Source of the DNA: Acidobacteriota bacterium
Lineage (GTDB): Bacteria; Acidobacteriota; Vicinamibacteria; Fen-336
DNA length: 64,000 nucleotides
Assembly (NCBI GenBank): GCA_011526565.1
Contig: WYBL01000009.1
Location: forward strand, 1 to 64,000
Direction: 5' to 3'
The translations under genes and the position numbers were made by a program. Each line of letters opens with the position of its first letter. Position 1 is the stretch's first letter. The notes below the pieces were generated by a model. It was not told where the DNA came from, did not search any database, and saw nothing but the letters and a program-made list of their open reading frames with translations. Below, piece by piece: positions 1 to 64,000 of this stretch.

Positions 1-361
1 CGAAGAACGAGAAGATCATCGCGATCACGAAGATGTTGTCGACCGCGAGCGACTTCTCGACGACGTAGCCGGTGACGTACTTGACGGCGGCGGTGGGCCC
101 GTCGTTGTAGACGAGGCCCACGCCGGGGACCGCCTGCGGCTGGGCGCTCATCAGGTCGGGCGTCAGGCCGAGGCCCATCCAGTGGTGGCCGTAGCCGACG
201 TAGACGAAGGCGGAGAAGCTCAGTCCGAGGGCGATCCAGAACGCCGACCAGCCCAGCGCCTCGCGCACCCCGATCACGTGCGCCTTGCGGTGGAACACCC
301 CGAGGTCGAGCGCCAGCAGCGCCAGCACCAGCAGGATGAAGCCCGCGTACATCCAGATCAT
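1..361 (-). CDS. TerC/Alx-family integral membrane protein (partial)
   Basis: N-terminal 120 residues of a TerC-family membrane protein; the rest lies beyond the left edge. It begins MIWMYAGF, followed by a hydrophobic helix (about residues 5-20), the family-typical LALDLGVFHRK stretch, a second helix around 38-57, and a conserved ...KSLAVDNIFV segment near the cut end whose Asp/Asn pair is a TerC hallmark. Family members are inner-membrane proteins linked to metal-ion (Mn, tellurite) resistance; the substrate here is unknown. The ATG overlaps the stop of the upstream NUDIX gene as ATGA, so it is the last visible gene of the ileS-lspA-lgt-rluD-NUDIX-terC unit. Family call is firm, function is not. 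Confidence 0.85.
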   Translation of the reverse strand, partial: MIWMYAGFILLVLALLALDLGVFHRKAHVIGVREALGWSAFWIALGLSFSAFVYVGYGHHWMGLGLTPDLMSAQPQAVPGVGLVYNDGPTAAVKYVTGYVVEKSLAVDNIFVIAMIFSFF

Positions 362-918
362 GAAGCCTCCGGCGGCTGACCCTCGACGCGGCGCGCCTCG
401 AGCAGCAGCGCCACCAGCGTCTTGCCCTCGCGGATCTCGCCACGGGCGACGGCGCCCATCGCCTGGTCGAGCGTGAAGCGGCGCGCCTCGATGCGCTCGT
501 CCTGCTCCGGCCGCGGCGGCACGGCGCGCAGGCCCGAGCCGCGGAACAGGTGCATCACCTCGTCGCAGAAGCCGGGCGTCGTCCAGAACTCGGCGATCTT
601 CTCGAGGCGCTCGACCTCGAGGCCCACCTCCTCGACCAGCTCGCGGCGGGCGCCCTGCTCGGGCGTCTCGCCCGCATCGCGCCGGCCTGCCGGCAGCTCC
701 CAGACCAGCGCTCGCGCGGGCCAGCGGTACTGGCGCACCAGGGTGATCGAGCCGTCCTCGTGCACCGGCAGCACCGCGACCGAGCCCGAGTGGCGCACGA
801 CCTCGCGCATCGCGCGCACCCCGCCGGGCTCTTCGACCTCGTCGAGGTCGAGGGCCAGCACCTTGCCCTCGTACAGGCGGCGCCCGCCGAGGCGTTCGCC
901 GCCGGCCGCGTCCTTCAT
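358..918 (-). CDS. NUDIX hydrolase, ADP-ribose pyrophosphatase type
   Basis: 186-residue NUDIX hydrolase. The complete Nudix box runs from GRRDAGE to REL-EE-G, matching G-x5-E-x7-R-E-x2-E-E-x-G, so the Mg-binding glutamates are present. The N-terminal strand region (YEGKVLALDLDEV) and the downstream FWTTPGFCDEVMHLF segment are typical of the ADP-ribose/nucleoside-diphosphate-sugar pyrophosphatase branch, cytoplasmic enzymes that hydrolyse ADP-ribose to AMP and ribose-5-phosphate. Substrate within this branch cannot be fixed from sequence. The ATG at 918 overlaps the rluD stop (ATGA) and the stop overlaps the terC start (ATGA), so translation is coupled on both sides. Confidence 0.9.
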   Translation of the reverse strand: MKDAAGGERLGGRRLYEGKVLALDLDEVEEPGGVRAMREVVRHSGSVAVLPVHEDGSITLVRQYRWPARALVWELPAGRRDAGETPEQGARRELVEEVGLEVERLEKIAEFWTTPGFCDEVMHLFRGSGLRAVPPRPEQDERIEARRFTLDQAMGAVARGEIREGKTLVALLLEARRVEGQPPEAS

Positions 919-1862
919 CGTTCCTCCAGGGCGGCGAGCAGCCGCCGCAGGTCGGCGGGCAGCGGGCTCTCGAACTCGAGGCTGCGCCCGTCGGGGTGGG
1001 TGAAGCACAGCCGCGTCGCGTGCAGCGCCGGGCGCTCCTGGGCGTCGAGCGCCGCCCGCGCCTCGGCACGCCGGCAGGCGGGGCGGAAGCGGGCTCCGTA
1101 CAGGTGGTCGCCGGCGACCGGGTGGCCGATCGAGGCGAGGTGGACCCGGATCTGGTGGGTGCGGCCGGTGAAGATGCGAACTCTCAGCAGCGCAGCGCCG
1201 TCGAGGCGGCGTTCGACCGACCACTCGCTGGCCGCGTGCCGCGCGCGCGGAGCGTCGACCTTCATCTTCTTGCGATGCACGGGGTCGCGGCCGATCGGGC
1301 GCTCGACGCGCCCTGCGGCCGTCTTGGGCTGGCCCAGCACGACCGCGAGGTACTCCTTGCGCACGCTGCGGTCGGCGAACTGGGCGGCCAGGAAGCGGTG
1401 GGACGCGTCGTCCTTGGCGACGAGCACCAGCCCGGAGGTGCCCTTGTCGAGGCGGTGGACGAGTCCGGGGCGCAACTCGCCGCCGATGCCCGAGAGGTCC
1501 TCGACGTGATGGAGCAGGGCGTTGACCAGCGTGCCGCTCGCGCGGCCCGCGCCGGGGTGCATGGCGAGGCCGGCGTCCTTGTCGACGACCAGCAGGTGGG
1601 CGTCCTCGTGCAGCACGCGCAGCGGGATGTCCTCGGGCCGCGGGGCGGCCTCGACCGGGGGCGGCACGTGGACCGCGATCGTCTCGCCGCCGCGCAGGCG
1701 GTGCGAGGGGCGTCTGCGGTCCCCGTCGACGAGCACCTCGCCGCCGTCGATCAGCACCTGGATGCGGGCGCGCGAGAGGTCGGGCCGGCGGGCGGCGAGA
1801 TAGCGGTCGAGCCGCTGTCCTTCGGCGTCGGGCGCGGCGGTCAGGGTGTCGGGTGCTCCCAA
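915..1862 (-). CDS. rluD: RluA/RluD-family 23S rRNA pseudouridine synthase
   Basis: 315-residue pseudouridine synthase with an N-terminal S4 RNA-binding domain (about 13-65) and the RluA catalytic domain. The signature HRLDKGTSG (about 136-144) contains the catalytic Asp139. RTHQIRVHLA and GDHLYGA further on are also family-conserved. RluD modifies helix 69 of 23S rRNA; the symbol is by family and size, and RluA/RluC-like specificity cannot be excluded. The start is TTG at 1862, giving MGAPDTLTAAPD..., 16 bases after the lgt stop; no in-frame ATG or GTG lies closer to the S4 domain. Fourth gene of the ileS operon; its stop overlaps the NUDIX start. Confidence 0.9.
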   Translation of the reverse strand: MGAPDTLTAAPDAEGQRLDRYLAARRPDLSRARIQVLIDGGEVLVDGDRRRPSHRLRGGETIAVHVPPPVEAAPRPEDIPLRVLHEDAHLLVVDKDAGLAMHPGAGRASGTLVNALLHHVEDLSGIGGELRPGLVHRLDKGTSGLVLVAKDDASHRFLAAQFADRSVRKEYLAVVLGQPKTAAGRVERPIGRDPVHRKKMKVDAPRARHAASEWSVERRLDGAALLRVRIFTGRTHQIRVHLASIGHPVAGDHLYGARFRPACRRAEARAALDAQERPALHATRLCFTHPDGRSLEFESPLPADLRRLLAALEER

Positions 1863-1878
1863 GGCCCGCGCGGGCGCC

Positions 1879-2712
1879 TCAGGCCTCGGCGGCAGGAGCC
1901 GTGGCGAGCGCGCGAGTGCGCGACAGCCGCGGCCAGAGGAAGGCCGCGAGCGCCAACAGGCCGATCGCCACGAGCTGCGAGGTCGAGACCAGGCCGCCCA
2001 GCCACAGCCCGCGCGCCACGTCGCCGCGGACCGTCTCCAGCGCGAAGCGCGCGACCGCGTAGAGCCCGAGGTACGACAGCACCACCTGCCCGTCGAAGCG
2101 CTTGCGGGCCGCGGTGCGCAGCAGCCACCACAGGATGCCGAAGGCCAGGATCGACTCGTAGAGCTGGACGGGGTGCATCGCCTGGCCGAGCGGCACGCCG
2201 ACGGTCCGCGACGCGTACTCGTCGGTGTAGGTGATGCCCCACGGCAAGCTCGTCGGGGCGCCGTGGCAGCAGCCGGCGCACAGGCAGCCGAGGCGGCCGA
2301 TCGCCTGGCCGAGGATCACGCCGGGGGCCAGCGCGTCCGCCGTCTTCCAGGCGTCGAGTCCGTTGGTGCGCGAGTACCAGAAGGCCACCGGCAGCGCCAG
2401 CAGCAGGCCGCCGTAGAAGACGCCGCCGCTCTGCAGCAGCGTCAGCAGCTCCGCCATCGAGAAGGAGAACGAGCGCCACTCGACGACCAGCAGCATCAGC
2501 TTGGCGCCGAGCAGGCCCGACAGCAGCACGTAGATCGCCAGGTCGGCGACCTTGTTGCCGTCGAGGCCCTCGCGCCGGGCCTGGCGCGAGGCGATCCAGA
2601 GCCCGGCGACGAACGCGATCGCCAGCAGCACGCCGTAGCTGTGCAGGGTGAACGGACCGAGCGTGCGCCCGGCCAGGTCGAAGGCCGGGATCGTGAACAG
2701 GCGGGGGAACAT
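1879..2712 (-). CDS. lgt: prolipoprotein diacylglyceryl transferase
   Basis: 277-residue polytopic inner-membrane enzyme that moves diacylglyceryl from phosphatidylglycerol to the lipobox cysteine of prolipoproteins. Seen: N-terminal HSYG (His24-Gly27), the Lgt signature around Arg140 (GRLGCLCAGCCHG), conserved HPVQLYES, and RFALETVRGD near the C-terminus, with several hydrophobic helices. The signature is unusually cysteine-rich where well-studied Lgt has Asn/Gly residues; this variant is known in Lgt homologues of other phyla. The ATG at 2712 has GGAG six bases upstream and lies 3 bases after the lspA stop. Placing lgt beside lspA unites consecutive lipoprotein-maturation steps. Confidence 0.95.
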   Translation of the reverse strand: MFPRLFTIPAFDLAGRTLGPFTLHSYGVLLAIAFVAGLWIASRQARREGLDGNKVADLAIYVLLSGLLGAKLMLLVVEWRSFSFSMAELLTLLQSGGVFYGGLLLALPVAFWYSRTNGLDAWKTADALAPGVILGQAIGRLGCLCAGCCHGAPTSLPWGITYTDEYASRTVGVPLGQAMHPVQLYESILAFGILWWLLRTAARKRFDGQVVLSYLGLYAVARFALETVRGDVARGLWLGGLVSTSQLVAIGLLALAAFLWPRLSRTRALATAPAAEA

Positions 2713-2715
2713 GGT

Positions 2716-3294
2716 CTACTCCGCGGCCGCCGCGACGCGGGGGCTGGCGCCGCCGTCGGGCGCGCCGGAGCCCGCGGCGGCGGGTTGGTCGGGCGACGCG
2801 GCCGGCTCGTCCTCCGGCCGCCGCAGCATGTCGAACACCAGCAGCACGACGCCGACGGTGATCGCGGAGTCGGCGACGTTGAAGGCCGGCCAGTGGTGCC
2901 GGCCCCAGTAGACGTCGACGAAGTCGATCACGTGGCCGAAGCGGGCGCGGTCGATCAGGTTGCCGACGGCGCCGGAGAGCACCAGCGCGAGCGCAAGCTG
3001 CACCAGGCGCTCGCCGGTCGGCGTGCGCAGCGAGTACCAGGCGATGGCGATCGTCGCCACCACGCCGATCAGCCCGAACCACAAGGGCTGCATCGGCAGG
3101 TCGGCGTCGGAGAGGAAGCCGAAGGCCCCGCCGCGGTTGCGGACGTGGGTGAGGTCGAGCAGGCCGGGGATCACCTCGATGCTCTCGTGCAGTCGAAGCC
3201 GCTCGAGGATCAGGCTCTTCGTCCACTGGTCGAGCGCGACGAGCACGAGCACCAGGGCGGCCAGGCCGCGGCGCTCGGCGAGGGCCCGCCTCAC
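2716..3294 (-). CDS. lspA: lipoprotein signal peptidase II
   Basis: 192-residue signal peptidase II, the aspartic protease that cleaves the signal peptide from diacylglyceryl-modified prolipoproteins in the inner membrane. Seen: N-terminal [15 protein letters not shown] (the N-x-G-x-A-F-G block), and both catalytic aspartates, Asp124 in HVIDFVD and Asp142 in FNVADSAI. Four hydrophobic helices fit the family. The C-terminal ~35 residues are an Ala/Pro/Gly-rich cytosolic tail that most LspA proteins lack. The start is GTG at 3294, in a GTGA overlap with the ileS stop; ileS-lspA coupling is common in bacteria. Confidence 0.95.
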
Positions 3295-6092
3295 GCCAGC
3301 GCCTCGACGACGGGCCGGCAGCGCGGGCACAGCGGGGCGTCGTCGCCCGCGACCTGTTCCGACCACGTCCAGCAGCGTTCGCAGCGGCGGCCGCCGGCCC
3401 GGCTGACGGTGACGGCCAGCGCCCCGGCGCCGGGCTCCAGCGCCACCTCGCTGACGATGAACAGGTTGGCCAGGTTGCCGGGGAACGCGCTCGAGCGCGC
3501 TTCCCAGGCGCGCAGCGGCGCGAGCTCGGCTTCGCCCCCGCGCAGCGCCACGCGCGCCTCCAGGCTCTTGCCGATCGCCTTGGCGGCGCGCGCCTCCTCC
3601 AGCGCCTTCAGCACCACGGTGCGCGCGGCGAGCAGGGCCTCGAAGCCCTCGGGCGCCTTCAGGCCCGTCGCGGCGGGGAAGTGGGCGCAGTGGACCGAGC
3701 CCTGCGGCCGACCGGGCAGCAGCGGCCACACCTCGTCGGCGGTGAAGGGCAGCACCGGCGCCATCAGCAGCGTCAGGTCGCGGGCGATGCGCGCCATCAC
3801 CGTCTGCGCCGAGCGGCGGCGGGCGGCGTCCTTCGCGTCGCAGTACAGCCGGTCCTTGAGCACGTCGAGGTAGAACGCCGACAGGTCGGCGGCGCAGTAC
3901 TGCACGAGCTGGTGGTAGACGACGTGGAACTCGAAGGCCTCGTAGGCCTCGCGCACGCGGGCGACCACGCGGTCGTGGCTCGCCAGGGCCATGCGGTCGA
4001 GGTCCTCGAGCGCCTCGTCGGCCACGGCGTGCCGCGCCGGGTCGAAGTCGGCCAGGTTCGACAGCAGGTAGCGCAGCGTGTTGCGGATCTTGAAGTAGGC
4101 CTCGGACAGCCGCGCGAACATCGCCTCGGACATCGGCATGTCCTCGCGGTAGTCGACCATCGCGACCCACAGCCGCAGGATCTCGGCGCCGGACTTGTCG
4201 CAGGCCTTGACCGGGTCGACGGTGTTGCCCAGGCTCTTCGACATCTTGCGGCCCTTCTCGTCGACCGTGAAGCCGTGGGTCAGGACCGCCTTGTACGGCG
4301 CGTGGCCGCGGGTGCCGATGCCGATCAGCAGCGACGAGTGGAACCAGCCGCGGTGCTGGTCGCTGCCCTCGAGGTAGACGTCCGCGGGCCAGGTCAGGGA
4401 CGGGTCGCGGGCCAGCACCGCCGCGTGCGAGGAGCCCGAGTCGAACCACACGTCGAGGATGTCCTGCTCCTTGTCGAACTCCGAGCCGCCGCACTTGCGG
4501 CAGGCGAAGCCCGCGGGCAGCAGGTCCTTCGCGTCGCGCTCGTACCAGGCGTCCGCGCTCTCCTTTTCGAAGACGTCGGCGACGTGGCGGCACAGCTCGG
4601 GCAGCAGGTGGGCCTCGCCGCACCCGCGGCAGTAGAAGGCCGTGATCGGCACGCCCCACAGCCGCTGGCGCGAGATGCACCAGTCGGGGCGGGTGGCGAT
4701 CATGTTGCGGATCCGCTCCTCGCCCCACGCGGGGTGCCACTGGACCTTGGCGATCGCCTCCAGCGCGCGCTCGCGGAACCCGTCCTTGTCGAGGCCGATG
4801 AACCACTGCCAGGTGGCGCGGAAGATGATCGGCTTGCGGCAGCGCCAGCAGGTCGGGTACGAGTGGACCTCGCGGCCCTCGGACAGCAGCACGCCGCGCT
4901 CGCGCATGAAGCGCACGATCTCGGGGTTGGCGTCGAACACGCGCTGGCCGGCGAAGTGCTCGACCTCTTCCGCGAAGCGGCCGCCCTCGTCGACGGGGCA
5001 GTAGACCTCGAGCCCGTAGCGCACGCCGGTCAGGTAGTCGTCCCAGCCGTGGCCCGGGGCCGTGTGCACGACGCCGGTGCCGGCCTCCAGGGTGACGTAA
5101 TCGCCGAGCACGCCGGGCGAGTCGCGGTCGATCCACGGGTGGCGGAAGGCCACGCCCTCGAACAGCGCGCCCTTGACCACCGCCAGCGGCTCGCCCAGCG
5201 CCAGCTCCGGGTGCTCGCGGCGGAAGCGCTCGAGCGAGCGGTCGCGCAGGCCCTGGGCGAGCACCAGCACGTCGGCCGAGCCCTCGACGGGGTAGAAGCC
5301 GTAGTCGAGGTCGGGGTGGAACGCGAGCGCCAGGTTGGCCGGCAGCGTCCACGGCGTCGTGGTCCAGATCACGGCGGACACGGCGCGCCCCGCGATCGCC
5401 GGCACGCTGGTCTCGACCTTCGAGCGCTCGCCGGCCGACAGCGCGAAGCGCACGTCGACCGACGGGCTCGCGTGGTTGTCGTCGTACTCGACCTCGGCCT
5501 CGGCCAGCGCGGTGCGGCACGAGATGCACCAGTGCACCGACTTCTTGGCCTTGTAGACGAGGCCGGCCTCGGCGAAGCCGGCGAGCTGGCGCACGATCTC
5601 GGCCTGGTAGACCGGGCTCATCGTCAGGTACGGCCGCTGCCAGTCGCCCATCACGCCCAGCCGCACGAACTGCCGGCGCTGGGTGTCGAGCCACTTCGTC
5701 GCGTACTCGCGGCACGCCTTGCGGAAGGCGACCGGGCTCAGCTCCTTCTTCTTCGCGCCGAGGTCCTTGTCGACCTTGAGCTCGATCGGCAGGCCGTGGC
5801 AGTCCCAGCCCGGCACGTAGGGCGCGTCGAAGCCGGCCAGCGTGCGCGAGCGAACCACGAAGTCCTTGAGGATCTTGTTGAGCGCGGTGCCGAGGTGGAT
5901 GTCGCCGTTGGCGTAGGGCGGGCCGTCGTGCAGCACGAACTTCGGCGCGCCGCGGCGCGCCTCGCGCACCTGCGCGTACAGCCCCGCCTCCTCCCAGGCC
6001 TGCAGCCGCCGCGGCTCGGACTGCGGCAGGTTGGCCTTCATCGGGAAATCGGTCTGCGGGAGGTTGAGTGTCGCCTTGAGGTCCATCGCCAT
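3291..6092 (-). CDS. ileS: isoleucyl-tRNA synthetase
   Basis: Class Ia aminoacyl-tRNA synthetase, 933 residues from the chosen start. Seen: the catalytic motif as HLGT within [11 protein letters not shown] (a HIGH variant), an editing-domain CP1 region with [12 protein letters not shown], the WFDSGSSH block, KMSKS as [10 protein letters not shown], and a C-terminal Zn finger (CERCW ... CPRC). The protein charges tRNA-Ile and edits Val-tRNA. I chose ATG at 6092 ([16 protein letters not shown]...), matching the usual bacterial N-terminus. ATG at 6086 is equally possible, and a TTG frame extends to 6137. No Shine-Dalgarno is seen, and a promoter-like pair ends only about 10 bases upstream. First gene of a six-gene operon. 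Confidence 0.97.
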
Positions 6093-6102
6093 GGGAACGG
6101 TC

Positions 6103-6131
6103 ACGGTAGCACGCGGGTCGAAAGCGGTCAA
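6103..6131 (-). promoter_or_regulatory. probable sigma-70-type promoter of the ileS operon
   Basis: On the minus strand, TTGACC (6126-6131) and TACCGT (6103-6108) are separated by exactly 17 bases. Predicted transcription would begin near 6096, leaving only about 4 bases before the ATG at 6092 (or 10 before 6086), so the message would be nearly leaderless. The -10 keeps the three most conserved positions (TA...T) but is otherwise weak. Inferred from spacing only. Confidence 0.4.
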
Positions 6132-6162
6132 AACCAATGGTTAGAGTGACTTGGAACCAGTG

Positions 6163-6168
6163 TATGAT
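6163..6168 (+). promoter_or_regulatory. possible -10 element of the small lipoprotein gene
   Basis: TATGAT sits 7 bases before the ATG at 6176, with no recognisable -35 at the right distance and no Shine-Dalgarno. If real, transcription would start at or next to the ATG, giving a leaderless mRNA. It is divergent from the ileS promoter in the same 83-base gap. Weak evidence alone; it belongs to a recurring pattern listed under findings. Confidence 0.3.
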
Positions 6169-6175
6169 GGCCTGC

Positions 6176-6388
6176 ATGAAGCGAAGCTCTCGCCTGTTCC
6201 TGGTCCTGCTGCTGCTCGCGGGAGCGTCGGTCGTCGCCTGCACCAAGGGCGACGAGTGCGACGTCTGCGAGACGGACTCCGACTGCAAGGACGGGTTCGT
6301 CTGCGTGAACTTCCTGGACGGCGGCGGCAACGTCGTCGGCAAGCGCTGCGGCTCCGGCGTCGGGGCCTCCACCTGTCGCGTGCGCTGA
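6176..6388 (+). CDS. small cysteine-rich lipoprotein
   Basis: 70-residue predicted lipoprotein. The ATG at 6176 gives MKRSSRLFLVLLLLAGAS followed by VVAC, a usable lipobox with the acceptor cysteine near residue 22. The mature part is about 48 residues with further cysteines in CDVCETDSDCKDGFVC and later KRCG and TCRVR, a spacing seen in disulfide-rich extracellular modules of myxobacterial and similar proteins. No enzymatic function can be assigned. It is divergent from ileS and 17 bases upstream of the flippase gene, and may be co-transcribed with it. The upstream ATG/GTG choices in the same frame would put charged residues ahead of the signal peptide and are unlikely. Confidence 0.7.
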   Translation: MKRSSRLFLVLLLLAGASVVACTKGDECDVCETDSDCKDGFVCVNFLDGGGNVVGKRCGSGVGASTCRVR

Positions 6389-6405
6389 GCCCGTAGCGCC
6401 GCTCG

Positions 6406-7800
6406 ATGGAGGGCGCGGACGCCGCCGCGGGGCGCGAGGCGACTCGTGGCAGCGCGGTGCGGCTGCTCGCCGAGGCAGGGAGCCGCGCGCTCACGTTCGT
6501 CACCGCGCTGCTGCTCGCCCACGGGCTCGGCGTGTCGGGCTTCGGCGAGTTCGGCTGGCTGGCGGGAGTCGCCGTCGTCGCGGCCGAGCTGTTCGACCTC
6601 GGCCTCCACGGCACTGCGCAGCGCGCCCTGGTCAGCGGCGAGCTGTCGTTGCGCTCGATGCTGCGGGCCAAGCTGTGGCTGCTGCTCGCCGGCGGCGCGG
6701 TCGCGCTGGCGCTCTTCCCGCTCTCGCCCGTGCTCGCACTGCTGCTGCTGTTCTTCGGCGGCTCCGGCTGGGTCGAGTTCGCGGGCGTCGCGTTGCGCTG
6801 CAGGGGTCGCCGGGTCCAGGAGGCGGTGGTCTTGTGGCTGGTGCGCGGCAGCACCCTCGCGGCCGTCGCACTCGTGTACGAACGCGGCGGCGGGCTGCTC
6901 GGGATGGCGCTCGCCCACGCGGTTTCGCCGTTGCCGGCCATCGTCGTCGCGCTGCTGCTGCTGCGCCGGGCGGACGCCGGCCTGCCCGCCGCCGACGGCG
7001 CCGATCGTCCGCCGCGGGACGTGCTGCGCGTCGCCTGGCCGCTCGCGGTCAACGGCGGCCTCGCCCTGCTCAACCTGCGCGCGGAGCTGATCGTGCTCGG
7101 CCTGGTGCTGGGCAAGGCGCACCCCGCCGTGGGCCTGTTCGCCGCAGCTCTGCGCCTGGTCGAGGTGTCGAACGCGGTGCCCAACGCGATCGCTGCCGGC
7201 GCGATGCCGGCGCTGACCCGCGAGGCCGTCGGCGGCGGGGATGCCGTGCGCCGGCGCACCGCGCTCTTCGCCGCGGCGCTCGCGCTGCCGAGCGCCGTCG
7301 GCCTGCTGCTGACCGCGCCCGGGCTGATGGCGCTGCTGTGGGGCGCGGAGTTCGCGGCCGGCGGCCCGGCCGCGGCCGTCTTCGCGGTCGCCCTGGTGCC
7401 CCTCTTCATGGGTCACGTGCGGCTCCACGCGCTGGTCGCCGCGGGCCACGCGCGCGAGTTGCCGCGGCTGACGGCCGTGCGCCTGGTCGTCGCCGCGACG
7501 CTCGCGGCCGTGCTCGGCCCCGGCCTCGGGGCGACCGGTGCGGCGTTCGGCTTCCTGGTCTCGGAACTGCTGCTGCTGGCCCTCGCCGGGCGACGGGCGC
7601 GGTCGGCCGGGTTCCCGGTGGCGATCGCGCGCCCGGTCGCGACTGCCGCCGTGGCCACGGTGCCGATGGGGCTCTGCGTGGCCCCGTTGGCCGGGGGCGA
7701 CGTCCGCGTGGCGGTGGCCGCGGGCGTCGTGGCGTTCGCCGTGACCGTCGCACTCGGCGGGCGGCGATTGCGCGCGCTGGGCGAAGGTGCGCTGCCATGA
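6406..7800 (+). CDS. MOP-superfamily polysaccharide flippase (Wzx/RfbX-like)
   Basis: 464-residue polytopic membrane protein with about 12-14 hydrophobic helices and an early VTALLLAHGLGVSGFGEFG segment typical of Wzx/RfbX lipid-linked oligosaccharide flippases of the MOP superfamily. These move undecaprenyl-linked sugars across the inner membrane. No glycosyltransferase lies nearby, so the substrate is unknown. The ATG at 6406 follows the lipoprotein gene by 17 bases without a clear Shine-Dalgarno. The last codons overlap the next gene as ATGA, so flippase and radical-SAM-like protein are translationally coupled and may work on the same envelope glycan or lipid. Confidence 0.8.
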   Translation: MEGADAAAGREATRGSAVRLLAEAGSRALTFVTALLLAHGLGVSGFGEFGWLAGVAVVAAELFDLGLHGTAQRALVSGELSLRSMLRAKLWLLLAGGAVALALFPLSPVLALLLLFFGGSGWVEFAGVALRCRGRRVQEAVVLWLVRGSTLAAVALVYERGGGLLGMALAHAVSPLPAIVVALLLLRRADAGLPAADGADRPPRDVLRVAWPLAVNGGLALLNLRAELIVLGLVLGKAHPAVGLFAAALRLVEVSNAVPNAIAAGAMPALTREAVGGGDAVRRRTALFAAALALPSAVGLLLTAPGLMALLWGAEFAAGGPAAAVFAVALVPLFMGHVRLHALVAAGHARELPRLTAVRLVVAATLAAVLGPGLGATGAAFGFLVSELLLLALAGRRARSAGFPVAIARPVATAAVATVPMGLCVAPLAGGDVRVAVAAGVVAFAVTVALGGRRLRALGEGALP

Positions 7801-9215
7801 GCGCCCGGCGGCCCCTGGTCCTCTACGAGCCGCGCGGCCCGGGGCGGCGTTTGCCGATCGAACTGCTGCTGGCCGCGGCCCGCGTGGACGACCGCGCCGT
7901 GGAAATCGTCGACGGCCGGCTCGAGGTCGCGCCCGAGGGGCGGGTCGTCGAGCTGTGCCGCGAAGCGGCGCTGCTGGTCGTGGCGGCCCCGTCCGGCCCG
8001 GCGCTGCTGGACGCGCAGCGCATCTCGCGGGCGGCGCGAGCGGCGCGCCCCGGCCTGCGCGTGCTCTGGATCGGAGAACACGCGACGGCACGGCCCGGCG
8101 AGTGCCTGCGGGGCGGGGCGGACGCCTGTGCCGTCGGCCCGGCGGAGCACACGCTGCGCGAGTTGCTGGGGGTGCTCGACGCGGGCCTGGCAGCGGATCG
8201 GGTTCCAGGTCTCGTGCTCGACGACGCGGGCCGCGAGCGGAGCACGGGCCTCCGCGCCGACTTCGGCCCGCCCCCGACGCCGGCGCGATTCGACCGCCTC
8301 GATCTCGAGCGTCACTTTCGCTGGTGTGGCGAGCGACGCCTGCCGTGCCGTTCGAGCCGGGTCGCTCGCGAGGCGAACCGATCGCCGGCCGAGTGGCGCT
8401 GGGCGGGAGTCGCGGCGGAGGCCGTGGTCGCCGAGGTGACGGAATGGGTGGCGCGCGCCCGCGCCACGGGCATCGACTTCGTCGACGAGGAGTTCTTCGC
8501 GGACCTGCGCCGCGCGGAGGCGATCGCGCGCGGGCTCTGCGCGGCCGGAGTGCGCGCGAGTTGGACGGCGCGCGGCCGCGTCGAGACCCTGCGCCTGCTG
8601 ACCGAAGACGCCGTGCTCGCGCTGCGCCAGGCGGGCTGCGAACGGGTGCGGATCGAGGTCGCGAGCGGCAGCGCGGGCGCGCGTGCGCTCTGGCCCGGGG
8701 CGCCCGACGAAGCGGCGGTCGTGGAGCTCGCTCACAAGCTCGCCCGCGGCGGGCTGACGGCGCGGTGGGAGTTCGTCGTCGGCCGGCCCGGCGAGCCGCG
8801 CGACGCGCTGTTCGAGACCTATCGATTCGCGCGCCGCCTGCATCGCGTCGCTGCCGGGGGCGAGACGCCGATCGCACTGTGGCGGCCGCGGGCGGCTGGC
8901 CTCGGCTCCCAGGGTGGCCCCGGTGTACCGGAGCCCACCGACGTCGCCGCCTGGGCCGCGGCGGAAACCCGCGAGCCCGAGTGGATCGCCGCCCCGATAC
9001 GGCGCTGGGCGCGGCGCTTCGACTTCTACCTGCGCTGGGCCCACCAGCGGCCCGATCGCGGGCTCGGTCGCTGGCTGATCCACTTCCTTGCACGCCTGCG
9101 CGTCGCGACCGGCGTCTACGGCCTCGACGTCGAACGCGGGCTGGTCGAGCTCAGCCGGCGACTGCGCACGGCCAACAAGGCGGCTCGCCCGGGCAGCATC
9201 GGCTGGGAGCCGTAG
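7797..9215 (+). CDS. B12-binding/radical-SAM-like protein without the cluster cysteines
   Basis: 472 residues arranged like BchE-type cobalamin-binding radical SAM proteins. The N-terminal ~150 residues resemble a B12-binding Rossmann fold, with no clear DxHxxG. From about residue 200 the TIM-barrel-like part has recognisable family segments: NRSPAEW, IDFVDEEFFADLRRAEAIARGL, TARGRVETLRLLTEDAVLALRQAGCERVRIEVASGS (split here by convention into shorter blocks when aligned). The CX3CX2C motif that would hold the [4Fe-4S] cluster is missing; its expected place reads WCGERRLPCRSS. The frame is continuous, so a simple frameshift does not explain the loss. Probably a non-catalytic or repurposed homologue. 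Its 3' end overlaps the convergent methyltransferase gene by 100 bases. Confidence 0.6.
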   Translation: MSARRPLVLYEPRGPGRRLPIELLLAAARVDDRAVEIVDGRLEVAPEGRVVELCREAALLVVAAPSGPALLDAQRISRAARAARPGLRVLWIGEHATARPGECLRGGADACAVGPAEHTLRELLGVLDAGLAADRVPGLVLDDAGRERSTGLRADFGPPPTPARFDRLDLERHFRWCGERRLPCRSSRVAREANRSPAEWRWAGVAAEAVVAEVTEWVARARATGIDFVDEEFFADLRRAEAIARGLCAAGVRASWTARGRVETLRLLTEDAVLALRQAGCERVRIEVASGSAGARALWPGAPDEAAVVELAHKLARGGLTARWEFVVGRPGEPRDALFETYRFARRLHRVAAGGETPIALWRPRAAGLGSQGGPGVPEPTDVAAWAAAETREPEWIAAPIRRWARRFDFYLRWAHQRPDRGLGRWLIHFLARLRVATGVYGLDVERGLVELSRRLRTANKAARPGSIGWEP

Positions 9216-9877
9216 GCGCGCAGACGGCGCACCGTGAAGCCGGCCGCGCGGAGCTCGCGCGCCTGTTCGGCCGGGTCGAGCAGGTCCTGGCGGTGCGTCT
9301 CGGCGGCGCGGCGCCAGCCGGCTCCGCGCGCCCGGAAGGTGACGATGCGCCGCTCCAGCGATCGACCGGTCGCGCGGGTCTCCGCGAGGCACGCCCAGCC
9401 CACTCCTTCGGCGAAGCCGCGCCGGACCTCGGGACCGGCGAGCGCCGGAGTGACGAAGTCGAAGAGCAGGAAGCCGCCTTCGGGCAGCGCGCCGGCGCAG
9501 CGCCGGTAGAGTCGGCGCCGCGCGGCCGCGGAGGTGCCGGCCGGGCCGCGGTAGCAGAGCACCTCGCCCAGGGCGACGACGGCGTCGCATGGCGGAAGCT
9601 CGAAGGCGAACGCGGAGGCGAGCACGACGCGGGCGCCGGGCGCGCGCCGGCGCGCGATGCGGACGAGGTCGGGCGAGTGGTCCACGGCCGTGACGCGGAA
9701 GCCCGCGTCGACCAGCGCGGCGGCGAGCTGGCCGCCGCCGCAGCCGAGTTCGACCACGTGCGCGCCCGCGGGCCGGCGCCGGCGCAACAGCTCCACGACG
9801 AAGCCCGCGGCGCGTTCCGAGAAGCCGGCGAATCCGGCGTCGTGGACGTGGGCGAGGTCCGGCCCGTAGCGACTCAG
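9116..9877 (-). CDS. class I SAM-dependent methyltransferase
   Basis: 253-residue Rossmann-fold methyltransferase. Motif I is VVELGCGGGQLAAAL, followed by TAVDHSPDLVRIARRRAPGA (motif II acidic residue) and DAVVALGEVLCY (motif III-IV region). The opening SRYGPDLAHVHDAGF is typical of a family of small-molecule methyltransferases, which makes CTG at 9877 the best start. That CTG overlaps the upstream stop as CTGA. The only other candidate is GTG at 9931, inside the upstream gene by 58 bases. Last gene of a long minus-strand run after the amidohydrolase and FAD oxidoreductase, suggesting a modification step on a shared metabolite. Substrate unknown. Confidence 0.8.
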   Translation of the reverse strand: MSRYGPDLAHVHDAGFAGFSERAAGFVVELLRRRRPAGAHVVELGCGGGQLAAALVDAGFRVTAVDHSPDLVRIARRRAPGARVVLASAFAFELPPCDAVVALGEVLCYRGPAGTSAAARRRLYRRCAGALPEGGFLLFDFVTPALAGPEVRRGFAEGVGWACLAETRATGRSLERRIVTFRARGAGWRRAAETHRQDLLDPAEQARELRAAGFTVRRLRAYGSQPMLPGRAALLAVRSRRLSSTSPRSTSRP

Positions 9878-11319
9878 GGGCGCACGCCGAAGCGGCGGCG
9901 CAGTGCCGAGCGGGCCGCGTGGAAGCCGCACATGCCGTGGACCCCGCCGCCGGGCGGTGTTGCCGAGGAGCACAGGAAAAGAGCGGGATCGGGCGTCGCC
10001 CAGGGATCGAGCGCGACCCGGGGGCGGAACGGGAACTGCGGGAAGGCCATCGAGCCGCCCGAGATGTCGCCGCCGACGAGGTTCGCGTTGCGCGCCTCCA
10101 GCTCGCGGGGACCCGAGACCGTGACCGCGCGGACGCGCTCGCGGAAGCCGGGTGCGAAGCGCTCGACCTGGGCGAGGATCGGCTCGCTGGCGTCGGCGCC
10201 GCCCGCGTACGGGACGTGGGCGTAGGCCCACAGCGTGTGCGCGCCCGCCGGTGCGCGCGAGGCGTCGAACGGGCTCTGCTGCGCGACCAGCACGTACGGG
10301 CGCTCCGAGAGCGCCGACGCGGCGCGGCGTTCGGCCTCGGCGATCTCGTCGAGCGTCGCGCCGAGGTGCAGGGTCCCGGCCTCCCCGCAGCGCGGGTCGT
10401 TCCAGGGCACCGGACCGTCGAGCGCGACGTCGAGCTTGAACGACGCGGTGCCGTGCCGGTACCGCATCAGCGCGTCCGCGAAGTGCGGCGGCAGCCGGTC
10501 GCCGGCGAGACGGGACACCGCCCGCGGCATCAGGTCGAGCAGCACGGCGCGCGCGGGCGGCAGCTCGGCGAGCGATTCGACCCGCACGCCCGTGCGGATC
10601 TCGCCGCCGCGCGCGCGCAGCAGCGAGGCCAGCGCCTCGGTGATCCGCTGCGAGCCGCCACGCGCCAGCGGGAAGCCGGTGGTGTGGGCCAGCAGCGTGA
10701 ACATCAGCGCGAACGCGTTGGTGAGCGGCGCCTCCAGCGGCAGCACCGAGTGGCCCGCGAGCCCGGCCCAGTGGGCGCGGGTGCGCGGCTCGCGGAAGCG
10801 CGCCCGCGCGAAGCCGGCGGCGGAGCGGATCGCGTCGAGGCCGAAGCGCGCCAGCGTGAAGGGGTGGCGCGGCCAGCTCAGCACCTGGTTCAGCAACTGC
10901 GGCAGCAGCCGGTCGGCGCCCTCGACCAGCGGTTCCGCGATCCGGCGGTAGGCGTCGGCATCCGCGCCGAGTCCACGAGCCGTCTCTTCGATGCTGCGCA
11001 CGACCAGCACCGAGCGGCCGTCTGGTTGCGGATGAGCGACGTCCACGGGCGGGTGGACCCACTCGAGGCCGTGCTCGTGCAGCGGCAGCGAACGGAAGAA
11101 GGGAGAGGCGACCGCCAGCGGGTGGATCGCCGAGCACAGGTCGTGGCGGAAACCGGGCAGCGTGACCTCGGCGGTGCGGGTGCCGCCGCCGATCTCGTCT
11201 GCCGCCTCCAGCACCAGCACGTCGAGCCCGTGGCCGGCCAGTTCGACGGCGGCCGCCAGCCCGTTGGGGCCGGAGCCGACCACGATCGCGTCGCGGGCGT
11301 CGCTCGCGCCGGTCCTCAT
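9874..11319 (-). CDS. FAD-dependent oxidoreductase, phytoene-desaturase/PYROXD2-like
   Basis: 481-residue flavoprotein. The N-terminal dinucleotide-binding motif is VVGSGPNGLAAAVELA, with the usual acidic residue after the second strand (VLVLEAADEIGGGTR). The C-terminus has the flavin-closing segment FLCSSATPPGGGVHGMCG, typical of the CrtI-like NAD(P)/FAD oxidoreductase group. Members desaturate or oxidise carotenoids and other hydrophobic substrates, but many have unknown roles, and no carotenoid genes are seen nearby. ATG at 11319 overlaps the amidohydrolase stop (ATGA). Downstream the methyltransferase begins in its stop codon. Confidence 0.85.
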   Translation of the reverse strand: MRTGASDARDAIVVGSGPNGLAAAVELAGHGLDVLVLEAADEIGGGTRTAEVTLPGFRHDLCSAIHPLAVASPFFRSLPLHEHGLEWVHPPVDVAHPQPDGRSVLVVRSIEETARGLGADADAYRRIAEPLVEGADRLLPQLLNQVLSWPRHPFTLARFGLDAIRSAAGFARARFREPRTRAHWAGLAGHSVLPLEAPLTNAFALMFTLLAHTTGFPLARGGSQRITEALASLLRARGGEIRTGVRVESLAELPPARAVLLDLMPRAVSRLAGDRLPPHFADALMRYRHGTASFKLDVALDGPVPWNDPRCGEAGTLHLGATLDEIAEAERRAASALSERPYVLVAQQSPFDASRAPAGAHTLWAYAHVPYAGGADASEPILAQVERFAPGFRERVRAVTVSGPRELEARNANLVGGDISGGSMAFPQFPFRPRVALDPWATPDPALFLCSSATPPGGGVHGMCGFHAARSALRRRFGVRP

Positions 11320-12464
11320 GGCTCGACGCCCTGCAGCCACGGCACGCGCGCCAGCACGCCCGCGTGGGCTCGGAGCAGCGAAGCGAGGCGACGATGCACC
11401 GCGCTCTCGAGGGCTCGCGGCACTCCGTCCACGCTCAGCGGCGTCCAGGCCGGGCTGGCGGCCTCCATCAACCCGGGCTCGCCGTAGAGCGCCACGCCGC
11501 GGACGATCACCAGCGCGACCGCGTCGCGGCGGCCGGCCAGCAGGTCGGAGGACGAGCGGGTGACGAGCAGGTCGGCCGCGTCGCCGACGGCCTCGCCGGC
11601 CCGCGGCAGGCGCGCGACCTCCGCGGAGCCCGCGGTCGCCAGTTCCAGCAGCTCGTCCGGCGTCAAGGCGCCTCCGCGCGCGGCACAGGCGAGGCTCGAG
11701 AGCAGGTCGCGACCGCCCGCCATCGCGCTCTCGCTGCCGAGGCCCACGCGCACGCCGGCCGCGCGCAGCGCAGCGACGTCGGCCGCTCGACCGTAGAGCC
11801 GAAGGCCGGCCTCGGGGCACCAGGCGACGCACGCCTTCGCCGCGGCGATCGCCGCACGATCGGCCTCGGAGCAGGCGATCGCGTGGGCCACGACCGTGTT
11901 CTGCCGCAGGACGTTGGCCGCGGCCAGGCGTTCGATCTCGGCTGCCGCGACCGGATCGGTGCCTTCGGCCGCGTGGACGAGGAACGGGATGCGGCGGTCG
12001 GTCGTGCGGTAGGCCTTGCGCAGTTGCGGCGTCTGGCCCGGTGAGTGGGCGAAGTCGTAGCGGTGCTGCACGCGCACGGGGAAGTCGTCGCGCTGCAGGG
12101 CGCGGTGGAAGGGCGCGTGATGGAGCACGCCGGTCGCGCCGCAGAGCAGGTTGCGGACCCCGCCGAGGAACAGCCGGTCGACGAGCGGCAGGGTCATCGC
12201 CGCCGCTGCCGCAGCCGCGTCGTGGCGGGCGACGTCTTCGGCCCACGCGTAGGCGTTCGGGTACGGGGGGCGGCCCAGCGGGGGGCAGGCTGCGAGGTCG
12301 AGGTGGTCGTGGGCGTTGACGAGGCCGGGCAGCACCCGCGCCTCGCCGAGGTCGACCGTGCGGCAGGCCGGCGACGGCGAGGCGCCGGCGGGCGCGACGC
12401 GGCCGGCCGCCAGCAGCAGCGGCGGCGCGCTGGCCCGCAGCAGCCGGAGCGGTGGGACGCTCAG
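11316..12464 (-). CDS. amidohydrolase-superfamily protein (cytosine deaminase/chlorohydrolase-like)
   Basis: 382-residue member of the metal-dependent amidohydrolase superfamily. Seen in order: an N-terminal beta sandwich (AAGRVAPAG ... VLPGLVNAHDHLDL) with HDH as the HxH metal pair, FLVHAAEGTD, VVAHAIACSEAD, and VRVGLGSESAM. At the last position the superfamily normally has Asp (GTDS); here it is Glu, an unusual change at a metal or catalytic residue. No ATG, GTG or TTG would preserve the N-terminal sandwich; CTG at 12464, in a CTGA overlap with the upstream stop, does. Substrate unknown; the operon suggests processing of a small nitrogenous compound together with the FAD enzyme and methyltransferase. 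Confidence 0.8.
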   Translation of the reverse strand: MSVPPLRLLRASAPPLLLAAGRVAPAGASPSPACRTVDLGEARVLPGLVNAHDHLDLAACPPLGRPPYPNAYAWAEDVARHDAAAAAAAMTLPLVDRLFLGGVRNLLCGATGVLHHAPFHRALQRDDFPVRVQHRYDFAHSPGQTPQLRKAYRTTDRRIPFLVHAAEGTDPVAAAEIERLAAANVLRQNTVVAHAIACSEADRAAIAAAKACVAWCPEAGLRLYGRAADVAALRAAGVRVGLGSESAMAGGRDLLSSLACAARGGALTPDELLELATAGSAEVARLPRAGEAVGDAADLLVTRSSSDLLAGRRDAVALVIVRGVALYGEPGLMEAASPAWTPLSVDGVPRALESAVHRRLASLLRAHAGVLARVPWLQGVEP

Positions 12465-15142
12465 CGGGTTTCGACCCCCGGCGCGGCAGTGACCTTCAGT
12501 TTGCGCTCCGCGGAGTGCAAGCCCGCCGTCAGCTTGACCGTGTACTCGCCGGGCGCCACGAACTTCTGGCCCTCGCCGCCGTACTCGGTGAGGTGCTCCT
12601 TGCCGATCCGGAGATCCCAGGTGACGCGGCCGAAGCCGGGTACCCCGGGCGCCTTCAGTTCCGCGATGGCGCGGCCCTTCGCGTCGGAGATCGCGAGCGT
12701 CACGCCCTGCGGCGCGACGTCGCGCAGCCAGAACGTCAGCGCCGCACCCGGCTCGGGATTCTCGCCGCGGAAGTGGGCGACGCCGTTCCAGTCCGAGAAC
12801 CCGGGCAGCAGGTGGAAGGCCTCCGCCGGGCGCGGCTCGAAGAGCTGCGCGCCAGTCGCGATCGCCTCCTTCGTCAGCGCCTCGAGGCCGCCGACGTCGT
12901 CGATCACGTAGAGGCTGCGGCCGTGGGTCGCGACCACCAGGTCGCGCTCCCGCGGGTGGATCAGCAGGTCGTCGACGGGGACCGTGGGGATCCCCGGGTG
13001 GCGCACGAAGCGGGCCCCGCGGTCGAGGCTGACGAAGAGGCCGGTTTCGGTGCCGGCGAAGAGCAGGTCGGGGTTCGACAGCCCCTCGCGCACGACGCGC
13101 ACGGGCACGTCCTTCGGCAGGTCGAGGCCGATCCGTTCCCAGGTCTTGCCCAGGTCGGCCGTGCGCCACACGAGCGGAGCGTGGTTTCCCGCGCGGTGGG
13201 CATCGACCACCAGGTAGGCGACGCGGGCGTCGAAGTGGCCCGGCTCGACGCGGTTGATCCACTGGCCGCGGGCCTCGGCGGGCAGCGTCTTCGTCAGGTC
13301 GGACCAGTTCGCGCCGCCGTCGAGGGTGACCCAGAGCTTGCCGTCGTCGGTGCCGGCCCACAGCAGGCCCTTCTCGAGCGGCGACTCCGCGAACGCGTAG
13401 ACGACCGCGTAGTTCTCCGCGCCGGAGCCCACCGCCGTGATCTTGTCCGCCTCGCGGTTCGACAGGTCGGGGCTGATCGGCTGCCACTGCTCACCGCGGT
13501 GCTCGAGCCGGAACACGCGGTTGCCGGCGAGGTACAGCACGCCCTTCTCGTGGCGGCTGGCGACGAGCGGCGAGTTCCAGTGGAAGCGGAACGCGGGCTG
13601 GCCCTCGGTCGGCTCCGGGCGCAGGTCCTTGCTCTGGCCCGAGCGCAGGTCGAAGCGGTGCAGGTATCCGCCCTGGCTCTCGGCGTAGACGATCTGCGGC
13701 TCGTCGGGGTCGAACGCGCAGTAGAAGCCGTCGCCGCCGCCGATGTTGATCCAGTCGGCGTTGACGATCCCGTCCTTCGTCCGCGTGCGGCTGGGACCCA
13801 CCCAGTTGAGGTTGTCCTGCAGGCCGCCGCAGATCCGGTAGGGCACGGAGTCGTCGACGTTCACGCGGTAGAACTGGCCCGCGGCCATGCGGTCGAGGTG
13901 GCCCCAGCTCTCGCCCCGGTCGTGGCTCAGGTAGGCGCCGCCGTCGGTGCCGAGCAGCAGCCGCCGCGGGTCCTTCGGGTCGATCTCCAGCGCGTGGAGG
14001 TCGGGGTGGACCTTCTCGAAGCGATCCTCGCGCCAGGTGCGGCCGCCGTCCTCCGAGTGGTGCAGGCCGAAGCCGAGCACGAACACGCGGTCGGGGTCCT
14101 CCGGGTCGACGCGCAGCTTGCTGAAGTAGAACGGCCGCGGGTTGAGCGCGCTCTGCCGGGTCCAGGTCGCGCCGCCGTCGTCGCTGCGGAAGACGCCGCC
14201 GCGCTTGCTGTGGACCTGGTCGATGCCGCTCTGGCCGCCTTCGTCGCTCTGCACGACGGCGTAGACGATCTTCGGGTCCTTGCGGTGCACGCTGAGCCCG
14301 ATGCGGCCGGTGCGCGCGGGCAGCCCGTTCGTCAGCTTCGTCCAGGTCGCGCCGCCGTCGGTCGTCTTGAAGATCCCGCCGAGGTCCTTGCCCTCCGTCG
14401 CGTCGGGCCCGTAGGTGAACGACCACGGCGTGCGGCGGCGGGCGTACAGCGCAGCGTAGGCGACGTCGGGGTTCTGCGGGTCGAGCTGCAGGTCGCCGCA
14501 GCCGACGCGGTCGCCGTACGGGGCCGGCGCAGTCAGCACCGCCTTCCAGGTGCGGCCCGCGTCCGTCGTCTTGAAGCAGCCGCGCTCGGCCGACGGCACC
14601 CACAGGTCGCCCACGGCGGCCACCCAGGCGACGTCCGCGTCGCGCGGATCGACCTGAACGCGGAGGATCGTCCGGCTGCCGGCGAGGCCGGCGCGGGTCC
14701 ACGACTGGCCGCCGTCGGTCGAGCGGTACACGCCGTCGCCCCAGCCCGAGGAGTTGCGGTCGTTGGCCTCGCCGGTGCCGACCCAGACGACGTCGGGCTT
14801 CGAAGGAGCGATCTCGATCGCGCCGATCGAGGACGTGCCTTCCTTCTCGAGCACGGCCGCGAAGGACTGCCCGCCGTTCGTCGTCTTCATCACGCCGCCG
14901 GTCGCGAGGCCGACGTAGAAGGTCCAGGGGTCGGCCGGGTGCAGGGCGACGTCGGAGACGCGGCCGCCCATCACGGCCGGGCCGATCGCGCGCGGCGCCA
15001 GAGCGCGCAGGTCGTCCGCCGTCAGCGCCCGCGGCGGGGGAGGCGGCGTGGGCGAGGCCTTGGCCTGGGCACCGGAACGGGACTGGGCTAGGGCCGGCAG
15101 CGCGGCGCAGGCGATGGCGAGGGCGATCGGGACCAGACGCAT
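12461..15142 (-). CDS. secreted VPS10/sortilin-like beta-propeller protein
   Basis: 893 residues with a clear Sec signal peptide (MRLVPIALAIACAALPALAQ). The mature protein is a long array of BNR/Asp-box repeats such as STDGGQSWT, TTDAGRTWK, TTDGGATWT and SEDGGRTW, characteristic of VPS10/sortilin-type 10-bladed propellers annotated as glycosyl hydrolases in acidobacteria and relatives. A C-terminal beta domain (GEYTVKLTAG) follows. Role is unknown; such proteins are periplasmic or extracellular and often sit with peptidases or hydrolases. ATG at 15142 is preceded by GGAGG seven bases upstream and starts 28 bases after pabB. The stop overlaps the amidohydrolase start as CTGA. Confidence 0.85.
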   Translation of the reverse strand: MRLVPIALAIACAALPALAQSRSGAQAKASPTPPPPPRALTADDLRALAPRAIGPAVMGGRVSDVALHPADPWTFYVGLATGGVMKTTNGGQSFAAVLEKEGTSSIGAIEIAPSKPDVVWVGTGEANDRNSSGWGDGVYRSTDGGQSWTRAGLAGSRTILRVQVDPRDADVAWVAAVGDLWVPSAERGCFKTTDAGRTWKAVLTAPAPYGDRVGCGDLQLDPQNPDVAYAALYARRRTPWSFTYGPDATEGKDLGGIFKTTDGGATWTKLTNGLPARTGRIGLSVHRKDPKIVYAVVQSDEGGQSGIDQVHSKRGGVFRSDDGGATWTRQSALNPRPFYFSKLRVDPEDPDRVFVLGFGLHHSEDGGRTWREDRFEKVHPDLHALEIDPKDPRRLLLGTDGGAYLSHDRGESWGHLDRMAAGQFYRVNVDDSVPYRICGGLQDNLNWVGPSRTRTKDGIVNADWINIGGGDGFYCAFDPDEPQIVYAESQGGYLHRFDLRSGQSKDLRPEPTEGQPAFRFHWNSPLVASRHEKGVLYLAGNRVFRLEHRGEQWQPISPDLSNREADKITAVGSGAENYAVVYAFAESPLEKGLLWAGTDDGKLWVTLDGGANWSDLTKTLPAEARGQWINRVEPGHFDARVAYLVVDAHRAGNHAPLVWRTADLGKTWERIGLDLPKDVPVRVVREGLSNPDLLFAGTETGLFVSLDRGARFVRHPGIPTVPVDDLLIHPRERDLVVATHGRSLYVIDDVGGLEALTKEAIATGAQLFEPRPAEAFHLLPGFSDWNGVAHFRGENPEPGAALTFWLRDVAPQGVTLAISDAKGRAIAELKAPGVPGFGRVTWDLRIGKEHLTEYGGEGQKFVAPGEYTVKLTAGLHSAERKLKVTAAPGVETR

Positions 15143-15170
15143 GGGCGAGCCTCCAGGGCGGTGCGCGAAT

Positions 15171-16436
15171 CTACAACAGGTCGGCGGCAGCCGTGGCGGC
15201 CAGCGCCAGCCGCATGCCTTCGGCCTTGTGCAGCGTCTCCTCGTACTCGAAGTCGGGATCGGAGTCGGCGACGATGCCGCTGCCGGTGCTGAAGCGGGCG
15301 ACGCCGTCTTCGACGACCGCGGAGCGGATCAGGATGTTGGCGTCGAGCCGAAGGGCGCCGGGGCCCTCGGGCGTCGCGTAGAAGAGGGCGCCCGTGTAGA
15401 AGCCGCGCGGCACCGGTTCCAGCGCGTCGAGGATCTGCATGCAGCGGCGCTTCGGCACGCCGGTGATGGTGCCGCCGGGGAACAGCGCGAACAGCGCGTC
15501 GAACGCGTCGCGGCCGTCCGCGAGCGCCGCCCGCACGTTCGACACGATGTGGCGGACCTGGGCGTAGTCCTCGACCACCATCAGCTCGTCGACGTGGACC
15601 GAGCCGGTGCGCGCGACCTGGCCGAGGTCGTTGCGCGCCAGGTCGACGAGCATCAGGTGCTCGGCGCGTTCCTTCTCCGACAGCAGCAGCTCCGCGGCGA
15701 GCTCGCGGTCCCGTTCGGCGTTCGCCGAGCGGGGCCGGGTGCCCGCGATCGGGCGCGTGCTGGCCTCGCGGCCCTCCACGAGCAGCAGCCGCTCGGGCGA
15801 GGCGGACGCCAGTTCCAGGCCGCCGTGGCGGAAGTAGCCGGAGAAGGGGGCGGGCGAGACGCGGCGCAGCGCGCGCCACAGGGCGAGGCCCCCGCGCGGA
15901 CACGGCAGCTCGAAGCGCTGCGAGAGGTTCGCCTGGTACACGTCGCCGCGGCCGATGTGCTCCTGCACGGCGAGGGTGAGGCGGCGATGCTCGGCGCGGC
16001 CCAGGCTCGAGTGGGGAGCCAGGTCGAGGCCTCCGGCGGCCCGGCGCGCGGCGTCGCGGAAGGCGCTCGCGCCGGCATCCGCGGCCTCCGGCGCGAAGGC
16101 CTCGAGCCGGGCCCCCGCCAGCGCGATCAGCAGCGTCGCGGGCTCGCCGACCCGAGGCGGCCGGGCCAGGTCGTACGCGACGAGGCCGGCGACGGCGCCG
16201 CCCGTCGGCACCTCGGCGAGCAGGGCGCGCAATGCTGCGGCGGGATCGGGGGGCAGGGGCACGGTTCGATCCGTGTGCAGGTCCCGGCGCACGGCTCCGT
16301 GGCGCCCGAGCTCGAGGGCGGCGAACGGCTCCCGCAGCAGCAGCGTGCGGCGGGCGAGCGCGGTCTCGGGCCCGGGACTCTCGAACAGCGCGCAGGAGCC
16401 GCGCGCCGGGAGCAGCGCCTCGAGGGCGGGGCTCAG
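15171..16436 (-). CDS. pabB: aminodeoxychorismate synthase component I
   Basis: 421-residue chorismate-utilising enzyme of the PabB/TrpE fold. Seen: YQANLSQRFE, ASPERLL, RPIAGTRPR, the catalytic region KERAEHLMLVDLARNDLG, FPGGTITGVPK (PIAGT and GGTITG being family signatures), and EYEETLHKAEGM. With glutamine amidotransferase PabA it makes 4-amino-4-deoxychorismate for folate; no pabA is seen here. GTG at 16292 would remove 48 residues that look like a genuine PabB N-terminal domain (CALFESPGPE, LLLREPFAALELG), so I chose CTG at 16436 inside the CTGA overlap with the GAF gene. TrpE-type anthranilate synthase is less likely given its small size and sequence style. Confidence 0.85.
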   Translation of the reverse strand: MSPALEALLPARGSCALFESPGPETALARRTLLLREPFAALELGRHGAVRRDLHTDRTVPLPPDPAAALRALLAEVPTGGAVAGLVAYDLARPPRVGEPATLLIALAGARLEAFAPEAADAGASAFRDAARRAAGGLDLAPHSSLGRAEHRRLTLAVQEHIGRGDVYQANLSQRFELPCPRGGLALWRALRRVSPAPFSGYFRHGGLELASASPERLLLVEGREASTRPIAGTRPRSANAERDRELAAELLLSEKERAEHLMLVDLARNDLGQVARTGSVHVDELMVVEDYAQVRHIVSNVRAALADGRDAFDALFALFPGGTITGVPKRRCMQILDALEPVPRGFYTGALFYATPEGPGALRLDANILIRSAVVEDGVARFSTGSGIVADSDPDFEYEETLHKAEGMRLALAATAAADLL

Positions 16437-16972
16437 AAGCGCTCGGGGCGGGCCTCGACGAGGAACTCCGCGACGCCCGTGAACAGCTCCTGCGCGCGGC
16501 GCAGGTCGGCGGCAGTGAAGTCGGGCCCGGCTGCGGCCAGGCTGTCGCCCTTGCGCGAGATCTGGGCGACGCCGAACGCGTGTCCCCCGTGCAGGATCGG
16601 CAGCGTGATCATCTTCTGGATCGGGGCCGGCGACTCGCGCAGCCGCACGCTCTCGAAGAACGCGACGTGCTTGACCATCGGCACGTTGTTGTTGACGTCG
16701 CCCGTCTTCCGGTTGAGCACCGTGACCGCGATCGAGTCGCGCTTGGTGACCGGGATCGTGCCCAGCTCGGCCAGCTTGCGCGGGGCCACGAAGCGAAGGT
16801 GCTTCTCGTCGGAGGTCAGCATCAGGATCGCGACCTCGTCGGGCTTGGCGCCGAACAGGTTGACCGCGGTCTTGACGACGCGGTCGGCCATGTCGAGGAA
16901 GAGCTCCTTCGGGTTCTCGACCTCGCCCTTCTTGGACGCCATCGCCCGCAGGATCTCGATCAGGTCGTTCAC
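16433..16972 (-). CDS. GAF-domain protein
   Basis: 179-residue single GAF domain. The N-terminal helix (MNDLIEILRAMASKKGEVENP) is followed by GAF strands with VAILMLTSDEKHLRFVAP, IPVTKRDSIAVTVL and a C-terminal ITLPILHGGHAFGVAQISRKG, the usual last strands of a small-molecule or dimerisation GAF. No output domain is attached, so it probably modulates a partner. The adjacent upstream gene is a receptor-type Ser/Thr kinase 40 bases away, a plausible partner but not shown. Its stop overlaps the CTG start of pabB. Confidence 0.75.
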   Translation of the reverse strand: MNDLIEILRAMASKKGEVENPKELFLDMADRVVKTAVNLFGAKPDEVAILMLTSDEKHLRFVAPRKLAELGTIPVTKRDSIAVTVLNRKTGDVNNNVPMVKHVAFFESVRLRESPAPIQKMITLPILHGGHAFGVAQISRKGDSLAAAGPDFTAADLRRAQELFTGVAEFLVEARPERF

Positions 16973-17012
16973 CGCTGCCTCGTGCCGGGGCGCAGTATAG
17001 CGCCCGGTCCGG

Positions 17013-18932
17013 TCACTGGATGCGGCCCGACTCGTCGCCCTGGAACGACCGCAGCCCCGGAAGCAGCGGCCGGGCGCTGACGCGGAACTCCTCGTCGCCC
17101 AATTGCAGCTCGAAACGGTAGCCGCGGCGCTGGAAGCCGTCGCCGCGCAGCGGCACGTCGAGGCGCAGCACGCCGGCCGAAGCGAGTTCGGAGAGCGAGC
17201 CGTAGCGGCCCTCGCGCCGGGCGTAGGTGTCCTGGGCGTCGATCAAGTGGCGCAGGGTGGCGACCGCGGGGCGCTCGGGCAGGCGCAACCCCTGGGGGCT
17301 GCGCGCTCGGGGCGCGAAACGGCCGCTGGGGGCGCTGCTGCCACCGCCGCTGCGGAAGGCCTCGGCGACCCGCCGCCCGGCCTCGCCGCCGTCCGGCTCA
17401 CCGCCGTCGACTTCGTCGTCCAGGTGTTCGAACCCGGGCCGGGTGGTTTCGCCCGCGGCGGCAGGCGTCGGGGCCGGCACCGGCGGCGCCGTCATGGCGC
17501 GCCCGGCCCCGCCCTCGCGGCCCGCGGTGCGGGCGTCGGCGGTGCGAGTCGCCGCCGATGCGGTGGGCGCGGGCTCGGGCGCCGGCTCGGGCTCGTGCTC
17601 CTCCGCGCTGTTCGGAACGGGCGTCGCCTCCGGGGCGACCGCGTCTTGCGCAGGCGCCGAGGGCGGCGGCGTCACGACGGGAGCCGGGTCCGGCGTCGCA
17701 GTGGCCGTCGCCACGGGCTGCGGTCCGCGACCCAGGAACCACCAGGCGCCCCCCGCCGCGATCACGAGCAACCCCAGCGCCCCGACCGCGAGCAGGCCGA
17801 GGGCCAGCGCCGGCACGCGCGCGGGCGCCGCCGACGCACGCGGGGGCGGGGGCGGCACTGCCGGCGGCGCGGGGCGCCGGACCGCCGCAGGCGGCGGGGG
17901 CGGCGGCGAAGCCACGGGCCGGCCCACGGTCGGGGCCGCCCCGACGACCGTGGGCGCGTCGGTCTGCGCGGTCGGGGCCTCGGTGACGGCGGTGGACGCC
18001 GCCGGAGCGGTCGCCGGCAGCACCCGCGTGGCCGGCGTGGCCCCCGGCGCCGCCGCCTTCAGCGTCGGCAGCGAACCGGCCGAGGCGACGGCGCGCAGGG
18101 CGTCCGCCATCTCCTGCCCGTTTGCGTAGCGGTCGGCCGGCGACTTGGCGAGCGCCTTGCGCACGATCGCCTCGAGCTCGTCGGGGATCTCGGGATCGTC
18201 GTCGCGCAGCGGCGGCGGCTCCTCCGCGATGATCTTGAACAGCAGCGCGGTGATCGAGTCGCCCTGGAACGCCTTGCGGCCCTTGAGCATCTCGTAGAGC
18301 ACGCAGCCGAGCGAGAAGAGGTCGGAGCGGCCGTCGAGCTGCTGGCCGCGGGCCTGCTCCGGACTCATGTAAGAAGGCGTGCCGAGCAGGCTGCCGGTGG
18401 CGGTGAGCTGCTGCTCGCCGGCGTCCTTGACCTTCGCGATGCCGAAGTCGGCGACCTTCACCCGGTCGCCCGCCTCGATCATGATGTTGGCGGGCTTGAT
18501 GTCGCGGTGCACGACGCCCTGCTCGTGGGCGTAGTGCAGCGCCTCGGCGACCTGGGCGCAGATCGCGGCGGCCCGGCCGGGCGCCACGCGCCGCTCGCCC
18601 GCGATGATGCGGTCGAGCCCCGAGCCCTCGATGAACTCCATCGCCAGGTAGTTCGCGCCGTCCGCTTCGCCGACGTCGTAGATCGTCACGATGCCGGGGT
18701 GGCGGAGCTGGGCCGAGACCCGCGCCTCGCGCTGGAAGCGCTCGACCAGCTCCTCGAGCGCGGTCTGGGTCGCGACCAGCCCGTCGAGGCGGATGGTCTT
18801 GATCGCGACGCGGCGGCCGAGCAGCTTGTCCTTGGCCTTGTAGACCGTGCCGAACGCACCCGCGCCCAGGCGGGACTCGACCTGATAGCGGCCTGCGATC
18901 TCTGCGGGGAGCGGCGGCGGGGAGGAGCTCAA
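17013..18932 (-). CDS. transmembrane Ser/Thr protein kinase with pilin-like C-terminal domain
   Basis: 639 residues. The N-terminal kinase domain (about 15-280) has all Hanks motifs: GAGAFG P-loop, VAIK lysine, HRDIKPAN catalytic loop, DFG, and GTPSYMSPEQ activation segment. A long Pro/Ala linker leads to one membrane helix (PALALGLLAVGALGLLVIA, about 375-400), a second Pro/Ala/Glu-rich linker, and an ~86-residue terminal domain (about 554-639) with AQDTYARREGRYGSLSEL ... GYRFELQLG ... FQGDESGRIQ. That closely resembles the periplasmic part of acidobacterial type IV pilins, without a prepilin leader. Likely an envelope sensor. Start is TTG at 18932, 7 bases after the HIT stop. Confidence 0.88.
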   Translation of the reverse strand: MSSSPPPLPAEIAGRYQVESRLGAGAFGTVYKAKDKLLGRRVAIKTIRLDGLVATQTALEELVERFQREARVSAQLRHPGIVTIYDVGEADGANYLAMEFIEGSGLDRIIAGERRVAPGRAAAICAQVAEALHYAHEQGVVHRDIKPANIMIEAGDRVKVADFGIAKVKDAGEQQLTATGSLLGTPSYMSPEQARGQQLDGRSDLFSLGCVLYEMLKGRKAFQGDSITALLFKIIAEEPPPLRDDDPEIPDELEAIVRKALAKSPADRYANGQEMADALRAVASAGSLPTLKAAAPGATPATRVLPATAPAASTAVTEAPTAQTDAPTVVGAAPTVGRPVASPPPPPPAAVRRPAPPAVPPPPPRASAAPARVPALALGLLAVGALGLLVIAAGGAWWFLGRGPQPVATATATPDPAPVVTPPPSAPAQDAVAPEATPVPNSAEEHEPEPAPEPAPTASAATRTADARTAGREGGAGRAMTAPPVPAPTPAAAGETTRPGFEHLDDEVDGGEPDGGEAGRRVAEAFRSGGGSSAPSGRFAPRARSPQGLRLPERPAVATLRHLIDAQDTYARREGRYGSLSELASAGVLRLDVPLRGDGFQRRGYRFELQLGDEEFRVSARPLLPGLRSFQGDESGRIQ

Positions 18933-18939
18933 GCTCGAA

Positions 18940-19281
18940 CTAGCCGGGGGGCCACGAGAACGTGCGGCCGCCGAGCAGGTGCAGGTGCAGGTGGAACACC
19001 GAGTACCCGGCGTCGGCACCGCAGTTGAAGTTGATGCGGTAGCCGCGCTCCGCGAGCCCGGCGTCGCGAGCCAGGTCCTTCGCGACGCGCACCATGCGGC
19101 CCACCAGCGCCTCGTCGTCGGGACCGAGGTCGTTCGGGCTCGTGACGTGCCGCTTCGGCACGACCAGCACGTGGGTCGGCGCCTGCGGCGCGATGTCGTG
19201 GAACGCGTACACGAGGTCGTCCTCGAAGGCCTTCTTCGAGGGGATGCGGCCGGCGACGATCTCGCAGAACAGGCAGGCCAT
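18940..19281 (-). CDS. HIT-family protein, HINT/PKCI type
   Basis: 113-residue histidine-triad protein. It opens MACLFCEIVAGRIPS, the classic start of HINT-type purine-nucleoside phosphoramidases, and carries the triad HLHLHL near the C-terminus, with NFNCGADAGYSVFHLHLH preceding it. The Cys-x-x-Cys near the N-terminus matches zinc-binding members. Such enzymes hydrolyse AMP-linked phosphoramidates, including aminoacyl-adenylates. A possible -10 (TAGACT) lies 6 bases before the ATG with no Shine-Dalgarno, so it may begin a leaderless message that continues into the kinase gene 7 bases downstream. Confidence 0.9.
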   Translation of the reverse strand: MACLFCEIVAGRIPSKKAFEDDLVYAFHDIAPQAPTHVLVVPKRHVTSPNDLGPDDEALVGRMVRVAKDLARDAGLAERGYRINFNCGADAGYSVFHLHLHLLGGRTFSWPPG

Positions 19282-19348
19282 GGCGAAAGTCTAACCCTGC
19301 GCGCGCCCCGCCGTGTTGCCCGGCCTGCCCGCCGTGAGCGGGCGCACG

Positions 19349-20440
19349 TCAGGCGAAAGGCAGCGGGCGCTGCGGCTGGTCGAGGCCGCGCAGCGCCTTG
19401 CGTGACAGGGCGGCGAGCGGCAGGGCCGCGAGTTCGTCGGGGGCGACGAAGCGGACCCGCTCGCGATCGCGTGGCGGCCGCGCCAGCAGCGTGGCGGCGT
19501 AGGCCTCGACGCGGATGCGGCGGAACGTGATCGCGTGGCGGGCTGTCGCCAGCAGCGCGCCGGGGGCCAGCTTCAACCCGTGGCCCTCGCGGGCCTCGCG
19601 GACGAGGTCGGCCAGGCCGCGCGACTCGAGCGAGGTCTGAGGCAGCTCCCAGAAGCGGCCCAGCAGCCGGCCTTCGGCGCGCCGCACGAGCAGCACCCGG
19701 CCGCGTTCCCTCACCACGGCCACGGCCACGGTGACGTCGACCGGCTTGCGCCGCTCGCGCGGCTCCGGGATGCGGTCGACCAGGCCGCCGGCGAGCGCCT
19801 GGCAGTCCGCGCGCAGCGGGCAGGCAGGGCAGGCGGGGCGGCGCGGGGTGCAGACGACGGCGCCGAGCTCCATCAGCGCCTGGTTCCAGTCGCCCGGGTG
19901 CTCGCGGTCGAGCAGCTCTTCGCCGAGCGCGTAGAAAGGAGGGTCGGACTGCCAGGCCGCGCCGCGCAGCGCGAACAGCCGCGAGAGCACGCGTCGCACG
20001 TTGCCGTCGACGACGGGCAGCGGCACCCCGTGGGCGATCGACAGCACCGCGCTCGCCGTGTACAGCCCCACGCCGTGAATCGCGAGTGCCGACTCGAGCT
20101 GCTTCGGAAACGTGCCGCCGTGGCGCTCGCGCACCAGCCGCGCGGCCCGCAGCAGGTTCCGCGCGCGGTGGTAGTAGCCGAGGCCCGACCAGGCGGCCAG
20201 CACCTCGTCTTCGTCGGCGGAGGCCAGCGCCTCGAGCGTCGGGTACTTCGCGAGGAACGCCTCGTAGTACGGGGTCGCGGTCCTGACCGTGGTCTGCTGG
20301 AGCATCACCTCCGAGAGCCAGACCCGGTAGGGGTCGGCGCTGTTCCGCCACGGCAGGTCGCGGCGGTTCCGGCGATACCACGCGAGGAGGCGGCGGCGCA
20401 GGGCCGCCGCCTGTTCGGGCTCCAGGCGAGGAGCGGCCAC
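19349..20440 (-). CDS. mutY: A/G-specific adenine glycosylase
   Basis: 363-residue MutY, which removes adenine mispaired with 8-oxoguanine. Seen: LPWRNSADPYRVWLSEVMLQQTTV with the catalytic Glu, the helix-hairpin-helix AIHGVGLYTASAVLSI, catalytic Asp in VVDGNVRRVLSRL, and the FeS loop C-x6-C-x2-C-x5-C (CTPRRPAC ... CPAC ... CPLRADC). A C-terminal NUDIX-like domain (FWELPQTSLESRG, RHAITFRRIRVEAY) for 8-oxoG recognition follows. GTG at 20440 is chosen; CTG at 20455 in a CTGA overlap with the decaheme gene would add five residues and fits the pattern of neighbouring genes. The 67-base gap to the HIT gene downstream shows no clear terminator. Confidence 0.93.
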   Translation of the reverse strand: MAAPRLEPEQAAALRRRLLAWYRRNRRDLPWRNSADPYRVWLSEVMLQQTTVRTATPYYEAFLAKYPTLEALASADEDEVLAAWSGLGYYHRARNLLRAARLVRERHGGTFPKQLESALAIHGVGLYTASAVLSIAHGVPLPVVDGNVRRVLSRLFALRGAAWQSDPPFYALGEELLDREHPGDWNQALMELGAVVCTPRRPACPACPLRADCQALAGGLVDRIPEPRERRKPVDVTVAVAVVRERGRVLLVRRAEGRLLGRFWELPQTSLESRGLADLVREAREGHGLKLAPGALLATARHAITFRRIRVEAYAATLLARPPRDRERVRFVAPDELAALPLAALSRKALRGLDQPQRPLPFA

Positions 20441-20451
20441 GGCCGGTGGGG

Positions 20452-23400
20452 TCAGCGCCCGCCCGATCCGGCGGGCGAGGCGGCCGCCTTCGGCGGGCCG
20501 GGCGGCGTGTCGGTGACCGTGAACAGCTTGCCGTCGCGCAGGTACATCCGGCGCTGCTCGGCGAGGTCCAGGGGGCGCGAGCCCTTGCGGCCGAAGACGG
20601 CCGTCTGATGGCCCGTCTCGTCCACCGCGCGGTCGCGGTCGAGGCCGCGCGAGATCGACACCGCGTTGCCGTGCGTGTGGTACGTCGCGACCAGTTGCGG
20701 CGTCGGGCGCGGCGAGAAGCCGTAGGCGCCGGGCGTGTGATTGGCGGAGACGAGCTGGACGACGCGCAGGCCGTGGCGGCCGTCGGCGACGTAGGCGAAG
20801 ACCGAGCCGTTGGTGATGCCGAGCTTGACGTCGTGCACGTCGTCCATCTGGCCGCCGGCGTCGAAGCGCTCCACGAGTTGTGGCGCCTCGGGCCGGCCGA
20901 CGTCGACGATGCCGATCCCCTCGCGGCCGGCGGCCACGTACGCGTACGTGCGCGCGACGTAGACGTTGCGCGCGTCGGCGAAGGGCACGGCCGCACCGGG
21001 CACGAGGCGCGGCGCCAGCGGGTCGGTGACGTCGAGCACCTTCAGGCCCTCGGCATCGACGACGAACGCGTAGCGGAACTGGACCGCGATGGCCCGCGGC
21101 TCGCGCAGCGGCAGCTCGGCCACGAGTCGGGGCTGCAGCGGCTGGTCGAGGTCGAGCACCACGAGCCCGCGCGGCGTCAGGCCGTAGGCGACCGTGCCGG
21201 CGAGGGTCAGGTGGCGCAGGCCCAGGAGCGCCCCGCCGCCGTCGAACGTCGCCTGGCGGGAGATGAAGTTGTTGCGCGGGTCGCCGTCGAGCAGCGTGCG
21301 CAGGGGCCCGATCACCACCAGCCCCTCCTCGCGGTCGGCGACGTAGGCGTAGGCGTAGAGCGGGTGCACCGGCCGCTCGAGGTTGTCGGGGAGCTGTGGC
21401 CGCAGCGCGTCGATCGCCTGCGTCGAGGCCAGCGCGACCATCGCCGCGTCCTTCGTCTTCACGTAGAGGCGCTGGCCCAGCGGGGAGACGGGCGCCGTCA
21501 CGATGCGCTCGGAGAAACCCTTGTTGTCGATCGCTGCGATGTCGTAGGCGCGCACGCCCTTGCGGCCCTGGGCGGCGAAGAGGTACTCGCCGAAGGCCTG
21601 GACCTGGTCCACCCGCCCGCCGTGGTGGTAGGCCTCCGTGAGCGCCCGCCCGCGCTTCACGTGGGCCGCGTGCTGGTCCGGGTAGACGACCGCGTGGAAG
21701 TCCGAGCCGATCACCGCCTGCGGCTCGTCGCGCTCGGCGACCACCACGCCCTCGAACCCGTGGTCCTCCAGCGCCACCCACGCGTAGCGGCCGATCCAGT
21801 TCATCAGGCCGGTGCCGTGGAGCAGCAGCGAGGCCATCCACGCGTTGTTGTCACCCGAGGCGGCCACGTGGCAGTCGGTGCAGCGCTTGGTCTCCTTGCC
21901 GCGCACCGTGTGCGGGACGTAGGGCGAGAAGGCCGTGCCGGAGTAGCCGCCCGAGGACACCGTCTGCTGCTGCCAGTAGATCCACTCGCGGTTCTGGTTC
22001 TGCGACGAGACGAGGATCGAGCAGGCGGATCGGGCCGGCGCGACGCGGTCGCGGATCTCGAGGCCGCCCTCGCGGGAGACGACCGGGCCCTGCTTGGCGA
22101 GGAAATAGGCGTCGTCGCGCAGCGTCTGGAAGTTGTAGCTCGTCCAGTTGCGACTCTCGCCGCCCTCGGAGTGCAGGTTGTCCTTCTTCTCGTTGGCCTT
22201 CTGCGCCAGGTGGCAGCCGAAGCAGGACGTGGTCCACGCCGAGTGGCAGGCGTAGCAGGTGATCTTGTCGTTGGCGTGCGCGAGTTGCGCGCGCTCCGCG
22301 TCCCCGTCGCCCCTGGTGAGGCCGTCGCGCAGGATCGTCTTGGCGAGCCGCGCGGCCTCGGAGTAGCGCGGGTGGCCGGGCGTGATGGTGTCGCGCACCT
22401 GCGGCAGCTCCCACTGCAGGCCCGGCGTCACCATCGAGCGCTGGACCAGCACCTTGCGCCCGTCCTTCTCGATCTCGTCGAAGCGGGGCTGGCGGCCGAA
22501 CGGCGTGACCAGCTCGCCGAGCGGCTTGCTCTTCGAGGTCGCCGCCGGTCCCGACGGCTTCTCGTCGAAGACCCGGGCCCGCGCCTGCAGAGTGCCGTGG
22601 CAGTCGATGCAGTCGATCTCGATCGCCGCGCGCGGCTCCGCGTACAGGTTGCCGTCGCCGTGGCTGTCCTGCTCGAAGTGGCAGTCGACGCAGTGCATGC
22701 CCTTCTCGGTGTGGATGTCGAGCAGGTGCACCGCGCGCTGGAAGCGGTCCGGCGCCGCGTCGGGCACGACCCGGCCCTCGCGGTCGAGCAGCCGGCCCTC
22801 GCGGTCGCGCGCGAACACCTTGCGGAAAACCCAGCCGTGGGAGTGGAAGTCACCGAACTGGGTGACCTGAGCCTTCGGGTTGACGTCGCGCCAGAGCTCC
22901 GCGAGGAACTCGGGATCGGACCACAGGCCCTTCTTCGCCGCGCCTTCGGGGTTCGCGTTCTCGATCGCCGCCGCCTCGGCGTCCGAGAGGCGGCGCGGCT
23001 GCTTCGGGTACATCAGGGCCGCGTCGGACTCGTTGTCCCACCACGTGTAGCCGAGGTAGGTGGCGACCATGTTGGTCCCCGGGTGCATGTGGCAGCTCAT
23101 GCACTGCGAGGACGGAATCGCGCGCGTGAACGCGTGCCTCACCGGGTGGCCCGAGCGGTCCTTCGGGATCGTCGGGTCGACGCTGTGCGAGCGGCCGCGG
23201 TTGCCGTACTGCGCCCAGGGCCCGGAGTTGGCGCCCTCGCGGTCGTTGGCGTAGACGACGTGGCAGGCGCTGCAGCCCGACGCCCGGTAATCGCCCGGGT
23301 GGTCGTTCGTGCCGAACAGCGACAGCAGCGGGTCGAGCAGCCGCGTCTTCTGGGCGCCGATCAGCACCGGGTCCGTGCGGTTGAAGGTGCCGAAACCCCG

Positions 23401-24252
23401 CTCCGACAAGCCGCGGTCGGGGCGGCCCGGCTCCTCCTCGCGGTTGGGCAGGCCGACCTCGAGCCGGCGGCGGCCGCCGCGCTCGAAGACACGGTAGATG
23501 TTGCCGGGGCGCGAGAGCTCCCAGCGCGGGAACGGAACCAGCGCGCCGACCAGCGCGCGGTCGCGGATCTCGTCGGCGCTCGGCGGCGGCAACTGCTTCA
23601 GCACCTGGGGCCGGCCCTGGCTGTCGTAGCTCTCGCCGACGATCGGGTCGCGGCCGGGGAGCACGCCGTTGTTGTAGAGCGCCGCCGCGTAGAGCATGGC
23701 GCCCGTCGTCATCGGGCTGCGCGTCACGTGGTGGACGATCGGGTTCTGGTCGGTGTCGTGGCAGCCGCCGCAGGCGAAAGGCGCGGCACGCAGGTCGCCG
23801 GGGTTGACGAAGCGGACGAACGCCAGGTCCTCCTGCAGCGCCTTCGCGTACGTGCGCTCGGGGTTCGCGGAGTTCCTCCACAGCTCGCGGTCGCGGGGCA
23901 GCACGTGGGCACGGTCGGTCGCGGCGACGTAGGCGGCGCTGCCGGGCTCTCCGTCGACGCGCACGGCGGGGTCACCGCCGTGGCAGTCGGCGCAGCCGAT
24001 CGGCTGCGCCGTCGCGTGCATCGACGGGGCGTCGGTCGCCGTGTGACAGGTGAGGCAGCCGGCGCTCTTGCGCTGCACGTCTTCGGGCGACTGCTGGCGG
24101 GGCACGACGTGATCGCCGGGCAGGCGTCCGCCAGCCGGCGCCTCGTCGGCGCGGGCCACGGTCCAGGCGGCGACGACGGCCAGCGGCAGCGCGACGGCGA
24201 GCATGCGCATCCGCATGCGGAGGCGGGGCGAGCGGGGCCGCATGATCATCAT
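20452..24252 (-). CDS. decaheme c-type cytochrome with LVIVD-repeat propeller
   Basis: 1266-residue exported cytochrome. A signal peptide (MRMRMLAVALPLAVVAAWTVARA) is followed by about 850 residues with ten CXXCH sites: CLTCH, CADCH, CGGCH, CSACH, CMSCH, CVDCH, CIDCH, CYACH, CFGCH and CTDCH. The last third consists of repeats such as LVVLDLDQPLQPRLVAELPL, LKVLDVTDPLAPRLVPG and IGIVDVGRPEAPQLVERFD, the LVIVD propeller seen in extracellular proteins. It overlaps the upstream barrel gene by one base (TGATG), strongly suggesting a barrel-cytochrome pair at the outer membrane. Likely an electron-transfer protein exposed to the periplasm or surface; no catalytic (nitrite or tetrathionate reductase) motif was recognised. 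Confidence 0.88.
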   Translation of the reverse strand: MMIMRPRSPRLRMRMRMLAVALPLAVVAAWTVARADEAPAGGRLPGDHVVPRQQSPEDVQRKSAGCLTCHTATDAPSMHATAQPIGCADCHGGDPAVRVDGEPGSAAYVAATDRAHVLPRDRELWRNSANPERTYAKALQEDLAFVRFVNPGDLRAAPFACGGCHDTDQNPIVHHVTRSPMTTGAMLYAAALYNNGVLPGRDPIVGESYDSQGRPQVLKQLPPPSADEIRDRALVGALVPFPRWELSRPGNIYRVFERGGRRRLEVGLPNREEEPGRPDRGLSERGFGTFNRTDPVLIGAQKTRLLDPLLSLFGTNDHPGDYRASGCSACHVVYANDREGANSGPWAQYGNRGRSHSVDPTIPKDRSGHPVRHAFTRAIPSSQCMSCHMHPGTNMVATYLGYTWWDNESDAALMYPKQPRRLSDAEAAAIENANPEGAAKKGLWSDPEFLAELWRDVNPKAQVTQFGDFHSHGWVFRKVFARDREGRLLDREGRVVPDAAPDRFQRAVHLLDIHTEKGMHCVDCHFEQDSHGDGNLYAEPRAAIEIDCIDCHGTLQARARVFDEKPSGPAATSKSKPLGELVTPFGRQPRFDEIEKDGRKVLVQRSMVTPGLQWELPQVRDTITPGHPRYSEAARLAKTILRDGLTRGDGDAERAQLAHANDKITCYACHSAWTTSCFGCHLAQKANEKKDNLHSEGGESRNWTSYNFQTLRDDAYFLAKQGPVVSREGGLEIRDRVAPARSACSILVSSQNQNREWIYWQQQTVSSGGYSGTAFSPYVPHTVRGKETKRCTDCHVAASGDNNAWMASLLLHGTGLMNWIGRYAWVALEDHGFEGVVVAERDEPQAVIGSDFHAVVYPDQHAAHVKRGRALTEAYHHGGRVDQVQAFGEYLFAAQGRKGVRAYDIAAIDNKGFSERIVTAPVSPLGQRLYVKTKDAAMVALASTQAIDALRPQLPDNLERPVHPLYAYAYVADREEGLVVIGPLRTLLDGDPRNNFISRQATFDGGGALLGLRHLTLAGTVAYGLTPRGLVVLDLDQPLQPRLVAELPLREPRAIAVQFRYAFVVDAEGLKVLDVTDPLAPRLVPGAAVPFADARNVYVARTYAYVAAGREGIGIVDVGRPEAPQLVERFDAGGQMDDVHDVKLGITNGSVFAYVADGRHGLRVVQLVSANHTPGAYGFSPRPTPQLVATYHTHGNAVSISRGLDRDRAVDETGHQTAVFGRKGSRPLDLAEQRRMYLRDGKLFTVTDTPPGPPKAAASPAGSGGR

Positions 24253-26384
24253 CAGTAGAACAGCCTCACGAGGGCGAAGCCGGCGAAGAGCGGCTTCGAG
24301 GGGGCGCCGCAGATCCCGGCCGCGCACGAGGAGCGGTAGATGTCGCGGAAGCCGCCGCCGGGCAGGAAGCCGGTGACCCCCGCCGTCACCACGACGTTCT
24401 CGTTGAGCAGCGGGCGCCAGATCACGCCCGCGCCGCCGTCGAGGCCGATCGACTGCCGGACCCGGTCCTGGAACAGCAGCAGCCGCAGCACGTCGACGTC
24501 GTCGAAGCGGAGCAGGTTGAGGGCGGTCACCAGCTTCAGCTCCGGCTTGAGCTCGACGTCGACGCCGACGCCGAGCAGTTGCAGGCCCGGGTTCACGAAG
24601 CTGGCCTGGCCCTCGAACTTGTTGCTGCGCAGCGAGGGGATCAGCGAGCCGGGCGGCTTCAGCGTGACCGCCGTCTGCGTCAGCGCCACGCCGGTGCGGG
24701 TCCAGTAGCTGAACAGGCCGCCCGCGAAGTTGGACAGGTCGTAGATGACGTCGAAGCCCTCGGAGCGGGTGTCGTTGGGGTCGCCGTCGCCCGAGGCCCA
24801 CAGCGCCGAGACCTTGAAGCGCGCCCAGTCCTTGTCGATCGAGGCCTCGGCGGCGGCGAACCAGCCGCGAATCTCGTGCTCCTCGCCCGTGATCAGGTCG
24901 TTCTCGTCGGTGCCGCGCACGTGGTACAGGGCCGACGTCAGGTTCAGGCGGCCGAAGTGCCCGTCGCCGGTGAGCCCGAAGTACGTGGAGCGCACCGCGC
25001 GCTCCTCGACGCGGGCGATGCGGGCGGGACGCACCAGGAAGCCGTTCTTGTCGTAGTGGGTGTCGGCCGCCTCCCGCGAGTGGTGGAGGCTGGCCTGCAG
25101 CGTGAACCCCTTCACGAACGTGTCCTGGCGGAACAGGCTCGCGACGTAGACCTGCTGCTTGCGCTTCTCGAAGGTGTTGAGCTCGGAGTTGGTCTCCTTC
25201 TCCAGCAGGTCGAAGGCGGCCAGGTTGAAGCTCCAGCGGTTGGCTCCGAGGTTGCCGAACAGCCGCGCGCCGAGGTTGAAGTCGTTGAACAGGAAGCCGC
25301 GGGCGTCGGTGACGAAGGGCTGGATGCCGACGCGCAGCGACACCGCGTCGTAGCGCGGCGAGAGGTCGGCCAGCTTGACCTCCGCGAACGCCTCCTCGAG
25401 CGCCAGGTCGGCGCGCACGCGGGTCTCGTCCTCGCGCACGTCCGTGTAGACCTGGTTGCGCTCGCGGGTCGCCAGCACGTTGACGTTGGCGGCGAGCGTC
25501 GCCTTGAGCGCCCAGGTCTTCGGCTTGAACGCGGTCTGGCCCTTGAACAGCTCGGCCGAGACGAACGCGCGCGGTGTCGTGAAGAGCTGCTCGCCGCGGC
25601 CGAAGAACTCGTCCGTGTCGGGGCGCGAGGTGCTGACGCCGGTGAAGACCGGCGCGCGGCGGACCTCGGTCGGCGCGTCGAGGATGCCGGTCAGCACCAG
25701 GAAGAGGTCCTGGCCGGCGATCGGCAGGTCGCCCTTGAGGCGATTCTGGTTGTACGGGTCCTTCGCGCGGCCGGCGGGGAAGCGCGGGTCAGGGGGATAG
25801 GCGATCGACCAGCGGTCGGGCAGCGGCGCCGCCATCTGCGCACGGTCGCCGCGCGGGCGCGGATCGGGCCGCGGCGAGGGCTCGAAGGGCGCCTCCAGCC
25901 CGGCGTCGGCAGCGGCGCCCGCGGCGGGCTCCGCGTCCGCGCCGCCGTCGAGGCGGGGGATGCGGGCGAGCGGTGGCCACAGCACGCGGTCCTCGGGCAC
26001 GAAGAACGTCGCTCCGCCCATCGTCTCGAGGTAGACCGATCCCCCCTGGCGGGCCAGCGAGCGCACCGGCAGCCTGCGGCCGTCGGCAAGCTCGAGGATC
26101 TCGGCGGGCAGCTGCTCGAGCGCCGGCTCGACCACCTGGTCCTCGGCCACGCTGAAGGTGCGACCCGCGGCGGTCTGGAACACGACCTGCCCGTCGCGGC
26201 GCACGGCTTCGATCACGCGGAAGCGGCGCCCGTCCCGCAGCTCGAGCGTGAAGGGCGCCGGCTCCGGAGGGACCGGGGCCTCGGGCACCAGCGCGGGTCC
26301 GAAGCGCGGCTCCGATGCGAACGCAGCCGGGGCCGAGGCGGCGGCGAGGGCGAGCACCAGTGAAAGTGCAGGGGTGAGCCGCAT
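24252..26384 (-). CDS. outer-membrane beta-barrel, candidate porin partner of the decaheme cytochrome
   Basis: 710 residues with a signal peptide (MRLTPALSLVLALAAASAPAAFAS). Residues ~45-130 contain two similar beta segments (LELRDGRRFRVIEAV and LELADGRRLPVRSLA), then a Pro/Asp-rich linker. From ~190 onward there are many alternating strands typical of large barrels (FNLGARLFGNLGANRWSFNLA, GHFGRLNLTSALYH), ending in the aromatic VRLFY expected for BAM recognition. Similarity to MtrB/PioB or to alginate-export-type porins cannot be judged without a search; its one-base overlap with the decaheme gene supports a porin-cytochrome conduit. Divergent start 32 bases from the HbpS-like gene. Confidence 0.75.
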   Translation of the reverse strand: MRLTPALSLVLALAAASAPAAFASEPRFGPALVPEAPVPPEPAPFTLELRDGRRFRVIEAVRRDGQVVFQTAAGRTFSVAEDQVVEPALEQLPAEILELADGRRLPVRSLARQGGSVYLETMGGATFFVPEDRVLWPPLARIPRLDGGADAEPAAGAAADAGLEAPFEPSPRPDPRPRGDRAQMAAPLPDRWSIAYPPDPRFPAGRAKDPYNQNRLKGDLPIAGQDLFLVLTGILDAPTEVRRAPVFTGVSTSRPDTDEFFGRGEQLFTTPRAFVSAELFKGQTAFKPKTWALKATLAANVNVLATRERNQVYTDVREDETRVRADLALEEAFAEVKLADLSPRYDAVSLRVGIQPFVTDARGFLFNDFNLGARLFGNLGANRWSFNLAAFDLLEKETNSELNTFEKRKQQVYVASLFRQDTFVKGFTLQASLHHSREAADTHYDKNGFLVRPARIARVEERAVRSTYFGLTGDGHFGRLNLTSALYHVRGTDENDLITGEEHEIRGWFAAAEASIDKDWARFKVSALWASGDGDPNDTRSEGFDVIYDLSNFAGGLFSYWTRTGVALTQTAVTLKPPGSLIPSLRSNKFEGQASFVNPGLQLLGVGVDVELKPELKLVTALNLLRFDDVDVLRLLLFQDRVRQSIGLDGGAGVIWRPLLNENVVVTAGVTGFLPGGGFRDIYRSSCAAGICGAPSKPLFAGFALVRLFY

Positions 26385-26401
26385 CGCGAAGGCGCGCAGA
26401 G

Positions 26402-26407
26402 TATCAT
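26402..26407 (+). promoter_or_regulatory. possible shared divergent -10 element
   Basis: The 32-base gap between the barrel gene and the HbpS-like gene contains AGTATCAT (plus strand TATCAT, five of six consensus positions), whose complement ATGATACT can serve as a -10 for the barrel gene. On the plus strand the ATG is only 9 bases downstream, so a leaderless start is possible. No convincing -35 is visible. Suggestive only. Confidence 0.3.
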
Positions 26408-26416
26408 CCTCCGCCC

Positions 26417-28171
26417 ATGAGATGGCCCGCCCGCGCGACGGTCGCCGCCGTCGCGATCCTGCTGACCGCCTCGCTGGTGCCGGAGCTGCCCTCGGGAGCT
26501 CCACGCCCGCTGCTCGCGCTGGCCGCGCCGCCCGTGGCGCGGGCGGCGGGCCCGGGCGGCCCGGCCGCGATCCTGGTCGCCGACGACGTGGCAGCGGTGC
26601 TGCGCGCCGCCGCCGAGGCACTCGACGACCCGACGCTCGCGGTCGCCGTCGTCGACCGCGCGGGCACGATCCTCGGCGTCTACGCGCGGCCGCAGGCCGC
26701 GGAGCGCACGCCCGACGTCGCGGTCTCGCTCGCGCGCACGACCGCCTACTTCTCGAACGACCAGGCGCCGCTCAGCTCGCGCACCGTCCGCTTCATCAGC
26801 GGAATCCACTTTCCGCCGGGCATCTTCGACGCTCCCAACGCGGCGCTCTACGGCGTCGAGAACATCAACCGCGGCTGTACGCTGGACGACACGGGCGACG
26901 CGATCTTCAACGCGCCGATCGTGCGCCCGCGCTCGCTGGCCGGGACCTTCGGCGCGAGCCCGCTGCCGTGCCGGCCCGGCGACACCCGGGGCTGCGCCGT
27001 GGGCGGGCCCATCGCCGGCCTCGACGGGCAGCCGATCTGGTCGCTGGGCATCACGACCGGCAAGCGCGACCTGCTCGACAGCGACAACGGCGCGGAGTCG
27101 ACCATCGACCCCGGCGGCATCCCGCTCTACCGCGGGGCGCAACTCGTGGGTGGCGTGGGCGTCGCCGGCGTCGCGCGCGACCGGGCGGAGTTCGCGGCGC
27201 TGGTCGCGGCGCTCGGCGCGGGCCGCGGGTTGACCACGGGCATCGACCTGCCGAAGCCGCTGCCGCCACCGGGCGCCATCTACATCGAGGGCATCCGCCT
27301 GCCCTTCACATCCGCTGCTCCGGACCGGCGGCCCGCGGGTTCGGCACCCGGCCGCTTCTCCGACGGCGCGTACGTCGTCGCGCCGCGCGACGGGCGCCAG
27401 GCCCCGGAGGGCTACCTGATCGGGCCGCGCGGCAGCGCCGTGGCGGGCGGACTCGACGAGGCCGACGTGCGCCGCATCGTCGAGCAGGCCGTGGCCCAGG
27501 CCGAGCGCTCGCGGGCCCAGGTGCGACTGCCCTACGGGGGCGCGGCGCCGCGCTTCATCATCGCGGTCAGCGACGAGCGCGGCGAGGTGCTGGCCGAGTA
27601 CCGGATGGGCGACGCGCTGTTCGACGCGGTCGACGTCGTGCCCAGCAAGGCGCGCAACGCCTACTACTTCTCGACCCGCGAGGGCTACGACGTGCTGCGC
27701 GGCTACGTGCAACGCGCCGGCTACGGCTGGGACGAGCCGCCGCCGGGCCAGGGCTGGGCGCTCACCTCGCGCACGATCAGCTTCGGCGGCCAGCCGCTGT
27801 TCCCGCCGGGGATCGACCGCAACGCGCCGAGGACTCCGGGGCCGTGGTTCGAGCTGTTCGTCTACGACACGCTGAACCCGTGCAGCGAGGGGCCTGGCCC
27901 TTCGCGCGGTGGCGACCCTTCCTTCGTCAACCAGAACGGCATCACCTGGTTCCCGGGCTCCGCGCCGCTGTTCAAGAACGGGCGCCTCGTCGGCGGCCTC
28001 GGCGTGTCGGGCGACGGCGTCGAGCAGAACGACCTCGTCACCGCAGGCGGCGCCCAGGGCTTCGAGCCGCCGCTGGCGCTGCGCGTCGACAACAGCGAGA
28101 TCCGGTCGCTCGACGGCCGCAAGGTGCGCCTGCCTTATCTCAAGTTCCCGCGCAACCCCGAGCAGCCTTGA
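26417..28171 (+). CDS. secreted protein with two HbpS/GlcG-like (Haem_degrading/DUF336) domains
   Basis: 584 residues. An N-terminal hydrophobic stretch (TVAAVAILLTASLVPEL) and later Ala-rich region indicate export. Two HbpS/GlcG-like domains follow. The first (~50-265) has VAVVDRAGTILGVYARPQA, SLARTTAYFS and GGVGVAGVARD. The second (~345-575) has FIIAVSDERGEVLAEYRMGD, KARNAYYFSTREG and GGLGVSGDGVEQND. This fold binds heme (HbpS) or accompanies redox enzymes (GlcG), so its place in a cytochrome locus fits a heme-binding or sensing role, but heme ligands cannot be read from sequence. First gene of the six-gene plus-strand unit ending at 34689. Confidence 0.7.
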   Translation: MRWPARATVAAVAILLTASLVPELPSGAPRPLLALAAPPVARAAGPGGPAAILVADDVAAVLRAAAEALDDPTLAVAVVDRAGTILGVYARPQAAERTPDVAVSLARTTAYFSNDQAPLSSRTVRFISGIHFPPGIFDAPNAALYGVENINRGCTLDDTGDAIFNAPIVRPRSLAGTFGASPLPCRPGDTRGCAVGGPIAGLDGQPIWSLGITTGKRDLLDSDNGAESTIDPGGIPLYRGAQLVGGVGVAGVARDRAEFAALVAALGAGRGLTTGIDLPKPLPPPGAIYIEGIRLPFTSAAPDRRPAGSAPGRFSDGAYVVAPRDGRQAPEGYLIGPRGSAVAGGLDEADVRRIVEQAVAQAERSRAQVRLPYGGAAPRFIIAVSDERGEVLAEYRMGDALFDAVDVVPSKARNAYYFSTREGYDVLRGYVQRAGYGWDEPPPGQGWALTSRTISFGGQPLFPPGIDRNAPRTPGPWFELFVYDTLNPCSEGPGPSRGGDPSFVNQNGITWFPGSAPLFKNGRLVGGLGVSGDGVEQNDLVTAGGAQGFEPPLALRVDNSEIRSLDGRKVRLPYLKFPRNPEQP

Positions 28172-28211
28172 GAGTGGCCGCGATTGCTGTAGCATCGCGC
28201 CCGCTTCGCTG

Positions 28212-29321
28212 ATGACGATCGGCCACCACAGCCGACCGTTCCTGCGCCGGGCCGCGGCCCTCGCGCTCCTGCTGCTGCCGGCGGTGCCGGCTCGCTCCCA
28301 GGAGGTGCTGGGCCCGGCCGAGTGCATTCGCTGCCACAACCATTCGCTGCAGGCCGAGCGCTGGCAGAAGCGCGAGGTGGAGCAGTTCGGCCGCAAGGCC
28401 CACTTCAACACGCTCGGCCAGCTCCGCCTGCCCGAGGCGCAGAAGATCGCCCGTCTCGCCGGGCTGCGCCCCGACGACGCGCGCTGCGTCGCCTGCCACG
28501 GCACCGTCGTGCGCGGCCGGCCGCGGGCGGGCGTCTCCTGCGAGAGCTGCCATGGGCCGGGCTCGAAGTACAACGAGCCGCACCAGAAGCCGGACCAGTA
28601 CGCGCTGTCGGTGTCGCTGGGCATGGCGGACCTGCGCGTCAAGCCGGCCAACATCGTCGAGGTCTGCGTGCGCTGCCACGTCACGGTCGACGGCGACCTG
28701 CGCGACGCGGGCCATCCCGCGGGCGAGAAGTTCGACGTCGCGGCTTCGCTGGCCAAGATCGAGCACTGGGTGTGGGAGAAGCGGCGCACGGTGATCGACA
28801 TGAAGGAGATCGACCGCCTCGGCCGCGCGGCCGTGGCGCGGCAGGTCGCGAAGATCCCGCCCCCGAAGCCGCGCCCGGAGGGCGTGGCCGCAGAGGCCTC
28901 CGCGCCGGCGGCCTCCGGCCGCGGGCTCGATCCGGCCGCTGCCCAGCCGCTGCCCGACGACTACACGGAGCCGGCTGTCGCCGCGCCGGGAGGCGACTTC
29001 GATCTGCCCGCGTTCGACGTGGCCGGTCCGGCCGCGACCTCCGCGGGTTCGCCCTTCGCGACCGCGCGCGCGGCGCAGGGGGCCGGCGCCAGCGAGCGCA
29101 AGCCGGCCCCGCGCTCCCGCCTGGCGCTGCGGCAGGAGGCCCTGAAGCTGCTGCTGGAGGCGGCCCGCGCGGGTCGCGGCCCGGGTGCGTTCGCCCCTGG
29201 CGAGTACGGCGGGCCCGACAGCGAGCTGCTGCGGCTGCAGGACGAACTCTTCGGCCTGGCGCTGCGTCCCGCGCCGGCCGCGACGCCGACCCCCGCGCCG
29301 TCGCCGGGAGGCACGCCGTGA
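28212..29321 (+). CDS. tetraheme c-type cytochrome (cytochrome c554-like)
   Basis: 369 residues with a signal peptide (RRAAALALLLLPAVPARS) and four CXXCH sites in the first half: CIRCH, CVACH, CESCH, CVRCH. The arrangement with CESCHGPG resembles the cytochrome c554 family, periplasmic electron carriers. The C-terminal ~170 residues are Pro/Ala-rich and heme-free, ending in GTP, and may be a flexible tether. Start ATG at 28212 follows a 40-base gap with no obvious promoter, so it is probably co-transcribed with the HbpS-like gene. Its stop overlaps the FeS gene as GTGA. Confidence 0.88.
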   Translation: MTIGHHSRPFLRRAAALALLLLPAVPARSQEVLGPAECIRCHNHSLQAERWQKREVEQFGRKAHFNTLGQLRLPEAQKIARLAGLRPDDARCVACHGTVVRGRPRAGVSCESCHGPGSKYNEPHQKPDQYALSVSLGMADLRVKPANIVEVCVRCHVTVDGDLRDAGHPAGEKFDVAASLAKIEHWVWEKRRTVIDMKEIDRLGRAAVARQVAKIPPPKPRPEGVAAEASAPAASGRGLDPAAAQPLPDDYTEPAVAAPGGDFDLPAFDVAGPAATSAGSPFATARAAQGAGASERKPAPRSRLALRQEALKLLLEAARAGRGPGAFAPGEYGGPDSELLRLQDELFGLALRPAPAATPTPAPSPGGTP

Positions 29322-30751
29322 GCGTCGACCGCGTGGAACTCATGGCCCGCCACGAGCAGCGCCTGCGGCTGATGGTGCCGGCGCCGCTCGACGACCTGCT
29401 GCCGCTCTCGCTGTTCCAGGGCCTGCCCGAGAAGGTGCGGCCGAAGGTGCTCGACAAGGCCCGCCGCAACCTGCACTTCGTCGACTACCAGGACGGCGAG
29501 CTGGTGCTGCGGGCCGGCGCCTACTCGGACACGGCGTACTTCGTCGTCAAGGGCGAGGTCGAGGTGCTGGTGCCGGAGAGCGAGCGCCGCCTGGGGCCTG
29601 CTGAAGGCCACGAACCGGTGCTGATGGGCCCGGGCGAGCTGCTGGGCGAGCTCTCGGCGCTGACCCGCTTCCCGGCCTCGGCCGACGTGCGCGCGCGCGG
29701 GCCCGTGACGCTGCTGCACGTCAAGGTGCCCGGCCTGCGCATGCTGCTGGCAGCCTCGAAGGAGCTGAAGAAGTTCCTCGACGAGCGCTACCGCAAGCGC
29801 GCGCTGAAGGCGCTGTTCGGCCAGGCGCCGATCTTCGCCGGGTTGCCGGACGACGCCCTCGAGGCGCTGAAGGAGAAGGCCGAGCTGGTCTCGTTCGAGC
29901 CGGGCGCGGTGATCGAGGAGGAAGGCGCGCCCGCCAGCCACCTCTACGTCGTGCGCGGCGGCTACGTGAAGGTCAGCGTTCGCGCCGGCACCGCGGACCT
30001 GGCCGTGACCTACCTGCGCACGGGCGACTGCGCGGGCGAAGGCGCGGTGCTCGAGGACGCGGCGTGGCCGTTCCGGCTGCAGGCGCTCGAGCACGTCGAG
30101 GCCGTGAAGCTGAAGCTCGAGGACGTGCGCGCCGCTGCGCCGGGCGCTTCCGCGTTCGAGGACGCGCTGTGGCGCGGGGCGATCGAGCGGCTCAAGGCGC
30201 GCGGCGCGGTGCTCGACGACCCGCTGGCCGCCGAGCACGTGCAGATGGCCATGGACACCGGGCTGATCCACGGCGAGTCGGTGCTGCTCGTCGACCTCGC
30301 CGCCTGCACCTCCTGCGACGAGTGCGTGCGCGGCTGCGCCTCCACCCACGGCGGGGTGCCGCGCTTCCTGCGCGAGGGCACGACGTATCGGCACTGGCTG
30401 ATCGCGACCGCGTGCTACCAGTGCACCGATCCCGTGTGCATGATCGACTGCCCGACGGGGGCCATCTCGCGCCAGATGGGCACGCTCGAGGTCACGATCA
30501 ACGCGCTCGACCACCCGACCCGGCCCTGCATCGGCTGCGGCAACTGCGCCAAGCGCTGCCCGTGGGGCAACATCGTGATGCACGAGCCGGGCACGCTGCG
30601 GCCGGACGGCAAGCCGGTCGAGTTCGCGACCAAGTGCGACCTGTGCGTCGGCCGCGCCGAGGGCCCGGCCTGCGTGCAGATGTGCCCGCACGGCTGCGCG
30701 ACCCGCGTCTCCTTCAAGGACCTCGGCCGCGTGGCCGCGCTGCTCGGGTAG
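29318..30751 (+). CDS. two cNMP-binding-fold domains fused to a four-[4Fe-4S] ferredoxin module
   Basis: 477-residue soluble fusion, with no signal peptide or twin-arginine motif, so cytoplasmic. Two cyclic-nucleotide-binding folds occupy about 30-150 and 170-290 (YFVVKGEVEVLV and LYVVRGGYVKVSV are their core strands). The phosphate-binding cassettes read GELSALTRFPASA and GEGAVLEDAAWPF, so the Arg that contacts cyclic phosphate is absent from both; cAMP binding is doubtful. From ~320 comes a DmsB/NrfC-type module with four Cys clusters: CTSCDECVRGC, CYQCTDPVCMIDC, CIGCGNCAKRCPWG and CDLC ... CVQMCPHGC. It should pass electrons to or from the cytochrome b encoded next. GTG start at 29318. Confidence 0.88.
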   Translation: MSVDRVELMARHEQRLRLMVPAPLDDLLPLSLFQGLPEKVRPKVLDKARRNLHFVDYQDGELVLRAGAYSDTAYFVVKGEVEVLVPESERRLGPAEGHEPVLMGPGELLGELSALTRFPASADVRARGPVTLLHVKVPGLRMLLAASKELKKFLDERYRKRALKALFGQAPIFAGLPDDALEALKEKAELVSFEPGAVIEEEGAPASHLYVVRGGYVKVSVRAGTADLAVTYLRTGDCAGEGAVLEDAAWPFRLQALEHVEAVKLKLEDVRAAAPGASAFEDALWRGAIERLKARGAVLDDPLAAEHVQMAMDTGLIHGESVLLVDLAACTSCDECVRGCASTHGGVPRFLREGTTYRHWLIATACYQCTDPVCMIDCPTGAISRQMGTLEVTINALDHPTRPCIGCGNCAKRCPWGNIVMHEPGTLRPDGKPVEFATKCDLCVGRAEGPACVQMCPHGCATRVSFKDLGRVAALLG

Positions 30752-30756
30752 CCTCG

Positions 30757-31581
30757 ATGCGCGCCTCGACCCGCAAGCGGCTGATCCCCAAGCGCCTCGA
30801 CCTGCTGGCGGCGACCGCGGCCGCCAGCGCGGCGTGCGGGCTGGCTTTCGCGGCCTCGTCGCTGTCGGGGCCGTGGAGCCCCAAGCGCGGGCTCGGCCTC
30901 GTCTTCGGGATCGCCGCGGCGCTGTGCTTCACGATCGCGATGGCCTACCCGGCACGGCGCCCGCGAGCGCGGCCCCTGCGCAACGCCGAGGACTGGTTCC
31001 AGGCCCACGTCTACCTCGGGGTGCTGGGGCTGGTGCTGACCCTGACCCACGCCGGCTTCGCGTGGCCGGCGGGGTTCATGGGCTGGACGCTGCTGCTGGG
31101 CTCGGCGCTGACCGCTGCCACCGGTCTCGGCGGCGCGTTCCTGCAGAAGGCGCTGCCGGCGGCGGCGACCGAGGGGCTGCGCGTGTACGCCATGCACGAC
31201 CGCATCCCGGGGCTGGTCGCCGACGCGCGGGCGAAGGCCGAGCAGGCCATGGAGGGCGCGGGGGAGGCGCTGCAGGGGCTGTGGGAGGAGCGGCTGGCGC
31301 CGCGCTTCGCGGCCCCGGAGCCGCGCTGGAGCTACCTGATCGACGTGCGCGCGGGCCGCGAGGACGAGTTGCGCCCGCTGCGGCGGCTGGCGCCGTTCGT
31401 CGAGGCCGAGGACCGCGAGCGGATCGACCGGCTGCTCGCGCTCTTCGCGACCAAGCTCGAGCTCGACGCCCAGCTACGCCTGCAGCGGGTGCTGCGCGGC
31501 TGGCTCTCGTGGCACGCGTGGCCGGCGGGCGCCCTGCTCGGGCTGCTGGTCCTCCACGTGCTCGGCTTCCTGGTGTACTGA
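30757..31581 (+). CDS. diheme cytochrome b-like inner-membrane protein
   Basis: 274 residues with membrane helices near 17-37, 46-65, 82-105, 108-130 and 255-273, and a polar middle section (~140-240). Two histidine pairs have matching 14-residue spacing: AHVYLGVLGLVLTLTH in the third helix and WHAWPAGALLGLLVLH in the last. Such spacing in paired helices is the classic bis-His arrangement of two b hemes in one four-helix bundle (as in cytochrome b of NarI-like and b561-like proteins). I infer a quinone-linked membrane subunit connecting the FeS protein (5 bases upstream) with the anchored decaheme cytochrome (1 base downstream). Not a recognised named family. Confidence 0.65.
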   Translation: MRASTRKRLIPKRLDLLAATAAASAACGLAFAASSLSGPWSPKRGLGLVFGIAAALCFTIAMAYPARRPRARPLRNAEDWFQAHVYLGVLGLVLTLTHAGFAWPAGFMGWTLLLGSALTAATGLGGAFLQKALPAAATEGLRVYAMHDRIPGLVADARAKAEQAMEGAGEALQGLWEERLAPRFAAPEPRWSYLIDVRAGREDELRPLRRLAPFVEAEDRERIDRLLALFATKLELDAQLRLQRVLRGWLSWHAWPAGALLGLLVLHVLGFLVY

Positions 31582-31582
31582 G

Positions 31583-33604
31583 ATGGCGCCCGAGGTCCCG
31601 TTCGGCACGCCGTCCCGCAGCCCGCACTGGGTGCCGCCGCCGCCCGCCAACCGCGGCTACCGCCGCGCGCTCGCGTTGCTCGCGTTGCTCGCGCTGGTGG
31701 GCTGCGGCCTGCTGCTGTCGCCGGAGGGCTGGCGGCTGCGCCGCCACGCCAGTCCCGGCCCGGTGGCGGCGGCCCACGCGGTGTTCGAGGACGGCTGCGC
31801 ACAGTGCCACTCGCAGAGCGCCTCGCCATTCGAGCGCGGAGCGGCCGACGCCCGCTGCGTGCGCTGCCACGCCGTCACGCCGGGGGGCGACTTCGACCAC
31901 CGTGACCACGTGCGCGCCGGCGGCGGTGATTCGACGGGTTCCGTCGCCGGGATGAACCCGGCGCCGGTCCCATGGGGGCTCCGTCGGACGACTCCGGCCT
32001 CCTCCGCCCCCAAACCCCCTTGGGCGGTGGATCGCCACGCCGGCCCCGGTTGTGCGAGCTGCCACGTCGATCACCGCGGGCGCGCCGCGGACCTGGCCGC
32101 GGTCGCCGACGGCCACTGTGCGAGCTGCCACTTCGGCCGCTTCGGCGCGCACCCCGAGTTCCAGGCCGTCCGCGAGCGCGCGCCCGAGGCGCCGGGCATC
32201 GCCTTCAACCACGAGCGCCACCTGCGGCCCGACGCCCTCAAGGCCTTCGCGGCCGAGGGACTGGGCGAGCGCGCGCGCGGCGAGGCCGTGTGCGCGTTCT
32301 GCCACGAGCCGGACGCCGCGACCCGCGAATTCGTCGCGCCGGGCTTCGATCGCCACTGCGCGCGTTGCCACGAGCGCGAGCTGCAGGCGGGCAGCCGCGA
32401 GGTCGCGGCCGAGCTGGTGCTGTCGCCGCGCGAGCTGGCGTCGTACGGCGTCCAGGGGCCGGGGCTGCCGCCGATCGAAGCCGAAGCCGCGGCGCTGGAG
32501 TCGGCGCGTTTCGAAGCGACGGACTTCGGCGAGGTGCGGCTGCGGCGCGCCGTGCACCGCGACGCCTGGATCGTGAGCAACCGCGACCGCCTCGCGCGCG
32601 GGCTGGCGCCTGCCGCGTTCGCCGCGACCCGGGAGCGGCTGATCGAGCGCCGCGACGCCCTGGTGGAGCGGCTGGCGGACGCCCCTGCGCTCGCCGCGCT
32701 CTCGCGTGACGAGCTGCGGGCGCGCGAGCTCGAGCTGGTGGGCGAATCGGCTGCGCTGGACCAGCGCCTGGCGGCGCGGGCGACGGCCGTCGACGCCGCT
32801 CCGCTCGGGGCGCTCGAGGCGCCGCTGCGCGGCCTCGTTTCGGACCCGGCGCTGGGTGCGAGCGCGCGCGAGCTGCTCGCCGCGGCCCGCAGCGCGAGCG
32901 TCGCCGATGACCGCGGCGAGCGCGACCGCAGCCGGCAGGCGCTGCTGGCGGCGGCACGCGACCTGGCGCGAGAGCGACCCGATCTGGAAGCCGAACTGCA
33001 GCCGCTGATCGCGCGCCTCCGGGTCGCCCGCGTCGACGCCGACGCGGAACGCAGCCTCGAGCGCACCCGGCGTCGCGTGGTGGCCGGCCTCGAGGCGGTC
33101 CGCGAGGAACTGCGCCTGATCGACGGCGGCGTGCGCGCCGCGGCAGGCAGCCGCCTGGGGCTGCCGCTGACGGCCCCGGCCGCGGCGGAGGAACTGGCGC
33201 GCCTCGACGCGGCGCTCGCGGCCTCCGATCCCGGCCTGCCCGGGCCGCCGGCGAAGGCGCCCGAGGAGATCCAGCGCGCGCTCGGTGCGCTGTGGGCGCC
33301 GTGCGCGAAGTGCCACCCGGGAGGAGCGACCGCCGCGCCGCTCCCGGAGGTGCGCTCGGCCGCCGGCGTGCTCGCCCACGCCCGCTTCCTCCACGCCCCC
33401 CACCTCGACGTGGCGGCGTGGGTGGGGGAGCCGGAGGCCGCTGCGGGCCGCTGCGCGACCTGCCACGCCGGTGTGGAGAAGAGCGCGAAGGCCGAGGACC
33501 TGCACCTGCCCGCCGTCGCGAGTTGCGCGCGCTGCCACGGCCGCGGCGAGGTCGGCTCGGGGTGCATCGAGTGCCACTCGTACCATCCGGGGACGAGGCG
33601 ATGA
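31583..33604 (+). CDS. membrane-anchored decaheme c-type cytochrome with central helical region
   Basis: 673 residues. A short cytoplasmic N-terminus leads to one hydrophobic helix (about 28-47) that contains LVGC, a possible lipobox. Ten CXXCH sites are seen: CAQCH, CVRCH, CASCH twice, CAFCH and CARCH in the N-terminal half; CAKCH, CATCH, CARCH and CIECH near the C-terminus. Between them (~300-530) is a long Ala/Glu/Arg/Leu-rich stretch likely to be helical or coiled coil, unusual for a multiheme protein. An atypical Ser/Pro/Gly insertion separates hemes 2 and 3. Likely receives electrons from the diheme b protein in the periplasm. Stop overlaps the FHA gene (ATGA). Confidence 0.85.
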   Translation: MAPEVPFGTPSRSPHWVPPPPANRGYRRALALLALLALVGCGLLLSPEGWRLRRHASPGPVAAAHAVFEDGCAQCHSQSASPFERGAADARCVRCHAVTPGGDFDHRDHVRAGGGDSTGSVAGMNPAPVPWGLRRTTPASSAPKPPWAVDRHAGPGCASCHVDHRGRAADLAAVADGHCASCHFGRFGAHPEFQAVRERAPEAPGIAFNHERHLRPDALKAFAAEGLGERARGEAVCAFCHEPDAATREFVAPGFDRHCARCHERELQAGSREVAAELVLSPRELASYGVQGPGLPPIEAEAAALESARFEATDFGEVRLRRAVHRDAWIVSNRDRLARGLAPAAFAATRERLIERRDALVERLADAPALAALSRDELRARELELVGESAALDQRLAARATAVDAAPLGALEAPLRGLVSDPALGASARELLAAARSASVADDRGERDRSRQALLAAARDLARERPDLEAELQPLIARLRVARVDADAERSLERTRRRVVAGLEAVREELRLIDGGVRAAAGSRLGLPLTAPAAAEELARLDAALAASDPGLPGPPAKAPEEIQRALGALWAPCAKCHPGGATAAPLPEVRSAAGVLAHARFLHAPHLDVAAWVGEPEAAAGRCATCHAGVEKSAKAEDLHLPAVASCARCHGRGEVGSGCIECHSYHPGTRR

Positions 33605-34689
33605 GCGGGCCCGCGCCCCGCGCCTTCCTGCGCTTCCGTCTGCCGGGCGAAGCCCCGCGCACCCAGGTGCTCGAGCACGAGGAGACGACGCTCGGACGCG
33701 ATCGCGCCGCCGACCTGTGCCTGCCCTACGAGACGATCTCGCGGCTCCACGCGCGCATCGCGTGGGACGGCCGCCGCCACCTCGTCGAAGACCTGGGCAG
33801 CGCCAACGGCACCCGCGTCAACGGGCGGCTGGCCCGGCGCCAGCGCCTGCGCGATCTCGACGTCGTGTCGCTCGCGACCGACGTCGACCTGCTGTTCCTG
33901 ACCGGCCGCAGCGCCGAGCGGATCGAGCTCGAGGGCGTCGTGGACGCGTGGCTGGAGCCGGCGGACGGGGGAGAGCGCGTCGCCGTGCCGCCCGGCGAGT
34001 TGACCCTCGGCCGCGCAGCGAGCGCGAACCACGTCGTCGAGAGTCCGGCCGTGTCGAAGCTCCACGCGCGGATCGAGCGCCACCCGACGGCCGTCTTCGT
34101 CGAGGACCTCGGGTCGAGCAACGGAACCGAGCTGAACGACCGCGTCGTCGCCCGCGCCCGCCTGCGCGACGGCGACGAGATCGTGCTCGCGGGGACCGCC
34201 CGCTACCGGGTCCGGATCGTCAGCGGCAAGGTGGCGACCACGGCCGCGACCGTTCCGTCCGAGCCGGTGGCCCCCGACGACGACGCCGACGTGACCATCG
34301 TGCGCCGCTTCGACGCCGACTGGCGGGCGAAGCTGGAGGCGGCCGGCGAAGAACTGGCGGCGGCCGCGGAACGCGAGCCGGCCGACGACCCGCGCCCGAT
34401 CGCGGTGGTGCGGCTCGAGGGCGCCGGCCGCTACGTCGTGGTCACCGAGCCGGGCGAACACGAGATCGGACGCAGCGCGGCGCTGCGGCTGGAGCATCCG
34501 ACGGTCTCACGGCGGCACGCCCGGCTGACGCTCTCGGCCGATCGCCGGACGGCCACGCTGGCCGATCTCGGCGCGAGCTACCCGGCCCGGGTCGAAGGCC
34601 GGCCGGTGAGCGGCGAGACCGCGCTGCGCCACGGCGACCGCGTCGAGTTCGGCGACGTCGTGCTGACGGTCCGCTTCGTCCGCGGCTGA
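33601..34689 (+). CDS. triple FHA-domain protein
   Basis: 362 residues comprising three forkhead-associated domains. Repeated signatures show it: TLGRDRAADLCLP ... SRLHARI ... LGSANGTRVNG; TLGRAASANHVV ... SKLHARI ... LGSSNGTELND; and EIGRSAALRLEHPTVSRRHARL ... LGASYPARVEG. Domains 1 and 2 keep the Arg, Ser and Asn phosphothreonine contacts; in domain 3 SNGT is replaced by SYPA, so it may not bind. No membrane segment, so cytoplasmic. Coupled by ATGA to the decaheme gene, it suggests phosphorylation-linked control or assembly of this redox locus. A receptor kinase (17013-18932) lies nearby. Convergent with prmC, one base between stops. Confidence 0.9.
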   Translation: MSGPAPRAFLRFRLPGEAPRTQVLEHEETTLGRDRAADLCLPYETISRLHARIAWDGRRHLVEDLGSANGTRVNGRLARRQRLRDLDVVSLATDVDLLFLTGRSAERIELEGVVDAWLEPADGGERVAVPPGELTLGRAASANHVVESPAVSKLHARIERHPTAVFVEDLGSSNGTELNDRVVARARLRDGDEIVLAGTARYRVRIVSGKVATTAATVPSEPVAPDDDADVTIVRRFDADWRAKLEAAGEELAAAAEREPADDPRPIAVVRLEGAGRYVVVTEPGEHEIGRSAALRLEHPTVSRRHARLTLSADRRTATLADLGASYPARVEGRPVSGETALRHGDRVEFGDVVLTVRFVRG

Positions 34690-34690
34690 T

Positions 34691-35542
34691 TCAGCGAGGC
34701 CGCGCCGCCCCGACGACCCGCGGGATGCCCTGCAGGTCCGGCCACGTTTCGACCTCGACCAGGCCCGCCGCGCGCGCGAGGTCGGCGACCGCGTCCGCCT
34801 GGCCGGCGCCGACCTCCACCAGCGCGCGACCGTCGGGCCGCAGCGCGATCGCGACCTGCGGCCACAGTCGCCGATAGACGGAGAGCGGCTCGCCCGGCGG
34901 GAACAGCGCGAGTGCGGGCTCGTGGTCCCGGACCTCGGGCTCGAGCGGGTCCGCCGGGTCGACGTAGGGCGGGTTGCTGACGATGAGGTCGATCTGCCCG
35001 TGCAGTTCGTCGACCGGCGCGAGCAGGTCGCCCTGCCGCCAGTCGACCCGGGCCTCGAGCCCGAGCCGGACCGCGTTGCGGCGCGCGACCTGCAGCGCGG
35101 CGGGGGAGAGATCGAGGCCGAACACGCGGGCGAGGGGCCGCTCCGCGGCGATCGAGAGCGCGAGGCAGCCGGTGCCGGTGCCGACGTCGACGACGAGGGC
35201 GGGATTCGTCGCCGGCAGCAGTTCGAGGGAGCGCTCCACGAGCAACTCCGTCTCCGGGCGCGGGATCAGCACCTCGGGCGTGACCAGGAACTCGTGGCGC
35301 CAGAAGGCCTGGACCCCGGTCAGGTGCTGCAGCGGCACCCGCGCCGCGCGTCGCTCGACGAGCGCGCCGAAGCGCTCGGCCGCGTCCGCGGGCAGCGGCT
35401 CGCCGGAGCGCGCCACGAGATCGGCGCGCGACCAGCCGAGCACGTGTCGCAGCAGCAGCTCCGCGTCCCACTCGGCCGCCCGCACGCCGGCGGCGCGCAG
35501 CCGCGCGGCGGCCTCGCGCAACGCCGAGGCCGCCGTGCTCAG
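34691..35542 (-). CDS. prmC: peptide chain release factor N5-glutamine methyltransferase
   Basis: 283-residue PrmC/HemK, which methylates the glutamine of the GGQ motif of release factors. Seen: helical N-terminal domain (AEWDAELLLRHVLG), IPRPETE, SAM motif VVDVGTGTGCLALSIA, and the substrate-binding NPPY within IVSNPPYVDP. Its substrate RF1 is encoded at 43587-44660. The chosen start is CTG at 35542 in a CTGA overlap, with GGAGGAGG a few bases upstream; TTG eight codons later would trim the first helix. Unlike most genomes, prmC is not next to prfA but follows an ABC exporter operon. Confidence 0.93.
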   Translation of the reverse strand: MSTAASALREAAARLRAAGVRAAEWDAELLLRHVLGWSRADLVARSGEPLPADAAERFGALVERRAARVPLQHLTGVQAFWRHEFLVTPEVLIPRPETELLVERSLELLPATNPALVVDVGTGTGCLALSIAAERPLARVFGLDLSPAALQVARRNAVRLGLEARVDWRQGDLLAPVDELHGQIDLIVSNPPYVDPADPLEPEVRDHEPALALFPPGEPLSVYRRLWPQVAIALRPDGRALVEVGAGQADAVADLARAAGLVEVETWPDLQGIPRVVGAARPR

Positions 35543-36909
35543 GCGGCCTCCTCCGGAGGGTCCATCACCGTGCGCCGGGCCATCCGCGCCCACGCCTGCA
35601 GGATCACGCCCATCCGCTCGGCGACGTGGGCGAAGTGCTTCGCGTCGGCGTCGTCGAACAGTGCGCCGTCGGCCTTGTTCAGCAACTGCATCACCGCGAA
35701 CACCTCGCCCGCGGCGTTCTTGACCGGCATGCAGAGCATCGTCCGCGTGCGGTAGCCGGTCTCGTCGTCGATGCGGCGGTTGAACAGCGGCTCCTGGTAG
35801 GCGTCCGCGATGTTCATCGGCTCGCCGGTCTGGGCGACGCGGCCCGCGATGCCCTGGCCCAGCGAGAGCTTGATCAGGCCGGCCTTGTCCGCGACCTTCG
35901 ACCACAGGAAGCCGTGTTCGCGGTCGACCACGAACAGCGTGGCGCGGTCCGCCCGCAGCATGCGGCCGATGCGGAGCGTGAACGCCTCGAGCACCTGCTC
36001 CAGCATCGACTCGAAGGCGTCCGAGCCGGAGAGCTCCATCACCCGGAGCAGTTGCTCGAACTCCTGGGTGACCTGGGCCAGGAACGTCGCGAACGCCTCG
36101 TCGGCGAGGCCTTGGACCCGCTCGGCGATGTCGTTCTCGCGGGTCGTGTGGATCAGCGCGTCGAGCATGCGCTGGGCCTCGGTCGAGACGGCGGCAGCGA
36201 AGCTCTGCAGGAAGCCGTCCTCGAGGTGGACGATGCGGTCGGCGATGTCGAGGATGCGGTTGTCGTGGGTGACCAGCAGCACGGCGCAGCGCTGCCGGCG
36301 GGCGAGATCGTTCATCAGGTCGACGACGTCGCGCCCCGACTGCTTGTCCAGCGAGGCCGTCGGCTCGTCGGCCAGGATCAGTCGCGGTCGCGGCGCCAGC
36401 GCGCGGGCGATCGCCACGCGCTGCTTCTGGCCCCCGGACATCTCGTCGGGGAAGTGGTGGCGGCGCTCGCCGAGGCCGACCGCCTCGAGCGCGGCGCGCG
36501 CCCGCTCCCGCCGTTCGGCCGGCGACAGCGGCTGGATCTCGAGGCCCAGCTCCACGTTCTCCTGGGCGTTCAGCGAGCGCATCAGGTTGTGGGACTGGAA
36601 GATGTAGCCGATCTGCCGGCGCACGGCGATCAGGCGTTCTTCGCCGGCGTCGCGCAGCTCGTGGCCGAGCACGCGCAGGCTGCCCTCCTGCGCGGAGCGC
36701 AGGGCGCCGATCAGGGTCAGCAGCGTGGTCTTTCCCGAGCCGGAAGGCCCGGTCATGATCACGATCTCGCCCGGCTCGATCGAGAGGTCGATCGTGTGCA
36801 GGATCTGCTTGCGCAGCGCGCCGCGGCCGTAGAAGTGGCTCACGCCGCGGGCGACGATCAGCGGCTCCTGCGCGGCCTCCGGCGAACTCGCGAGGAGCGG
36901 GGCGGGCAT
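35539..36909 (-). CDS. ABC transporter ATPase (DevA/MacB type) fused to a GAF domain
   Basis: 456 residues. The N-terminal ~230 are a complete LolD/MacB/DevA-type ATPase: Walker A GPSGSGKTT, Q-loop FQSHNLM, signature MSGGQKQR, Walker B LILADEP, H-loop THD. The remaining ~225 contain a helical linker (~245-300) and a GAF domain (~305-430: ATLFVVDREHGFLWSKVAD, IAGRVAQTGEPMNIADAY, RTMLCMPVKNAAGEVFAVMQLLNK). This fits a transporter whose ATPase is gated by a signal, possibly a small molecule or redox state. ATG at 36909 overlaps the permease stop by one base. It forms a DevBCA-like exporter with the next two genes. Confidence 0.92.
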   Translation of the reverse strand: MPAPLLASSPEAAQEPLIVARGVSHFYGRGALRKQILHTIDLSIEPGEIVIMTGPSGSGKTTLLTLIGALRSAQEGSLRVLGHELRDAGEERLIAVRRQIGYIFQSHNLMRSLNAQENVELGLEIQPLSPAERRERARAALEAVGLGERRHHFPDEMSGGQKQRVAIARALAPRPRLILADEPTASLDKQSGRDVVDLMNDLARRQRCAVLLVTHDNRILDIADRIVHLEDGFLQSFAAAVSTEAQRMLDALIHTTRENDIAERVQGLADEAFATFLAQVTQEFEQLLRVMELSGSDAFESMLEQVLEAFTLRIGRMLRADRATLFVVDREHGFLWSKVADKAGLIKLSLGQGIAGRVAQTGEPMNIADAYQEPLFNRRIDDETGYRTRTMLCMPVKNAAGEVFAVMQLLNKADGALFDDADAKHFAHVAERMGVILQAWARMARRTVMDPPEEAA

Positions 36910-38060
36910 CAGAAGATCTCCGCCGGGTCGGCGCCGGCCAGCTTGCGCAGCGCCAGCATCCCCGACAGGCAGCACATGCCGAGGGTCAGCGCGAAGACCA
37001 GCCCCGCAACGACGCCCGTCAGCTCCATCGGCAGCCGGGTGGCGCGCTCCGCCGCGCCGTACAGGTAGGCGGCCATCCCGAGGCCCGGCAGGTATCCGAG
37101 GCCCGCCAGCACCAGCGACTCGGACAGCACCACGCCGGCCAGGTAGCGGTTGCGGAAGCCCATCGCCTTCATCGTCGCGTACTCGGCGAGGTGGTCGGAG
37201 ACGTCCGCGAACAGGATCTGCGACACGATCACCGCGCCGACCCCGAACCCGATCAGCGCCCCGAGGCCGAGGATGTAGCCGATCGGCGTCACGGTGTTCC
37301 AGTAGGCCCGCTCGCGCGCCGCGTAGCCCTCGCGGGTCAGCACCAGCACGTCGTGCTCGAGCACCGCCCGCAGCTTCTCCTGCACCGCGGCGACGTCGGC
37401 ACCGTCCGCGAGCCGGATCAGCCCGATCTCGATCTGCGAGGGCTCGTGGCCGGTCAGCGCCAGGAAGTTGCGGTCGCTGGTGATCAGCGTGCCGTCGATG
37501 CCGAACGAGGTGCCCATCGCGAACTGCCCGGCGACGTAGAGGCGGCGGGCGTTGACCTCGACCTCGGCCTCGGGCGCCTCGCGCAGCCACTCCGCGACCG
37601 GCCCGTACTCCTTGCGCGCCGCGCGGTCGAACAGCGCCCGCTCGGGGCGCCGCAGCACGTCGAGCTGTTCGATCACCTCGGGCATCCGCAGCGTCTCGCG
37701 GTCGGGGTCGATGCCTGCCAGGAACACGGTGCGCGTGGCGCCGTCGCGCGGGTTCTTCCAGATCGCGAGCGTCGCGTACACGGGCGCGACCTCGCGCACC
37801 CCGGGCACGCCCAACGCCTGGTCCAGCCGCCGCTTGGGGAAGCTCGCCATCCGGATCAGGTAGGGCGACTGCGGCGAGATCAGCACCAGGTCGGCGGCCA
37901 GCCGCTCGTGGAACCGGCTGGAGCTGCGGAGCATCGCGCTGCGGAAGCCGAGCTGCATCAGCATCAGCACGACGGCGAACGCGACGCCGCAGAGGGCGAC
38001 CGCGAAGCGGACCTTCTCGCGCGTGAGCTGGCGCCAGGCCAGGCGGAACGGGCCCCTCAT
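36909..38060 (-). CDS. DevC-like ABC exporter permease (FtsX/MacB fold)
   Basis: 383 residues with the four-helix FtsX/MacB permease topology: one helix at the N-terminus (VRFAVALCGVAFAVVLMLM), a large periplasmic domain (~50-255), then three C-terminal helices with GFGVGAVIVSQILF, YLAGVVLSESLVLAGLGYL and GVVAGLVFALTLGMCC. The RLAWRQLTREKVRF opening matches DevC proteins, which with DevA and DevB export glycolipids or other compounds across the envelope, often with TolC. Substrate unknown here. ATG at 38060 overlaps the membrane-fusion gene stop (ATGA). Confidence 0.9.
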   Translation of the reverse strand: MRGPFRLAWRQLTREKVRFAVALCGVAFAVVLMLMQLGFRSAMLRSSSRFHERLAADLVLISPQSPYLIRMASFPKRRLDQALGVPGVREVAPVYATLAIWKNPRDGATRTVFLAGIDPDRETLRMPEVIEQLDVLRRPERALFDRAARKEYGPVAEWLREAPEAEVEVNARRLYVAGQFAMGTSFGIDGTLITSDRNFLALTGHEPSQIEIGLIRLADGADVAAVQEKLRAVLEHDVLVLTREGYAARERAYWNTVTPIGYILGLGALIGFGVGAVIVSQILFADVSDHLAEYATMKAMGFRNRYLAGVVLSESLVLAGLGYLPGLGMAAYLYGAAERATRLPMELTGVVAGLVFALTLGMCCLSGMLALRKLAGADPAEIF

Positions 38061-38908
38061 CGGGCGCGGATCAGGATCTCGACCTCGAGGTCGGTGAAGG
38101 CCGCTGCCGCCGCCGAGTCGTCGAGCCGGATCTTCACCTCGACGGCGCGCGCGTCGTTGCGGGCCGCGGGATCGGCGCCGACCGCGTGCAGCCGGCCGAC
38201 CTTGAGGCCGACCCGTTCGACCACGCCCGCGAGCGGGCGCGCCAGCGCGGGGCTCTTCACCTCGGCGCGCTGCCCGGCCTTCACCTTCGGGACGTCGGTC
38301 TCGTAGACCTCGGCGACGGCGTACATCGCGCCCGTCTCGCCCAGCTCCGCGATGCCGTGCTCCGTGACCCGCTCGCCCTGGCGGGCGTGGACCTTCAGCA
38401 CCCGGCCGTCGATCGGCGAGCGCACCAGGGCGCGGTCGCGCTCCGTCTCGGCCAGCTTGAGGGAGGCCTGGGCGGTGCCGAGATCGGCCTCCGCCTGGGC
38501 CAGCGCCGCGTCCGCGGCCTCGCGCCGCTTCTGCCAGCGCTCGGCCTCGGAGGCCGGGCCCACGCCCTGCCGGGCGAGCTGGCCGGCGCGCTCCTCCTCC
38601 TGGCGCGCGTTCTCGGCGTCCGCACGGGTGCGCACGATCGCGGCCTCCGCGGAAGCCAGCGCGGCGCGCAGGCGGGCGACCGCGGCCTCGCGCACCTCGA
38701 ACGTGTCGGTCACCGCGATCACCTGGCCGCGGCGGACGGCGTCGCCTTCCTCTACGTCTAGGCGCGCCACGACCGCGACCATCTCGGCAGGGCCGGCCAC
38801 CCGGCGGGCGCCGTTGCGCGGCTCCAGCCGACCGCGGGCGGAGACGTCGGCGAGGACGGCCGGCGCAAGCAGCATGCTGCAGCAGAACGCCATCGAAAGT
38901 CGGTTCAT
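38057..38908 (-). CDS. periplasmic membrane-fusion protein (HlyD/DevB type)
   Basis: 283-residue adaptor of an ABC exporter. It has a signal peptide or membrane anchor (MNRLSMAFCCSMLLAPAVLA), a lipoyl-like half (VAVVARLDVEEGDAVRRGQVIAV), a long alpha-helical hairpin (~75-165, Ala/Glu/Arg-rich coiled coil), the second lipoyl half (LVRSPIDGRVLKVHARQGERV) and a beta-barrel region. Starts at ATG 38908, preceded by GGGGAG only three bases away. A longer in-frame start at 38992 would run through the divergent gene's start and is not supported. First gene of the exporter operon, with TolC-type outer-membrane factor not encoded here. Confidence 0.9.
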   Translation of the reverse strand: MNRLSMAFCCSMLLAPAVLADVSARGRLEPRNGARRVAGPAEMVAVVARLDVEEGDAVRRGQVIAVTDTFEVREAAVARLRAALASAEAAIVRTRADAENARQEEERAGQLARQGVGPASEAERWQKRREAADAALAQAEADLGTAQASLKLAETERDRALVRSPIDGRVLKVHARQGERVTEHGIAELGETGAMYAVAEVYETDVPKVKAGQRAEVKSPALARPLAGVVERVGLKVGRLHAVGADPAARNDARAVEVKIRLDDSAAAAAFTDLEVEILIRAR

Positions 38909-38949
38909 GGACTCCCCGAGGTGAAAGAAAGGCGGGATGATAAGGCACG

Positions 38950-40941
38950 TTGACCACTTCCCTGGATGCGCCCGAGACGCCGCCCGCTCCACTGACGGGA
39001 CCGTTCACGATCGAAGCGGTCGCGCCGGCACCGCAGCTCGCGCTGCCCGTCGTGGTCGCGCTCGGCCTGATCGGAGCGGCCGTCAACCTGCTCGGTGCCT
39101 GGGCCGGCGGCGGCGCGGCGCTGGGGGCGGCTGCAGCCTTCGTCGCCTTGCGCACCGCTCGGCTGCCGCATGGCGTCGCGGGGGCCGCACTCACGCTGCT
39201 CGGGCTGTGGCCCGCCGGGCTCGCGCTGATGGCGGGACATGCGCTGGAGGCGGCGGCGGTCTTCGGGTTCGCCACGATCACGCACAGCGTGACTGCGGCG
39301 GCGCTCGTGGCCTGGGCCATCGGCCTCGCCCTGAGCGCGGCGGCCGGGACCGCGCAGCCGTGGTTCGGGCCGGCCCTCGTCGGCCTCGGCGGCGCCGCGG
39401 TGGCCGAGGCGGCGACGCTGGCCTGGCACGCGCGGCATCGCTTCCGCGCACCCGAGCCCGTCTGGGCGGCCCCGCTGCGCCTGCACCTGCTGGCGAGCGT
39501 CGGCCCGCTCGTGATCGTGGGCGGCGCAGCGCTGGCTGCGGGGCAGGGCACGGGCCTGATCCTGGCCGCCATCCTCGCCGTCGCCGCGGGCCAGGCCATC
39601 GCCGTCGTCGCGGGCAGTCGCGGCGAGGTGCCCGAGGCCGCGGTCCTCCACGACGAGGAGACGGGGTTGCCGAACCGCCGCCAGCTCGTGTCGCGGCTGC
39701 GGCAGTGGATCGAGCGCGGCGGTGCGGAAGTCCCGGGCTTCGCGGTGCTCCACCTCGGGCTCGAGCGGCTGCGCAGCGTCGAGAGCTCGTTCGGCCGTCC
39801 TGCCGCGGACCAGTTGCGGGCGATGGCCGCGCGGCGCCTGGAGGCGAGCGCGCGCCCCGGCGACATGGTCGCGCGGGTGGGCGACGACGAGTTCGCGGTG
39901 CTCCTGCGCGACGTCTCGGAGCGCGAGACCGCCACCCGCCTCGGCGTCGCGCTGGTCGACGCGCTGGGCCGTCCGTTCGTGCTGCCCGCCGGCGAGGTGG
40001 CGATCAGCGCCCGCGTGGGCGTCGGCCTCTATCCGGGCGACGGCGCGACGGCCGAGGTGCTGCTGCGCAACGCGAGCGCGGCGACCTGGGCGGCGCAGCG
40101 GCTGGGCCGCGACGTCGTGCGCCACTACACCTCGCGGGTCAACTCGCGCGAGGTGCGGCGGCTGACGCTGGAGGCGGGACTGCGCCGCGCGATCGAGGAG
40201 GACCGCATCGAGCTGTACCTCCAGCCGATCGTCCACGCCCGCGACGGCCGCGCACTCGGCGCCGAGGCGCTGGTGCGCTGGCCCGCGCCGGACGGCTCGT
40301 TCCACACGCCGTCGGAGTTCATCCCGCTGGCGGAGGAGTCGGACCTGATCCTCGCCCTCGACGCCTGGATGCTCGACGCCGCGGGCCGTGCCATCGCCGG
40401 CCTCGGCTCCGCCGCCGACGGCCTCGTCATCTCGATCAACCTCTCGCCGCGCCAGCTCCAGCGCTCCGGGCTCGAGGGCCGCATCCGCGAGGTGCTCGAG
40501 CGCCATGGCGTCCCGCCCCACCGCCTGGGCGTCGAGATCACCGAGGGCACGGCGCTGCAGGACTTCGAGCGCACGGCCGAGACCCTGCGCGCGCTGCGTG
40601 CGGCCGGCATCAAGGTCTCGATCGACGACTTCGGCACCGGCTACTCGTCGCTGTCGTACCTGCGCCGGCTGCCGGTCGACGCGGTCAAGCTCGACGCCTC
40701 CTTCGTGCGCGAGATCGACCGTGGCGAAGACGCGGCGGCGATCGCGGCGGCCGTGATCGCGATGTCGCACGGGCTGCGCCTCCAGGTCGTCGCGGAGGGT
40801 GTCGAGAACGCCGCCCAGCTCCGCTACCTGCGCTCCCACGGCTGCGACGCCGTGCAGGGCTACCTGGTCAGCCCCGCCGTGCCCCCGAAGGAGTTCGCGA
40901 CGCTGGTCGCCCGCCACCAGCCGCTGCTGGCCGGGGACTGA
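38950..40941 (+). CDS. membrane GGDEF/EAL protein, probable c-di-GMP phosphodiesterase
   Basis: 663 residues. About six to eight N-terminal hydrophobic helices (~30-215) act as a membrane sensor, then a GGDEF domain (~225-390) and an EAL domain (~395-660). The GGDEF motif reads GDDEF, so cyclase activity is doubtful. The EAL domain keeps GAEALVRW, NLSPRQLQ, VEITEG, DDFGTGYSSLSYL, VKLDASF and EGVE, the metal and catalytic residues for c-di-GMP hydrolysis. I infer a phosphodiesterase whose GGDEF may bind GTP as a regulator. Start is TTG at 38950, 41 bases divergent from the exporter operon, with AAGG four bases upstream. Confidence 0.9.
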   Translation: MTTSLDAPETPPAPLTGPFTIEAVAPAPQLALPVVVALGLIGAAVNLLGAWAGGGAALGAAAAFVALRTARLPHGVAGAALTLLGLWPAGLALMAGHALEAAAVFGFATITHSVTAAALVAWAIGLALSAAAGTAQPWFGPALVGLGGAAVAEAATLAWHARHRFRAPEPVWAAPLRLHLLASVGPLVIVGGAALAAGQGTGLILAAILAVAAGQAIAVVAGSRGEVPEAAVLHDEETGLPNRRQLVSRLRQWIERGGAEVPGFAVLHLGLERLRSVESSFGRPAADQLRAMAARRLEASARPGDMVARVGDDEFAVLLRDVSERETATRLGVALVDALGRPFVLPAGEVAISARVGVGLYPGDGATAEVLLRNASAATWAAQRLGRDVVRHYTSRVNSREVRRLTLEAGLRRAIEEDRIELYLQPIVHARDGRALGAEALVRWPAPDGSFHTPSEFIPLAEESDLILALDAWMLDAAGRAIAGLGSAADGLVISINLSPRQLQRSGLEGRIREVLERHGVPPHRLGVEITEGTALQDFERTAETLRALRAAGIKVSIDDFGTGYSSLSYLRRLPVDAVKLDASFVREIDRGEDAAAIAAAVIAMSHGLRLQVVAEGVENAAQLRYLRSHGCDAVQGYLVSPAVPPKEFATLVARHQPLLAGD

Positions 40942-41022
40942 CGGGAGCGCGTTCCGGATCAAACGGTCCATGGCGGCCGCGGGCGCGGGGGAGAAGAATC
41001 CCGGCAGCCTGCGGGGGAAGCC

Positions 41023-41679
41023 ATGAAGAAGATCGCGGTGGTGCTGTCGGGCTGCGGCGTCTACGACGGCGCGGAGATCCACGAGGCGGTGATCACGCTG
41101 CTGGCCCTCGACCGCCACGGAGCCGAGGCCGTGATCTGCGCGCCGGACGTCGAGCAGATGCACGTCGTCGACCATCTCACGGGCGAGGTCGAGCCGGGTG
41201 CACGGCGCAACGTGCTCGTCGAGTCGGCCCGGATCGCGCGCGGAAGGATCCAGGACGTGGCGCGGGTCCGCGCGGCGGACGTCGACGGCCTGATGCTGCC
41301 GGGCGGCTTCGGCGCCGCCAAGAACCTGTGCGACTTCGCGGTCAGGGGCGCCGACTGCCACGTCGAGCCGGGCGTCGCGCGCCTCCTGCGCGAGGTCCAC
41401 GCGGCGCACAAGCCCATCGCGGCCGTCTGCATCGCGCCGGCAGTGCTGGCGAAGGTGCTGGGCGGCGAAGCGCCGAAGCTGACGATCGGCGACGACGCGA
41501 AGACGGCGGCCGCGCTCTCCGCGATGGGCGCCCGCCACGAGACCTGCCCGGTCGACGGCGTCACGGTCGACCGCGAGAAGAAGCTGATCTCGTCCCCGGC
41601 CTACATGCTGGCCGGCCGCATCTCGGAGGCGGCGGCCGGCATCGAGAAGGCGGTGGCGGAACTGCTGGCGATGGCCTGA
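41023..41679 (+). CDS. elbB: ElbB-type glyoxalase, DJ-1/PfpI superfamily
   Basis: 218 residues matching ElbB (isoprenoid biosynthesis glyoxalase). Seen: VVLSGCGVYDGAEIHEAVITL near the start (GCGVYDGAEIHE is a hallmark), GLMLPGGFGAAKNL, and the nucleophile elbow AAVCIAPAVLA with its cysteine. The enzyme family converts glyoxal and methylglyoxal in vitro; its cellular role is uncertain. ATG at 41023 is preceded by GGGGGAA, a good Shine-Dalgarno. It follows the GGDEF/EAL gene by 81 bases and converges on the exonuclease gene with seven bases between stops. Confidence 0.93.
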   Translation: MKKIAVVLSGCGVYDGAEIHEAVITLLALDRHGAEAVICAPDVEQMHVVDHLTGEVEPGARRNVLVESARIARGRIQDVARVRAADVDGLMLPGGFGAAKNLCDFAVRGADCHVEPGVARLLREVHAAHKPIAAVCIAPAVLAKVLGGEAPKLTIGDDAKTAAALSAMGARHETCPVDGVTVDREKKLISSPAYMLAGRISEAAAGIEKAVAELLAMA

Positions 41680-41686
41680 GCGGCCC

Positions 41687-42526
41687 TCAGTCGCCGAGCT
41701 CGAGGCGGCGCCGCAGCGCCGGCAGCGCGGCGGTCGGCCCGCGCCACTCCAGCTCGTCCACCGAGTCGAAGACGGGCACGTCCGTGCGCAGCGTGGCGAG
41801 CCGGCGGAACAGCAGCGCCTGCTCGCGCTGCGACCGCAATGTCGCCGCCAGCGCCTCGGCCCGGGCCAGCTTGAATCCCCACTCGCGGTGGTCGTCGGGG
41901 ATCGCCTCGAGCCGGCCGAAACGGGCCAGCACGGCCGCCGCCGACTTCGCCCCCCAGCCCGGCAGCCCGGGGAAGCCGTCCGCGCTGTCGCCCACGAGCG
42001 CGAGGTAGTCGGGGATCGCGGCCGGCGGGACCCCGAACTTCGAGACGACCCCGGCCTCGTCGCGCACGGTGCGCCGCATGCGGTCGAACTGGACGACCCG
42101 CGTGCCCTGCACGCACTGCGCGAGGTCCTTGTCGGGCGTGCAGATCACCACCTGCTCGACGCGCGGGTCGCGAGCGGCCCTCGCGGCGGCCGCGGCCAGC
42201 GCGTCGTCCGCCTCGAACTCGACCATCGCCCACGTCTTCACGCCCCACGCCACGAGCCCCTCTTCCAGCAGCGGGAACTGCGCCCACAGCGCCGGGTCGA
42301 TGCCTTCGCCGGTCTTGTAGCCCGGCCACAACTCGTTGCGGAACGACTCGATCACATGATCGGTCGCCACCCCGACGTGCGTCGCCCCGTCCTCGACCAG
42401 CCGCCGGATCGAGTGCATCACCCCCCGCACGGCGGCGATTTCTTCACCCTCCCGGTTCTTCGCGGACGGCATCGCGTAGAAGTGCCGATACAACTCGAAC
42501 GTCCCGTCGACGAGGTGGACCTTCAT
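41687..42526 (-). CDS. stand-alone 5'-3' exonuclease of the Pol I/FEN family
   Basis: 279-residue PIN/FEN-type nuclease resembling the 5' nuclease domain of DNA polymerase I without the polymerase. Seen: MKVHLVDGTFELYRHFYA (first metal Asp), VEFEADDALAAAAA (EADD cluster), VVICTPDKDLAQCV (TPDKD) and the helix-three-turn-helix LVGDSADGFPGLPGWGAKSAAAVL with further aspartates. It would process flaps or RNA primers. The start ATG overlaps the stop of a tiny upstream reading frame. A separate Pol I is not in the window. Confidence 0.9.
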   Translation of the reverse strand: MKVHLVDGTFELYRHFYAMPSAKNREGEEIAAVRGVMHSIRRLVEDGATHVGVATDHVIESFRNELWPGYKTGEGIDPALWAQFPLLEEGLVAWGVKTWAMVEFEADDALAAAAARAARDPRVEQVVICTPDKDLAQCVQGTRVVQFDRMRRTVRDEAGVVSKFGVPPAAIPDYLALVGDSADGFPGLPGWGAKSAAAVLARFGRLEAIPDDHREWGFKLARAEALAATLRSQREQALLFRRLATLRTDVPVFDSVDELEWRGPTAALPALRRRLELGD

Positions 42527-42591
42527 GGGCGGCGGCTATGGCCCGGGCCGCTGCTGTCGCCCTTCCTCGCTGCCGCCTTCCGCTTGGCCAT
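42523..42591 (-). CDS. possible 22-residue basic peptide upstream of the exonuclease
   Basis: A short frame starting at ATG 42591 encodes MAKRKAAARKGDSSGPGHSR plus two residues, strongly Lys/Arg-rich, and its stop overlaps the exonuclease ATG (ATGA). Only a weak GGGG precedes it. It could be a leader that couples translation, or an accident of high GC. No homologue is recognised. Included because it fills most of the 118-base gap between the exonuclease and four-helix-bundle genes. Confidence 0.25.
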   Translation of the reverse strand: MAKRKAAARKGDSSGPGHSRRP

Positions 42592-42644
42592 GGGAGCCCC
42601 GATCTTGCCGCCCCGTCGCCGGAACGGCAAGGAGTTGGGACCCG

Positions 42645-43004
42645 TCACCGCGCGTGCTTCCTCCAGAGACCCGTCGTGGTCTGGACGACCCGGACCAAAA
42701 TCTGCCGAGCCTCGGCCACTTGCATCGCCCTGCGCGAGTTCACGGCCAGCAGGTCCAGGATCGCCACGCACTCCAGCGCCGAGCCCCGCGCCATCGCGAA
42801 GAAACGCGCCTGGTCCTTCCGAGAGGTCCGCCCGACGCCTTCCGCCAGGCAGAGCACGATCGAGGACGACGCCCGCCGAAGCTGATCGCCGAGACCGGAG
42901 CCATGCGGAGCCAGCCCGTCCGCAAGCTGGGAGAACTGTCGGGCCAGCCGATACGCGTCGAGCTGATCGAGCTGGGTCGTCACCGAGTTCGTGCTGTGCG
43001 CCAT
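42645..43004 (-). CDS. four-helix-bundle protein (S23/IVP, Avd-like fold)
   Basis: 119 residues. LDAYRLARQFSQLADGLA opens the fold, followed by GDQLRRASSSIVLCLAEGVGRTS (LRRAS-S-I-NIAEG is the family signature) and KDQARFFAMARGSALECVAILDLL. These small pentameric nucleic-acid-binding proteins occur in 23S rRNA intervening sequences, as stand-alone genes, and as Avd in diversity-generating retroelements. No reverse transcriptase or rRNA is present here. ATG at 43004 has an ideal GGAGGTGA Shine-Dalgarno, but that site lies inside one arm of an 83-bp palindrome, and a large hairpin array lies further upstream. The gene-array pairing may be functional. Confidence 0.85.
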   Translation of the reverse strand: MAHSTNSVTTQLDQLDAYRLARQFSQLADGLAPHGSGLGDQLRRASSSIVLCLAEGVGRTSRKDQARFFAMARGSALECVAILDLLAVNSRRAMQVAEARQILVRVVQTTTGLWRKHAR

Positions 43005-43005
43005 C

Positions 43006-43088
43006 GCGTCACCTCCTCGGCGGGGCTGCTGGCCCCGCCTTCGCAGAAGGAGGCGGGGCCAGCAGCCGTACTGGCGAGGAGGTGACGC
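43006..43088. repeat. 83-bp composite palindrome covering the ribosome-binding site
   Basis: Outer arms GCGTCACCTCCTCG (43006-43019) and CGAGGAGGTGACGC (43075-43088) are exact inverse complements. Inner arms of 17 bases (43024-43040 and 43051-43067) are also exact, enclosing a small CCTTC/GAAGG loop stem (43038-43050). The outer left arm, read on the minus strand, carries the GGAGGTGA that serves the four-helix-bundle gene, so folding the mRNA would sequester its ribosome-binding site. Equally, it could be a DNA operator bound by a dimeric protein. Confidence 0.85.
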
Positions 43089-43205
43089 GCTGCAGCCGCG
43101 TTCGAGGACGGCCGGGCACGGGTCGTGACAGCGCGAACCGTGGCCCGTCGCGCTGGCGCGAGCCGTGCAGGACAACCGCGAACGACCGCAGGGACTCGTG
43201 TCGTT

Positions 43206-43580
43206 TTCGAACCAACGGAGCGCCGGAGTTCCGACGCTCCGCCAGCTCGAGCCGGCGGTCCGTCGGGCAGGTAGCGGACCGTTGGTTCGAACCGGCGCAG
43301 CGTCCGCTAGCCCGACGCTGCGTTCGCTCGAGCCGGCGCGGCGCTGGTCAGCCGACGCCGCGTTGGTTCGGACCGGCGCGCCGACTGCTGGCCGGCGGCG
43401 CGCTGTTCGAACCGACGGAGCGCCGGGATTCCGACGCTCCGCTGCTCGAGCCGGCGGTCCGTCGGCAAGACATCGGACCGTTCGTTCGAACCGGCGCAGC
43501 GTTCGTCAGCCCGACGCTGCGTTCGCTCGAAACCGGCGCGGCGACTGTCAGCCGGCGCCGCGTCAGTTCGAAACGGCCGA
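43206..43580. repeat. array of nine ~40-bp hairpin units in ~200-bp higher-order repeats
   Basis: This 582-base gap between prfA and the four-helix-bundle gene holds nine inverted repeats starting at 43216, 43256, 43296, 43337, 43377, 43416, 43455, 43495 and 43537 (spacing 39-42). Seven-base stems are, in order, CGGAGCG, CGGTCCG, CGCAGCG, CGCGGCG, CGCGCCG, then CGGAGCG, CGGTCCG, CGCAGCG, CGCGGCG, each followed by its exact complement after 11-13 bases. The first four types recur after 199-200 bases with identical stems but changed loops. Linkers of 13-15 bases are themselves palindromic and largely alternate between GTTCGAACCGG-like and GCTCGAGCCGG-like. A possible decayed unit lies at 43131-43153. 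Not a CRISPR. Function unknown. Confidence 0.9.
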
Positions 43581-43586
43581 AACGGC

Positions 43587-44660
43587 CTAGCTCTTCAGCC
43601 GCTCCGCCTGGTCGAACGCGATCAGCGCGTCGAACACCTCGTCCATGTCGCCGTCGAGGATGGCCTGCAGGCGGTGGATGGTGAGCCCGATGCGGTGATC
43701 GGTGACCCGGGCCTGCTGGAAGTTGTAGGTCCTGATCTTCTCGCTGCGGTCGCCGCTGCCGACCTGGCTCTTGCGGTCGGCCGAGATCTTCTTCTGCTGC
43801 TCCTCGAGCGCGATCTCGTACAGCCGTGCCCGCAGCACCTTCATCGCCTTCTCGCGGTTCTTGATCTGGCTCTTCTCGTCCTGGCAGGAGACCACGAGAC
43901 CGGTGGGGAGGTGGGTGAGCCGCACGGCCGAGTAGGTCGTGTTGACGCTCTGGCCGCCGGGCCCCGACGAGCAGAAGGTGTCGACCCGGATGTCCTTCTG
44001 CTCGATCTTGACGTCGACCTCTTCCGCTTCCGGCAGCACCGCGACGGTGATCGCGGAGGTGTGGATGCGGCCCGAGGCCTCGGTCTCCGGCACCCGCTGC
44101 ACGCGGTGCACGCCGCTCTCGTAGCGCAGCTTGGAGTAGACCCGATCGCCTTCGACCATGGCGATCACTTCCTTGATCCCGCCGGAGGCGGACGGGCTCG
44201 AGGAGACGACGTCGACCTTCCAGCCCTGGCGCTCGGCGTAGCGCGAGTACATGCGGAACACGTCGCCGGCGAAAAGCGCCGCTTCTTCTCCGCCGGTGCC
44301 GGCGCGGATCTCCAGCAGCACGTTCTTCTCGTCGTTGGGGTCCTTCGGGATGAGTTGGACGCGGATGTCCGCCTCGAGCTGATCCCGCTTCGCCTCCAGC
44401 GAGCGGACCTCTTCCTGCGCCATCTCGCGCAGTTCCGGGTCGGTCTCCGCCTTCGCCATCTCCTGGCACTTGACGATCTCGCCCAGCACCGACTTGTAGT
44501 CCCGGAACAGCGTGACCACCGGCGTCAGGCCCTTCGTCTCCTTGGCCAGCTTCTGCCAGGCGGACGGGTCCTGGGCGACGGCGGGATCCGCCATCTGCTC
44601 CTCGAGGGAGCGCAGGCGGTTCTCGATGTCGCGGAGCTTCTCGAAGGTGAGGGGGTCCAT
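43587..44660 (-). CDS. prfA: peptide chain release factor 1
   Basis: 357-residue RF1. Seen: the GGQ loop in [17 protein letters not shown], the RF1-type anticodon-reading tripeptide as PET in [17 protein letters not shown] (P-x-T distinguishes RF1 from RF2's SPF), and [12 protein letters not shown]. It terminates translation at UAA and UAG. ATG at 44660 follows rpmE by 32 bases; rpmE-prfA order is common in many bacteria, usually followed by prmC, which here lies 8 kb away. The TAG stop borders the hairpin array, whose transcription as a prfA 3' extension is plausible. Confidence 0.97.
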
Positions 44661-44692
44661 GGCGATCGGCCCGGGCCCGCGGGGGTCTGCCC

Positions 44693-44917
44693 CTAGGCCT
44701 CCGCCTTCTTCGCGGTCGCCTTGCCGTAGCGCTTGTTGAAGCGCTCGACGCGGCCGGCGGCGTCGATCAGCTTCTGCTTGCCCGTGAAGAACGGGTGGCA
44801 GGACGAGCAGATCTCCAGGCGCAGTTCGGGCGCCTTGGTGGAACGCGTCATCCAGGTGGCGCCGCAGGCGCAGTGGACCTTGACTTCGGGGTACTCGGGG
44901 TGGATGCCAGCCTTCAT
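44693..44917 (-). CDS. rpmE: 50S ribosomal protein bL31
   Basis: 74 residues beginning [19 protein letters not shown]. Four cysteines (HCACG and CSSCHPFF) form the zinc-binding site of the C+ type bL31, with the signature [20 protein letters not shown]. It sits at the subunit interface of the ribosome. ATG at 44917 has GGAAG four bases upstream. It is divergent from the DUF1800 gene across 152 bases in which I see GC-rich inverted repeats (GGCCATCGGGCC) but no convincing promoter pair for either side. Confidence 0.97.
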
Positions 44918-45069
44918 CGCTCTTCCTTCCGCGCGGCGTACCGCACCGGCCATCGGGCCGGCGGGCGGGCGCCGCAAACACGAAAGGATAGCAGAGAACG
45001 GGCGCGCGGCCGCTTCAACCTCCGCCCCCGGTTTCCGGTCCAATATTCGCGACTGCTCCCGGAGGCCCC

Positions 45070-46482
45070 GTGCCCGACCCCAACCGTCTCGGTTACCGCA
45101 CCGCGCTCCACCTGTTGTCCCGTGCCGGCTTCGGACCCCGCCCCGGGGAACTGGCGACCGCCCTGTCCCGCGGCCTCGAACGCTGGGCGCTCGAGCAGCT
45201 CGAGCCCGGCCCCGACCCGGAGCTCGACGCCCGGCTCTCGGGCTTCACGACGCTGGGCTACTCGACGAGCCGGGTGCTCCAGCTCTACAACGCCGACAAC
45301 CGCACGATCGGCGTGATCCTCGACGAGATGGCGAGCGCGAAGGTGATCCGCGCCGTGCACGGCAGGAACCAGCTCGTGGAGAACCTGGTCGACTTCTGGT
45401 TCAACCACTTCAACGTCTTCGTCAACGACGGCTTCGACCGCTACTCGATCCTGTCCTACGAGCGCGACGCGATCCGCCCCTTCGTGCTCGGCCGCTTCCG
45501 CGACCTGCTGGGCGCGGCGACGAAGCACCCGGCGATGCTGTTCTACCTGGACAACTACCTGAACACGCTGCCCCGCGCGGCGGGCGGGCGCCAGGTCGGC
45601 GGGATCAACGAGAACCACGGTCGCGAGCTGCTCGAGCTGCACACGGTCGGCGTCGACGCGGGCTACTCGCAGGACGACGTGATCGCCGCGGCGCGGGTGA
45701 TGACGGGCCACGGCATCGACAACGTGCAGACCGGCGGCAACTACCAGTTCCGCGCGGCCAACCACGACACCGGGGCCAAGCAGGTGTTCGGGCTGAGCGT
45801 GGCGGCCGGCGGCGGCGCCGACGAGCTCGAGCGGCTGCTCGACCACCTGGCGGCCCACCCGGCCACGGCGCGTTTCGTGTGCGGGCGGCTGGCCCAGCGC
45901 TTCGTCGCCGACGACCCGCCGGCGGCACTGGTCGAGCGGCTCGCGGAGGTCTACCTGGCCCACGACGGCGAGATCGCCGCCGTGCTGCGCGCGCTGTTCG
46001 GCAGCGCGGAGTTCTGGGCCGAGGCCTACGGTCCCGGCAAGCCGAGGACGCCCTTCGAGTACGCGATCGCAGCGCTTCGGGCTGTGGGGGCCAACGTGAC
46101 CGCCACGCGTGCGATCCGCGCGTTCCTGACCGAGGCCGGGCAGCCTCTCTACGCCTGCAACCCGCCGACCGGGTACAGCAACCGGGGGCTCGACTGGCTG
46201 AACCCCTCGGCCCAGCTCGCGCGAATGAACTTCGCGCTGGACCTGTGCACGGGAGCGCTCGCCGGCGCCAGCGTCAACCTGGCCGGCCTGGTCGCCTCGG
46301 GCGGCGGCGACGCGTCGAGCGCGCGCGGGGTGGTCGACGCGATCGACCGCGAGGTGTTCGGCCTGACGCTGAACGATTCGAGCCGGGCCGCGGCCGCGAA
46401 GGTGGCCACGACCGGCACGCCGGGAGTGGCGGCGCGCGTCACGGCGCTGCTGCTGGCCGGCCCCGAGATGCAGGTGAGGTGA
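45070..46482 (+). CDS. DUF1800 family protein
   Basis: 470-residue DUF1800 protein. Family segments seen: [61 protein letters not shown], and [13 protein letters not shown] at 45070 is preceded by GGAGG four bases upstream. DUF1800 proteins are almost always paired with DUF1501 proteins, as here, and are abundant in acidobacteria, planctomycetes and proteobacteria; no biochemical function is established. No obvious signal peptide, though its partner carries a Tat signal. First gene of a four-gene unit ending with a Rieske lipoprotein. Confidence 0.93.
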
Positions 46483-46485
46483 GCG

Positions 46486-47700
46486 ATGGCCTTCGACCCC
46501 TCGCGCCGCGTGTTCCTCCGCGGGGCCTCGCTGGCCGCCGCCGGCATCGGCCTCGCGCCGTCCGCCCTGCTGACCCGCACCGCGCATGCCGCCGGGGCGG
46601 GGCCGAAGGTGCTGGTCAAGGTCTTCCTGCGCGGCGGCTGCGACGGCCTCAACTTCTGCGTGCCGCACGGCGACGCCCGCTACTACGCGCTGCGCGGGGC
46701 GATCGCGCTGCCGCGCCCGGGAGCAGGCGGGGGAGTCGTCGACCTCGACGGCTACTTCGGCATGCATCCGGAGCTGGCGCCGCTCGATCCCTGGTGGCGC
46801 GACGGGCGGCTGGCCTTCGTCCACGCCGTGGGCAACGCGGGCCTCACGCGCTCGCACTTCGACGCCCAGGACTTCATGGAGTCGGGGACCCCGGGCGAGA
46901 AGGCCACGGCGACCGGCTGGCTGGATCGCGCGATCGCCCGGCTGCCCGGTTCCGAGGTCACCCAGGCGGTCTCCTTCTCGACCCAGCTCGTGCGCTCGTT
47001 CCTGGGCCCCGAGCCGGTGCTGGTCGCGCAGAACCTCGCGGCCTTCGACCTGCGGGCGCGCACCTGGCGCGCCGAGGCGGAGGCGCTGCTGACGGAGATG
47101 TACCGCGCCGACGACACCCGCGTCGGCAGCGTGACGCTCGAGACCTTCGAGGCGGTGAACAGCCTGCTGCGGGCCCCGAACCCGGCCCCGGCCAACGGCG
47201 CCGCCTACCCGACCCAGAGCGTGGGCAACTCGCTGCGGCAGGCCGCGCGGCTGATCAAGGCCGGCCTCGGCACCCGCTGCATCTACGTCAACGTGACGGG
47301 CGGGTTCGACACGCATTCGAACCAGCTCGCCAACAACGTCAACGATTTCAGGCCGCTGGGCCTGGCGCTGGCGGCGTTCGCGACCGACCTCGGGGCGCTG
47401 TTCGACGACGTGGTCGTGATGGTGACCACCGAGTTCGGCCGCACCGCCGCCGTCAACGGTGCCGCGGGCACGGACCACGGCACCGGTTACGCGATGCTGG
47501 TGATGGGTGGCGGCGTGCGCGGCGGGCGCGTGCTCGGCCGCTGGCCCGGGCTGGACGCGTCGCAGTTGCGGGACAACCGCGACCTGGCCGCGACGACCGA
47601 CTTCCGCGACGTGTTCCAGGAGCTGGCCCGCGCCCAGTTCGGCCTCTCCGAGTCGCTGTTCCCCGGCTACACGCCCGGTCCGGGCGTGGGCGTCGTCTAG
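46486..47700 (+). CDS. DUF1501 family protein, Tat-exported
   Basis: 404 residues with a twin-arginine signal (SRRVFLRGASLAAAGIGLA). Mature segments match the sulfatase-like DUF1501 family: KVFLRGGCDGLNFCVPHGD, HPELAPLDPWWRDGRLAFVHAVG, RSHFDAQDFMESG, GGFDTHSNQ, VVMVTTEFGRTAAVNG and DHGTGYAMLVMGGGV. The alkaline-phosphatase-like fold and Asp/His residues suggest metal binding; the reaction is unknown. Begins 3 bases after DUF1800, typical of the pair. The Tat signal implies cofactor loading before export. Confidence 0.93.
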   Translation: MAFDPSRRVFLRGASLAAAGIGLAPSALLTRTAHAAGAGPKVLVKVFLRGGCDGLNFCVPHGDARYYALRGAIALPRPGAGGGVVDLDGYFGMHPELAPLDPWWRDGRLAFVHAVGNAGLTRSHFDAQDFMESGTPGEKATATGWLDRAIARLPGSEVTQAVSFSTQLVRSFLGPEPVLVAQNLAAFDLRARTWRAEAEALLTEMYRADDTRVGSVTLETFEAVNSLLRAPNPAPANGAAYPTQSVGNSLRQAARLIKAGLGTRCIYVNVTGGFDTHSNQLANNVNDFRPLGLALAAFATDLGALFDDVVVMVTTEFGRTAAVNGAAGTDHGTGYAMLVMGGGVRGGRVLGRWPGLDASQLRDNRDLAATTDFRDVFQELARAQFGLSESLFPGYTPGPGVGVV

Positions 47701-47716
47701 AAACCAGAGGACCCGC

Positions 47717-48244
47717 ATGAAGACGCTCGCTCGCCTCGCCGCGGCCGCCGTGCTGGCCGCGCTCCCGCTGCCGGCCACGCCCGCCGAGGGCCCCGACCTT
47801 GCGGCCGGCTATTCGCTGCTCGACCTCGACGAGCAGGCCCGCCACGGCGTGGCCGCGGCGCTGTCGTTCCGCGCGGCCGGTCGCGTTCGGGTCTGGATCG
47901 ACGCCTCCGCCCAGGCCGCGACCGTCGGCGGCGTCGACCTGACCACGACGACGCTGATGGCCGGGCCGGGGCTGAGCTTCGGCCACGGCCGCGCGCGGCC
48001 TTTCGTGCGGGCGATGGCGGGACTCGTGAGGGACGAGGTCTCGCTCACGATCTTCGAGGCGGAGATCTCCGAGACCGATTCGGCCCTCGGAGCCCTGGCC
48101 GGTGCGGGCGTCGACGTGCGCCTCTCGAAGCGCCTGGCGCTGCGCGTCCAGGGCGACTACCTGTGGCGCGACGTCGAGGCCGGCGACGCCTCCGGCCTGC
48201 GGGCGGGCGCGGGACTCGTGTGGCGGTTCGGAACCCGCGAGTGA
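47717..48244 (+). CDS. small outer-membrane beta-barrel protein
   Basis: 175 residues with a Sec signal (MKTLARLAAAAVLAALPLPATPA). The mature part is alternating polar/hydrophobic strands (VWIDASAQAATVGGVDLTTTTLMAGPGLSFG, split here by turns) and repeated Gly/Asp turns, ending in LVWRFGTRE, an 8-strand-barrel-like pattern. AGAGLVWRF near the end is typical of OmpA-like or OmpW-like barrels, though the last residue is not aromatic. AGAGGA Shine-Dalgarno precedes the ATG at 47717. Lies between DUF1501 and the Rieske gene, with a GTGA overlap to the latter. Confidence 0.6.
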   Translation: MKTLARLAAAAVLAALPLPATPAEGPDLAAGYSLLDLDEQARHGVAAALSFRAAGRVRVWIDASAQAATVGGVDLTTTTLMAGPGLSFGHGRARPFVRAMAGLVRDEVSLTIFEAEISETDSALGALAGAGVDVRLSKRLALRVQGDYLWRDVEAGDASGLRAGAGLVWRFGTRE

Positions 48245-48708
48245 GCGCGGCCACGCGGCGACGCTTCGTCGCCAGCGCCTGCGCCGGCGCCTGCGCGGCC
48301 GGCGCCCTCGCAGCCTGCGGCGGGGGAGGCGGCGGGTCGGCGCCGGCGACGCCGACGGCGCCCACCGGCGGCGCCACCCCGACGCCGACTCCCGCCAACG
48401 AGGTGCGGGTCCCGCTGATGGGCGTCGGCCAGACCGTCGCGGCCTCGATCCGCCTGGTCGGCGGGCTGGTCACGCCGCTGGCCGTGACCCGTACGGGCGA
48501 GACCACGGTCGTGGCGGTCAGCCGCGTCTGCACCCACGAGAACTGCACCGTCGACCTGCCCGCGCGGAACGGCGCGAGCCTCGACTGCCCGTGCCACGGC
48601 TCGCGCTTCCTGGTCACGGGGCAGGTGGTGAACGGGCCGGCCACCCGGCCACTGTCGAGCTTCCCGGCCCGCATCGCGGGCGCCGAGGTCGTGGTCAGCG
48701 GCGTCTGA
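48241..48708 (+). CDS. Rieske [2Fe-2S] lipoprotein
   Basis: 155 residues. The N-terminus TRRRFVASACAGACAAGALAACG combines arginines with a lipobox (LAAC), so a Tat- or Sec-exported lipoprotein is likely. A Gly/Thr/Pro linker leads to a Rieske domain with CTHENC and CPCHGSRF, the C-x-H ... C-x2-H ligands of the cluster, and conserved GP and G loops. It probably transfers electrons in the periplasm. No cytochrome bc1 subunit is present, so it is not evidently a complex III component; it may serve the DUF1800/DUF1501 system. GTG start in GTGA overlap. Confidence 0.88.
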   Translation: MSAATRRRFVASACAGACAAGALAACGGGGGGSAPATPTAPTGGATPTPTPANEVRVPLMGVGQTVAASIRLVGGLVTPLAVTRTGETTVVAVSRVCTHENCTVDLPARNGASLDCPCHGSRFLVTGQVVNGPATRPLSSFPARIAGAEVVVSGV

Positions 48709-48724
48709 TCGCCCTCCGCCGGTC

Positions 48725-48754
48725 TTGACCGCGGGGCTGCAAGTCCCGTATCCT
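48725..48754 (+). promoter_or_regulatory. promoter of rpsA
   Basis: TTGACC (48725-48730) and TATCCT (48749-48754) are 18 bases apart, a reasonable sigma-70-type pair. Transcription would begin near 48761, giving a ~75-base leader. The leader contains a GCCCGGG/CCCGGGGC hairpin (48768-48791), reminiscent of autoregulated S1 leaders. GGAGG lies 14 bases before the ATG, farther than usual. Confidence 0.55.
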
Positions 48755-48834
48755 CAAGTGTTTCGTCGCCCGGGAGCCGTCTGCCCGGGGCCAGGCGGAA
48801 GAATCTAGAGACCCCGGAGGTCGAAAACAGTTTC

Positions 48835-50580
48835 ATGTCGGACATCAAGAACCAGGACGAGGCCGTGGCGCTGGCTGACGGCGAGTTCGATCCCGAGGAG
48901 TACGAAAAGCTCCTCGACATGTACGACGTCAGCTTCCGCAACTTCGCGGAAGGCGAGGTTGTGCGCGGCATCGTGCTGCGCGTTTCGGACCAGGCCGTGA
49001 TCGTCGACGTCGGCTACAAGTCGGAGGGCATGATCCCCGCCGACGAGTTCAAGGACGAGACCGGCAAGGTCGCGATCGCCGTCGGCGACAGCGTGGACGT
49101 GCTGATCGAGAAGACCGAGGACCGCGAGGGCTACGTCGTCCTCTCGCGCGAGAAGGCCGAGAAGATGAAGGTCTGGGACGACGTCGAGCGCGCCTACCAG
49201 GAGCGCCGCGTCGTCGTGGGCCGCGTGATCGAGCGGGTCAAGGGCGGCCTCGCCGTCGACATCGGCGTGCGCGCCTTCCTGCCCGGCTCGCAGGTCGACG
49301 TGCGGCCGGTGCGCAACCTCGACGCGCTGAAGGGGCAGGAGCTCCGGATGCGCGTGATCAAGGTCAACAAGAAGCGCGGCAACATCGTGCTCTCGCGCAA
49401 GGCGGTGCTGGAGGAGGAGAACGCCTCCCGCAAGCGCGAGACGCTGGAGACGCTTGAGGAGGGCAAGACCCTCACGGGCGTCGTCAAGAACATCACCGAG
49501 TACGGCGCCTTCGTCGACCTCGGCGGCCTCGACGGCCTGCTCCACATCACCGACATGTCGTGGGGCCGCGTCAACCACCCGAGCGAAGTGCTCAACGTGG
49601 GCGACGAGGTCCGCGTGATCGTCCTCAAGTTCGACCGCGAGTCCGAGCGCGTCTCGCTCGGCATGAAGCAGCTCAAGGCCGACCCGTGGACGACCGCGAC
49701 CATCAAGTACCCGGCCAACGCCCGGGTCAAGGGCAAGGTGGTCAGCCTCACCGACTACGGCGCCTTCGTCGAGCTCGAGGAGGGGATCGAGGGCCTGATC
49801 CACGTCTCCGAGATGTCCTGGTCCAAGAAGATCAAGCACCCGTCGAAGCTGCTGACGGTGGGCCAGGAGGTCGAGTGCCAGGTGCTCGGCCTCGACCAGG
49901 AGGCGCACCGCATCAGCCTCGGCCTCAAGCAGATCGAGCAGAATCCGTGGAGCCAGCTCGCCGACAAGTTCCCGGTCGGCTCGCGGATCCAGGGCAAGGT
50001 GCGCAACCTGACCGAGTTCGGCGCGTTCGTCGAGGTCGAGGAGGGGATCGACGGTCTGATCCACATCTCCGACCTGTCGTGGACCAAGCGCGTCAAGCAC
50101 CCGTCCGAGGTGCTCAAGAAGGGCGACACCGTCGACGCGGTGGTGCTCAACATCGACGCCGAGAACCAGCGGCTGTCGCTGGGCCTCAAGCAGCTCGCCA
50201 CCGACATCTGGGACGAGTTCTTCACCCACCACAAGGTCGGCGACATCGTCGAGGGCCGCGTCGTCCGCATGACCAACTTCGGCGCGTTCGTCGAGCTGGC
50301 CGAGGGCATCGAGGGTCTCGTCCACGTCTCCGAGCTGGACGAGAAGCGGATCGACAAGCCCGAGGACGCGTTCAAGCCGGGCGACACCTTCCCGATGAAG
50401 ATCCTCAAGATCAACGCCGAGGAGAAGAAGATCGGCCTCTCGATCCGCGCGGTGAAGCACGACGAGGAGCGCAAGGATCTCGACACCTACCGCGAGTCGT
50501 CGTCGGGCGAGTCGTCCACCGCGATGGCCGAGGCGCTGCGCGCCGCCCAGGCTCGGGCGCGCAAGCCCGCCGAGGAATAG
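48835..50580 (+). CDS. rpsA: 30S ribosomal protein bS1
   Basis: 581 residues with six S1 (OB-fold) repeats. Repeats 3-6 are most alike, each with a GAFV-L-GI-GL-H-S pattern (ITEYGAFVDLGGLDGLLHITDMSW, LTDYGAFVELEEGIEGLIHVSE, LTEFGAFVEVEEGIDGLIHISD, MTNFGAFVELAEGIEGLVHVSE, separated by linkers). S1 binds mRNA leaders on the 30S subunit. Length and repeat number match the proteobacterial/acidobacterial type. It has its own promoter and a structured leader. A bulged GC hairpin (around 50609-50628) lies between it and the HU/IHF gene, without a U-tract. Confidence 0.97.
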   Translation: MSDIKNQDEAVALADGEFDPEEYEKLLDMYDVSFRNFAEGEVVRGIVLRVSDQAVIVDVGYKSEGMIPADEFKDETGKVAIAVGDSVDVLIEKTEDREGYVVLSREKAEKMKVWDDVERAYQERRVVVGRVIERVKGGLAVDIGVRAFLPGSQVDVRPVRNLDALKGQELRMRVIKVNKKRGNIVLSRKAVLEEENASRKRETLETLEEGKTLTGVVKNITEYGAFVDLGGLDGLLHITDMSWGRVNHPSEVLNVGDEVRVIVLKFDRESERVSLGMKQLKADPWTTATIKYPANARVKGKVVSLTDYGAFVELEEGIEGLIHVSEMSWSKKIKHPSKLLTVGQEVECQVLGLDQEAHRISLGLKQIEQNPWSQLADKFPVGSRIQGKVRNLTEFGAFVEVEEGIDGLIHISDLSWTKRVKHPSEVLKKGDTVDAVVLNIDAENQRLSLGLKQLATDIWDEFFTHHKVGDIVEGRVVRMTNFGAFVELAEGIEGLVHVSELDEKRIDKPEDAFKPGDTFPMKILKINAEEKKIGLSIRAVKHDEERKDLDTYRESSSGESSTAMAEALRAAQARARKPAEE

Positions 50581-50671
50581 TCTCCTCGCGTCCGTCCGGT
50601 CCGGGTCGCCGTCCCTCGAAGGGCGGCGGCCCGGGCCCGTGCTGAGCCGGCAACGGAAAGGCTGCTTCGAC

Positions 50672-50950
50672 ATGACGAAGGCGGAGCTGATCGACGAGGT
50701 GGCGCGGGCCTCCGACCTCTCGCGCAAGCACACCGAGGTGATCGTCGACGCGGTGTTCTCCTCCATCCTCGACGCGCTGCGCGAGGGCGACAAGGTCGAG
50801 CTGCGCGGTTTCGGCAGCTTCCGCCTGCGCCGCCGCGGCAGCCGCAGCGGGCGCAATCCGAAGACCGGCGAGGGCGTGGTCGTGCCCGAGAAGGTCGTGC
50901 CCCACTTCAAGCCGGGGAAGGAACTGCGCGAGCTGATCAACCGGGACTGA
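50672..50950 (+). CDS. HU/IHF-family DNA-bending protein, IHF beta-like
   Basis: 92 residues: MTKAELIDEVARASDLSRKH at the start, VELRGFGSFRLRRRGSRSGRNPKTGE in the beta-arm region and VPHFKPGKELRELIN at the end. The GFGSF and RNPKTGE-type arm sequences and its place after rpsA match IHF beta (ihfB) more than HU, but a single copy in a GC-rich genome could serve either role. A bent-DNA architectural protein of the nucleoid. ATG at 50672 is chosen; GGAAAGG lies ~11 bases upstream. Confidence 0.93.
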   Translation: MTKAELIDEVARASDLSRKHTEVIVDAVFSSILDALREGDKVELRGFGSFRLRRRGSRSGRNPKTGEGVVVPEKVVPHFKPGKELRELINRD

Positions 50951-50960
50951 TCGGCGCCCA

Positions 50961-52808
50961 TTGATCAGCGGCGACTCGCTCTACGGCAAGGACCCGGCCG
51001 CGGCCCGCTACGCGGCCGGCGGCGTCGACGAGGCCGAGGCCCTGTTCGGGGCCCCGCTGCCCCCGCTGCCCCCCTGCGAGATCGACGGCCACGAGCCCGT
51101 CTGGTTCGTGCGCCTGCACCCGCAACTGCGGGCGAGCTACCGGCGCCTGCTCGAGGCCCTGGTCAAGGACCTGGAAACCCCGGCGCGACCCGCCTCGGCC
51201 GCTCCCCGCGCGGGGAGCAGCGGGGCGTTGAAGCTGGCGGTCGCCGAGCAGGCCGAGTACGAGGCGGCGCTCGGCCGCATGCTGCGCGCCGCGCGGCGCT
51301 CCGATCGCCGGCAGGGCCTGGTCACGCTGTTCTGGCTGTCCCACTCGAAGGACGCCGCCGCCTGCCTCGCCGACTACGAGGCCCAGAAGCCGATCGCCCG
51401 CCGCCTGCGCCCGCGGCTGCCCGCGCTGCTGCAGCCGATCCACCGCGCGGTGGAGGAGTCGGCGCGGGCGACCGGGCTGCCGCCCGAGGCCCGCGACCGC
51501 GTGTTGCAGGGCATCCACCCCGGCAACGCCGTCACCGACGCGATCGTCGGCGACGGCTTCGCGTTCGTGCACCGCGGCATCGACCCGCTCGACCTCTCCG
51601 CCTTCCAGGCGCCCGGGGGCTACCGGCTGCCCGACGAGGCCTTCCGCGAGCTGCACCAGGTGCTCGCCGCCGAGGTCGAGCGCCGCTTCAAGGAGCGCGA
51701 GCGCGGCCTCGTGGCGCGCCTCGAGCGCCACTTCGGCGCGGGGTACGAGGCGCTGCTCGGGGCGCCGGGCGGCGCGGCGCGGATGGCGCTCCACCAGGGG
51801 CTCGTCGAGTACCTGTTCGCCGACGCGGCCACCTTGGCGTCACGCCTCTCCGCCGCGCCGCGGGTGCGCGCCGAACTCGACCGCCGGCGCCCGTGGGAGG
51901 TGGCCGAGGCGTTCCTCGACATGGCGACGGCCGTACGCCGCTTCGAGGTGATCTGCCACCTGCGCGACCGCGTGCGGGTGGCCCAGGGGCTCGCCGCGGA
52001 GCAGGAGTTCGAGCGCCGGCTGCGCGCGGGCGACCGCGTCTTCGAGTTCGCCGAGGCGGCCAAGGTCGCCAACAACGCAGTCAACGCGACGGTGCTGTTC
52101 CTCGACCTGCGCGGCTTCACCCAGACCTCGGAGGGGCAGATCTCCGAGGCCGAGCTGACCCGCGAGCTCTACACGGTGTTCGACGCGTTCGTGCCGATCG
52201 TGCGCCGCTTCGACGGCATCGTCGACAAGTTCCTCGGCGACGGCATGATGGTGACGTTCGGGGCGGAGCGCGGCGACCCCAAGGGCCCGCTGCACGCCGT
52301 GCGCACGGCCGTGTTGTGCCAGGAGGCGCTCGCGCGACTGCGGCAGCAGGGACGCACGGCGTTCCGGATGGGCGTCTCGATCCACTACGGCCGCGTCTAC
52401 GTCGCGCGCTTCATCGCCGACGAGGAGAACGTGCAGACGACCGTGATCGGCCGCAACGTCAACCTCGCCGGGCGGCTGTCGTCTGCGGCCAAGAAGCCGA
52501 TGGACCAGGACGAGTTCACCGACCCCGGCGCGTCCGCCGCGCCGAGCAACCCGGAGATGAGCGTCACCGTCGGCCCCGACGGTGCCCTGTTCAACGAGGG
52601 CATCGCCCTCTCTCGCGCGGGCTTCGTGCAGCTCGAGACGCTGGTCGAACTCAAGGAGGTCTACCAGGGGCCGGTCCGGCTGATGGGATACTCCGACGAG
52701 GAACTGGGCCGGCGCGTGCTGCTGCGCTACGCCGGCGACGCGAAGTTCAAGGGCGTGCGGGCGACCTTCCCGGTATTCGAGGTCGAGCCCGAGGCGCCGC
52801 GGATCTGA
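50961..52808 (+). CDS. class III adenylate/guanylate cyclase
   Basis: 615 residues. A long N-terminal part (~1-365) of unknown fold, mostly helical with AEQAEYEAALGRML and EVERRFKERERG, precedes a class III cyclase domain (~370-560). Catalytic features: TVLFLDLRGFTQTSEG (first metal Asp), VDKFLGDGMMVTFG (second metal Asp), SIHYGRVYVARF and NVNLAGRLSSAAKK with the Asn and Arg of the transition state. Base-selecting residues cannot be assigned confidently. No membrane helix, so soluble. TTG at 50961 starts 11 bases after the HU/IHF stop. It could supply cyclic nucleotide to sensors, but a link with the cNMP-fold protein at 29318 is unproven. Confidence 0.9.
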   Translation: MISGDSLYGKDPAAARYAAGGVDEAEALFGAPLPPLPPCEIDGHEPVWFVRLHPQLRASYRRLLEALVKDLETPARPASAAPRAGSSGALKLAVAEQAEYEAALGRMLRAARRSDRRQGLVTLFWLSHSKDAAACLADYEAQKPIARRLRPRLPALLQPIHRAVEESARATGLPPEARDRVLQGIHPGNAVTDAIVGDGFAFVHRGIDPLDLSAFQAPGGYRLPDEAFRELHQVLAAEVERRFKERERGLVARLERHFGAGYEALLGAPGGAARMALHQGLVEYLFADAATLASRLSAAPRVRAELDRRRPWEVAEAFLDMATAVRRFEVICHLRDRVRVAQGLAAEQEFERRLRAGDRVFEFAEAAKVANNAVNATVLFLDLRGFTQTSEGQISEAELTRELYTVFDAFVPIVRRFDGIVDKFLGDGMMVTFGAERGDPKGPLHAVRTAVLCQEALARLRQQGRTAFRMGVSIHYGRVYVARFIADEENVQTTVIGRNVNLAGRLSSAAKKPMDQDEFTDPGASAAPSNPEMSVTVGPDGALFNEGIALSRAGFVQLETLVELKEVYQGPVRLMGYSDEELGRRVLLRYAGDAKFKGVRATFPVFEVEPEAPRI

Positions 52809-52810
52809 GC

Positions 52811-53293
52811 TTGGACCGGCTGTTCACGCCCTGGAGGCTGCGCTACGTGAGCGGGGGAGCGAAGGTGGCGGGCTGCGTCTTCTGTGCGGCGCTCGAGCAG
52901 GCGGCGGGCGCGGACAGCCTGGTCGCGCACGTCGGCGAGCACTGCTTCGTGATCGCCAACCTCTATCCGTACACGGGGGGGCACGTGATGATCGCGCCGC
53001 GCCGGCACGTCGGGCGGCTGGCCGACGCCAGCGACCCCGAGCTGCTGGAGATGATGGCGCTGTCGCGCCGGCTGGAGTCGCTGATGGGCGAGTTGTACCG
53101 GCCCGAGGGCTTCAACGTCGGCATGAACCTGGGCCAGGTCGCCGGCGCCGGCGTCGCCGACCACATTCACATGCACGTGGTGCCGCGCTGGGCGGGGGAC
53201 GCGAACTTCATGACCACCGTGGGCGCGACGCGGGTCGTGCCCGAGGAGCCCGTCGTCACCGCGCGGCGCTTGCGCGAGGCGTTCTCGCGGTGA
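52811..53293 (+). CDS. HIT-family nucleotide hydrolase/phosphorylase
   Basis: 160 residues. MDRLFTPWRLRYVSGG followed by GCVFC is typical of Ap4A phosphorylase-like/FHIT-branch HIT proteins, and the triad is HIHMHVVPRW. It differs from the short HINT-type protein at 18940 in length and start. Likely hydrolyses or phosphorolyses diadenosine polyphosphates or AMP conjugates. TTG at 52811 is two bases after the cyclase stop; the stop overlaps the following propeller gene (GTGA). Confidence 0.9.
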   Translation: MDRLFTPWRLRYVSGGAKVAGCVFCAALEQAAGADSLVAHVGEHCFVIANLYPYTGGHVMIAPRRHVGRLADASDPELLEMMALSRRLESLMGELYRPEGFNVGMNLGQVAGAGVADHIHMHVVPRWAGDANFMTTVGATRVVPEEPVVTARRLREAFSR

Positions 53294-54330
53294 AGCGGCG
53301 CGCTTGGCTCGCCGGCGTCGCCGCCAGCCTGGCGGCCCGCGCCCATGCCCAGGTACCGGAACCGACGCCGACGCCGCGGCCCGGGCCGCCCGTGATCACG
53401 ACGCTCACGATGTTCGCGGGCACCGACGGGGGGCTGTTCCGCACCCGCGACTGGGCGGGCACCTGGGAACCCGTCGCGCTGACCGGTGAAGACGTGCTGC
53501 CGCCCGACGCCTCGCCCGTGCGCCTGCTGCGGCCCTACGGGCTCGAGGTCTACGCGGGCGGCGACCGCGGGCTGTTCCACTCCGAGGACTTCGGCGAGAC
53601 CTGGCAGCGGCTGCCGCTGGAGGAGAACGCCTTCGCGGTCCTGACCTCGCGCTACGCGCCGGCCGACCCGACGCTGTTCGTCGCCACCGGGGCCGGCCTC
53701 TTTCGCCGCGACGAACCCGGTCGCCCGTTCCGCCGGCTGGCGCTCGATGCGGCCGTGTACGAGATGGAGTGGCCCGGCCCCCACCTGGTGCTGGCGACGA
53801 GCCGCGGCGTGTTCGTCTCGGTGGACGGCGGCGAGACCTTCAGCGGCCCCGGCGAGGGGCTTCCGCCGACGCACGTGCGGGCGCTCGCCGTGTCGAGCTT
53901 CTTCGCGGTCGACCCCGTGATCCTGGCCGCGGTCGGCGACGTCGGCGTGTTCCGCTCGGGCGACGCAGGCCGGACCTGGGCCTCGATCGGCCTCGAGCGA
54001 CAGGCCGTGTCCGACCTGTTCTGGCTCGGGCCGTTTCTCTACGCGTGCGCCCACGACGGGCTGTACCGCACCGTCGATCTCGGCGAGACGTGGGAGCGGC
54101 TCTCGGAGCGCGACCTGCGCGACCGCGCACCGTCGGTGATGCTGTTCCCGCTGGCTCCCGACTCCGGTGCCGAGTTCTTCATCGGCACCGAGCGCGGCGT
54201 GTACCGCACCCAGGACGGCGGCGAGCGCTTCACGCAAGCGGGCCTCTCGGATCGGCGCATCCTGGCCCTCGGCACCTTCCCGCCGCCGCCGCCCGAGCTC
54301 GACAAGAAGGGCAAGAAGGATCGCAAGTGA
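53290..54330 (+). CDS. exported BNR/VPS10-like beta-propeller protein
   Basis: 346 residues with a signal peptide (KRRAWLAGVAASLAARAHA) and several Asp-box-like repeats: RTRDWAGTWEP, HSEDFGETWQR, SVDGGETFSG, RSGDAGRTWAS, RTVDLGETWER, RTQDGGERFTQ. A single six- to eight-bladed propeller is likely, related in style to the large protein at 12461-15142. It ends in a Lys-rich tail (DKKGKKDRK). Function unknown. GTG start at 53290 overlaps the HIT stop; the stop overlaps dapF (GTGA). Confidence 0.8.
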   Translation: MKRRAWLAGVAASLAARAHAQVPEPTPTPRPGPPVITTLTMFAGTDGGLFRTRDWAGTWEPVALTGEDVLPPDASPVRLLRPYGLEVYAGGDRGLFHSEDFGETWQRLPLEENAFAVLTSRYAPADPTLFVATGAGLFRRDEPGRPFRRLALDAAVYEMEWPGPHLVLATSRGVFVSVDGGETFSGPGEGLPPTHVRALAVSSFFAVDPVILAAVGDVGVFRSGDAGRTWASIGLERQAVSDLFWLGPFLYACAHDGLYRTVDLGETWERLSERDLRDRAPSVMLFPLAPDSGAEFFIGTERGVYRTQDGGERFTQAGLSDRRILALGTFPPPPPELDKKGKKDRK

Positions 54331-55172
54331 AGTTCGCCAAGGCCCACGGGCTCGGCAACGACTTCCTGCTGGTGGCCGAGGCCGACCTGCCGGTGCCCCA
54401 CGGGGACTCGGCACGGCGGCTGTGCGACCGCCACCGCGGCGTCGGCGGCGACGGCGTGATCACCTGGCGCGCGCTGGGCGCCGGGCAGCTCGGCATGCGG
54501 CTGTGGAACGCGGACGGCAGCGACGGCGGGCTCTCGGGCAACGGGCTGCGCTGTCTCGCGGCGTGGGCCTTCTCCCGCGGCCACGTGCCCGAGCGCCACG
54601 TCGTGCTGCCGCCGCCCGGCCCGCGCCCGGTGGAGATCGAGGACCTCGGCTCCAGCCGCTTCCGGGTCCGCACCGGCCTGGGGCCGGCGATCCTCGGCTC
54701 GCGCGAGATCCCGACGGCGCTCCTGCCTGCGGCGCCGCGGGTGATCGACCACCCGCTGGAGGCGGCGGGCGAAAGCGTGCGCGTCACCGCCACATCGCTC
54801 GGCAACCCGCACTGCGCGGTGTTCTGCGAGGCGGTCGCGGACGACGCGTGGATCGCCCGCGTGGGGCCGGCGCTGGAGCGCCACGCGTTCTTCCCGGAGC
54901 GCACCAACGTGGAGTTCGTCACCGTGCTCTCGCGGCGCGAACTGCGGGTCCGCTTCTGGGAGCGCGGCGTCGGGCCGACCGAGGCCTCCGGCACCGGCTC
55001 GGCCAGCGCGGTCGTCGCGGCCATCCTCCACGGCCGCGTCGAGCGCGACGGCGTGCGCGCCGTGTGCGATGGCGGCACCCTCGAGGTCGCCTGGCCCGAG
55101 GGCGGCGACGTGCTCCAGACCGGGGAGGTCGAGCTGCTCTACGAGGGAGACTGGTCGCCGCCGCTGCCCTGA
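54327..55172 (+). CDS. dapF: DapF-like epimerase with both catalytic cysteines replaced by serine
   Basis: 281 residues with the two-domain diaminopimelate epimerase fold: KFAKAHGLGNDFLLV at the start, RHRGVGGDGVI, NADGSDGGLSGNGLRC, SLGNPHCAVF, RTNVEFV and RGVGPTEASGTGSASA. In DapF the two catalytic residues are Cys of CGNGAR and Cys of ACGTG; here both are Ser (LSGNGLR encoded by TCG, ASGTG by TCC). The rest of the substrate site looks retained. It may be a serine-variant epimerase, inactive, or act on another amino acid. Family call is firm, DAP-epimerase activity is not. Converges on the MauE-like gene with a 34-base overlap. Confidence 0.8.
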   Translation: MKFAKAHGLGNDFLLVAEADLPVPHGDSARRLCDRHRGVGGDGVITWRALGAGQLGMRLWNADGSDGGLSGNGLRCLAAWAFSRGHVPERHVVLPPPGPRPVEIEDLGSSRFRVRTGLGPAILGSREIPTALLPAAPRVIDHPLEAAGESVRVTATSLGNPHCAVFCEAVADDAWIARVGPALERHAFFPERTNVEFVTVLSRRELRVRFWERGVGPTEASGTGSASAVVAAILHGRVERDGVRAVCDGGTLEVAWPEGGDVLQTGEVELLYEGDWSPPLP

Positions 55173-55636
55173 GCGGGCGGCAGGAAGACCAGCACGCCGG
55201 CGACCGCGAGCAGCACGAGGTCGCCGGCGATCAGCGCGAGGCCGGCGCCGCGCCCCGCGCCGTCGACCGAGAAGCAGCCGCAGTTCTGCAGGTCGATGCC
55301 CTGGGCGAGCGCGTAGCTCACGGCGCCCACGAAGATCACGAGCAGGGCGCCGCAGACGAGCGCCGCTTCGCGCCGCCACACGTCGCGGGCCACGCCCAGC
55401 ATCAGCAGGCCGCCCGCGACGAGTTCGATCCACGGCAGCGTCACGGCCCAGGCGTTGGCGACGAACGGCGGGATCTCGGCGTTGGGCCCGAGCAGGCGGT
55501 AGTAGTACACGATGCGCGCGAAGGCGACGGGGTCGAGGATCTTGTCGTGGCTCGCGAACACGAACACCACGCCGAGCACGAGGCTCAGCACGCGGTGGAC
55601 CGGTTCCCGGCGCAGGAACTCCCGGGCGGTCCTCAC
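55139..55636 (-). CDS. MauE/DoxX-like inner-membrane protein
   Basis: 165 residues with four hydrophobic helices (VLSLVLGVVFVFASHDKI, WAVTLPWIELVAGGLLMLG, AALVCGALLVIFVGAVSYAL, GLALIAGDLVLLAVAGVLVF) and a CGCF motif in LQNCGCFS between helices 3 and 4. This layout fits MauE/DoxX-like proteins, which feed electrons or handle disulfides in periplasmic maturation. GTG start at 55636 overlaps the rhodanese stop (GTGA), so the pair is coupled. The C-terminal ten residues extend into the convergent dapF-like gene by 34 bases. Confidence 0.75.
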   Translation of the reverse strand: MRTAREFLRREPVHRVLSLVLGVVFVFASHDKILDPVAFARIVYYYRLLGPNAEIPPFVANAWAVTLPWIELVAGGLLMLGVARDVWRREAALVCGALLVIFVGAVSYALAQGIDLQNCGCFSVDGAGRGAGLALIAGDLVLLAVAGVLVFLPPAQGSGGDQSPS

Positions 55637-56091
55637 GGCCGCACCGGCCCCTGCTCGACCGGGTACCCGGCGTCCTGCCAGGCCGGGAAGCCCTCTTCCA
55701 CGATCGCGGCGTGGATACCCTTGTCGCGCAGCCGCTCGGCGACCTTGTGGCTGGTCTCGCAGCCGTAGCCCGAGCAGTAGATCACCAGGTCGAAACGCGC
55801 CCGCAACTGCGGCTCGAGGGCGGCGAAGGACCGATCGAAGTCCTCCTCGGGCAGGTTCACCGAGCCGGGGATGCGGGCCATCTCCCAGAACATGTGGCCG
55901 CGGGCGTCGAGGAACAGCGCGCCGCGCTCGTGGCGGGCCTTCGCCTCGGAGACCGGGATCATCTCGTCGCCCTGGCGCAGGAAGGCGTTGCGCCCGAGCT
56001 CGAGGCCCGCGGGGTGGACGGCGTTCCCGGCCAGGCCCGCGGCGGCCCCGGCCAGCACGATGACGGCGACGCGGAAGAGCTTGATCGGCAC
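55633..56091 (-). CDS. exported or membrane-anchored rhodanese-like protein
   Basis: 152 residues. An N-terminal hydrophobic segment (LFRVAVIVLAGAAAGLAGNA) anchors or exports it. A rhodanese domain follows with FLDARGHMFWEMARIPGSVNLP, VIYCSGYGCETSHKVAERL (active-site Cys in YCSGYGC) and EEGFPAWQDAGYPV. It likely binds persulfide in the periplasm and partners the MauE-like protein. GTG at 56091 has no Shine-Dalgarno, but TAGCTT lies 8 bases upstream, another possible leaderless start. Divergent from recO by 75 bases. Confidence 0.85.
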   Translation of the reverse strand: MPIKLFRVAVIVLAGAAAGLAGNAVHPAGLELGRNAFLRQGDEMIPVSEAKARHERGALFLDARGHMFWEMARIPGSVNLPEEDFDRSFAALEPQLRARFDLVIYCSGYGCETSHKVAERLRDKGIHAAIVEEGFPAWQDAGYPVEQGPVRP

Positions 56092-56166
56092 CGCTGGCCA
56101 AGCTAACACGGCCCTGCCCCGGTGTGCGAAACTGAGGCGTTTCGCGGCGCGAACCGACTCTCCAGA

Positions 56167-56924
56167 ATGCCTCCCTTCACCTCCGACGCCCTGGTCCTGC
56201 GCTCGTTCAAGCTCGGCGAGACGAGCAAGGTCGTCGTGCTGCTGACGCGCGACCACGGCAAGCTGCGGGCGGTGGCGCGGGGCGCGCGCGGGCCCCGCTC
56301 GCGCTATCAGTCCTCGCTGGAGACGCTGTCGGAGGTGCGGGTGGGCCTGTACGGGCGACAGGGGGCCGACCTGCTGCGGGTGGGGGAGTGCGAGCTGCTG
56401 CACTCGGCGTTCCCGATGGCCGGCCGCAGCCCCGACGCCGCCGCGGCGCTGTCCTACTTCGCGGAGCTGCTCGACGCCTTCGCTCCCGAGGGCCAGGCCG
56501 AAGATGCCGTCTACCGGCTGGCGGCGGCGGTCACCCGGGCGGGCGAAGAGGGCGGCGACTGCACGCCGCTCGCGCGCTACCTGGAGGCCTGGCTGCTGCG
56601 GCTGCACGGCCTCTACCCGTCGCTCGACGACTGCGCGCGCTGCGGCTCCCGGCTGCCCGCGGGCCGCCTCGTCTACCACTCGCTGGCCCACGGCTTCGTC
56701 TGCGACGGCTGCAGCCCGGCTTCCGGGCCGATCCTGGCGGAGCCCGTGCGGCTCGCCTTGCGCCGTCTGTTCAGGGAGGCGCCGGTCGCCTTCGCGGCCG
56801 ACCCGCCCGCCGCGGCGACGCTGCAGCCGCTCGAGCCCTTCCACCGCGCTCTGATCGAGCGCCATCTCGAGCGCGAGCTGCGCTCTTCGCGGGTGTTCCG
56901 CGAGCTCTCGCGCGAGGTCCACGG

Positions 56925-56928
<4 letters not shown>
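56167..56928 (+). CDS. recO: DNA repair protein RecO
   Basis: 253 residues: N-terminal OB-fold ([23 protein letters not shown]), [15 protein letters not shown], a helical C-terminal domain, and a zinc finger (CARCG ... CDGCS). RecO loads RecA on SSB-coated DNA with RecR. ATG at 56167 is chosen over an ATG 45 bases earlier because it starts directly at the OB-fold. Its stop overlaps glyQ (ATGA), a common recO-glyQ arrangement. Confidence 0.93.
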
Positions 56929-57777
<849 letters not shown>

Positions 57778-57785
<8 letters not shown>

Positions 57786-59931
57786 GCTGTTGATCGAGAT
57801 CGGCTTCGAGGAGATGCCAGCGTCGTGGCTGCCCGCCCTGGGCGAGGGCTTCGCGTCGGCGTTCGCGAGCCTGCGGGAGAAGCACGGGCTCGGCGGGGAC
57901 GGCGGGGCGTCCGACGTGCGGGTGATGTGGGGGCCACGCCGACTGGCGCTGGGCGCCTCGGTGCGCGAGCGCCAGGCGGACGCCGAGACGCTCGTCTGGG
58001 GCCCCGCGCTCAAGCAGGCGAAGGATGCCGCGGGCGCGTGGACGAAGGCCGCCGAGGGCTTCGCGAAGAAGAACGCCGTCGCGCCCGACGCCCTGGAGGT
58101 CCGGCCCAAGGACCCGGCGAAGCCCGACGAGCTGAACCTGCTGTTCGTGAAGGCCGTGCCCGGGCGGCCGGCGGCCGACGTGCTGCCCGAGCTGCTGGCG
58201 GCGCTGCTGCGGTCGCTCGCGTTCCCCAAGCGGATGAGCTGGGACGCCTGGCTCGACGACGGCAAGGGCGCGTTTCCGTTCGGGCGCCCGATCCGCTGGA
58301 TCGTGGCCCTGCACGGCGGCGCGGTGATCCCGTTCGAGATCTTCGAGCTCGTGAACGGGACGAAGGGGCCGAGCCTGCTGAAGAGCGGGCGCGCGACCCA
58401 CGGCCACCGCTTCCTGCCGCGTGGCGCGGGGGCGGCGCCCGTCGAGGTCCGGGGCTTCGACGACCTGGTCGCGAAGCTGCGCGAGCGCCACGTCCTGCTC
58501 GACCCCGCCGAGCGCGCGGCCCGGATCGCGGCCGCACTGAAGGCAGCGGACGCGCCGGAGCACGAGATCGCCGGCGAGTGGCGGGACCTGGTCGAGTGGC
58601 CCGCCGTGCTGATCGGCTCGGTCCCCGAGGAGTTCCGCTCGCTCCCCTCCGAGGTCCTCGAAACCGTCCTCGTCCACCACCAGAAGTACGTGCCGATCCC
58701 CGAGGGGGGCACGATTGCCCGATTCGCCGCGGTGACCAACACCGACGGGGCGGCCGGGGCGGCGATCGTGGCCGGCATGGAGCGGGTGGTCGTCGCCCGC
58801 CTGCGCGACGCGGCGTTCTTCTGGAGCGAGGACCGCAAGCGGCCACTGGCGGACCGCGTGGCCGACCTCGAGGGCGTCACGTTCCACCGCGAGCTTGGCA
58901 GCTACCGCCAGAAGGCCGAGCGACTCGTGAAGCTGGTCGACGCGATGGCCGCGGCCGGTGCGCTGGCGAAGGAGGACGTCGACGGCGCGAGCGAGGCCGC
59001 GCGGCTGTGCAAGGCCGACCTCACCACCGCGATGGTGCGCGAGTTCACGGAACTCCAGGGCGTGATGGGCGGGCGCTACCTCGAGGCTCAGGGGCATCCC
59101 GACGCCGACGTCGCGGCGGCGGTGCGCTGGCACTACCACCCGGTCTCGGTGGAGGAGACGGCCGCCCCGGCCGGCGCCGTCGCCGGCCGCGGCGAGCGGC
59201 TGTTCGCCGCGGTCTCGCTCGCCGACAAGCTCGACACCCTGGCCGGCTACTTCTCGATCGGCGAGACGCCGACCGGCAGCCGCGATCCCTACGGCCTGCG
59301 GCGGGCGGGGCAGGGGACGATCCGGGTGCTGCTCGACTTCTGGCCTGGCGCGTCCCCCGACCTGCGGGCCCTGGTCCGCGGCGCACTCGAGGCGTTCCCG
59401 GCCGCGAAGCCGGGTACGGCCGAGGCGCTCGACACGTTCCTGCTGGAGCGCCTCGAGGCCGTGCTGGCTTCCCGCGGCTTTGCCGTCGACGTCGTGCGCG
59501 CGGCCATCGGCGCCGCGGAGCCGGCGGCCCTCGAGAGCCCGCGCGAGGTGCTGCTGCGGGCCCGCGCGCTGGCCCACGTGCTGGGCGAGGCGCGGGCGGA
59601 CTTCGAGAGCCTCGCGGTCGCCTTCAAGCGGGCCCGCAACATCCTCGACAAGGACGCGCCGGCGGCGGCGGTCGACCCGACGCTGTTCGACCACGACGCC
59701 GAGCGCGAGCTCCACGCCGCCGTCGCTGCGCTGGCGGGCGCGGCGGGCGACTACGCGGCAAGACTGGTCGCGCTGCGCACGCTGCGCGCGCCGGTCGACG
59801 GATTCTTCGATCAGGTACTCGTCATGGCCGAGGACGCCCGCGTCCGCGGCAACCGGCTGGCGCTCCTGCGGGAGACGCTCGGCCTCTTCTATCGCATCGC
59901 CGATCTTTCTCGACTCGGAGGCATCGCGTGA
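57778..59931 (+). CDS. glyS: glycyl-tRNA synthetase beta subunit
   Basis: 717 residues. It opens [16 protein letters not shown] and continues with the HD-like and B3/B4-like regions ([30 protein letters not shown] is strongly conserved in GlyS, here in shorter blocks) and ends with a DALR-type anticodon-binding domain ([21 protein letters not shown]). Needed for tRNA recognition by GlyQ. GTG start at 57778; the stop overlaps ppdK (GTGA). Confidence 0.97.
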
Positions 59932-62771
59932 GCACCCAGTACGTCTACTTCTTCGGCGGCGGCAAGGCCGACGGCCACAGGGACATGAAGGACACTCTCG
60001 GCGGCAAGGGCGCAGGCCTCGCCGAGATGACCAATGCCGGCCTGCCCGTCCCGCCCGGATTCACCATCTCGACGGAGGCGTGCAACCTCTACCAGGAGCG
60101 GGGCGGCTCGCTGACCCCCGAGATCGAGGAGCAGATCGCCGCGGCCCTCGCCAAGCTCGAGAGCCTGATGGGCAAGAAGCTCGGCGACGCCACCGACCCG
60201 CTGCTGGTCTCGGTCCGCTCGGGCGCGAAGTTCTCGATGCCCGGGATGATGGACACCATCCTCAACCTCGGCCTCAACGACGCCTCGGTCGAGGGACTCA
60301 AGGCCAAGACCGGCAACGGCCGCTTCGCGAAGGACTCGTACCGCCGCTTCATCCAGATGTTCGGCAACGTCGTGCTCGGCATCGACAAGGACCACTTCGA
60401 GCACGAGCTCTCCGCGGTCAAGAAGAAGGCGAAGGCGGCGACCGACGTCGAACTGACCGAGGGCCACCTCGACGAGGTGATCGCCCGCTACAAGAAGGTC
60501 GTGAAGGCCCAGACCCACCACGAGTTCCCGCAGGACCCCCGGGCCCAGCTCGCCGGCGCCCGCAACGCGGTGTTCGAGAGCTGGATGAACCCGCGCGCGA
60601 TCACCTACCGCAAGCTCAACGACATCCCGCACGACCTCGGCACCGCGGTCAACGTGCAGTGCATGGTGTTCGGCAACATGGGCGACGACTGTGCCACGGG
60701 CGTCGGCTTCACCCGCAACCCCTCGACGGGTGCCCCGGAGTTCTACGGCGAGTTCCTGCAGAACGCGCAGGGCGAAGACGTGGTCGCGGGCATCCGCACG
60801 CCGCACCCGATCGCCGACCTCGAGAAGGTGATGCCGGAGGCGTACCGCAAGCTGCGCGAGATCACGACCCGCCTCGAGCACCACTACAAGGACATCCAGG
60901 ACTTCGAGTTCACGATCCAGGAGAACGAGCTGTTCATGCTCCAGACGCGCAACGGCAAGCGCACGGGGCTGGCGGCCGTCCACATCGCCGTCGACCTGGT
61001 CGAGGAGGGCATCCTCACGAAGGAGGAGGCGCTGCTCAAGGTCGAGCCGCAGGCGCTCGACCAGCTCCTGCACCCGATCTTCGAGCCGAAGGCGCGGGCC
61101 AAGGCCGCGGTGGCGGCCAAGGGCCTGCCGGCCTCGCCCGGCGCGGCGACCGGCGCCGTCGTGTTCACGGCCGACGAGGCGGTGGCCTGGGCGGCGAAGG
61201 GGAAGAAGGTCCTGCTCGTCCGCATGGAGACGGTGCCGGACGACATCCACGGCATGAACGTGGCGCAGGGCATCCTGACGGCGACGGGCGGCATGACCTC
61301 GCACGCCGCGGTCGTCGGCCGCCAGATGGGCAAGCCGTCGGTCGTCGGCTGCGGCGCGCTGCAGATCGACGCCAAGGCGCGCACGCTGAAGGTCGCCGGC
61401 AAAGTCGTCAGGGAAGGCGAGGCGATCTCGATCGACGGTGCCACCGGCGACGTGATGCTGCAGGCGCTGCCGACCAGCCCGTCCGAGGTGCTGCAGGTCG
61501 TCTCCGGCCAGCTCAAGCCGGCGAAGTCGGCGATCTACCAGAAGTTCGAGAAGCTGCTCGGCTGGGCCGACGAGACCCGCCGGCTCGGCATCCGCGCCAA
61601 CGCCGACATCCCGCGCGATGCCAAGGTGGCCTACGCCTTCGGCGCCCGCGGCATCGGCCTGTGCCGGACCGAGCACATGTTCTTCGAGTCCGAGCGCATG
61701 CCGCACGTCGTGAAGATGATCCTGGCGGCCTCCCGCGGGCAGCGTGGTCTCGACCTGATCGCGCGGCTGAAGGCCCGCCTCGCCGACGCGAAGGGCGCCC
61801 AGGCCGCGGCGATCCGCAAGGAGCTGGCGGCGGTCCAGAAGGAGTACAAGCAGCCGATCGCCGACTACACCGGCGCCCTGAAGAAGCTGCTGCCGATGCA
61901 GCGCGCCGACTTCGCCGGGCTCTTCAAGGAGATGAAGGGCACGCCGGTGACGATCCGCACGCTGGACCCGCCGCTCCACGAGTTCCTCCCGAAGCGCGAG
62001 GAGCTGATGGTGCAGCTCGCCACGCTGCGGGCGCTGGGGGAGAAGAAGAACGCGCGCAAGATCGCCGACCTGCAGAAGCGCCTGCACGCCGTCGAGGAGC
62101 TGCACGAGTTCAACCCGATGCTCGGCCACCGCGGCTGCCGCCTCGGCATCACCTACCCCGAGATCACGCGCATGCAGGCGCGCGCCATCTTCGAGGCCGC
62201 CGTCGCGGTCGCGAAGAAGGGCACCCCGGTCAAGCCCGAGGTGATGATCCCGCTGGTCGGCCACGTCGAGGAGCTCAAGCGCCAGAAGGCGATCGTGATC
62301 GAGGAGGCCGAGGCCGTGCTGGCGAAGGCCAAGGGCGTGCCGGTCGAGTACCTGGTCGGCACCATGATCGAGGTCCCGCGCGGCGCACTGACCGCCGACG
62401 AGGTGGCGAAGGAGGCGCAGTTCTTCTCGTTCGGCACCAACGACCTGACCCAGACGGGCTTCGGCCTGTCGCGCGACGACGCCGGCAAGTTCCTGCTGTA
62501 CTACCAGGAGCACGGCATCCTCGAGAAGGACCCGTTCGTCTCTCTCGACGCGTCCGGCGTCGGCCAGCTCGTGGAGATGGGCGTCACCAAGGGCCGGGCC
62601 GCCAAGCCGGGCCTGAAGATCGGCGTCTGCGGCGAGCACGGCGGCGACCCGTCGTCGATCCAGTTCTTCCACAAGGTCGGGCTCGACTACGTCTCGTGCT
62701 CGCCGTACCGGGTGCCGATCGCCCGGCTGGCGGCCGCGCAGGCGCAGCTCGCGCAGCGGGCCTCGGACTAG
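59928..62771 (+). CDS. ppdK: pyruvate phosphate dikinase
   Basis: 947 residues. N-terminal ATP-grasp region ([41 protein letters not shown]), central phospho-His domain ([21 protein letters not shown] with catalytic His), and C-terminal PEP-binding TIM barrel ([44 protein letters not shown] with catalytic Cys). Interconverts pyruvate, ATP and Pi with PEP, AMP and PPi. Slightly longer than typical because of a Lys/Ala-rich helical insertion (~625-650). GTG start at 59928 overlaps glyS. Confidence 0.97.
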
Positions 62772-62800
62772 GACTCCGCACCCCGGGGAGGGCGCCTCCG

Positions 62801-63766
62801 TTGCTCAGCTACTTCCGCTTCCAGAACGGCCGCATCGAGCAGCACGCGGAGTTCCGGCCGGAGCTGTACACGGAGGCGCCCGAGGCGCTGCACTGGATCG
62901 ACCTCGAGGACCCGACCGTCGGCGAGGCCACGGTGCTCGAGAACCCGTTCCACCTGCACCCGCTGGCGATCGAGGACTGCCTCTCGGACGTCAACCACCC
63001 CAAGGTGGACGACTACGAGGACTACCTGTTCCTGATCGTCCACGGCATCCGCTTCGACGCGCCGACGGACAAGTTCGAGACCCGCGAACTCGACGTGTTC
63101 CTGGGCCGCAACTTCCTGATCACGCATCACCGCGGGCCGATGCGCTCGATCACGGCGGCTCGCGAGCAGTGCGGCAAGAACCTGCAGGCGGCGATGCCCC
63201 GTGGCGTCGACTTCCTGCTGCACCAGATCCTGGACCAGATGTTCGAGCACTACTTCCCGAACCTGGACAGCCTCGAGGACAAGATCCAGCTCGTCCAGGT
63301 CGAAGTGTTCGAACACCCGACCAAGGAGACGCTGGACCGCATCTTCCACCTCAAGCGCGACGTCGCCCAGCTCCGGCGGATCTGCACGCCGCAGCGCGAG
63401 ATGGTGCACCGGCTCTCGCGCGGCGAGTTCGCGATGATCAGCCGCAAGGCCGCGATCTACTTCCGAGACATCTACGACAACCTGTACCGCATCGTGGACG
63501 CGTCGTACGCCTATCAGGACATGACCCAGGGCACGCTCGACGCGTATCTCAACGCCGTCAACAACCGCCTCAACGAGACGATGAAGCGGATGACGGTGGT
63601 GACGGCGGTGCTCGCCTGCCTGACCGTGATCACCGGCATCTACGGCATGAACTTCGACCACATGCCCGAGCTGCGCTGGCGCTTCGGGTACCTGTGGGCG
63701 CTGCTGCTGATGGTGGCCCTGCCGGGCGGTCTCGTCTGGTACTTCCGCCGCCGCGGCTGGATCTAG
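62801..63766 (+). CDS. corA: CorA-type magnesium/cobalt transporter
   Basis: 321 residues: a large cytoplasmic N-terminal funnel ([27 protein letters not shown], with [15 protein letters not shown]), long coiled helices, and two C-terminal membrane helices with the GMN selectivity motif in GIYGMNFDH. Ends with a basic tail (FRRRGWI). TTG at 62801 with GGGGAGGG about nine bases upstream. Lies 29 bases after ppdK. Confidence 0.94.
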
Positions 63767-63777
63767 GGCCGCGCGAA

Positions 63778-64000
<223 letters not shown>

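What the first reader, a model, noticed from the sequence alone, without database searches (positions are those of the whole stretch)
43206..43580. Nine phased hairpins with invariant stems and variable loops, flanked by palindromic linkers
Nine 7-bp stems occur at 39-42-base intervals. Stem types run A-B-C-D-E-A-B-C-D, a ~200-base higher-order repeat. Between the two copies of A-D every stem base is identical, while loops differ at several positions, as expected if the stems are selected. Different stem types are all internally complementary yet unlike each other. Linkers are palindromes largely alternating between TTCGAA and CTCGAG cores. Spacing near four helical turns would also align sites on one DNA face. 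Not a known repeat class to me; it could be a structured RNA after prfA, a phased operator array, or a target for the adjacent four-helix-bundle protein.
Basis: seen in the sequence. Interest (0 to 1): 0.85.

Follow-up and report, generated by a model that had tools for sequence, protein, structure and literature searches.

The report
Hairpin repeat array beside four-helix-bundle gene
The nine phased hairpins are real, and they are the repeat half of a small repeat element whose other half is the neighbouring four-helix-bundle (23S-rRNA-intervening-sequence type) gene; comparison with 81 other such genes in four bacterial phyla shows that nearly all of them sit next to short repeat arrays, usually as mirror-image pairs, which gives a protein family of unknown function a partner that can be tested.

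Summary
The array at 43206-43571 is real and far beyond chance. It is not an isolated prfA feature. It is the 5' part of an element: hairpin array, structured leader RNA, RBS hairpin, then a four-helix-bundle (4HB; PF05635/TIGR02436, "23S rRNA IVP/S23") gene at 42645-43004. Three sampled genomes of the genus (Vicinamibacteria) carry about 17 such arrays; 10 adjoin the 4HB leader, the rest are solo. The array model finds nothing comparable in 18 other relatives. Stems are conserved and compensated (98.9% paired; 0/500 shuffles), while loops drift. G.U pairs are almost absent in array stems, so array pairing may act in DNA or on both strands. In 69 4HB loci of the class, 65 are flanked by 7-9-bp tandem repeats, upstream and downstream arrays usually being reverse complements; 12/12 plasmid-borne 4HB genes from three further phyla look alike. 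Solo heptamer arrays appeared only in 4HB-bearing genomes in a small sample. The element behaves like a REP/RAYT repeat family, but no Y1 transposase was found in the three genomes and no reverse transcriptase in the two tested. I found no paper linking 4HB/S23 genes to these repeats. How the 4HB protein acts is inferred.

The parts
43206..43571 (-). Hairpin array: nine ~40-bp units, TCGA-core linkers; sense taken as the 4HB gene strand
   Evidence: model R2 matches on this contig only here
43216..43241 (-). Hairpin A1 (CGGAGCG/CGCTCCG)
43256..43281 (-). Hairpin B1 (CGGTCCG/CGGACCG)
43296..43322 (-). Hairpin C1 (CGCAGCG/CGCTGCG)
43337..43362 (-). Hairpin D1 (CGCGGCG/CGCCGCG)
43377..43402 (-). 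Hairpin E (CGCGCCG/CGGCGCG)
43416..43441 (-). Hairpin A2
43455..43480 (-). Hairpin B2
43495..43521 (-). Hairpin C2
43537..43562 (-). Hairpin D2
43100..43184 (-). Leader structure I: long hairpin, conserved GCACG..CGCGCC..GUCACG..CGUGC, covarying
   Evidence: alignment A1, covariation, model R1
43002..43092 (-). Leader structure II: long hairpin that pairs the ribosome-binding site GAGGAGG of the 4HB gene with CCTCCTC
42645..43004 (-). Four-helix-bundle gene, 119 aa, PF05635 23S_rRNA_IVP / TIGR02436
   Evidence: nearest solved structure 2GSC XCC0516
43587..44659 (-). prfA (upstream, same strand); the element begins a few nt after its stop codon

Best explanation
The array is the repeat component of a 4HB (S23/IVP-type) repeat element inserted between prfA and its former downstream gene. 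Shown here: the arrays lie 5' of a conserved structured leader and a 4HB gene in many places of three congeneric genomes; gene-less (solo) arrays also exist; stems are kept complementary while loops drift; and 4HB genes in general lie beside tandem repeats that are usually reverse complements across the gene. Inferred: the 4HB protein, made under control of its own leader (RBS hairpin), recognises the folded repeat units as structures rather than sequences and acts on them in trans, so that repeat arrays and full elements spread and are kept together, as REP sequences depend on a RAYT protein. Strand exchange or copying would come from host functions, since no reverse transcriptase or Y1 transposase was found. 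A second inferred consequence is that elements sit behind stop codons in operons, where their RNA hairpins can be cut by RNase III, as in rRNA intervening sequences, with little harm to the host.
For: Array plus leader plus 4HB gene recur: window; C51/C70, whose ends carry the leader sequence that starts C60/C65; C67 (truncated gene); G001 C30/C32, C15:313k, C15:477k; G002 C17, C73, C207. By my tally 10 of 17 strong R2 loci lie next to a leader and 7 are solo. R2 matches with E<1e-6 occur only in the three genus genomes; none below 1e-3 in 18 relatives. Unit covariation: 98.9% of cells paired, 32 double changes, 0/500 shuffles, slid controls at most 56%; 46 of 56 units have perfect 7-bp stems versus 2% of shuffled units. 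Duplicated C67 arrays: stem 2/74 (one compensatory pair) versus loop 21/58, p=6e-7. Leader covariation: 10 pairs with double changes. Class-wide: 65 of 69 4HB loci have 5-10-bp-period repeats within 320 bp; repeat coverage is 14-24% in the nearest 200 bp versus at most about 4% beyond 300 bp; 63/69 share an inverted 10-mer versus 9.8 in shuffled pairings. Same period up/down in 48/49; 7-bp unit identical up to rotation in 23/38 versus 1% cross-locus. 12/12 named plasmid 4HB genes in three further phyla are flanked likewise. Solo heptamer arrays: 8 in 400 kb of 4HB+ genomes, none with a 4HB gene in the same 20-kb stretch, versus 0 in 400 kb of 4HB- genomes.
Against: No binding, transcription or mobility data. 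Array stems show almost no G.U (1 G.U, 6 A.C, 7 other of 392 pairs), so RNA is not shown to be the acting form; the RNase III step is purely by analogy. In the window the array is on one side of the gene only, whereas the class pattern is two inverted arms. Some genus 4HB genes (L050; L053 upstream) lack an upstream array. The 8-versus-0 comparison is small, the stretches were chosen by contig availability, and it cannot tell cause from correlation. Absence of RT/Y1 transposase is in incomplete MAGs, and RT was not tested in G001.
Confidence: 0.55

Rival explanations
1. Intergenic intervening-sequence (IVS) model: the element is the non-rRNA counterpart of 23S rRNA IVSs. Its hairpins act only as RNA, where RNase III cuts them and frees the 4HB mRNA from the host transcript; the protein does not act on the repeats.
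For: Same protein family; rRNA IVSs are stem-loops enclosing the S23 ORF and are excised by RNase III (PMC4990558). The leader is a covarying RNA with a sequestered RBS. In the class the inverted arrays enclose the ORF as an IVS stem does. Elements sit behind stop codons in operons (prfA; cas6-4HB-cas4; cas10-4HB-cmr3).
Against: Solo arrays without any ORF persist in 4HB-bearing genomes. Near-absence of G.U in array stems. In the window the array does not enclose the ORF.
Confidence: 0.25
2. Mutational by-product: repeats next to 4HB genes arise by slippage and hairpin-templated (quasipalindrome) correction; stems stay complementary without selection and the 4HB association reflects insertion preference.
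For: Perfect complementarity with hardly any G.U intermediates is what template-switch correction gives (established mutational mechanism). Repeat units turn over quickly between orthologues yet match across the gene.
Against: Template-switch correction keeps arms complementary but should not slow their divergence; stems changed in 0 of 56 core bases and 2/74 sites against 10/44 and 21/58 in loops. Association with one protein family in four phyla.
Confidence: 0.12
3. Autoregulation: the hairpins are 5' UTR binding sites by which the 4HB protein controls its own and the upstream operon's expression; no mobility is involved.
For: Position 5' of the gene on the same strand; RBS hairpin.
Against: TCGA units occur downstream of the gene (L053, L063) and as solo arrays. 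The leader is conserved even where the upstream array is absent (L050, L053).
Confidence: 0.08

Closest known systems
23S rRNA intervening sequences (IVS) with S23/IVP open reading frame (e.g. Coxiella burnetii, PMC4990558)
   Same: Same protein family (PF05635/TIGR02436); gene accompanied by strong hairpin-forming sequence; regarded as selfish.
   Different: Here the element is outside rRNA, behind prfA; repeats form a nine-unit array on the 5' side instead of one enclosing stem; a conserved leader and RBS hairpin are present; solo arrays exist.
REP/BIME repeats with RAYT (TnpA_REP, Y1 transposase)
   Same: Clusters of short palindromic intergenic units; some copies carry the gene, others are solo; confined to genomes that carry the gene.
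   Different: No Y1_Tnp domain in the three genomes; the partner protein is a 4HB; unit is ~40 bp with TCGA linkers.
Diversity-generating retroelement accessory protein Avd
   Same: Same 4HB superfamily; the Anabaena 4HB hits the Avd model weakly, below its cut-off.
   Different: No reverse transcriptase in G000 or G002; the window protein does not hit the Avd model; template/variable repeats were not looked for.
Heptameric SSRs of Xanthomonas/Nostoc (PMC4692102), TAACTGA repeats of Beggiatoaceae (PMC4679880), cyanobacterial STRR
   Same: Intergenic 7-bp tandem arrays, in Xanthomonas often as convergent inverted pairs (70 and 75 pairs in two genomes).
   Different: Neither of the two papers mentions S23, intervening sequence or helix bundle; the genus arrays here have 20/40-bp units.

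Membership tests
23S rRNA IVS | S23/IVP four-helix-bundle ORF | tested here: met
   PF05635 E=3.9e-15, TIGR02436 E=1.5e-14
23S rRNA IVS | Located inside a 23S rRNA gene | tested here: not met
   Lies between prfA and a 5'-3' exonuclease gene; no rRNA in Rfam scan of 42000-45000
23S rRNA IVS | Inverted repeat enclosing the ORF | tested here: not met
   Window array is 5' only; met in most class relatives
23S rRNA IVS | Excision by RNase III | not testable with these tools
   needs RNA data
REP/BIME-RAYT | Short palindromic units, clustered, intergenic, with solo copies | tested here: met
REP/BIME-RAYT | RAYT (Y1_Tnp) in the genome | tested here: not met
   PF01797: 0 matches in G000, G001, G002; control genomes ring; draft genomes
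DGR | Reverse transcriptase | tested here: not met
   PF00078: 0 in G000 and G002; draft genomes
CRISPR array | Near-identical repeats with unrelated spacers of constant length | tested here: not met
   Stems differ between units, linkers are palindromic, copies A-D recur
Known Rfam RNA | Match above gathering score | tested here: not met
   only sub-threshold miRNA hits
Integron attC array | Integrase and attC core sites | not tested
   no attC-like core noticed; integrase not searched

The most novel reading that the evidence does not exclude
4HB/S23/IVP genes across at least four bacterial phyla are the protein component of a previously unrecognised repeat system: the protein, with no reverse transcriptase or known transposase, generates or maintains short tandem-repeat arrays in trans. 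The heptameric SSRs of many bacteria and the 40-bp hairpin array here would be its products, and 23S rRNA IVSs its rRNA-resident members.
Probability: 0.3. Interest if true: 0.95.

Novelty: new variant of a known kind. Interest (0 to 1): 0.8.

Why it matters
S23/IVP four-helix-bundle proteins are widespread and their function is described as unclear, and the role of heptameric repeats in Xanthomonas, Nostoc and Beggiatoaceae is described as open. Linking the two gives both questions one testable hypothesis: which nucleic acid the protein binds, and whether losing it stops repeat turnover. The window's array is a striking variant, with structure-conserved and sequence-variable hairpins, that offers defined binding substrates.

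Tried and rejected
Rfam: nothing. Sequence-specific operator reading: rejected because stem centres vary. RAYT/REP membership: rejected, no Y1_Tnp. RT-driven retroelement: not supported; no RVT_1 in G000/G002, and RT presence does not track 4HB presence (28/82 4HB+ versus 14/44 4HB- genomes, my tally). RNA-only pairing of the array: not supported by G.U counts. Weak DNA hits in other genera and two in G001 (L008, L010-L014, L017, L018) showed no phased TCGA array and look like coding or GC-rich chance matches. A first mixed protein alignment was too diverse for the genome-contig scan; the single-protein scan named the taxon (Vicinamibacteria) but returned only genus members. No structure prediction was run because the family fold is already solved (2GSC).

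Full report
Observation. Nine hairpins with 7-bp stems occupy 43216-43562; units begin at TCGA/TCGG cores spaced 39-41 bp, in the order A-B-C-D-E-A-B-C-D. A ten-hairpin phased chain compares with at most four in 20 order-3 Markov copies of the window. In the A-D duplicates no core stem base differs, while 10 of 44 loop sites do (p=0.0007). The RNA folds better than all 100 shuffles, z=-5.9. The orthologous array in the congeneric MAG G001, behind prfA, has the same stem types in a five-unit version, so it is not an artefact; a contig break inside the G001 array leaves its full length open.

Where it sits. The array starts a few nucleotides after the prfA stop codon. Towards the next gene on the same strand come a leader hairpin, an RBS-sequestering hairpin and a 119-aa four-helix-bundle gene (PF05635 23S_rRNA_IVP, TIGR02436). 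In relatives prfA is followed directly by what reads as prmC (QHLTG, IPRPET motifs); G002, same genus, has prfA without the element. The element is thus an insertion shared by G000 and G001.

The element recurs. PF05635 has 12 matches in this genome, 7 in G001 and 8 in G002. Upstream sequences of the type I genes share one leader (alignment A1) whose two structures show compensatory changes in 10 pairs, for example UA:7 CG:7 within the RBS stem. A leader model finds it at strong scores only in the genus, next to 4HB genes. TCGA-linked hairpin arrays lie upstream of that leader in the window, C51/C70 (contig ends carrying the sequence that begins C60/C65), C67, G001 C30/C32, C15:313k and C15:477k, and G002 C17, C73 and C207. 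By my tally, 10 of 17 strong array loci adjoin a leader; the other seven are solo arrays, some followed by a fragment of the leader start. Among 18 other relatives no array match reaches E=1e-3.

Selection on stems. Thirteen two-unit segments give 98.9% paired cells, 32 cells with both sides changed, covariation 0.491 against 0.093 in shuffles (0/500), and at most 56% pairing when slid. Caveat: the structure was derived from these sequences and segments were hand-picked. Taking every TCGA-bounded unit of 35-44 nt in the arrays, 46 of 56 have perfect 7-bp stems against 2% of shuffled units. Two arrays of C67, duplicated around a gene that reads as Fic-like, differ at 21/58 loop sites but only 2/74 stem sites, and those two are one compensatory pair (p=6e-7). 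Deviations are 1 G.U, 6 A.C and 7 other among 392 pairs, several of them inherited from one change. The leader tolerates G.U. So the leader is clearly an RNA structure, while array pairing may act in DNA or on both strands.

Generality. Of 69 4HB loci sampled across the class, 58 have 5-10-bp-period tandem repeats within 320 bp upstream, 56 downstream, 65 on at least one side and 49 on both; repeat coverage is 14-24% in the nearest 200 bp and at most about 4% beyond 300 bp. Period is mostly 7 and agrees on both sides in 48/49. Arrays are reverse complements: 63/69 loci share an inverted 10-mer against 9.8 (maximum 17) for shuffled partners; for 7-bp units, 23 of 38 are identical up to rotation against 1% across loci. 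Upstream arrays are G-rich (48/58) and downstream arrays C-rich (44/56) on the gene strand. Orthologues 70-80% identical in protein have different units, yet each matches its own partner array. Twelve plasmid-borne 4HB genes from Cyanobacteriota, Gemmatimonadota and Bacteroidota were fetched; all have ~7-8-bp repeats nearby, and 11 of 12 show an exact inverted match of 11-25 bases. The window's 40-bp hairpin units are the genus-specific form; 20-bp TCGA units occur at C149/C29 and within C67.

Trans association. In 400 kb from seven 4HB-bearing genomes there were eight 7-bp arrays, none with a 4HB gene in the same 20-kb stretch; in 400 kb from five 4HB-free genomes there were none. This is small and clustered, so suggestive only.

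Mechanism. The pattern (full copies with gene, solo repeat copies, confinement to gene-bearing genomes, structure-conserved units) resembles REP/RAYT. The proteins that would make it a REP, DGR or RT-driven element were not found: no Y1_Tnp in the three genus genomes and no RVT_1 in G000/G002; RT presence does not track 4HB presence. I therefore propose that the 4HB protein recognises the folded repeats and acts on them together with host enzymes. Array-leader-gene linkage, stem constraint and generality are shown; protein-repeat recognition and spread are inferred; RNase III processing is by analogy with rRNA IVSs (PMC4990558).

Literature. Searches of the held library found no paper linking S23/4HB genes to repeats. 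Papers on heptamer repeats in Beggiatoaceae (PMC4679880) and Xanthomonas/Nostoc (PMC4692102) do not mention S23, intervening sequence or helix bundle; the latter reports 70-75 convergent repeat pairs per Xanthomonas genome, and the nearest solved relative of the window protein, 2GSC, is named XCC0516, a Xanthomonas campestris locus name. The library lacks preprints and most subscription journals, so novelty is not proven.

Noticed in passing
L151 (G000 C67:66.9-67.1k), L009, L052/L062 upstream of type II 4HB genes: A second array type: hairpins of similar period linked by CCGCCCCGACC/GGTCGGGGTG instead of TCGA, near type II 4HB genes and sometimes directly beside a TCGA array.
   Followed up: partly
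L058 3700-5700 (G000 C67:27.4-29.5k): A gene that reads as Fic-like lies between two diverged copies of the same array; G001 and G002 have one array at the corresponding gene boundary, as if cargo sits between duplicated arrays.
   Followed up: partly
L158, L168, L165: In cyanobacterial plasmids 4HB genes with heptamer arms sit inside CRISPR operons, between cas6 and cas4 (twice) and between cas10 and cmr3.
   Followed up: no
window 42530-42645 versus L064: Downstream of the 4HB gene both genomes share a start that in G001 continues into what reads as a type I restriction hsdM gene; in the window it jumps to an exonuclease gene, suggesting a deletion.
   Followed up: no
L052 184-856, L062 3995-4666: Two different 4HB paralogues lie tail to tail, each with its own leader.
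   Followed up: no
G000 C51, C70, C60, C65; G001 C30/C32, C38; G002 C67, C207, C7: Contigs often end within or next to these arrays and leaders, so their number and length are probably underestimated.
   Followed up: partly
L055, L065, L074 (type III 4HB): Upstream of type III 4HB genes lie ~6-bp GGGACC/GGGATC repeats and a leader of the same design with different sequence.
   Followed up: no
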